Below, in pieces: positions 1 to 32,236 of a DNA stretch of 32,236 bases (within the stretch, counting starts at the first letter, position 1; the number at the start of each line of letters is the position of its first letter). The translations under genes were made by a program, and so were the position numbers. The notes below the pieces were generated by a model, which was not told the origin of the DNA, ran no database searches, and saw nothing but the letters and a program-made list of their open reading frames with translations. The stretch comes from Burkholderiaceae bacterium (GTDB taxonomy: Bacteria; Pseudomonadota; Gammaproteobacteria; Burkholderiales; Burkholderiaceae_A), in NCBI GenBank assembly GCA_018882795.1, contig VERJ01000027.1, forward strand, positions 1-32,236. The letters run 5' to 3'.

Positions 1-621
1 CGCATGGGTCTGGCAGACTCCCTTGGGCCGGCCCGTGGTGCCTGAGGTATAAAGAATGACGCAGGTATCTTCAGGCCCGCCTATTTCAATCTCGCGATCA
101 AAGTAATCCGGGTTGGCCTGATGAAAGGCCCGGCCGGCCTCCAGCAGGTCTTCAACGGGTTTGATGTGGTCATGCTGATAGTTGCGCATGCCGCGGGGAT
201 CAAGATAAAACACATTGTGCAAGACATGCACCTCTTGGTTGATCTCCAGCAGCTTGTCGACCTGCTCCTGATCTTCTGCAAACGCGAAATGCACCTCGGC
301 GTTTTGCAGCACGTAGACCATTTCCGTGGCAATCGAATCCTGATAGAGCGGCACCGCGATGCCGCCAAGACTCTGGGCTGCCAGCATGGCCTGATAAAGC
401 TTGGGCCGGTTATCGCCAATGATGCCCAGTGTCATGCCGCGTTTAAAACCCATGCTGGCAAGACCGCAGGCAATCAGTCGCACGGTTTCATAGGCCTGTC
501 CCCAGGTCTCGGTCTGCCAGATGCCCAGATATTTTTCACGATAGGCTGGCCGATCGGGCCGCTGGCGTGCGTGCTCCCGAAGGGTGCGGGGAAATGTTGA
601 GTTGGCAGCGGCTACGGTCAA
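1..621 (-). CDS. AMP-forming acyl-CoA synthetase (long-chain type), N-terminal 207 residues, cut by left edge
   Basis: Translation of the minus strand gives an open frame that leaves the window at position 1. It should activate a carboxylic acid to its acyl-CoA through an acyl-adenylate. The ATP-binding signature YTSGTTGRPKG lies at residues 191-201, and the upstream part (GDNRPKLYQAMLAAQSLGG) is typical of the long-chain acyl-CoA synthetase family. No ATG or GTG fits the 5' end. A TTG at 619-621 follows an AGGA sequence at a good distance, just after the icmF stop at 634-636, so I chose it as the start. The gene lies 12 nt behind icmF and is surely co-transcribed with it. The context suggests it makes the CoA ester used by the mutase or dehydrogenase here. 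Chain-length specificity cannot be read, and the C-terminal half is missing. Confidence 0.88.
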   Translation of the reverse strand, partial: MTVAAANSTFPRTLREHARQRPDRPAYREKYLGIWQTETWGQAYETVRLIACGLASMGFKRGMTLGIIGDNRPKLYQAMLAAQSLGGIAVPLYQDSIATEMVYVLQNAEVHFAFAEDQEQVDKLLEINQEVHVLHNVFYLDPRGMRNYQHDHIKPVEDLLEAGRAFHQANPDYFDREIEIGGPEDTCVILYTSGTTGRPKGVCQTHA

Positions 622-633
622 GGTGGATCCTGT

Positions 634-3600
634 TTACATGTTGCGTCGGTATTGGCCACCCACGGCATACAGGGCGTTGGTGATCTGGCCCAGGGAGCAG
701 TAGCGCACCGTGTTCATAAGCTCCTCAAAGACATTGCGGCCCTCAATCACGGCCTGCTGCAGGCGTTGCAAGGACGGACCGGATTGCGACGCGTTGGCCT
801 GATGAAAGCGTGCAAGGCGTGCGAGCTGGCTGCGCTTTTCGTCGTCGGTTGAACGGGCCAGTTCAATCGTTTCGGGCGCATCGGGCGCGTTGGGTGCGCG
901 GAATGTGTTCACGCCAATGATCTGTAGATCTCCGGTGTGCTTGAGGTGTTCATAGTGCATGGATTCGTCTTGAATTTTGCCCCGCTGATAGCCTGTCTCC
1001 ATTGCACCCAGTACACCGCCACGCTCTGAGATACGATCAAATTCGGACAGTACCGCCTCTTCTACAAGATCAGTGAGCTCTTCGATGATGAAGGAGCCCT
1101 GGTTGGGGTTGTCGGACTTGGCTAGGCCCCATTCGCGGTTGATGATGAGCTGGATGGCCATGGCACGTCGCACGCTTTCCTCGGTGGGCGTCGTGATGGC
1201 TTCATCATAGGCATTGGTGTGCAGGGAGTTGCAGTTGTCGTAGATCGCGATCAGGGCCTGCAGCGTGGTGCGAATGTCATTGAAATCAATTTCTTGGGCA
1301 TGCAGGCTTCGGCCCGATGTCTGGATGTGGTATTTCAGTTTCTGGCTGCGTTCATTTGCGCCATATTTTTCGCGCATCGCCAGGGCCCAGATCCGCCTTG
1401 CCACACGGCCAAGTACCGAGTACTCGGGATCCATGCCGTTGCTGAAGAAAAACGACAGGTTCGGCGCGAAGTCGTCGATCTTCATGCCGCGGGCCAGATA
1501 GGACTCCACATAGGTGAACGCGTTGGAAAGCGTGAAGGCCAGCTGCGATATGGGGTTGGCGCCAGCTTCTGCGATGTGATAGCCGGAGATGGAGACTGAG
1601 TAAAAATTACGCACACCGTTGGCGACAAAAAATTCCTGGATATCGCCCATGACTTTTAAGCTGAAATCAGTGGAGAAGATACAGGTGTTCTGGCCTTGGT
1701 CCTCTTTCAGGATATCGGCCTGCACGGTACCGCGGATATTGCACAAGACATCTGCACGAATCGCTGCTGCCTCGGCATCGGTGGGCATACGGCTTTCGCG
1801 CTCACGGAACTTGTCGATCTGCTGATCAATCGCAGCGTTAAAGAACATGGCCAGGATAGTCGGGGCGGGGCCATTGATGGTCATCGACACGGATGTGGCG
1901 GGTGAGCAGAGCTCAAAGCCACCATAGAGTGTTTTTACATCTTCCAGAGTGGCGACCGATACCCCTGAGTTGCCCACCTTGCCGTAAACATCGGGACGCT
2001 CTCCTGGGTCGCTGCCATAGAGCGTGACGGAATCGAAGGCCGTAGAGAGCCGAATCGCCGGCATGTCGGCTGCCAGCAGTTTGAAGCGCCGATTGGTGCG
2101 GGCCGGATCGCCCTCGCCAGCGAACATGCGGGTGGGGTCTTCATCAGCCCGCTTAAACGGAAAAACACCAGCAGTAAATGGAAAATGACCCGGCAGATTC
2201 TCCAGCATGCGCCAGTACAGAATATCGCCGTGATCATGGAAGCGCGGCAGGCCTACGCGCGGCATACGCGTGCCAGAGAGCGTGGTGATCCATAGTTCTT
2301 GGCGATCAACACGATCACGGATGCGGGTTTCGAGTACCTCTTCGCGATAGGCTTTGGCCCGCTGTGGCCAGTCCTCAATCAGGGCCTGCGCGGATTTGCT
2401 TAAGCGTGCTTCACGTTCGGCGATGGGGCCCGAGAGGTCGGCGTTGTTGCCGGTACTCTGGACAATTCGCTGGGCGGCGCGGAGCTGCTGCAGCTCGCGG
2501 GCAATCACGGACTGCTTCAGCGCCTGTTCGCGGTATTCGCGGATGCTATGGGAAATTTCGGCCAGGTAGCGGGCCTTGGCGGCCGGAATAATTGCATCGC
2601 GCGAGTGTGAAAACCGGACATTTGTTTTCGGCAGTCGGCCCAGGCCTGTCTTCAACCCAATACCGCTGAGATCTTGTGCGATCGCGTGATACAGGGCGGT
2701 CACACCATCATCATTAAAACGCGAGGCCTGAGTGCCAAAAACGGGCATCGCCTCCGGACTTACCGACCAGTCGCCACGATTACGCTGTACCTGCTTGCTG
2801 ACATCGCGCAGTGCATCTTCTGCGCCGCGGCGATCAAATTTATTGATGGCCACAAAATTCGCAAAGTCCAGCATGTCGATCTTTTCCAGCTGGCTGGCCG
2901 CACCGAATTCCGGGGTCATGACATACAGACTGCGATCCACATGCGGCACGACGGCAGCATCGCCCTGGCCGATGCCGGAGGTCTCCACGACAATCAGATC
3001 AAAACCCGCCAAGGCACAGCAGTCGATGGCCTGGGGCAGGGCATCGCTGATTTCACTACCCGCGTTGCGGGTGGCTAGAGAACGCATGTAGATGTTGGGA
3101 TGATTGATCGCATTCATGCGAATACGGTCTCCCAGCAAGGCACCATGGGATTTACGCCGGGAAGGATCGATCGAGAGCACTGCAATTCGGATGTCGTCAC
3201 CATGATCAATGCGAAAACGCAGCACCAGTTCATCGGTGAGCGATGATTTGCCCGCACCGCCGGTGCCGGTGATGCCAATCACCGGCGGCCGATGTTTCGC
3301 TGCTTCGGTGCGCAGACTTTCTGCATCACTGGCAGACAGCCAGCCGTTTTCCGACATGCTGATCAGTCGGCCAAGTGCGCGCGCGTGCCGAGGCGCATAG
3401 CCACCCGCATTACGCAGCGCCTGGATCAAAGCGGCGCCATCCTGGTACTTTTGCGGCAGCGAGCGCTGCACCATATCCAGGATCATGCCCTGCAGTCCTA
3501 GCCGCTGGCCATCCTCCGGGCTATAGATGCAGGTCACGCCGTAATCCATGAGTTCTTTGATTTCGGCAGGGATGATCACCCCACCGCCACCACCAAAAAT

Positions 3601-3909
3601 TCGTACCTGATCCGCGCCATGTTCGCGTAGTGAATCGACCATGAACTTGAAAAACTCGACGTGGCCGCCCTGATAGCTGGACACGGCGATCGCCTGCGCA
3701 TCCTCCTGGACGGCCGCGTTAACGATATCCGAGACCGAGCGGTTGTGGCCGAGGTGAATGACTTCACAGCCCTGGTCCTGAAGGATGCGACGCACAATAC
3801 TGATGGATGCATCGTGTCCATCGAACAAGGATGCTGCAGTCACAAAACGCGGGGGTGTCTCCTTGGCTCCCGTGTCTGGCAGATTTTTCAGAATCGAGTG
3901 ATCCGTCAT
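634..3909 (-). CDS. icmF: Fused isobutyryl-CoA mutase IcmF (B12-binding, G-protein chaperone and mutase domains)
   Basis: This 1091-residue protein has the IcmF architecture. A B12-binding domain comes first (DGHDAS at 30-35, with H32 the expected lower cobalt ligand, and SYQGGH at 78-83). A MeaI-like GTPase follows, with a P-loop at about 215-222 (GTGGAGKS). The (beta/alpha)8 mutase domain forms the C-terminal half. The substrate-site segments [11 protein letters not shown] and [16 protein letters not shown] resemble isobutyryl-CoA mutase rather than methylmalonyl-CoA mutase, which carries a Tyr and an Arg at the key positions. The family interconverts isobutyryl-CoA with n-butyryl-CoA, and isovaleryl-CoA with pivalyl-CoA; the GTPase part handles cofactor loading. 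Automated annotation often calls such proteins methylmalonyl-CoA mutase. The gene sits between the thioesterase (61 nt upstream, an AT-rich gap that may hold an extra promoter) and the acyl-CoA ligase. Confidence 0.95.
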
Positions 3910-3970
3910 GCCTGCTCTATTTAAAATTTATTAATTGAAACACTAACAGATAAACGGGTCAGAAAACTCC

Positions 3971-4366
3971 TCAGGAAGACCCTGAATCTGGGATGTTGCG
4001 CTTAATGCCTGATCGGTCAATAGCGACATAGGTGAGTGTTGCATCGGTCACTTTCACCGTGATTGGATGTTCCGGGTTGCGTTCCGCTGTGACCTCTACC
4101 TGTACGGTGATCGAGGTCTTGCCCACCCGAACCTCTCTGGCCCAGAAGCTCAGCACATCACCGATCGAGACCGGTTGTTTGAACTGAAAACTGTTCACAG
4201 CCACTGTGGCCACCCGGCCCCGGGCTCGCCGCACTGCAATAACGCCGCCAGCAAGGTCCACCTGGGCCATGACCCAGCCGCCGAAAATGTCGCCATTGGC
4301 ATTTGCATCGGCGGGCATGGGCACAACACGAAGAGCAAGCTGACTGTCGGGATGTTGCAGTGACAT
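3971..4366 (-). CDS. YciA-like hotdog-fold acyl-CoA thioesterase
   Basis: The 131-residue protein matches the YciA family over its full length: the conserved block NANGDIFGGW at 22-31, then MAQVD with D37 in the place of the catalytic Asp, and the later strands with VAVNSFQFKQPVSIGDV. YciA enzymes hydrolyse a broad range of acyl-CoA esters in the cytoplasm and work as hotdog-fold oligomers. It is the first gene of the leftward unit, followed 61 nt later by icmF, and diverges from liuA. A role in freeing CoA from stalled intermediates, or in setting the pool of branched acyl-CoA used by IcmF, is an inference from position only. Confidence 0.9.
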   Translation of the reverse strand: MSLQHPDSQLALRVVPMPADANANGDIFGGWVMAQVDLAGGVIAVRRARGRVATVAVNSFQFKQPVSIGDVLSFWAREVRVGKTSITVQVEVTAERNPEHPITVKVTDATLTYVAIDRSGIKRNIPDSGSS

Positions 4367-4471
4367 GATGGTTTCGCTTTGATGTTGGGCGTCTGATGAA
4401 CCCGGTCTGCTTGACTGTAATTGCAGCTATAGTTAGCGTCAAATAGAAAAAATAAAGGGAGCACAGCAGCA
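4367..4471. promoter_or_regulatory. Divergent promoter region between the thioesterase-icmF unit and liuABD
   Basis: These 105 bp separate two head-to-head operons, so promoters for both must lie here or within the gene ends. An imperfect palindrome centred on TGCA spans about 4414-4433 (ACTGTAATTGCAGCTATAGT, 14 of 20 positions symmetric). A TTGAC at 4411-4415 faces a GTCAA at 4438-4442. TTGACT at 4411 would do as a -35 box for liuA, but no convincing -10 lies at the right distance. The palindrome may be an operator, but I cannot assign a regulator, and no MerR-type LiuR or TetR-type gene is next to it. An AAGGGAG at 4455-4461 is the ribosome binding site of liuA. Confidence 0.45.
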
Positions 4472-5653
4472 ATGGCATCGATGCAGGAATTCGATTTTGG
4501 ACTTCCGGAAGACCTTCAAGCGCTGCAGTCCGCAGTGCGGGATTTTGCAGCGCAAGAAATCGCCCCGTTAGCTGCTGAGCTGGATCGTACTGATCAATTT
4601 CCGATGCCGCTGTGGAAAAAGATGGGGGACATGGGCCTGCTCGGCGTGACTGCGGCAGAGCGTTATGGTGGTGCAGATATGGGCTATCTGGCCCACATGA
4701 TCGTGATGGAGGAGATCTCGCGTGCGTCGGCCTCTGTGGGGCTTTCCTATGGGGCCCACTCGAATCTCTGTGTCAATCAGATCATGCGTAACGGCACCGA
4801 TGCGCAGCGTGAACGTTACCTGCCCAAGCTGATCTCGGGCGACTATATCGGTGCGCTCGCGATGAGTGAGCCCGGCGCTGGCTCTGATGTGGTCAGCATG
4901 AAGCTGCGGGCAGAACTGAAGGGAGACAATTTTGTTCTGAATGGCAGCAAGATGTGGATCACCAATGGGCCGGATGCCGACGTGATGGTGGTCTATGCCA
5001 AGACAGAGCCTGAGCTTGGCCCCCGCGGCATCACCGCTTTTCTGATTGAGAAGTCCATGCCCGGATTCTCTGTGGCACAGAAGCTGGATAAGCTGGGCAT
5101 GCGGGGCTCGCACACCGGTGAGCTTGTGTTTAAAGATGTCGTGGTGTCCAAGGAAAACATTTTGGGTGCGTTCAATGGCGGTGTACGGGTGCTGATGAGT
5201 GGGCTGGACTATGAGCGTGCGGTATTGGCCGCCGGCCCCCTGGGCATCATGGCGGCCTGCATGGATGTGGTGGTGCCTTACATTCATGAGCGCAAGCAGT
5301 TCGGCCAGGCGATTGGTGAATTTCAATTGATTCAAGGCAAAGTGGCGGATATGTACACCACCCTGCAGGCCTGCCGTGCCTACTGTTACGCGGTGGGCAG
5401 AAGGCTTGATGCCTTGGGTCCGGGAGAGCACCGTGCGATTCGAAAGGACGCTGCCGGCGTGATTCTCTACACAGCAGAGAAAGCCACCTGGATGGCGGGC
5501 GAGGCCATCCAGATCCTCGGCGGTAACGGCTACGTAAACGAATACCCCACCGGCCGACTCTGGCGTGATGCCAAGCTTTATGAGATCGGCGCTGGCACAA
5601 GTGAGATCCGTCGCATGCTGATTGGCCGCGAGCTATTTGACGAAACTGCATAG
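4472..5653 (+). CDS. liuA: Isovaleryl-CoA dehydrogenase
   Basis: The 393-residue protein is a full-length acyl-CoA dehydrogenase that passes electrons from isovaleryl-CoA to FAD and on to electron-transfer flavoprotein, giving 3-methylcrotonyl-CoA. Family signatures are visible: [11 protein letters not shown], the FAD region [12 protein letters not shown], and [14 protein letters not shown] near the end. The sequence [15 protein letters not shown] places a glutamate at E248, the site of the catalytic base in isovaleryl-CoA dehydrogenases, which sets them apart from short- and medium-chain enzymes with the base near the C-terminus. It is first of three genes in liuABD order, with 8 nt before liuB. 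The ATG at 4472 follows an AAGGGAG ten bases upstream. Confidence 0.94.
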
Positions 5654-5661
5654 GACTCGAC

Positions 5662-7284
5662 ATGTCCGCGATTGTCTCTGCACTCAATCCCAGATCGGAG
5701 TCCTTTCTGGCCAACGCCCAGGCCATGCAGCAATTGGTGGAAGATCTTCGCGCTCGCGTGGTTCAGGCAGGCCTTGGGGGGGATGAAAATGCGCGGCACA
5801 AGCATCTATCGCGGGGCAAGCTGCTGCCGCGTGACCGTGTGGATCTGCTGCTGGATCCGGGCAGTCCCTTTCTTGAGTTCTCACCTCTTGCGGGCTGCGG
5901 AGTCTACGTGGAGAAAGATGGCAGTGATGCGGCGCCCGGCGCGGGATTGATCACCGGCATTGGCCGCGTATCGGGTCAGCTGTGTGTGATCGTGTGCAAT
6001 GACGCGACTGTGAAAGGTGGCACCTATTTTCCGCTTACAGTGAAAAAACATCTTCGTGCCCAGGAAATCGCAGAGCAGAACAATCTGCCCTGCATTTATC
6101 TAGTGGATTCCGGTGGCGCTAACCTGCCCAATCAGGATGAAGTCTTTCCTGACCGAGACCATTTCGGTCGCATTTTTTTCAATCAGGCCCAGATGTCGGC
6201 AAAGGGCATCTCACAGATCGCTGTCGTGATGGGCTCTTGTACCGCCGGGGGCGCCTATGTGCCCGCCATGAGCGACGAATCCATCATTGTGAAAGAGCAG
6301 GGCACGATCTTTCTGGGTGGCCCACCGTTGGTGAAGGCCGCTACCGGTGAAGAGGTCAGTGCAGAAGATCTTGGTGGGGCTGATGTGCATACGCGGCTAT
6401 CGGGCGTTGCGGATCATTTCGCGTTAAGCGATGGCCATGCCCTGGGCATTGCGCGCAGGCTGGTGGCACGATTGAACCGGCCCGCTGGCCGGGCGGCGGA
6501 TCGGTCTGAGTTTTTACCACCGCGCTATGACCCCAAAGAGCTCTACGGCGTGGTGCCAAGCGATACGCGCCACCCCTATGATGTGCGTGAGGTTATTGCA
6601 CGGATTGTCGATGGTTCAGAGCTGGATGAATTCAAGGCACGCTATGGCGCCACATTGGTCACCGGCTTTGCCAGCATTCATGGTTATACAGTGGGGATCA
6701 TTGCCAATAACGGCATTCTTTTTTCCGAGAGTGCGCAAAAGGGTGCGCACTTCATTGAGCTCTGCTGCCAGCGGCAGATCCCGCTGGTGTTTCTGCAAAA
6801 CATCACGGGTTTCATGGTGGGCCGCCGTTACGAAAACGAAGGCATTGCCAAACACGGTGCAAAGCTGGTCACGGCAGTGGCAACCGCTGCGGTACCGAAA
6901 TTTACTGTGATCATCGGGGGCTCATTTGGCGCCGGCAACTATGGCATGTGCGGTCGGGCGTTTGCGCCCCGCATGCTCTGGATGTGGCCCAATGCACGTA
7001 TCTCAGTCATGGGCGGAGAGCAGGCGGCCAGCGTGCTGGCCACCGTGCGGCGCGATGGCATGCGGCTGAAGAATCAAGATTGGAGCGCAGCCGAAGAGGA
7101 AGCATTCAAGGCACCGATTCGTGAGAAGTACGAGCGGGAAGGCCACCCTTATTACGCCACCGCAAGGCTCTGGGATGACGGCGTGATTGATCCCGCAGAT
7201 ACGCGTCGCGTGCTTGGCTTGGGCCTTGCCGCAAGCCTGCATGCGCCCATTGCCCAGACCCGATTCGGTGTCTTTCGCATGTAA
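5662..7284 (+). CDS. liuB: 3-Methylcrotonyl-CoA carboxylase, beta (carboxyltransferase) subunit
   Basis: The 540-residue protein is a biotin-dependent carboxyltransferase. It moves CO2 from carboxybiotin on the alpha subunit to 3-methylcrotonyl-CoA, forming 3-methylglutaconyl-CoA. The stretch [19 protein letters not shown] (about residues 155-173) and the following MSAKGI are hallmarks of the methylcrotonyl-CoA subfamily rather than propionyl-CoA carboxylase. The C-terminal half has the conserved [10 protein letters not shown] and [16 protein letters not shown] oxyanion region around residues 375-435. The length is usual for MccB. The gene starts 8 nt after liuA, and liuD follows after 30 nt, so the three form one transcript. 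Confidence 0.94.
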
Positions 7285-7314
7285 TCCCAACCGGCCCGCG
7301 AGACAACGAACCCC

Positions 7315-9366
7315 ATGATTTCAAAAATTCTGATCGCCAACCGCGGAGAGATTGCCTGCCGGATCATGCAGACCTGCAGGCGGATGGGCATTCGTAGTGT
7401 GGCGGTGTTCTCCGAGGCCGATCAACATGCGATGCATGTGGCCATGGCCGACGAGGCCGTGCACATTGGTGGCCCACTGCCTGCTGAGAGTTATCTGAAC
7501 ATTGATGCGCTGATTCGGGCCGCTGTCGCAACGGGCGCCCAGGCCATCCATCCTGGTTATGGGTTCCTGTCGGAGAACAGCAGCTTTGCCCAGGCCTGCG
7601 CGTCCAAGGGCATTGTGTTTGTTGGTCCGCCCGCAAAGGCGATTGATCTCATGGGGTCGAAGTCCGCAGCCAAGCTGCTCATGGACAAAATTGGTGTGCC
7701 CACAGTGCCCGGTTATAACGGCGAGGATCAATCCTTAGAGCGTCTTAAGACAGAGGCCCAGCGCGTTGGCTTTCCCATCATGATCAAGGCAGTCGCTGGT
7801 GGTGGTGGCCGGGGCATTCGTATCGTGGAGCAGGCCGATGGATTCGAGGCGGCACTGCTGTCCTGTCAGCGCGAGGCCAAGGCCGGATTTGCCGATGATC
7901 GCGTGCTGATTGAGCGCTACTTGCCTATGGCTCGCCACATCGAGGTTCAAGTCTTTGCCGATGGGCATGGCAATGCGGTGCATCTTTTCGAGCGTGACTG
8001 CTCAACACAGCGGCGCCATCAGAAACTGATCGAGGAGTCTCCTGCTCCTGGTCTTTCAAAGGATCAGCGTGAAGCCATTTGTAGTGCTGCGGTGAAGGCG
8101 GTGGGCGCCATTGATTATCGCGGCGCCGGCACTGTTGAGTTCATTGCCCAGACTGATGTCGAAGGCAGGGTGGGCGAGTTCTACTTCATGGAGATGAATA
8201 CCCGGCTGCAGGTGGAGCATCCTGTGACCGAGATGGTGACCGGGTTGGATCTGGTGGAGTGGCAGATCCGCGTGGCACGCGGCGAGCCGCTGCCTCTGGC
8301 GCAGTCCGAGATCAGCACCCGTGGCCATGCCATCGAGGTGCGCATTTGCGCTGAAGACGCTACCCGGGATTTTCTGCCGGCTACCGGAAGAATTTCCTAT
8401 CTCCGTCTGCCGGTGCCGGTGCCTGGCCATGTGCGGGTGGATACCGGCGTGCAGCAGGGCGATGAGGTCACGCTTTTTTATGATTCCATGCTCACCAAGC
8501 TTATCTGTTGGGCGCCGGATCGCAATGCTGCAATCGCGCGGCTGCAGATGAGTCTGCAGCACTGTGTGTTCTCAGGTGTGGGGTCGAACGTGGGCCTGCA
8601 TCGCAGGATCCTTGCGTTGGATGATTTTTCGCAGGGCAGACTCTTCACTGGCCTGATGGCCAAGCACTGGCAGACGCTGCAGGCCCGGGCCGCAGTGGAT
8701 GTTTCGGTGCTGTGCCTGGCGGTAGCGGGCGTGCTGGGCGCCGAGCAGGAGGGCCACAGCGGCGTGCCCGGCGGGGTGAGCCCCCACAGGGCCGCCGACC
8801 CGTGGGCCCTGCATGATGGCTGGCGACTCTTTAAGCCAACCTCAAGAAGCTTTGATTTTCTGCTCTGCACGAAGGGTGCGGATTCTGAGCGTGCAATTGT
8901 CGAGCTTCATCATCTGCCGACCGTGCTCAAAGTCTTAGATCAGGAACAGGCCTTTCGCTGGGTGCGATTGGACCAGGAGGGCAGCCTGCTGGTGCATTTC
9001 GGTGGCACAACCATCAAGGGCCAGGTCCGGGTGGATCAAGACAATGCGGCGCTACTGCATGTGCGCACCTCGGCCGGAGAATATGATCTTCAGCTGATGG
9101 ATTTGTATGGGGCGGGCGAGGGGCTGGATGATGCCGATGCCTCCCTGCGCGCACCGATGCCGGGACTGGTGCTGGCCGTCATGTGCAAGCCAGGAGATGC
9201 AGTCAAAAAGGGCGCTCCGCTCATGGTCTTAAGCGCCATGAAGCTGGAGCAGACGATCGCTGCCCCACGGGACGGGGTGATTGAGGAAATCTTTTTTTCT
9301 GCACAGGAGCAGGTCACCGAGGGAGCGATGCTGCTGAAGTTCCTGGACGCACCCTCGGTCCACTAG
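7315..9366 (+). CDS. liuD: 3-Methylcrotonyl-CoA carboxylase, alpha subunit (biotin carboxylase and biotin carrier)
   Basis: The 683-residue protein has an N-terminal biotin carboxylase: KILIANRGEIACRIM at the start, an ATP-grasp glycine loop around residues 159-167 (VAGGGGRGI), and EMNTRLQVEHPVTEM near 293. It ends in a biotin carrier domain whose attachment site reads SAMKLEQTI, with K643 the lysine to be biotinylated. The usual motif is AMKM, so the Leu is a minor variant. The segment between the two domains (about 460-570) is low in recognisable motifs, as is common for the BT domain of this family. It works with LiuB in leucine breakdown. The gene ends the liuABD run. No liuC (methylglutaconyl-CoA hydratase) or liuE (HMG-CoA lyase) follows; the next gene is thrS. 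Confidence 0.93.
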   Translation: MISKILIANRGEIACRIMQTCRRMGIRSVAVFSEADQHAMHVAMADEAVHIGGPLPAESYLNIDALIRAAVATGAQAIHPGYGFLSENSSFAQACASKGIVFVGPPAKAIDLMGSKSAAKLLMDKIGVPTVPGYNGEDQSLERLKTEAQRVGFPIMIKAVAGGGGRGIRIVEQADGFEAALLSCQREAKAGFADDRVLIERYLPMARHIEVQVFADGHGNAVHLFERDCSTQRRHQKLIEESPAPGLSKDQREAICSAAVKAVGAIDYRGAGTVEFIAQTDVEGRVGEFYFMEMNTRLQVEHPVTEMVTGLDLVEWQIRVARGEPLPLAQSEISTRGHAIEVRICAEDATRDFLPATGRISYLRLPVPVPGHVRVDTGVQQGDEVTLFYDSMLTKLICWAPDRNAAIARLQMSLQHCVFSGVGSNVGLHRRILALDDFSQGRLFTGLMAKHWQTLQARAAVDVSVLCLAVAGVLGAEQEGHSGVPGGVSPHRAADPWALHDGWRLFKPTSRSFDFLLCTKGADSERAIVELHHLPTVLKVLDQEQAFRWVRLDQEGSLLVHFGGTTIKGQVRVDQDNAALLHVRTSAGEYDLQLMDLYGAGEGLDDADASLRAPMPGLVLAVMCKPGDAVKKGAPLMVLSAMKLEQTIAAPRDGVIEEIFFSAQEQVTEGAMLLKFLDAPSVH

Positions 9367-9473
9367 GGCCTTGCTCACAAAGGGGGCTGTGCCCTACAAC
9401 CGCCCGGGTCAGCGCGTAAAATGGCGGGTTTTTGGCCTGCCTGCGGCGGGCAATCACTCTTCGGATAGACACC

Positions 9474-11381
9474 ATGGTGAACATTACGCTGCCTGACGGC
9501 TCGGTACGCTCATTTCCTCAGCCTGTGAAGGTTGCTGAGGTGGCCGCCAGTATCGGCCCTGGACTCGCTAAAGCGGCCATTGCCGGCAAAGTGGATGGCG
9601 TTTTGGTGGATACAAGCCATCTGATTGAGCGCGATGCAGGCCTGGCCATCGTCACCGAAAAAGATCCTGAGGGTCTGGAGATCATCCGCCACTCATCGGC
9701 CCACCTTTTGGCCTATGCGGCACAAAAGCTGTTTCCGGGGCTGCAGGTCACGATTGGTCCTGTGATCGACAACGGTTTTTACTACGATTTTTCATACTCG
9801 CGTCCGCTCACGCCGGAGGACCTGGCTGCCATTGAGGCGAAGATGCGCGAGCTCGCTGCCAAAGATGAGCCGGTGGTGCGCGAGGTCTGGGATCGCGACG
9901 AGGCCATCAAGCTCTTTTTGTCCATGGGCGAGAAATACAAGGCCGAAATCATTGAGTCGATCCCGAAGGGCGAGCAGATCTCGCTTTACCGCGAAGGCGA
10001 TTTTGTGGATCTTTGCCGCGGCCCGCACGTGCCCTCGACCGGCAAACTTAAAGTCTTCAAACTCATGAAGGTGGCTGGCGCCTATTGGCGTGGCGATCAT
10101 CGCAATGAAATGCTGCAGCGGGTCTACGGCACCGCCTTTGCAAAAAAAGAAGAACTCGATGCCTATCTGCATCAGCTAGAAGAGGCAGAAAAGCGCGACC
10201 ATCGCAAACTTGGTAAGGCCCTCGATCTCTTTCACATGCAGGACAACGCGCCGGGCATGGTGTTTTGGCACCCCAAGGGCTGGTCGATCTGGCAGCAGGT
10301 CGAGCAATACCTGCGCAAGGTCTATGTGGATGCGGGCTATCAGGAAGTGAAATGCCCCATGATTCTGGACCGCACGCTGTGGGAGGCCTCGGGCCACTGG
10401 GAACACTACAAGGACAACATGTTCACGACGGCCTCTGAGAACCGGGACTATGCGGTCAAGCCCATGAACTGCCCCGGACATATCCAGGTGTTCAACTCCG
10501 GCCTGCGGTCTTATCGCGACCTGCCCTTGCGCTATGGCGAGTTCGGGTCCTGTCATCGCAATGAGTCCTCCGGCAGCCTGCATGGTCTGCTGCGCGTGCG
10601 CGGCTTTACACAGGATGACGGCCATATCTTCTGCACCGAGGATCAGATCCAGTCCGAGGTCGATGCCTTTACCCGCAAGCTGCTGCAGGTCTATCAGGAT
10701 TTTGGTTTTGACAACGTGATTTACCGACTCTCCACCCGTCCGGCCAACCGGGTTGGATCCGATGAGAGCTGGGATAAGGCGGAAAAAGCCCTCGCCGATG
10801 CGCTCAACAGCGTGGGTGTGAAATGGGAAGAGCTCAAGGGCGAGGGCGCTTTTTATGGCCCCAAGATCGAGTATTCCCTCAAGGACTCACTCGGCCGGAT
10901 TTGGCAGTGCGGCACCATCCAGGTGGACTTCAACATGCCGTTGCGCCTGGGGGCGGAGTTCGTGGATGCGGACAACACCCGCAAGCCCCCGGTCATGCTG
11001 CACCGGGCCATTGTCGGGTCGCTGGAGCGGTTTATCGGCATTTTGATTGAGAATCACGCCGGCGCCATGCCTGTCTGGCTGGCGCCCGTCCAGGCCGTGG
11101 TGGCCTCCATCACCGATGCCCAGGCCGATTACGCCGCCAGTGTGGCAAAAAGCCTGCAATCCCACGGTTTTCGGGCCGAGGCAGATTTGCGAAGCGAGAA
11201 AATCTCCCTTAAAATCAGAGAGTTAAGCCTGCAAAAGGTGCCTTATATCCTGGTCGTTGGCGATAAGGAAAAGGTGTCTGGGCAGGTGACAGTGCGCGCC
11301 CGGGGCGGTCACGACCTGGGGGCCATGGCAGCGGACGCCTTCGCGGATCGGCTCAATCAAGAGATTCGATCGCGACAATAA
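9474..11381 (+). CDS. thrS: Threonyl-tRNA synthetase
   Basis: The 635-residue protein charges tRNA-Thr. It starts with a TGS domain ([13 protein letters not shown]), followed by an editing domain with the HxxxH pair ([12 protein letters not shown]) and CRGPH. The class II catalytic core has motif 2 in [12 protein letters not shown] and the zinc-site MNCPGH, and the anticodon-binding domain starts near VWLAPVQ. The frame stays open upstream to 9432, but the ATG at 9474 matches the family start exactly, so the longer form is rejected. The 107 bp before it contain a TAAAAT at 9416-9421 that could be a -10 box, with no clear -35. It opens the classical thrS-infC-rpmI-rplT-pheST block. Confidence 0.96.
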
Positions 11382-11420
11382 GGCGTCCGAATTTTTTAAG
11401 TTTTAATAAGGAAAAGAATA

Positions 11421-11942
11421 ATCGCTACAGATCGTTCGCATCGCATTAACGGGGATATTACTGCTCCTGAGATTCGCTTAGTTGGCGTTGATAACGAAGC
11501 CCTTGGCATCGTCAGGGTAGCGGAGGCGCTCAAAATGGCCGATGAGGCCGATGTTGATTTAGTGGAAATCGCCCCTCAGGCCGAGCCGCCCGTATGCAAA
11601 CTGATGGATTACGGGAAGTTCAAGTACCAGGAGCAAAAGCGTGCCCACGATGCGCGTCTGAAGCAGAAGGTGATTCAGGTAAAGGAAGTCAAATTCCGGC
11701 CGGGCACCGATGAAAATGATTACCAGGTGAAGCTGCGCAACCTGGTGCGGTTTTTGGAAGAGGGCGACAAAGTAAAAATCACCCTGCGTTTCCGGGGCCG
11801 GGAGATGGCCCATCAAGAATATGGTGTTCGGCAGCTGGAGCGCTTAAAGACTGACCTGGAGGAGCATGCCCAGGTCGAACAGATGCCAAAACTGGAGGGC
11901 CGTCAGATGGTGATGGTGATGGCGCCCAAGAAGAAGAAGTAA
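11421..11942 (+). CDS. infC: Translation initiation factor IF-3, starting at a non-AUG codon (ATC)
   Basis: IF-3 binds the 30S subunit and rejects non-canonical start codons. The first ATG in the frame (11535) would remove the N-terminal domain. The homologous N-terminus ([21 protein letters not shown]) is encoded upstream in the same frame and has no ATG, GTG or TTG. An ATC at 11421-11423 directly precedes GCT-ACA-GAT and lies 8 nt after AAGGA (11408-11412). The ATA just before it is a weaker alternative at 5 nt. This gives 173 residues, the usual length, with both IF-3 domains and the [14 protein letters not shown] tail. A rare start codon is a known autoregulatory device of infC. thrS ends 39 nt upstream and rpmI follows after 130 nt. 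Confidence 0.93.
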
Positions 11943-11950
11943 TAGGTTTT

Positions 11951-11991
11951 GCAGTAGGTAGTTGCAGTAAGTTGTCGTAGTAAGCAGTAAG
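11951..11991 (+). repeat. Short GCAGTA(A/G)G repeats in the infC-rpmI spacer
   Basis: The octamer GCAGTAGG/GCAGTAAG occurs at 11951, 11964 and 11984, with a related CGTAGTAAG at 11976-11984. The rest of the 130-nt spacer up to rpmI shows no open frame. In other bacteria the leader before rpmI/rplT can be a target of L20 feedback, but I see no clear L20-binding fold here, so the repeats may only be low-complexity sequence. Confidence 0.4.
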
Positions 11992-12072
11992 AGAGTTCGC
12001 TTCGCCAGGTTGTGAAAGTGTGCGCGGTAAGGTGCCGCGGCCACCTGAGCAAGTGTTAAAACGGAGCATCAA

Positions 12073-12270
12073 ATGCCCAAAATGAAAACCAAAAAGGCTG
12101 CTGCCAAGCGCTTTATGGCCCGCGGTAGTGGGTCAATCAAGCGCGCACATGCCACCAAGCGCCACATCCTGACCAAGCGCACGACCAAGAATAAGCGTCA
12201 GCTGCGTGGAACCCTCACGGTGCATGAATCGGACATCCAACGTGTCCGTGACATGATGCCTTACGCGTAA
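12073..12270 (+). CDS. rpmI: 50S ribosomal protein L35
   Basis: The 65-residue, strongly basic protein begins [13 protein letters not shown] and contains [24 protein letters not shown], the typical L35 sequence at the typical length. It is part of the large ribosomal subunit. A CGGAG sequence lies about 8 nt before the ATG. rplT follows after 12 nt, so the pair is translated from one message together with infC. Confidence 0.97.
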
Positions 12271-12282
12271 AGGAGAAGCACA

Positions 12283-12642
12283 ATGCCTCGCGTAAAACGT
12301 GGAGTTACCGCACGCGCCCGTCACAAAAAGATCCTGGCCCGCGCCAAGGGTTTCCGTGGTCGTCGCAATAATGTGTTCCGTGTTGCCAAGCAAGCTGTCA
12401 TGCGCGCCGGGCAATACGCCTATCGTGATCGTCGCAATCGCAAACGTGTCTTTCGTGCGTTGTGGATCACGCGTATCAATGCCGCATGCCGCGCATTGGA
12501 TATCAACTACAGCCGGTTTATGGCCGGCCTGAAGAAAGCCAATATCGAACTGGACCGCAAGGTACTCGCTGATCTTGCCGTGATGGACAAGCCAGCATTT
12601 GCGGCCATCGTGGCCTCGGTCAAAGCTGCCCTGGCGAAATAA
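12283..12642 (+). CDS. rplT: 50S ribosomal protein L20
   Basis: The 119-residue protein has the L20 sequence from its start ([20 protein letters not shown], then KGFRGRR) through the compact C-terminal domain ([22 protein letters not shown]). L20 binds 23S rRNA early in 50S assembly and in several bacteria represses its own operon. The ribosome binding site AAGGAGA lies 6-7 nt before the ATG, and the gap to rpmI is 12 nt. A terminator-like hairpin overlaps its stop codon. Confidence 0.97.
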
Positions 12643-12655
12643 GCCAGGCGTTTTT
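12630..12655 (+). terminator. Terminator-like hairpin at the rplT stop, ahead of pheS
   Basis: CCTGGC (12630-12635) pairs with GCCAGG (12643-12648) around a 7-nt loop that holds the TAA stop, followed by CG and five T (12651-12655). The stem has only six pairs but the layout is that of a Rho-independent terminator. It would lower or condition read-through from the ribosomal genes into pheST. No leader peptide rich in Phe codons is visible between it and pheS. Confidence 0.45.
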
Positions 12656-12681
12656 GGCTCTGAGCGACCGGGCTGGTGGCA

Positions 12682-13698
12682 ATGACTGAACTCGCACGTC
12701 TTGTTCAGGAAGCAGAGCAGGCGTTTTCTGGTGCGGCCGATTCGGCTTCGCTGGAAAACGCCAAGGCGCGTTTCCTGGGCAAGGGTGGTGCGCTCACCGA
12801 ACAGCTCAAGGCCCTTGGCCAGGCCGATCCTGAGACTAAAAAAACCCTCGGGGCTGCAATCAACGCGGCCAAAAATCAGATCGAGGCCCTGCTGGCCCAG
12901 CGTCGGCAGGCCATTGCCGATGCAGAGCTTAATGAACGGCTATCCAGCGAGGCGATTGACGTGTCGCTGGATGGCCGTGGACGCGGTGTCGGTGCGATTC
13001 ATCCGGTGATTCGTACCTGGCGCAGGGTAGAAGAGATCTTTCATTCGATTGGTTTCGATGTGGCCGATGGCCCTGAGATCGAGACCGACTGGATGAATTT
13101 CACCGCGCTGAATAATCCAGAGAATCACCCCGCACGCTCAATGCAGGACACGTTCTATCTTGAGAAAAAAGATGAAACGGGACTGCCGCTTTTGCTTCGC
13201 ACCCACACCAGCCCCATGCAGGTGCGCTATGCGCGGACACACACACCGCCGATTAAGGTGATTGCACCGGGTCGCACCTATCGGGTCGACAGTGATGCCA
13301 CCCACTCACCAATGTTTCACCAGGTGGAGGGGCTATGGATCGCTGAGGATATTTCTTTTGCCGATCTCAAGGGTGTGTTTGTAAATTTCCTGCACACATT
13401 TTTCGAGACTGATCAGCTGCAGGTCCGCTTTCGGCCTTCGTTTTTTCCTTTCACAGAGCCATCGGCCGAAATCGACATGCGGTTTGAGTCTGGGCCGCTG
13501 AGGGGCCGCTGGCTTGAGATCGCGGGCTCCGGCCAGGTCCATCCCATGGTGGTGAAAAATTTTGGTCTTGATCCCGAGCGCTACATTGGCTTTGCTTTCG
13601 GGACCGGGATCGAGCGGCTGACCATGCTGCGTTATGGCATTGGTGATCTGCGACTCTTTTATGAAAACGATCTGCGCTTTCTGCGCCAGTTCGTCTAG
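12682..13698 (+). CDS. pheS: Phenylalanyl-tRNA synthetase, alpha subunit
   Basis: The protein of about 338 residues forms the catalytic half of the (alpha-beta)2 enzyme that charges tRNA-Phe. It has the N-terminal coiled-coil region ([16 protein letters not shown]), then the class II core: motif 2 around [35 protein letters not shown], and motif 3 in [22 protein letters not shown] at 12676 could start it two codons earlier. I prefer the ATG at 12682 on codon grounds, although neither has a strong ribosome binding site. pheT follows after 11 nt. Confidence 0.96.
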
Positions 13699-13709
13699 CG
13701 GGGCATGTG

Positions 13710-16139
13710 ATGCGCGTTCCTGAGCAGTGGCTGCGAAGCCTAGTGAACCCCTCGCTTGGGGCCGATGAGCTCGCCGAAACATTGACCATGGCGGGCCTCG
13801 AAGTGGAGGAGACTGCGGCACTCGCACCGGAATTCACCGGTGTGGTGGTGGCCCGGGTGTTGTCAGCGGAAAAACATCCCGATGCCGATCGGCTGCGTGT
13901 GTGCAAAGTCGATATCGGCGCGGGCGGTGATCCATTGCAGATTGTCTGTGGCGCCCCCAATGTGGCGGCGGGCATGATCGCACCCTGTGCAACTGAGGGC
14001 GCGGTGCTGCCGGGTGGATTCAAAATCAAGCGGGCGAAAATGCGTGGCGTAGAGAGCCAGGGCATGCTTTGTTCTGCAAAAGAGCTCGGTATTGCCGAAG
14101 ATGCTGAAGGCCTGCTGGCCCTGCCAGAGTCTCTGAGTGCTGCCCTGGGTAAAGATCTGCGTCATGCACTGGGCCTGGATGCAAAGGTCATGACATTGAA
14201 GCTCACACCGAACCGGGCGGATTGTCTCTCTATGGTAGGCGTGGCGCGCGAGGTCTCCGCACTGACTGGCAGCCCCATGATGCTGCCGAACTGGCCGAAA
14301 ATTTCTGCCGCGATTGGTGATCGTATTCCTGTGAAGATCGAGGCGCCTGATCTGTGTGGCCGTTTTTCGGGCCGTGTGATCAAGGGGGTGAATGCGAAAG
14401 CGCCCACGCCAGATTGGATGCGCACGCGCCTTGAGCAGGCGGGACAGCGCTCAATTTCTGCACTGGTGGATATTTCCAACTATGTGATGCTGGAGTTCGG
14501 CCGGCCCAGTCATATTTTTGATGCCGACAAGATCCATGGCCCACTTGTCGTGCGTTGGGCTAGGGCAGGTGAGCAGCTAAGGCTGCTCAATGGTCAGACC
14601 GTGGTCCTGGACCCCACCGTGGGTGTGATCGCGGATGACACCGGCCCCGAATCCATGGCAGGCATCATGGGGGGTGATGCCACTGCAGTGTCGCTTGACA
14701 CCCAAAACATCTATGTCGAGGCCGCATTCTGGTGGCCCGATGCAATTCGCGGCCGGGCCCGCAAATATAATTTCACCACTGAAGCTGGCCATCGGTTTGA
14801 ACGCGGCGTGGACTGGGTCAGCACGGTGGATCATGTGGATTACATCACTCACCTGGTGCAGACCATCTGTGGCGGCCAAGCAGGTCCGATCGATGATCAG
14901 CAGCTGCGTGTGCCTGATCGGCCGCCAGTGTCGATGCGGGTCGTGCGTTGCTGCCGCATTCTGGGCATTTCGGTGTCGGCCGATGAGTGTCTGTCGATCT
15001 TTAAGCGTCTCGGTTTCGCGGCGCAGGTCTCGGGTGCCTCTGGTGAAGAGTGCATCACCGTGACCCCACCCTCATTTCGCTTTGATATCGAGATCGAAGA
15101 AGATCTGATTGAAGAAGTCGCACGCGTGCATGGTTTTGAGCGTATTCCTGCCCATCCGCCCATGGCGGCTGCAGACATGTCAGCGTCCCCTGAATCGTTT
15201 CGGCCTGCCATGCAGCTGCGTGATCGCATGGTGGCCGCGGACTACACCGAGGCCATCACCTATAGCTTCATTAGCGAGTCCCAAGCAGCACCATTTTCCG
15301 ATGGTGTGGCGCCGCTGAAACTTTTAAATCCGATGGCATCACATCAGTCAGTGATGCGACCAAGCCTTGTGCCAGGTTTGCTGGATGCCTTAGTGACCAA
15401 TGTCAACCGCAAGGCCAGCCGTGTTCGACTGTTTGAGGTTGGACGAACATTCCATGATGCGCCCGGCCAGTCAGCGGGCGACTGGACCGTCCAGGGCATC
15501 TTCCAGCCGGGTCGAATTGCGGCCGTGGCCTATGGTCCGGTGGTAGAGGATCAATGGGGCCAGTCTGCACGTGGCGTGGATTTTTTCGATGTGAAGGCAG
15601 ACCTCCAAGCCCTGGCCAGCCCCATGACCCTCAGCACGCGTCGGCTCGAAAAGGAGCATCCCGCCCTGCATCCTGGCCGGAGTGCTCAGGTGCTCATTCA
15701 GGGCAGGCCAGCTGGAATCCTGGGCGAGCTCCATCCCCGGTTAGTGCAGTCCCTGGAGTTGCCCTTGGCCCCGGTGGTCTTTGAGCTGGCGCTGGAAGCC
15801 CTGACCGCCGTCGATATGCCGCGGCCCCGGGATGTGTCCAAATTCCCTCCGGTCATTCGTGATCTGGCACTGGTGGTCGGCCTTGAAACCCCGGTCGGGG
15901 CCCTCTTGGACCGTCTAAATCAGTTAAAAAGCCAATCAAAACAAGGGGCTTGGATCGTGGAACTCAAGTGTTTTGATGAATATCGGGGTAAGGGACTGTC
16001 CGAAAAGGAAAAAAGCCTGGCATTCCGCTTTATACTTCAGAGCCCGGAGGCAACGCTGCAGGATGCCGATGTCGATGTGTTGATGAAGTCCATCGTCGAC
16101 GTCATGCAGGCAGAGTTCTCCGCCAGACTCAGAGCCTAA
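13710..16139 (+). CDS. pheT: Phenylalanyl-tRNA synthetase, beta subunit
   Basis: The 809-residue protein has the full bacterial PheT layout: an OB-fold tRNA-binding domain at about 40-150 ([13 protein letters not shown]), the B3/B4 editing domain, the B5 domain, the catalytic-like core and a C-terminal FDX-ACB anticodon domain from about 715 ([12 protein letters not shown]). The start is the ATG at 13710, giving [21 protein letters not shown] one codon earlier is a less likely choice. GGGG at 13699-13703 may serve as the ribosome binding site. The gene ends in tandem TAA codons 10 nt before ihfA. Confidence 0.96.
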
Positions 16140-16149
16140 TAAGAACAAC

Positions 16150-16596
16150 GTGCAATACAACTCCAAGACAGTCGAGGGTGCAGCACCGTCCGTCATCCCC
16201 GTAGCGGGTAGTGGCGACTCTGCGCCCAAGCTGCTCGGCTTTGCCGGCCTGCATTCCCCAGATGACACATTAACCAAGGCTGAACTCGCTGATCTGCTGT
16301 TCGAAGTGGTGGGGCTGAATAAGCGCGAGGCCAAAGAAGTCGTGGACATCTTTTTTGAAGAAATCCGCGAGACCCTGGTCGCAGGCACCAGCGTCAAGCT
16401 CTCTGGTTTTGGCAACTTCCAGCTGCGTGACAAGCCCCAGCGGCCAGGCCGAAATCCGAAAACCGGGGAGGAAATTCCTATCGCGGCGCGGCGGGTGGTG
16501 ACGTTTCATGCAAGCCAGAAACTGAAGTCTTACGTTCAGGATCCGTCCAAAAAACCCCTGGACGCCTATGCCGATGATGAACCCGGCGCTAACTGA
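16150..16596 (+). CDS. ihfA: Integration host factor alpha subunit with an extended N-terminus
   Basis: The core ([15 protein letters not shown] at 41-55, [37 protein letters not shown]) is IHF-alpha, which bends DNA as a heterodimer with IHF-beta. The proline-bearing RPGRNPKTG arm that intercalates DNA is intact. The protein is 148 residues, against about 100 in enterobacteria. Some 40 extra residues precede the domain and about 15 acidic or polar ones follow it. The start is GTG at 16150. No ATG, GTG or TTG occurs in frame between it and the first helix of the core, so the extension seems real. The Shine-Dalgarno is weak (AAGAA). The place after pheT is the usual one. Confidence 0.93.
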
Positions 16597-16631
16597 GCCA
16601 GGCTAAGGCGTTTTTCACAGAATTCGGGGTC

Positions 16632-17045
16632 ATGGAAAACAGGCCGTCATCCTCAACGCTGCCGCAGATCCCCGCGAAGCGTTATTTCACCATCGGTGAG
16701 GTCAGCGAGCTGTGTGCTGTAAAGCCCCATGTGCTGCGTTACTGGGAGCAGGAATTCACGCAGCTGCGCCCGATGAAGCGCCGTGGTAACCGCCGTTACT
16801 ACCAGCACCATGAAGTCCTGCTCATTAGAAAGATACGTGAACTGCTGTATGACCAGGGCTTCACGATCAGTGGCGCCCGCAATCAGCTAATTGACGGTAA
16901 GGCCAATGGTGCCGCCAATAGCGATTTATCCGCTGCACGTCTTGTGGGCAACGGCCAGGATGTCACGCCCGCGGAAAGCGATGGCCTGCGAGATGCGCTG
17001 AATGAAGTCTTGGCACTCCTAAGGGGCAGTGCGCCTCGGCTATAA
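16632..17045 (+). CDS. MerR-family transcriptional regulator
   Basis: The 137-residue protein has an N-terminal MerR winged helix: [25 protein letters not shown] at about 18-42, then [31 protein letters not shown] short C-terminal part of about 45 residues has no recognisable sensor domain. A small MerR regulator after ihfA and before tRNA-Pro is a conserved arrangement in betaproteobacteria. The target genes are unknown. The gene lies 35 nt after ihfA, and its stop codon lies inside the likely -10 box of the tRNA gene. Confidence 0.92.
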
Positions 17046-17046
17046 T
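17041..17046 (+). promoter_or_regulatory. -10 box TATAAT of the tRNA-Pro promoter
   Basis: A perfect TATAAT lies 14 nt before the tRNA and overlaps the merR stop codon (CTA-TAA). It is followed by the GC-rich CGCGG, like the discriminator of stable RNA promoters under stringent control. A good -35 at 17 bp is not visible (CCTAAG there; TTGGCA is 25 bp away). Confidence 0.55.
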
Positions 17047-17058
17047 CGCGGTTTCCGG

Positions 17059-17136
<78 letters not shown>

Positions 17137-17147
17137 ATTCAAATTCA

Positions 17148-18377
17148 ATGTCCAAGTTTGAGCAGCAGCCTCCAGCCCCGGTGCAGCAGCCAGAGGGCCA
17201 CGGGCTGCTGATCATCAATCTCCTTGTGCAGATCGCCTTTGGCCTGATGGCAATGACCATCTGCCTGCCTTCCATGCAGCAATGGGGGGAAATCTTTTCG
17301 GTGGGACAGCCTGCGGTTCAGCTGACTTTCAGCGCCTATGTTCTGGCTTATGGTGGACTGCAGCTGATGTATGGCCCCTTGTCTGATCGTTTCGGAAGAA
17401 GGCCCGTATTGCTTACAGGGCTGGGCTGTGCGTTGATTGGCGCGATGATGGCCATCATGGCCAGCGACATTGTGATGCTGACTTTTGCACGTTTTGTGCA
17501 GGGCGCGGGCAGCGCGGCAGGTATGGTGATCGGCAGGGCCATGGTGCAGGATATGTTCACGGGATCTGAGCGGACACGCGTGATGGCCGTCATCGGTATG
17601 GCACTGGGTATTACGCCGCCACTGGCCACGGTGGTGGGTGGAGAGATTCACGAGCAGTTTGGGTGGGCAGCCAACTTTGTCTTGATGGCGGCCTGTGCTC
17701 TGTTGTTGTTAATCGCGGCTTGGAGAGGGTTGCCTTCAGTCCGGGCGCCAAGCGCTCAGAAGCAACACTGGATGACGCAGATGCTCTCGGCCTATGGGAC
17801 CTTGCTGCGTCAACCTATTTTCTTGATGTACGTGTTGCTGCTGGGCTGCACGACCGCAACGTTTTATGTATTTCTAAGCGGTGCACCGATCGTGTTGAAA
17901 AGTTATGGTGTTGGGCCGGCAGGGATTGGCTGGTACATCATGTGCTGCCCGCTTTTCTACATTATCGGTAATTTCATCACCAGCCGGCACGTTCATGCTT
18001 GGGGGGAGCGTAGGATTCTGACAATCGGTCAGGGACTTACGGTTGCAGGTGTGGTGCTGATGTGGGCCTTAAGCGTCTTGGGCTGGGATACCGCGCTTGC
18101 CTTCGCGCTCCCGACCATGTTGGTTGGGATGGGCCACGGATTTTTAGTGCCGCCGGCGTTGACTGGTACTGTCGGTTTGAATCCAGCGCTTGCTGGTGCT
18201 GCAGCGGGTGTGGCCGGTTTGTCACAGCAATTTATCGGTGCATTTGGCGGCTTTTCCGTAGGCCTCGTGCAGCACCAAGGCGCCATGAACGTGAGTCTTT
18301 TAATGATGTTATTTACGGCGGTGGGTGTACTCATGTTTGCATTGATCCTGTTTAAGGGGCAAGCAGCCGATGCTTAA
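17148..18377 (+). CDS. Bcr/CflA-type MFS efflux transporter
   Basis: The 409-residue inner-membrane protein has about 12 hydrophobic segments and the MFS motif A after helix 2 ([17 protein letters not shown], about residues 78-94). [23 protein letters not shown] is typical of the Bcr/CflA drug-resistance subfamily, which exports small hydrophobic compounds by proton antiport. The frame is open upstream to 17088, but that part is the tRNA. The ATG at 17148 comes 11 nt after the tRNA CCA end and has no Shine-Dalgarno. The message may thus be released by tRNA 3' processing and be nearly leaderless. The substrate is unknown. The next gene overlaps by 8 nt. Confidence 0.9.
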
Positions 18378-19224
18378 ACGTCTTGCCATGCTCATAGGCG
18401 TGATCTTTACCGGAGGCTGTAGCAGCCTGGATGTCCTCAATGCGCTCTCTGTTGCACCGCATGCCCCGCCGATCACGATTGCCTATGGTGAATCGGCAAG
18501 GCATCGTGTTGATCTTTATCCGGGCAACGCAACGGGGCAGGGCAGGCCGGTGGTTGTGTTTTTCTACGGTGGCGCCTGGGCTACTGGATCGCGCAAAGAC
18601 TATGGTTTTCTTGCACGAACCTTCAATGACATGGGCTATATCGTGGCGATTCCAGACTATCGGCTCACGCCGGAGACCGTTTATCCGGGATTTCTCCATG
18701 ACAGCGCCGATGCAGTTCGGGCTCTGCTTGATCGTGTACAGGAGTACGGTGGTGATCCGAATCGGATTGTATTGGTGGGACATTCGGCGGGCGCCTACAA
18801 CGCGATCATGCTGGCCGTGGATCCGCGTTGGTTAGGCGAGCAGAATCGGAAGCGGATCCGCGGTGTGATTGGTCTGTCTTCGCCAGTGAATTTCTTGCCG
18901 ATTCAGATGCCAGAGGCTCGTGCGGCCTTCAGTTGGCCCAACACGCCCCTGGAATCGCAGCCTGTGGTGCACGTCTCTGCGCAATCGCCGCCGATGCTGC
19001 TGCTAACTGCGAGGCGAGATCCCCTGGTTGATCCAGTCATCAATTCCGTAACCATGGCAGAGCGCCTGAGGGCTGCTGGTGTTTATGTCAGCTTTGAAGT
19101 GTTTGAGGGACCACTAGGCCTGATCAATCATTCCAATATCGTGGCGACCTTCTCTTCGCGCTTATCGTTTTTGGCGCCCAGCATTCAGCGGGCTAGGGAG
19201 TTTGTGGAGCGGGTGGCGCGCTAA
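18370..19224 (+). CDS. Alpha/beta hydrolase (esterase-like), probable lipoprotein
   Basis: The 284-residue protein begins with a short signal sequence ending in FTGGC, a possible though not ideal lipobox (C17). This suggests a lipid-anchored periplasmic protein. The hydrolase core has a GGAW oxyanion loop (FFYGGAWATGS), the nucleophile elbow GHSAG and a likely acid-plus-His pair in TARRDPLVD and INHSNI. It resembles BD-FAE-like carboxylesterases. The start ATG lies inside the last codons of the MFS gene (8-nt overlap), so the two are translationally coupled and may act on one compound, hydrolysis outside and transport across the membrane. That link is inference. Confidence 0.82.
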   Translation: MLKRLAMLIGVIFTGGCSSLDVLNALSVAPHAPPITIAYGESARHRVDLYPGNATGQGRPVVVFFYGGAWATGSRKDYGFLARTFNDMGYIVAIPDYRLTPETVYPGFLHDSADAVRALLDRVQEYGGDPNRIVLVGHSAGAYNAIMLAVDPRWLGEQNRKRIRGVIGLSSPVNFLPIQMPEARAAFSWPNTPLESQPVVHVSAQSPPMLLLTARRDPLVDPVINSVTMAERLRAAGVYVSFEVFEGPLGLINHSNIVATFSSRLSFLAPSIQRAREFVERVAR

Positions 19225-19312
19225 GCAAAGCGCCCGGGTGGCGTTCTGGCGCAATATTTGACCTTCGTCAAACCCTTACCCAGAAGCTCCTAGCGCTTGA
19301 GAGGTAGACTAG

Positions 19313-19338
19313 CGGTGTTTGAGATCTTTCAAACACCG
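19313..19338 (+). other. Ten-pair hairpin just upstream of the cobalamin riboswitch
   Basis: CGGTGTTTGA and TCAAACACCG form a perfect 10-bp stem with a 6-nt loop. No T run follows on either side. It may end transcription from the upstream hydrolase gene or be a 5' helix of the riboswitch transcript. It lies in the 364-nt gene-free stretch 19225-19588; the part before it (19225-19312) shows no gene and no clear promoter. Confidence 0.5.
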
Positions 19339-19535
19339 TCATCTGGTGCCCGCTTAGCGCGGGTTAAACGGGAAGCTGGTGAGAATCCGGCACTTTCCCC
19401 GAAACAGTAACGGGTGGAGTGATCGATGGTGGCCCATCTCCAATGGGCCAGTCACTGGGATTTGCGGTTCCTGGGAAGGCAATCGATCAAGGCGCGCTGT
19501 GTGGCGCTACCCCCGGAGTCTGGATACCGGCCGTT
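19339..19535 (+). promoter_or_regulatory. Cobalamin (adenosylcobalamin-class) riboswitch
   Basis: The conserved blocks occur in order: GGTGCC (19345), AAACGGGAA followed by GGTGAGAATCCGG (about 19366-19390), CCCCG-AA-ACAGTAA, GTCACTGG (the B12-box region, about 19451-19458), CTGGGAAGGC (about 19471-19480) and CCGGAGTCTGGATACCGGCC at the 3' end. This is the cobalamin aptamer, which shuts off downstream genes when the cofactor binds. The next gene is a BtuB-like receptor. A run of six T (about 19546-19551) with a weak CGTT/AACG stem before it might be a terminator. Alternatively the fold could hide the ribosome binding site GGAAAGG at 19577-19583. The exact ends are estimated. Confidence 0.93.
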
Positions 19536-19588
19536 GACGTGAACGTTTTTTGTGCTGCCTCGGGGTATGGGTGGACGGAAAGGCGATC

Positions 19589-21598
19589 ATGTCCATGACT
19601 CCCGCTCCACGTGTTGTCAGTGCGATTGCACTGGCGATCATTCCCCTGTTTGCCAGCAGTCAACCGTCGAGCAATCCCTCGCCCCAGCAACTTGCCAGCC
19701 TTGATCCAGTGGTGGTGACGGCGAGCCGCTATGAGGAACCATTGAGTGCCGCAGGCGTACTGATCGACATAATTGATCGGCAGCGTGTTCTGGACTCTGG
19801 AGTTTCAAGTGTTACAGAGATTTTAGATCAGATACCTGGCGTAAGTGTTCGAAGACTCTATGGTCGTCTTGGTGCAGATGCGAGTATTGATATTGGTGCA
19901 CTCGGTGAGGCGGGCGCTAAAAACGTCCTCGTTCTGATTGACGGTCTTAGAATCAACAATATCGATGATGAGAGTGTTCGATTCGGACAGTTGCCGATTT
20001 CCGCGATTGAACGTATCGAAGTTAGAGGGGCCGGAGCCGGAGTCCTCTATGGTGATCGCGCTATGGGAGGGGTTGTTAATATCATCACACGCAGAGATCC
20101 AGGAAATGAATTGCATGTCTCGGCGGGGTCTTTTGGGTCTCACAGTGCTGATGCCTATCTCGCAGGAAATCTTGGAGGGGCCACTTTGGGCCTTTCAGTT
20201 ATGGATGCGAGGTCGAATGGTTATCGCGAACGATCTCGGGTAGAGCAGCAATCTGCCCGGATCAGTCTGCGGTCGGATCCAAGTGCGCAAACCTCATGGG
20301 TAGTTCAGGCAAGAATGTTTGAAGAGCGAGCGCAACTGCCGGGTGGAATTAGTATTGCGAAGTTCCAGACAGACCCGCGTGCAGCAAGAAATCCCGCAGA
20401 CTCCGGCCAAAGAGAAGGGGGTCACCTGTCCCTTGAGGGGCAGCGCAACCTTGGTTCAGATATTCGTGTGTCCCTCACCGGGGGATATGACTTCTCAAGA
20501 AATTATGCGGATATGCAGAGTTTCCTTCCTTTTTCCAGTGCTATCAGCACCCGGGAGTCGACTAAATTATTTTTACAGCCAGCGCTCCTCTGGGATGCAG
20601 GTTTCGGTACGGTAGTTCGTGCTGGGTTTGATTCATTTATAGCTGAAGCGAATGTTAACGGTGGAAACCAAGTAACACAGGACACGCTTGCGGCCTACTT
20701 AACGACAGAAACAAGGCTGAGTCCTGTTTCGACGGTCTTACTTGGTGCGCGGCGCCAGAGTCTTGCAAATCACTTTAAGGTGAATCTAACCTCGCCGGAA
20801 GACCGTGATCGTAAATATTTGACGGCTTACAGTATCGGGTGGATGGGTCGGTTAACAGAGAGCGCAACGGCGAGGGTGGGGTACATATCGGGATTTCGAT
20901 TTCCGACGACTGATGAGCTCTATTACTTCAATGCGAACAGTTTTGTTCCAACCCGGCTTAATCCCGGTGTCAAACCCATGACCTCTGAAGAGTTTTACGC
21001 AACCATCGAGTCTCGGCAGCATAGTAGGACTTACTCGGCAAGTCTTCGTGAGATCCGTACCGATGGCGAAATTGGATTCTCTCCGAGTGCAGGCTGTAGT
21101 CCAGTAGTTGTCAATGAGGCATGCAATACGAATCTTTATGATACTTATCGATTGGTGATGTCACTAGGGGGGCGCTGGGATCTGAGCTCCGCTACTAACG
21201 TAAATCTCACGCTTGATTGGGTCGATTCCGAAATTAAAAGTGGCGTGAACTCAGGGTTTCGAATCCCATATGTTCCACGCACAGTGAGTCGTCTCGGGAT
21301 CAATCAAGATATTTCTCACGGGCTTAAATTTTCCGGTCGCGTTCACTACCGTGCTCGTATGTACCAAAACGACTACTTCACGAATCTTTCGGATCGTGGA
21401 TACGAGATCCCTGGGCGAACGTTAATTGATGTTGGGCTGATCGGGCAGCCGCGTCCAAAAGTGCAGTGGGGTTTTTGGATTCGAAACGCGGCGGATCGAC
21501 GCTACTATGATTTTGGGCGTGATGGGAGCAACGCTTGGGGGGGGGTTTATCCTGGCGATGGCCGATCATTTCACCTAAACGGAATCTTTAAATTCTGA
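19589..21598 (+). CDS. btuB: TonB-dependent vitamin B12 receptor, BtuB type
   Basis: The 669-residue protein has a signal peptide, a TonB box (DPVVVTASR) near the mature N-terminus, a plug domain (VLVLIDGLRINN, IERIEVRGAGAGVLYGDRAMGGVVNIITRR) and a long beta-barrel ending in a C-terminal Phe (NGIFKF), as expected for an outer-membrane barrel. The cobalamin riboswitch directly upstream is the main reason to assign B12 (or a cobinamide) as the substrate. The frame is open from a TTG at 19550, but the ATG at 19589 has a good ribosome binding site (GGAAAGG) and gives a proper signal peptide. No btuCDF genes follow in this window. Confidence 0.9.
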   Translation: MSMTPAPRVVSAIALAIIPLFASSQPSSNPSPQQLASLDPVVVTASRYEEPLSAAGVLIDIIDRQRVLDSGVSSVTEILDQIPGVSVRRLYGRLGADASIDIGALGEAGAKNVLVLIDGLRINNIDDESVRFGQLPISAIERIEVRGAGAGVLYGDRAMGGVVNIITRRDPGNELHVSAGSFGSHSADAYLAGNLGGATLGLSVMDARSNGYRERSRVEQQSARISLRSDPSAQTSWVVQARMFEERAQLPGGISIAKFQTDPRAARNPADSGQREGGHLSLEGQRNLGSDIRVSLTGGYDFSRNYADMQSFLPFSSAISTRESTKLFLQPALLWDAGFGTVVRAGFDSFIAEANVNGGNQVTQDTLAAYLTTETRLSPVSTVLLGARRQSLANHFKVNLTSPEDRDRKYLTAYSIGWMGRLTESATARVGYISGFRFPTTDELYYFNANSFVPTRLNPGVKPMTSEEFYATIESRQHSRTYSASLREIRTDGEIGFSPSAGCSPVVVNEACNTNLYDTYRLVMSLGGRWDLSSATNVNLTLDWVDSEIKSGVNSGFRIPYVPRTVSRLGINQDISHGLKFSGRVHYRARMYQNDYFTNLSDRGYEIPGRTLIDVGLIGQPRPKVQWGFWIRNAADRRYYDFGRDGSNAWGGVYPGDGRSFHLNGIFKF

Positions 21599-21741
21599 CG
21601 TCGAATAAGTTTCGAAAAGCCATGTCGGCTGCCCAGGGGAAGTGGTCGCTGCCCTCTGAGCGGAAAAGTTAACGCTCTGGCCGGTAGTAGAAGCGCCCCT
21701 TAGTCTATTTTGGTGCTTGATTTTCGGGTGTTTTTCTTTGG

Positions 21742-21760
21742 TATAACAAAGCTATAACAA
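21742..21760 (+). promoter_or_regulatory. Tandem TATAACAA repeats before the antitoxin-like gene
   Basis: TATAACAA occurs at 21742-21749 and 21753-21760, an exact 8-bp direct repeat with an 11-bp period, one helical turn. Either copy could supply a -10 box (TATAAC); TTGATT at about 21717 lies 19 bp before the first. Repeats here could also be the operator through which an AbrB/MazE-like protein controls itself. The rest of 21599-21741 shows no gene and no clear terminator for btuB. Confidence 0.45.
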
Positions 21761-21771
21761 TAGAGAAAACC

Positions 21772-22200
21772 ATGGCCATCAAGACAAGCATTCGGCGCAT
21801 CGGCAATTCACGCGGTGTAATCCTGCCCGCGGAAATTCTGCAGGAAGTCGGAGCGGAGGAAGACCTCAAACTCACCGTCAATAACGGGAAGATTGTGCTG
21901 GAACCGGTCCGCGCGCTTCGCAAAGATTGGTTCGAAAATGCTGCTGATTATGTTGCACCATTTAATGCAAATGCTGGCTCGGCTGCTCGGCGACATCGGG
22001 CAGCTCGGCATGCACCATCTCACCATCCGCGTTGGGGTAAAGCGGCGCACCACAGTCATCGCAATATTCCATGGGCAGCCGCTGCCGGAGCATCACGATG
22101 TGCTGGATGCCACTGTCTTTCAGTGTGGTCTCGATCTCTTCGGCGACATCGCTCATCTCATCCTCTGCGCCCAGAAGTGGCCAAACGACACCGTGAATGA
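21772..22200 (+). CDS. AbrB/MazE-like antitoxin reading frame with an abnormal antisense tail
   Basis: Residues 1 to about 60 are a SpoVT-AbrB swapped-hairpin DNA-binding domain (IKTSIRRIGNSRGVILPAEIL, then VNNGKIVLEPV and RKDWFENA), as in MazE-type antitoxins. Intact relatives end soon after, at about 75-85 residues, with an acidic toxin-binding tail. Here the frame runs on to 142 residues from 21962, antisense to the last 239 nt of the DUF2863 gene. The tail is rich in His, Arg and Ala and looks like a non-coding shadow. No toxin gene follows. I read this as an orphan antitoxin that lost its own 3' end and stop codon through a deletion. The DNA-binding part could still be functional. Confidence 0.6.
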   Translation: MAIKTSIRRIGNSRGVILPAEILQEVGAEEDLKLTVNNGKIVLEPVRALRKDWFENAADYVAPFNANAGSAARRHRAARHAPSHHPRWGKAAHHSHRNIPWAAAAGASRCAGCHCLSVWSRSLRRHRSSHPLRPEVAKRHRE

Positions 22201-23131
22201 TTTCCTCTTCTTCGCCCACTGCAAAGCCAACACGGAATTCTTCGAGCTGTCGGTTGTAACATCCGCCGACCACGGCGGTGAGCGCATTTGGCGAGACACT
22301 GAGCGTGGTGGCCAGAAACGCAACGGATGCGCGGATTGAGAATGGCCGCGCAGAGCGGTCGGCATCGCGGCAGGCGACGTAATAGGCACGGGGCAGCATG
22401 CTCTCAAAGGCACATGCGGGGAGTAGGGGCGCTAGAGCGGCCTGGCTCTGTTCCATCCAGCGTTGCATGACTTGCTCGCGGTTGGCATCGCCAGACTGCC
22501 AGCGAAAAATCGCCTCGCCCTGGGGCACGGACACCACCCCGATGATGTAGCGCTGGTCTGCGAGAAATTGCGCGGTTTCTTTTAGCGTTGCAGGATCCAC
22601 CTTGCAGACCCCTTCCGGCAGGCTCTTGGTAAGGGTCTGCCGTAGATCGGCGGTATCGCAAAAGGTCTCAGGAAGCTGATCCGGTGAAAAAAAATAATTC
22701 GCCAATGCCAAGTCAGCTGCCGGGGTGAATACCACTTCAGACAGCGCCTGACTGGTGGCCTTGATCACTGCTGCGGGAATTGGGCGCGTGGGCAGGGGCA
22801 TGCGCGACCAAGCGAGCACGGGGGCAGCGAATAACAGCACATCGCGGGGGCCATCTGAGGTGGCGGCGACCGCATGTTCGACGCGACCCTCAATCGCATC
22901 GGCAAGCTCCTCATAGGCCCGTGATTCACGATCAGCAAGTCGATCCAGCGCGGCGTTCAACGATCCTTCATCACCATCTTTGAGCAGGGATTCGATTTCA
23001 TGCTCAAGCCGCGATTCCCAGAAATGATCTTCTGCGCGACTACCCGATTGCGCCAGGCCTTCAGCGAATTCGACCAGTACGTCCGCCTCGCGCGAGGCAC
23101 GTCCGCGCCGGGAAGAAGGAGATTTTTTCAT
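21962..23131 (-). CDS. DUF2863 family protein of unknown function
   Basis: The 389-residue protein matches what I recall of DUF2863, a betaproteobacterial family without a known role. Visible are an acidic N-terminal half with helical character, and a C-terminal LPMEYCDDCGAPLYPNADGE with a CxxC pair that could bind metal, ending PSQHLH. The frame is open up to a GTG at 23209, but the ATG at 23131 (MKKSPSSRRGR) is preferred. A strong hairpin lies upstream at 23173-23200 and an AGAGG sequence sits 11 nt before the ATG. Its 3' end overlaps the antitoxin-like frame on the other strand. Confidence 0.82.
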   Translation of the reverse strand: MKKSPSSRRGRASREADVLVEFAEGLAQSGSRAEDHFWESRLEHEIESLLKDGDEGSLNAALDRLADRESRAYEELADAIEGRVEHAVAATSDGPRDVLLFAAPVLAWSRMPLPTRPIPAAVIKATSQALSEVVFTPAADLALANYFFSPDQLPETFCDTADLRQTLTKSLPEGVCKVDPATLKETAQFLADQRYIIGVVSVPQGEAIFRWQSGDANREQVMQRWMEQSQAALAPLLPACAFESMLPRAYYVACRDADRSARPFSIRASVAFLATTLSVSPNALTAVVGGCYNRQLEEFRVGFAVGEEEEIIHGVVWPLLGAEDEMSDVAEEIETTLKDSGIQHIVMLRQRLPMEYCDDCGAPLYPNADGEMVHAELPDVAEQPSQHLH

Positions 23132-23172
23132 GGCTAATTTGCCTCTGCGAATAGGGTTAATCCGCAATTTTA

Positions 23173-23200
23173 CCGGCAGATCCCCGAGGGGTTCTGCCGG
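23173..23200 (-). terminator. Strong inverted repeat between the dioxygenase gene and the DUF2863 gene
   Basis: CCGGCAGATCCCC pairs with GGGGTTCTGCCGG (12 of 13 pairs, 2-nt loop). It starts 25 nt after the stop of the PhyH-like gene and is followed on the minus strand by TAAAATTG, without a true T run. It most likely ends or limits transcription of the Fe-ADH/GntR/PhyH operon; an RNA stability role is possible. Confidence 0.55.
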
Positions 23201-23225
23201 CTTCACCACGCGTTCTGTGTACTGC

Positions 23226-24134
23226 CTACATCATGGCGGCAGAAGACTGTTCCTCTTCTTGCTGCAGACTGAAAATTGAGGTGTAGCCACCGGACCAATC
23301 TGGCGGCAACAGGCAGGGCCTTGGGTCATGGTGGGCCCATGCGGCCCGCTCTCCACGCAGAATCGCCTGATCGTGCGCCGGACGAATGGGATTCACGGTG
23401 TAGGGGAATGCGTCTGCCGAGGTGAGCGTGTAGAGCAATAACGGACGCCCCGTGTCGGAGAGATTTTTTGGTGACGCATGCAGTGTTCTGCAATTGTGCA
23501 ATGTCAGCGAGCCCGCGGGTCCCGTAAGGGTGACGGCCTTCTCCAGGTCCAAGCGCCGCACATCTTCATCGGAGAGGCAGCCTGTCCAAGCGCCGGCGCT
23601 GTTGTACTGGGAGGGCATGGGATCCATGAGATGGCTTTTGGGCATGACCATCAGGGGGCCATTATCAGGGCCACAGTCATAAATGTAGGTGCCGATGGTC
23701 AGGGGCGAATAGTTGGTGTGCGGCCAGAAGCTGATGTCATAGTGCCATTTCACTTCCTCGCCGCCCTTGGCCCATTTGAAATTAAGTTTGGAGTGGTGGA
23801 ATTTGACATGTGGTCCGACGAGGTCGGCAACGATGTCGGGCACCGGACCCTTAGTGATATATTCCCAGAAGACAGGATGGTGTTCCGTGGGGTTGGAGAC
23901 GCGGCGCAGACGGGGCGCATCCGGCCTGTGATCAGGCTCAATGTCAAACACCTTGTCAGACTTTGCAACTGAACGGGATCGCTCAACGAGTTCCTCTGTC
24001 GCAGCGCGAAGTTTCTTTAGCCACTCATCTCCAATAATTCGCTCAAGCAAAATATAGCCTTCCGAGAAATAGAACTCGCGTTGTGATTGAGTGAGCACCC
24101 GTGGGGGAATTGCAAGAATCTGCTCTGGTGTCAT
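23226..24134 (-). CDS. Phytanoyl-CoA dioxygenase (PhyH) family Fe(II)/2-oxoglutarate-dependent oxygenase
   Basis: The 302-residue protein carries the facial triad of the family: H131 and D133 in WHYD, and H219 in TLHAS. R230 lies 11 residues further on, the place of the 2-oxoglutarate-binding Arg in human PhyH. PhyH relatives hydroxylate very different substrates, from acyl-CoA to ectoine and phosphonates, so the reaction here is unknown beyond an O2- and 2-oxoglutarate-dependent hydroxylation in the cytoplasm. The ATG at 24134 has an AAGGAGA ribosome binding site. It is the last gene of the leftward operon, 35 nt after the GntR gene, and a strong hairpin follows. Confidence 0.88.
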   Translation of the reverse strand: MTPEQILAIPPRVLTQSQREFYFSEGYILLERIIGDEWLKKLRAATEELVERSRSVAKSDKVFDIEPDHRPDAPRLRRVSNPTEHHPVFWEYITKGPVPDIVADLVGPHVKFHHSKLNFKWAKGGEEVKWHYDISFWPHTNYSPLTIGTYIYDCGPDNGPLMVMPKSHLMDPMPSQYNSAGAWTGCLSDEDVRRLDLEKAVTLTGPAGSLTLHNCRTLHASPKNLSDTGRPLLLYTLTSADAFPYTVNPIRPAHDQAILRGERAAWAHHDPRPCLLPPDWSGGYTSIFSLQQEEEQSSAAMM

Positions 24135-24169
24135 GCGCCTAGTCTCCTTTTTTAATGATGTTGAATAGC

Positions 24170-24907
24170 TCAGTAATCGGTGCTTACCGTGTTCATGGTG
24201 AACGCCTCGATATGGTCGATCAGTTCATCTAGGGCACGGGCAGCCATGCGTTCGTTTCGATCAGCGATGGCCTTGGATACTGCGCCATGAAGCTTGGCCA
24301 TTAGTTCTGTGTCATCGGTTTGTCGATGATGCATAAACCAGAAGCGGCGAGAAAGTCCGTGCATCAATCCCATTGCTGCTGCGGAAAATTCGTTTCGGGC
24401 TGCACGCAAGGACAAATCGTTGAACTCCTTGTCTGCACGAATAAAGCTTTCGTAATCGCCTGTTTTTGCAGCACGATCAAAGCGTTTGGTCAGCTCTTGG
24501 AATTCGATGATTTCTTCTGCTGAGGCCCGCCTGGCGGCGCACTTCACTACCAGACGCTCAATCTCGCGACGCGTTTCTAGAAGCCGAAGCTGCCGCTTGA
24601 TATCGATCTCAGACACCAGGATGCCCCGCTGAGGGATGATGTGGACCAGATGCTCGCGGGCCAGGCGCTGCAGTGCTTCCCGAACCGGAGTGCGGCCAAT
24701 GCCCAAGTGAGCAGAGAGCTCCGACTCGCTGATGGCCCCACCGGGCGCGAGCTCAAGCGTAACGATCATCTCTTCGATCTTGCTGTAAGCCTGATCGGTA
24801 AGGCTCTTGGGTCTTGATTGGATGCGGCTTTTTCTTGCGCCGGTTCCTGCTGGCTTTCGTTTGGCGGGCACGCGGGAAACTGTGCGATTTGCAGTGGCGG
24901 TGCTCAT
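24170..24907 (-). CDS. GntR-family (FadR/FCD-type) transcriptional regulator
   Basis: The 245-residue protein has a basic tail of about 35 residues, a GntR winged helix at about 38-105 (LTDQAYSKIEEMIVT, LGIGRTPVREALQRL, IPQRGILVSEI) and an all-helical FCD effector domain from about 110 to the end. FCD regulators usually sense an organic acid and repress the catabolic genes next to them. The gene overlaps the alcohol dehydrogenase gene by 4 nt (ATGA) and precedes the PhyH-like gene. It is the natural candidate to bind the shared 13-bp motif at 26230 and 27043. Confidence 0.93.
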   Translation of the reverse strand: MSTATANRTVSRVPAKRKPAGTGARKSRIQSRPKSLTDQAYSKIEEMIVTLELAPGGAISESELSAHLGIGRTPVREALQRLAREHLVHIIPQRGILVSEIDIKRQLRLLETRREIERLVVKCAARRASAEEIIEFQELTKRFDRAAKTGDYESFIRADKEFNDLSLRAARNEFSAAAMGLMHGLSRRFWFMHHRQTDDTELMAKLHGAVSKAIADRNERMAARALDELIDHIEAFTMNTVSTDY

Positions 24908-26157
24908 GGGGTGTCTCCAGAGAGTCTGCCGAGAAAGGTATTGCGAACGATATCGGCGAAGGCCTGTTGTGGGGGCTGAATCGGGTACGCCTTTGCAAGC
25001 CGCACAACATTGAGCCCATCGCCCACAAGCTGCGCAAGCTGACTTTCCTGAATTCCGAAGGCTTTTAAGTCTGTGGGCATGTCCAGTCGCTTGATCAGCG
25101 CTCGGGTGAGCGTCGCTGCATCGCGAGCTTGGCCGAGGGGATCTGTCTTTGAGGAACCCGCAATGCGGCCGATTTCGGCAAGCTCGGCTGTTCTTGCGTG
25201 CACTAGGTTGTCCATCACATAGGGCAGGAACACCGCATTCGTTCTGCCGTGGGTTTCATGGGTCATGCCCGCCAAGGCATACGCGAGCGCATGCACAGCA
25301 TGTAGGCCAGCAGTTGCGTAGGAGAGTGCCGCGTACAGGCTGCTGTAGGACATGCCGGTCCTGGCGGTGAGATCTTTCGGCTCGGCAAAGGCGGTCGGTA
25401 GGTGCGCAAAGCAGAAGCGAACAGATTCGCGGGCAAACATGATGGTAAGTGGATTACGGCCGCTGTAGGCCGGGTCCGCCTCTTGGGCAGCGCCAAAATC
25501 CCGCGCATCCATGGTGATCCAGGATTCGATTGCGTGCGTCAGTGCATCAATGCCGGCATCGGCGGTCACGCGGGGCGGGCAACTCAGTGTCAACTCTGGA
25601 TCAATGATGGCAATCAGCGGCCGAAGGTCATTGCCCATCAGGGCGACCTTGGTGGCGCTGCCGGGTTGCAGAAAGATCGCGCCCGCGGTGATCTCTGAGC
25701 CGGTGCCAGAGGTGGTGGGCAGGGCCACCAGGGGCAAGGGCCTTCCCGGCCAATTGCTATGGCCAACAAATTCCGCTACCGGTCTGCGGTAAGGCAATGT
25801 CAGGCTGAGGCCCTTTGCAAGGTCAATATTGCTGCCGCCACCAAGCGCAATCACGGCATCAATGGGCGTGCCACCTGCCTGAGCGAGCACCTCGGCGCTT
25901 GCGCGATCACAGAGCTCTGTCGATGGGTCTGGTTCGCCGCTATCGCAGACGAACGTTTTGATTCCCGCCGCATCAAGTGTTGAAGCGAGGCTGGTGACTA
26001 GGGGGGTAGATTTACTAAAAAACCGATCAGTCACGATCAGTACCGTGGCCCATCCCCGGCTCTTACAGAAGGGCGCCACACGCTGAATACCACCAGCCTG
26101 AACCACCAGGCGAGTCGGGCTGCAGAAAAAAAGGGGGTGTTCGGGCGATAGGGTCAT
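24904..26157 (-). CDS. Iron-containing alcohol dehydrogenase
   Basis: The 417-residue protein is a group III (Fe-type) NAD(P)-dependent alcohol dehydrogenase. The nucleotide-binding GGGSNIDLAKG is at 106-116 and PTTSGTGSE at 147-155. The metal ligands are D204 and H208 (DALTHAIE) plus H289 and H303, with the same 4- and 14-residue spacing as in lactaldehyde reductase FucO. It would oxidise an alcohol or 2-hydroxy acid, or reduce the carbonyl. It is first in the leftward operon and diverges from the alpha/beta hydrolase gene across 113 bp. The ribosome binding site is weak (GGAA). The substrate may be the product of one of the two oxygenases nearby; this is inference. Confidence 0.92.
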   Translation of the reverse strand: MTLSPEHPLFFCSPTRLVVQAGGIQRVAPFCKSRGWATVLIVTDRFFSKSTPLVTSLASTLDAAGIKTFVCDSGEPDPSTELCDRASAEVLAQAGGTPIDAVIALGGGSNIDLAKGLSLTLPYRRPVAEFVGHSNWPGRPLPLVALPTTSGTGSEITAGAIFLQPGSATKVALMGNDLRPLIAIIDPELTLSCPPRVTADAGIDALTHAIESWITMDARDFGAAQEADPAYSGRNPLTIMFARESVRFCFAHLPTAFAEPKDLTARTGMSYSSLYAALSYATAGLHAVHALAYALAGMTHETHGRTNAVFLPYVMDNLVHARTAELAEIGRIAGSSKTDPLGQARDAATLTRALIKRLDMPTDLKAFGIQESQLAQLVGDGLNVVRLAKAYPIQPPQQAFADIVRNTFLGRLSGDTP

Positions 26158-26229
26158 GGTTATTCCGGGGGTAAGTTAAAAGAGGATTGGCTGCCTGGAT
26201 TCGCTCTTTAGGATACGATTAGAACACAA

Positions 26230-26242
26230 CTAATATATCACT
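26230..26242 (+). promoter_or_regulatory. Motif CTAATATATCACT, copy 1, in the divergent promoter region
   Basis: This 13-mer lies 28 nt before the hydrolase start codon and 72 nt before the Fe-ADH start on the other strand. An identical copy sits in front of the membrane hydroxylase gene (27043). The core TAATATATCA is a near-palindrome (8 of 10 positions). It could be an operator for the GntR regulator or a shared -10 region (TAATAT). Confidence 0.5.
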
Positions 26243-26270
26243 GAGCATTTTGTTGCAAAAGGGGATCCGC

Positions 26271-27002
26271 GTGATTGATCGGCTTGAGGTGCGCTGTGTG
26301 GGGGAGGGTCCGCCCTTGATTCTTGTGCATGGCATCCAGGGCAATGCCGATGCCTGGACTGCTGTGTTGCCTGCGCTCGCGGATGGATTTCGCTGTGTAA
26401 TGCCCAATCTTCCAGGCAGAAAACTCTCCCCGCGTTGGCGGCCGACAGACGGTCCTATTGAGTCCTTCTACAGCCTCGGACATTACGCCCAAATACTGGC
26501 CGAATTGGTGGATCGCCATAGCGACTCGGGTCGATGGCCAGTGCGTATTGCAGGCTGGAGCATGGGTGTAAGCGTGATTTTGGAATATGCCCAGCGCTTT
26601 GGACTCGCGTCGGTGGCGGGAATCGCGCTGTGTTCCGGCACACCGAAGGCTGCTTCGGGCGCCCTGTGGTTTAAGTCGGACACGCTTGAGGGGATCATGG
26701 GCGAGGCCCAGCGAAGGGCCGAGCGTCTCGGCCTGAAGGATCCTGCCGATCACGAGGCAGTTGCCTGGTCGTGGCGCTCGGTTTTTGCTGCTGATCATGT
26801 ACAAATTTTATCCACAATCCGCGTACCCACACTGGTGGTGCACGGCGAGCAGGACGACGACTGTCCAGTGGCGCACGGCCAATCGATCGCCAGCGGTATA
26901 CCGGGTGCCCAATGGTGCCCGTTACCCGGGGTCGGTCATTCCGTCTTTGGTGACTCGGCCGTTACGGTAGGTCAGGCCATGTCGCAATTTTTTCGCGGTT
27001 GA
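26271..27002 (+). CDS. Alpha/beta hydrolase
   Basis: The 243-residue cytoplasmic protein has an HG-type oxyanion loop (LILVHGIQGNADAW), the nucleophile elbow GWSMG, a likely acid in the HGEQDDDCPV segment and the catalytic His in GVGHSVFGD. The fold family includes esterases, C-C hydrolases and haloperoxidase-like enzymes, so the reaction cannot be named. The frame is open from a TTG at 26250, but the GTG at 26271 comes six bases after AGGGG and matches the normal start of the fold. It is divergent from the Fe-ADH/GntR/PhyH operon and 74 nt ahead of the membrane hydroxylase gene. Confidence 0.85.
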   Translation: MIDRLEVRCVGEGPPLILVHGIQGNADAWTAVLPALADGFRCVMPNLPGRKLSPRWRPTDGPIESFYSLGHYAQILAELVDRHSDSGRWPVRIAGWSMGVSVILEYAQRFGLASVAGIALCSGTPKAASGALWFKSDTLEGIMGEAQRRAERLGLKDPADHEAVAWSWRSVFAADHVQILSTIRVPTLVVHGEQDDDCPVAHGQSIASGIPGAQWCPLPGVGHSVFGDSAVTVGQAMSQFFRG

Positions 27003-27042
27003 CAGCCTGGAAGTCGGCTCTTAATATTCCGCCCGTATAAAT

Positions 27043-27055
27043 CTAATATATCACT
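27043..27055 (+). promoter_or_regulatory. Motif CTAATATATCACT, copy 2, before the hydroxylase-TRAP operon
   Basis: This is an exact copy of the 13-mer at 26230. It ends 21 nt before the ATG at 27077, similar to the 28 nt at copy 1. Beyond the 13-mer the flanks differ, with TTGTGTAC following here and ACACAA preceding copy 1. Confidence 0.5.
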
Positions 27056-27076
27056 TGTGTACGAAAGGAGCCCACG

Positions 27077-27889
27077 ATGATGAATGAACGCCAGCGGCGT
27101 TTTCGGGAGCAATACAAGAATCGGATTAGCCCTTTTTACAATGGCATCGTGCATGTGGCCGTAATGTTTGCGGTCGGCATCACTGCCATCTGGTACTGCT
27201 TATCGCACATCCAGAATGCCACTTGGGAGTGGCTGATCATGATTCCTGTGTTTCTTGCGGGAAATTTTATTGAGTGGGCCATGCATACCTACGTGATGCA
27301 CCGTCGTATCGATGTATTCGCCTTGCGGGCTATCTATGAGCGTCACACCCGGGAACATCACCAATACTTCACCGATAACGACGTCACTATCGATACGGTT
27401 CGGGAATTTCGTATTGTGTTTTTCCCGTGGCGCGTGCTGATTGTACTCGGCGTCTTTGGCACGATTTTGGGATTTATCGCGTCAAAAGTTTTTAATCCAA
27501 ACGCTGGCTACATTCTGTACATCACGATGGTCGGCCACTACCTGCTGTATGAGACCTTCCATCTCTGCTGCCATGTTCACGAGAACTGGTTTGTGCGCAA
27601 CATGCCGTTTGTCAACACGATTCGACGCCACCATACGGCCCATCACAACCAGGGCATCATGATGCACAAGAATATGAACCTGACTTTCCCGATCGCAGAC
27701 TGGTTTATGAAAACCAGTGATTTGAATCGCGGTCTGCTTGGCCATCTCTTTAATGGCTACGACGAAACCCATATCAAGCCCGAATTGAAGCCCATCATTG
27801 CGCGGTTTCGGGTATCCGAGATTCAGGATCAGCGCGTGACGCTGGATGGTCCGCAGTTAAGTCCTGAAGAGCAGAAGGCGCTTGCTTAA
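27077..27889 (+). CDS. Membrane di-iron fatty acid hydroxylase / sterol desaturase superfamily protein
   Basis: The 270-residue protein has several membrane segments (about 25-45, 52-68, 118-136 and 143-160) and the histidine clusters of the superfamily: H70/H75 (HTYVMH), H90/H94/H95 (HTREHH), H162/H166 and the HHTAHH box at 185-190. These bind a di-iron centre that uses O2 to hydroxylate a lipid-like substrate at the inner membrane. Closer naming, such as carotenoid, sterol or ceramide hydroxylase, is not possible from sequence alone. AAAGGAG at 27064-27070 supports the ATG at 27077; the ATG one codon later is an alternative. The TRAP genes follow in the same direction. Confidence 0.88.
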   Translation: MMNERQRRFREQYKNRISPFYNGIVHVAVMFAVGITAIWYCLSHIQNATWEWLIMIPVFLAGNFIEWAMHTYVMHRRIDVFALRAIYERHTREHHQYFTDNDVTIDTVREFRIVFFPWRVLIVLGVFGTILGFIASKVFNPNAGYILYITMVGHYLLYETFHLCCHVHENWFVRNMPFVNTIRRHHTAHHNQGIMMHKNMNLTFPIADWFMKTSDLNRGLLGHLFNGYDETHIKPELKPIIARFRVSEIQDQRVTLDGPQLSPEEQKALA

Positions 27890-27923
27890 GGCCGATTCGT
27901 ATGACAACCAACAGGAGACAAGA

Positions 27924-28994
27924 ATGAAACGACGCCAATTCGTAGGTTCAGCCATTGGGGGGGCTGGACTACTCGCTGCCACGCAGGCGGTAGCGCAAAC
28001 GAGCGGTCCCACCTATAACTGGAAGATGGCCACCGGCTGGCCTGGCGGTCCGCTCATGGACATTGGCGCCAAGGCCTTTGCGGAGCGCATGGACTTTTTG
28101 TCGGGTGGTCGGTTCAAGATCCAGACGTTTCCGGGTGGCGCCTTAGGCAACGCGTTAAAAGTGCCGGAGACTGTGAAAAATGGCCTCGCCGAGTGTGGGC
28201 ATACCTGGATGGGCTATGACTGGGGCAAGGATCCCACGACCGTACTCTTTGGCGGTTATGCCGGATCCTTTGATACCGAGCGCATGGTGCATTGGCTTTA
28301 TGAGTCTGGTGGTGCAGACTTGCAGCGCCAGTTCCGGGATGAGGCCGAGGGTGTAATCTCAATGCCCTTATTTATTCGGACGGCAGAGGTGTTTCTGCAT
28401 TCCCGTAAACCGGTGAAGACCTTGGCCGATCTGAAGGGACTGAAGCTGCGCACTGCCGGCGCCTGGCTGGAGATGGCCAAGGATCTTGGAGCAGCGCCCG
28501 TGACCACGGCGGGTGGCGATGTATTCCCGATGCTTGAGCGCGGTGCGATCGATGCGACAGAGTGGGGAACCTTGTGGGAAAACGTTTCACCTGGCTTTTA
28601 TAAGGTCGCCAAATACCTGATCTATCCAGGCGTCCATCAGCCCACCGCACCGTTTGAGTTGGTCATCAACAAAAACGTCTGGGCCAAGATGCCTGCTAAC
28701 GACAAAAAGCTTGTCGAACTCGTGGCCAAGCTAGTCACAATGGAGAGTTGGATGCGTATCGGTGCCGAGGATGCGAAGGCCTTCGATTTCTATAAGAAAC
28801 AGGGTGTCCAGGTCATTGAGTTGGCCGACGAAGTCCAGTTCGCAGCCCGCAAGATTGGTCTATCGTGGGCTGACAAGACGGCCAAGGAAAACAAGTTCAA
28901 ATGGTTTGCTCGTGTTCATAAGAGTCTGCAAGACTTTGAGGCTGCGTGGACCGAGGCCGACGACTATCGTAAGGTCAAAGTGAAGAAGGCCTAA
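27924..28994 (+). CDS. dctP: TRAP transporter substrate-binding protein, DctP family
   Basis: The 356-residue protein has an N-terminal export signal with twin arginines (MKRRQFVGSAIGGAG, then a cut near AVAQT), so it is probably sent to the periplasm by the Tat route. The DctP fold is clear: LKGLKLRT with the conserved Arg for the carboxylate, GGDVFPMLERGAIDATEWGT, and YPGVHQP. The ATEW and GVHQP pieces resemble the TakP branch that binds 2-oxo acids, but the ligand is not certain. The longer frame from 27882 is rejected because the ATG at 27924 has AGGAGA and the signal peptide. It lies 34 nt behind the hydroxylase gene. Confidence 0.92.
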   Translation: MKRRQFVGSAIGGAGLLAATQAVAQTSGPTYNWKMATGWPGGPLMDIGAKAFAERMDFLSGGRFKIQTFPGGALGNALKVPETVKNGLAECGHTWMGYDWGKDPTTVLFGGYAGSFDTERMVHWLYESGGADLQRQFRDEAEGVISMPLFIRTAEVFLHSRKPVKTLADLKGLKLRTAGAWLEMAKDLGAAPVTTAGGDVFPMLERGAIDATEWGTLWENVSPGFYKVAKYLIYPGVHQPTAPFELVINKNVWAKMPANDKKLVELVAKLVTMESWMRIGAEDAKAFDFYKKQGVQVIELADEVQFAARKIGLSWADKTAKENKFKWFARVHKSLQDFEAAWTEADDYRKVKVKKA

Positions 28995-29007
28995 GGTAGT
29001 TCTTTCC

Positions 29008-29036
29008 GCTATGGATACCCAGAGGGTATCCATAGC
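29008..29036 (+). other. Perfect 13-bp hairpin between dctP and dctQ
   Basis: GCTATGGATACCC and GGGTATCCATAGC are exact complements with an AGA loop. GTTTC follows, so it is not a classical terminator. Hairpins after a binding-protein gene usually stabilise its mRNA or reduce read-through, giving more periplasmic protein than membrane subunits. Confidence 0.75.
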
Positions 29037-29056
29037 GTTTCACTCGGGGGGAGAAG

Positions 29057-29557
29057 ATGAAAGAAGCAATCGCTCGACTTGAGCGGGCGGTGGAGCTTAT
29101 GGGTGTGGCTTCCGCGATGCTGCTAGTGCCACTGGTGCTGGCCACTACATGGGAAGTCGTGGCCCGTTATGTGTTCGGTGCGCCAACGATTTGGGCCTAC
29201 GAGGTCGGTTATTTCCTAACAGGGAGCCACTTTCTTCTAGGCTTGTCTTACACCCTAAAGCACGGCGAACATATTCGGATTGACATTTTCAGCACCAAGA
29301 TGAGCCCAGCGCTACGGCGGCAGATTGATTTGGTGATGTATGCCTTGGTTACGATTGTCATGGCGTGGCTGACTTACGCGCTGTTGAACTATCTTCTGAA
29401 TGGACTCGCCGCCGGCGAGCGCACAGGCCAGTCTGCGTTGAACCTGCCCGTTTGGCCGTTTCGTCTGGTGTTTGTCATCGCATTTTTTACGTTCACCGTA
29501 CAACTTATTCTTGAATTTCTTAAAACGCTCGTGATGCGCCATCGGCAGGGAACTTAA
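29057..29557 (+). CDS. dctQ: TRAP transporter small membrane subunit, DctQ family
   Basis: The 166-residue protein has four hydrophobic segments and the DctQ marks WAYEVGYFLTG and HGEHIRIDIF at about 52-80. It forms the membrane complex with DctM. The ATG at 29057 follows GGGGGAGA. dctM starts 5 nt after its stop. Confidence 0.92.
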   Translation: MKEAIARLERAVELMGVASAMLLVPLVLATTWEVVARYVFGAPTIWAYEVGYFLTGSHFLLGLSYTLKHGEHIRIDIFSTKMSPALRRQIDLVMYALVTIVMAWLTYALLNYLLNGLAAGERTGQSALNLPVWPFRLVFVIAFFTFTVQLILEFLKTLVMRHRQGT

Positions 29558-29562
29558 TTACC

Positions 29563-30882
29563 ATGGACTACTTGCCTTTTCTGATGCTGCCGATGGCCTT
29601 TATCCTGATGTTCCTGGGAACGCAGGTGGCCTTTGCCATGATCCTTACCGCAGTCACCTTTGGTTTGATTACCTTTGGTGATCGTGTGGTGTTCCAGTTC
29701 ATAGAAAAGATCGACGATCTCTCTTCGAACTTTGTGTTTGCCGCGATTCCGTTATTTGTGTTTATGGGATCCATGTTGGAGAAATCTGGCATTGCAGACC
29801 GTCTGTTCGAGGCGATTCATATTTGGACACGACGCCTGCCAGGTGGACTTGCATTGGCCACCGTGATGATGTGCATCATCTTTGCAGCCTCAAGCGGCGT
29901 GATTGGTGCCACGGAGTCGGTGGTGGGCTTGTTGACCATCCCTATCATGCTGCGCTATGGCTATAACAAAAGCCTGATCAGCGGTGTGATCTGTGCTGGG
30001 GGGTCTCTGGGAACCATTATTCCGCCCTCGGTCGTGGTGGTGGTGATGGGTCCGCTTGCCAATGTATCGGTAGGCGATCTGATGTACGGCATGCTGATCC
30101 CCGGTCTGGTGATGGCAGCCCTGTATCTTGTTTATATTTTCGCTCTCTGCGTGATCAAGCCAGAGGCAGGCCCGCGAATTCCCCGTGAACCGAATGAACC
30201 TTCATTTACAGAGAAGCTCTGGATCAGCAGCCGAAATCTCGTGCCGCCATTGTTTATGATTTTTGCGGTGTTGGGTTCAATTCTTCTTGGTTGGGCCTCG
30301 CCAACAGAGGCGGCTGCTATTGGGGCCCTCTGCTCAGTTCTGCTCACCATCCTATATCGCCAGTTCAGCATACGTGGCCTGTATGAGGCCTTGCTGAAGA
30401 CCCTTCGGGTCACGGCAATGATCATGGCCGTGTTGCTGGCAGGCACGTTATTTACGGGGGTGTTTATCGGATCTGGGGGTATCAACACAGCGAATCAGGT
30501 GATTGCAAGCATGTCACTTTCGCCCTGGATGCTTCTGGCCCTTCTGCTGTTCATTGTATTTTTGGCAGGTTTTTTCCTCGATTGGATCTCGATCGTACTG
30601 ATCTTTATTCCCATCTTTGTGCCGCTGATTCAGGCTGCTGGTTTTGATCCGGTGTGGTTCTGTATCCTGTTCTTGATCTTGATTCAGACCAGCTATTTGA
30701 CACCGCCGATGGCGCCCGCGATCTTTTATCTGCGGGCCGTTGCGCCACCCGAGATCACCATGGCCCACATGTATCGGGGAATGGTGCCATTCATTTCATT
30801 ACAGGTACTGACCTTGGTGATTGTCATGGTGGTGCCGCAGACCGTGACATGGCTGCCTAGCGTGATGTTGCAGTTTCGCTGA
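29563..30882 (+). CDS. dctM: TRAP transporter large membrane subunit, DctM family
   Basis: The 439-residue protein has about 12 membrane segments and the DctM signatures: FVFAAIPLFVFMGSMLEKSGIA near residue 57, then SGVIGATESVVGLLTIP and GGSLGTIIPPSVVVVV near 147-160. It is the sodium- or proton-coupled permease that takes the solute from DctP. Length and layout are complete. A strong inverted repeat follows 9 nt after the stop and closes the operon. Confidence 0.94.
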   Translation: MDYLPFLMLPMAFILMFLGTQVAFAMILTAVTFGLITFGDRVVFQFIEKIDDLSSNFVFAAIPLFVFMGSMLEKSGIADRLFEAIHIWTRRLPGGLALATVMMCIIFAASSGVIGATESVVGLLTIPIMLRYGYNKSLISGVICAGGSLGTIIPPSVVVVVMGPLANVSVGDLMYGMLIPGLVMAALYLVYIFALCVIKPEAGPRIPREPNEPSFTEKLWISSRNLVPPLFMIFAVLGSILLGWASPTEAAAIGALCSVLLTILYRQFSIRGLYEALLKTLRVTAMIMAVLLAGTLFTGVFIGSGGINTANQVIASMSLSPWMLLALLLFIVFLAGFFLDWISIVLIFIPIFVPLIQAAGFDPVWFCILFLILIQTSYLTPPMAPAIFYLRAVAPPEITMAHMYRGMVPFISLQVLTLVIVMVVPQTVTWLPSVMLQFR

Positions 30883-30891
30883 GGTGTTTAT

Positions 30892-30927
30892 CAACACTAC
30901 GTGGGGGGCAATCCCCGCGTAGTGTTG
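30892..30927 (+). terminator. Inverted repeat ending the TRAP operon
   Basis: CAACACTACG pairs with CGTAGTGTTG and the inner GGGG with CCCC (one G-U between), around a short loop. The stem of about 15 pairs is strong, but only CTTGAG follows, with no T run. It is still a likely transcription end, placed 9 nt after dctM. Confidence 0.65.
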
Positions 30928-30928
30928 C

Positions 30929-30957
30929 TTGAGCCGAAAGTCGCGCAGCGAGACAAT
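30929..30957 (+). promoter_or_regulatory. Candidate sigma-70 promoter of the fds operon
   Basis: TTGAGC (30929-30934) and GACAAT (30952-30957) stand 17 bp apart, each with four of six consensus bases. They lie between the dctM hairpin and fdsG, where a promoter is needed. The match is moderate. Confidence 0.4.
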
Positions 30958-30992
30958 AGCGTTCGGAATTGAGATCAAGGGAGAGCAGGGCA

Positions 30993-31466
30993 ATGCAGGA
31001 TCGACCAGAGCCGCCGGGTTTGGAGAGCATTCTCGGTGTTTTTGCATCGCAACGAGATAATCTCTTGCCGATTTTGCAGGCGGTGCAGGCCGCCCTGGGT
31101 CATGTGCCCGCAGAAGCAGTCGCCCGTATTGCAGAACACCTCAATCTGTCCCGCGCAGAGGTCCACGGCGTGGTGACATTCTATCACGACTTCCACGAGT
31201 CTCCCCAGCCCGGCCGACAGGTGCGCGTATGCATGGCCGAGGCCTGCCAATCGGTTGGGGCCCGCCAACTGGCAAAAGACATCGCCCAGATCACAGGCTG
31301 TGAGTTACACAGCAGCAGCCCTGATGGGCGCTACAGCGTGGTGCCGATCTACTGCCTTGGCCTCTGCGCCTGCGGGCCAGCGGTGATGGTAGATGGCGAG
31401 ATTCATGGCAGGGTGTCACCGGAGAAGATTGGTCGCCTGCTCAATCAGGAGTCTCCGCGTGACTGA
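30993..31466 (+). CDS. fdsG: NAD-dependent formate dehydrogenase, gamma subunit (NuoE-like [2Fe-2S] protein)
   Basis: The 157-residue protein is a thioredoxin-like ferredoxin of the NuoE family. It has an N-terminal helical part (VHGVVTFYHDF) and four cysteines: C80 and C85 (CMAEAC) and C121 and C125 (CLGLC), the CX4C and CX3C pattern. Within the cytoplasmic, molybdenum-dependent FdsGBA(CD) complex it belongs to the diaphorase part that passes electrons from formate to NAD+. The size without extra domains and the following FdsB-type gene favour fds over respiratory nuo, where nuoE follows nuoD. The ATG at 30993 has GGGAG and AGG upstream; the longer frame from 30969 is rejected. Confidence 0.88.
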   Translation: MQDRPEPPGLESILGVFASQRDNLLPILQAVQAALGHVPAEAVARIAEHLNLSRAEVHGVVTFYHDFHESPQPGRQVRVCMAEACQSVGARQLAKDIAQITGCELHSSSPDGRYSVVPIYCLGLCACGPAVMVDGEIHGRVSPEKIGRLLNQESPRD

Positions 31467-32236
31467 GGTCTTTGTTCCCCTGGACTCCGCAGCCCGGGCC
31501 TGTGGTGCAGATGCAGTCGCCCGGGCGCTTTCTCAGGAGGCGGCGCGGCGTGGCATCGAATTAAACATTCGGCGCAATGGCTCACGCGGCATGGCCTGGC
31601 TTGAGCCCATGGTTGAGGTGCAGACTCCCTCGGGACGCATGGCCTATGGTCCCGTTAGTGTGGAGGACATCCCCAGTTTGTTGGATGGGAATTTCCATTC
31701 GGGTGGCGGGCATGCCTTGGCACTCGGCCTAACGGAGGAAATTGATTTTTTAAAGCGCCAGGAGCGGCTGACATTTTCCCGTGTGGGTGAGACCGAAGCG
31801 CTCTCGTTTGCGGACTATTCCGCACATGGGGGCCTCCAGGGCTTGAAGCGTGCCTTGGAGATGACCGCCGAGGCCATTGTGAAAGAGGTCACGGATTCGG
31901 GACTGCGTGGACGGGGTGGTGCAGCATTTCCCACTGGCATCAAATGGGAGACGGTACGCAAGGCCGAAGGCGACCAGAAATATATTGTCTGTAATGCCGA
32001 TGAAGGTGATTCCGGAACCTTCGCCGATCGGATGCTGATGGAAGGTGATCCTTTCTGTCTGATCGAGGGCATGGTGATTGCGGGCCTCGCTGTTGGGGCC
32101 ACCAAGGGATTCATCTATCTTCGATCTGAGTACCCGAACACGATTGCGGTGTTTCAGCAGGCTTTATCGATTGCTGAGCAGCAGCAGTTGCTTGGGGCCA
32201 GTGTTTTGGGTTCAGGAAGCTCTTTTGAGCTCACAC
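31459..32236 (+). CDS. fdsB: NAD-dependent formate dehydrogenase, beta subunit (NuoF-like flavoprotein), cut by right edge
   Basis: The frame starts with GTG at 31459, overlapping fdsG by 8 nt, and is open to the window end (259 complete codons). An N-terminal thioredoxin-like domain of about 110 residues precedes the NuoF-type FMN and NADH domain, seen in SGLRGRGGAAFPTGIKWE and NADEGDSGTFADRMLMEGDP. The fusion of such a domain to a NuoF core is typical of FdsB and HoxF, not of respiratory NuoF. With FdsG it forms the NAD-reducing unit. The C-terminal iron-sulfur part and fdsA lie outside the window. Confidence 0.88.
   Translation, partial: MTEVFVPLDSAARACGADAVARALSQEAARRGIELNIRRNGSRGMAWLEPMVEVQTPSGRMAYGPVSVEDIPSLLDGNFHSGGGHALALGLTEEIDFLKRQERLTFSRVGETEALSFADYSAHGGLQGLKRALEMTAEAIVKEVTDSGLRGRGGAAFPTGIKWETVRKAEGDQKYIVCNADEGDSGTFADRMLMEGDPFCLIEGMVIAGLAVGATKGFIYLRSEYPNTIAVFQQALSIAEQQQLLGASVLGSGSSFELT

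Follow-up and report, generated by a model that had tools for sequence, protein, structure and literature searches.

A 13-bp word recurring exactly in two promoter regions of a cluster of catabolic and TRAP transporter genes is best explained, with a probability that we put at about 0.77, as part of the operators of an autoregulated FCD-type GntR repressor predicted to control feADH-gntR, abh and fah-dctPQM. The cluster belongs to a Burkholderiaceae bacterium (GCA_018882795.1), and the stretch analysed, further called the window, comprises positions 1 to 32,236 of the forward strand of contig VERJ01000027.1 within a genome sequence of 2,031,623 bases.

Gene Cluster and Repeated Word

The proposed binder is encoded by gntR (24170–24907, minus strand), whose product combines a GntR helix-turn-helix (PF00392, 66.4 bits) with an FCD domain (PF07729, 69 bits), both above cut-off, and whose orthologues were aligned. 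Downstream of it on the same strand lies phyH (23226–24134; phytanoyl-CoA dioxygenase family, PF05721), and the iron-containing alcohol dehydrogenase gene feADH (24904–26157, minus strand, PF00465) overlaps gntR. On the plus strand, abh (26271–27002; alpha/beta hydrolase, PF00561) is followed by a gene named here fah (27077–27889), coding for a 270-aa protein with several His boxes, and by the TRAP genes dctP (solute-binding protein, 27924–28994, PF03480), dctQ (small permease, 29057–29557, PF04290) and dctM (large permease, 29563–30882, PF06808). For abh the start GTG 26271, preceded by AAAAGGGG, was chosen by eye in preference to the TTG 26250 of the ORF list. The fah product gave no family match in Pfam, NCBIfam, PHROGs or among solved structures; its His boxes give it a hydroxylase-like look, and 45 of the 300 genomes searched in the order contain a match to it. 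Naming the DctP substrate was given up, the best PDB matches, including 2hzk and a lactate-binding protein, being too weak to fix the ligand. The whole cluster (23226–30882) may have been acquired. Among the genomes listed in the search with the gntR alignment, an orthologue was not found in two of the same genus and ten of the same family, and the best named matches (about 72%) come from Hydrogenophaga and Methylibium.

The word CTAATATATCACT stands on the plus strand at 26230–26242 and 27043–27055, as the initial annotation had it. Copy 1 adjoins the start of feADH at 26157 and is located between the divergent feADH-gntR and abh, facing the gntR operon as had been proposed, and copy 2 precedes fah as the first gene after it. 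Dinucleotide-preserving shuffling of the two spacers (26158–26270, 113 bases; 27003–27076, 74 bases) gave a shared 13-mer in 2 of 20,000 rounds, which bears out the earlier reckoning that such a match is unlikely by chance. The similar distance claimed for the two downstream start codons holds if abh starts at GTG 26271 (28 bases, compared with 21 from copy 2 to fah ATG 27077); to TTG 26250 the distance is 7 bases. The genome scan that had been suggested returned these two exact copies only, the other five places with up to 2 mismatches having 2 each, and made no further member of the regulon evident in this genome: counts at up to 3 mismatches (57 and 58) are not above those of the reversed-pattern control (74 and 67). 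Among the matches listed, both window sites rank highest in the genome, and the sole next candidate placed (C45:45736) falls inside a reading frame.

The conserved unit proved to be a 14-bp imperfect palindrome rather than the 13-mer, operator-like in appearance, with copy 1 covering 26229–26242 (ACTAATATATCACT) and copy 2 covering 27042–27055 (TCTAATATATCACT). In relatives it has the degenerate consensus ACTRATATATYAGT; their spacers contain ACTGATATATCAGT and its variants, the perfect form being found in L076. A palindromic matrix built from 27 relatives with the window left out (maximum score 25.3; L069 and L092 contributed no site to the 27-site matrix) assigns 22.4 to copy 1, 20.5 to copy 2 and 10.1 to the third-best place in the window. 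A candidate operator at 23853 within phyH (2 mismatches) was rejected for its score of 10.1 and its location inside a gene. Since matrix sites were chosen for palindrome likeness, the matrix alone proves nothing; the search with the window word and the analysis of held-out orthologues, both given below, are independent of that choice.

Association of the Palindrome with the gntR Orthologue Group

Ten of the forty relative loci collected were located by gntR and belong to named genomes (Hydrogenophaga, Methylibium, Piscinibacter and proteobacterial MAGs); the other thirty lie around 30 of the 45 fah matches in genomes of the order. Some loci are closely related to each other (for instance L084/L086 and L065/L067), and L064 and L082, whose contigs have the same length, appear to come from adjacent parts of a single contig. 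In 27 of the 40 loci, fah has a gntR homologue (49–73% identity) no more than 3.5 kb away; fah stands without nearby gntR in 11, and gntR without fah in 2 (L061 and L062, kept outside the 27/11 count). With up to 3 mismatches allowed, 23 of 27 gntR-linked loci have the window 13-mer in the 200 bp before fah, and none of the 11 unlinked ones does, the latter including L094–L097 with a more distant fah (36–52%) and L075, a 5-kb contig from which gntR could be cut off. Tightening to 2 mismatches left 12/27 against 0/11, while shuffled upstream regions of the 27 (50 rounds, up to 3 mismatches) yielded on average 0.38 and at most 3. The failures are L058 and L092 (4 mismatches), L069 (5) and L070, where the site starts beyond 200 bp. 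By these counts, the motif accompanies this group of gntR orthologues and not simply the target gene. Loss of the motif in relatives with the same genes, which had been named as grounds for giving up the proposal, was mostly not observed; the clear exception is L069 (genome G193), in which gntR (52%) adjoins fah (73%) and no site of at least 9 occurs in 14 kb, so that the operator there would have been lost or changed.

Searches with the gntR alignment in 369 genomes (E ≤ 1e-40) and 399 genomes (E ≤ 1e-60) supplied a held-out set of 11 orthologous gntR loci from genomes outside the matrix, seven second gntR matches without a locus being left out. A strong site (18.8–23.4) is present in 6 of them (L128, L141, L145, L147, L148 and L152), namely in all six loci with fah or abh and in none of the five without. 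Those five, L127, L140, L154, L155 and L156, have no site of at least 14, their best values being none above 6, 12.4, 8.9, 13.6 and 11.5, respectively; loci from the E ≤ 1e-60 search span only 1.5 kb on each side, and sites can be missed there. A score of 14 was reached in 2 of 220 shuffled loci, and a strong site in one of 17 loci of paralogous GntR proteins (L054). The held-out gntR of L152 has an internal stop. In the window's family the same palindrome has further settings: in L054 (850–863) a paralogous FCD gntR, neighbour of an enolase-superfamily-like gene, starts 8 bases after it, in L120 (1501–1514) it stands between dctP and an RraA-like gene, and in L119 (1501–1514) between RraA-like and IlvD-like genes; apart from gntR and dctP, these genes are named by the look of their translations. 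Given these occurrences near other genes in related genomes and in L054, the palindrome is not exclusive to this gntR orthologue group, and further regulators may use it as well.

Predicted Regulon

The suggestion that a GntR regulon might include the TRAP genes gained support, along with the contrast between linked and unlinked loci and the held-out sites, from sites before dctP itself. Sites of at least 16 occupy the abh/feADH spacer and the region before fah (in L061 before dctP) in L058, L059 and L061, in positions as in the window. Relatives with both sites include the culturable Hydrogenophaga borbori and Methylibium sp. Root1272. Where fah is absent (L061, L062), a site precedes dctP, and the dctP–gntR interval of L062 contains two. 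Within L068 (genome G102), about 3.5 kb and a change of strand separate dctP, which follows a LigB-family gene, from fah, and each of the two is preceded by a site (14.9 for dctP, 22.4 for fah); the abh/feADH spacer of this locus has a weak match only. A search of the whole G102 genome with ACTRAYATRTYAGT, allowing up to 1 mismatch, returned only those two places in L068; as background, the pattern was met once in five of six searched genomes without a linked gntR, CATG being the usual centre there, and some genomes with sites according to the matrix escape it. Weaker sites upstream of gntR in L082 (14.0), L090 (14.1) and L071 (11.9) are in keeping with autoregulation.

Beside the sites or in the clusters, further genes were noticed for PanB-like ketopantoate hydroxymethyltransferase, D-2-hydroxyacid dehydrogenase, PF12831 FAD oxidoreductase, corrinoid B12-binding and URO-D proteins and LigB (L083 4607–4631 and 12827–12851; L088 11990; L063 860–2323; L058 578–1900; L068 12516–13580). 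These extra genes may point to the breakdown of a branched or methylated hydroxy acid.

Position Relative to Promoters and the Shifted Unit

A consensus scan predicts a sigma-70 promoter TTGACA-17-TAATAT for fah-dctPQM (26999–27027, plus strand, 10/12), and copy 2 begins 14 bases past it. A weaker predicted promoter, TTTGCA-16-TATATT (26232–26259, minus strand, 9/12), is directed towards feADH-gntR and has its -10 element inside copy 1. A TTGACA-like hexamer starting 45 to 17 bases before the operator was found in 16 of 29 loci, the window included, compared with 3/29 and 1/29 in control intervals. A bound dimer would meet the polymerase at or after the -10 element, which makes repression the likelier sign.

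The flanks carry a weaker unit displaced by 11 bases. Shifting the matrix accordingly over these 29 loci, again with the window, gave a mean of -4.5 for the left unit (shuffled flanks -22.0, sd 1.5) and of -13.7 for the right one (shuffled flanks -22.6, sd 1.5), neither being reached in any of 2000 shuffles. L083 contains two full units 11 bp apart; the window's own shifted units are weak (-3.9 to -14.7). Weaker boxes 7–12 nt from the centres of GntR sites are described for many groups, not all (Suvorova et al., 2015, PMC4494728), and on that description the 11-bp shifted unit is a known trait.

Proposed Mechanism and Alternative Explanations

The palindrome, its conservation, its dependence on the gntR group and its position are read directly from the sequence; binding of the protein, repression as opposed to activation and the inducer are what we infer from them. 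A GntR dimer would bind the palindrome, perhaps helped by the weaker unit. Being placed at or just after the promoter, an occupied operator would exclude RNA polymerase: protein on copy 1 would keep it off the feADH-gntR and abh promoters, which amounts to autoregulation, and protein on copy 2 off the fah-dctPQM promoter. A ligand, probably the TRAP-carried acid or its breakdown product, would release GntR, so that uptake and catabolism would be switched on together. Counting against the copies as GntR operators are L069 with no site of at least 9, the five of 11 held-out loci lacking a strong one, a core without the GT/AC boxes common in FadR-type operators and the occurrence of the palindrome outside this orthologue group.

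The most serious competitor, to which we give roughly one chance in eight, is that the same GntR binds and activates, or has both effects, since the sequence does not fix the sign and some sites are far from the gene (L083, L088). It is opposed by the usual location of the palindrome, downstream of a TTGACA-like hexamer and level with the -10 element or past it, where a repressor would sit, and by the reported repression by FCD proteins such as AlkR from a site over the -10 element (PMC12042122). Improbable, too, is that the palindrome serves as operator of another regulator, for example of a paralogous FCD protein encoded elsewhere in the genome: a second FCD-like protein (C26:33695–34366, 29% identity) is indeed encoded there, and the occurrences in L054, L119 and L120 would suit this explanation, but before one and the same target gene the palindrome comes and goes with the linked gntR, and a strong site is missing from 16 of 17 paralogue loci.

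Still less credit is due to the explanation, raised by the initial annotation, that the word represents shared -10 promoter elements only. It contains TAATAT/TATATT hexamers in an A/T-rich core and the minus-strand -10 is predicted inside copy 1, so the proposal holds locally; at copy 2 it fails, the predicted -10 ending 14 bases earlier and outside the palindrome. Moreover, conservation is symmetric over 14 bp, and none of the 11 loci that lack this gntR, yet need promoters as well, has the motif before fah. The -10 alternative therefore describes a local overlap at most. A chance repeat or a functionless copied segment was rejected on both counts and deserves practically no weight: loose matches are common (4 in the window at up to 3 mismatches, against 2.58 expected), yet the shuffled spacers speak against coincidence, the word is kept in relatives, and identity ends at the 13 bases, the differing flanks arguing against a copied segment.

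Comparison with Known Regulators

Preferring the reading of the copies as operators of an autoregulated GntR repressor, we regard this as a good new regulon prediction within a well-known kind of gene switch, the target sequence being newly predicted. The open-licence PMC literature yielded nothing linking TGATATATCA to GntR, unrelated titles only for GATATATC with GntR, no title naming GntR among the matches listed for four versions of the core, nothing on a GntR/FCD palindromic operator with a TRAP transporter, and no gene cluster of GntR, TRAP transporter and phytanoyl-CoA dioxygenase; restricted to that literature, the search is no proof of novelty. If correct, the prediction assigns a specific binding site and a small set of target genes to an uncharacterised regulator. 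It would also place the unannotated fah product in one probably inducible pathway with a hydrolase, two oxidoreductases and a TRAP transporter. More speculative, and somewhat against the odds in our estimate, is that the regulator represents an undescribed FCD group travelling with the TRAP/catabolic cluster, with AT/AT replacing the GT/AC boxes in an operator of palindromes that overlap at a spacing of one helical turn (11 bp) and would accommodate two dimers side by side on one DNA face, an operator type common to other regulators in related genomes.

Of the traits of the FCD group, the domains are present, as is an A/T-rich palindrome near the own and neighbouring genes, and the GT/AC boxes (TKGT/ACMA) are absent. 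By its domains the protein is classed as an FCD GntR regulator; the predicted operator is non-canonical for that group. The core TRAT-AT-ATYA has A in 94% and G in 4% of cases where FadR-subfamily boxes have G, and this departure makes the system a usable case for a change of FCD DNA specificity. An explanation of the missing G by recognition-helix residues was dropped, the correlation published in PMC4494728 concerning the neighbouring base. As described there by Suvorova et al. (2015), the FadR subfamily resembles the present system in the FCD protein, the A/T-rich palindrome before own or neighbouring genes and the weaker box near the centre; its operator boxes are TKGT/ACMA, with exceptions listed such as BioR, unlike TRAT/ATYA here. 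The BioR motif given in the same source, TTATMKATAA, shares the frame TNAT-N2-ATNA without a GT box; the second base is G or A here, and BioR governs biotin genes. AphS/BphS, as presented in PMC6449761, are likewise GntR-family repressors of a catabolic cluster in Betaproteobacteria with an even 14-nt palindrome, often at several sites, but their operator AAATmTCGAkATTT serves aromatic-compound genes and has the centre TCGA, whereas the centre here is TATA. AlkR of Pseudomonas aeruginosa, whose structure (PDB 9isw) is a match in our structure search, is portrayed in PMC12042122 as an FCD repressor paired with an oxygenase gene and acting at a palindrome over -10 regions, much as proposed here, although its operator ATTGTCAGACAAT retains the GT/AC boxes and its targets are other ones.
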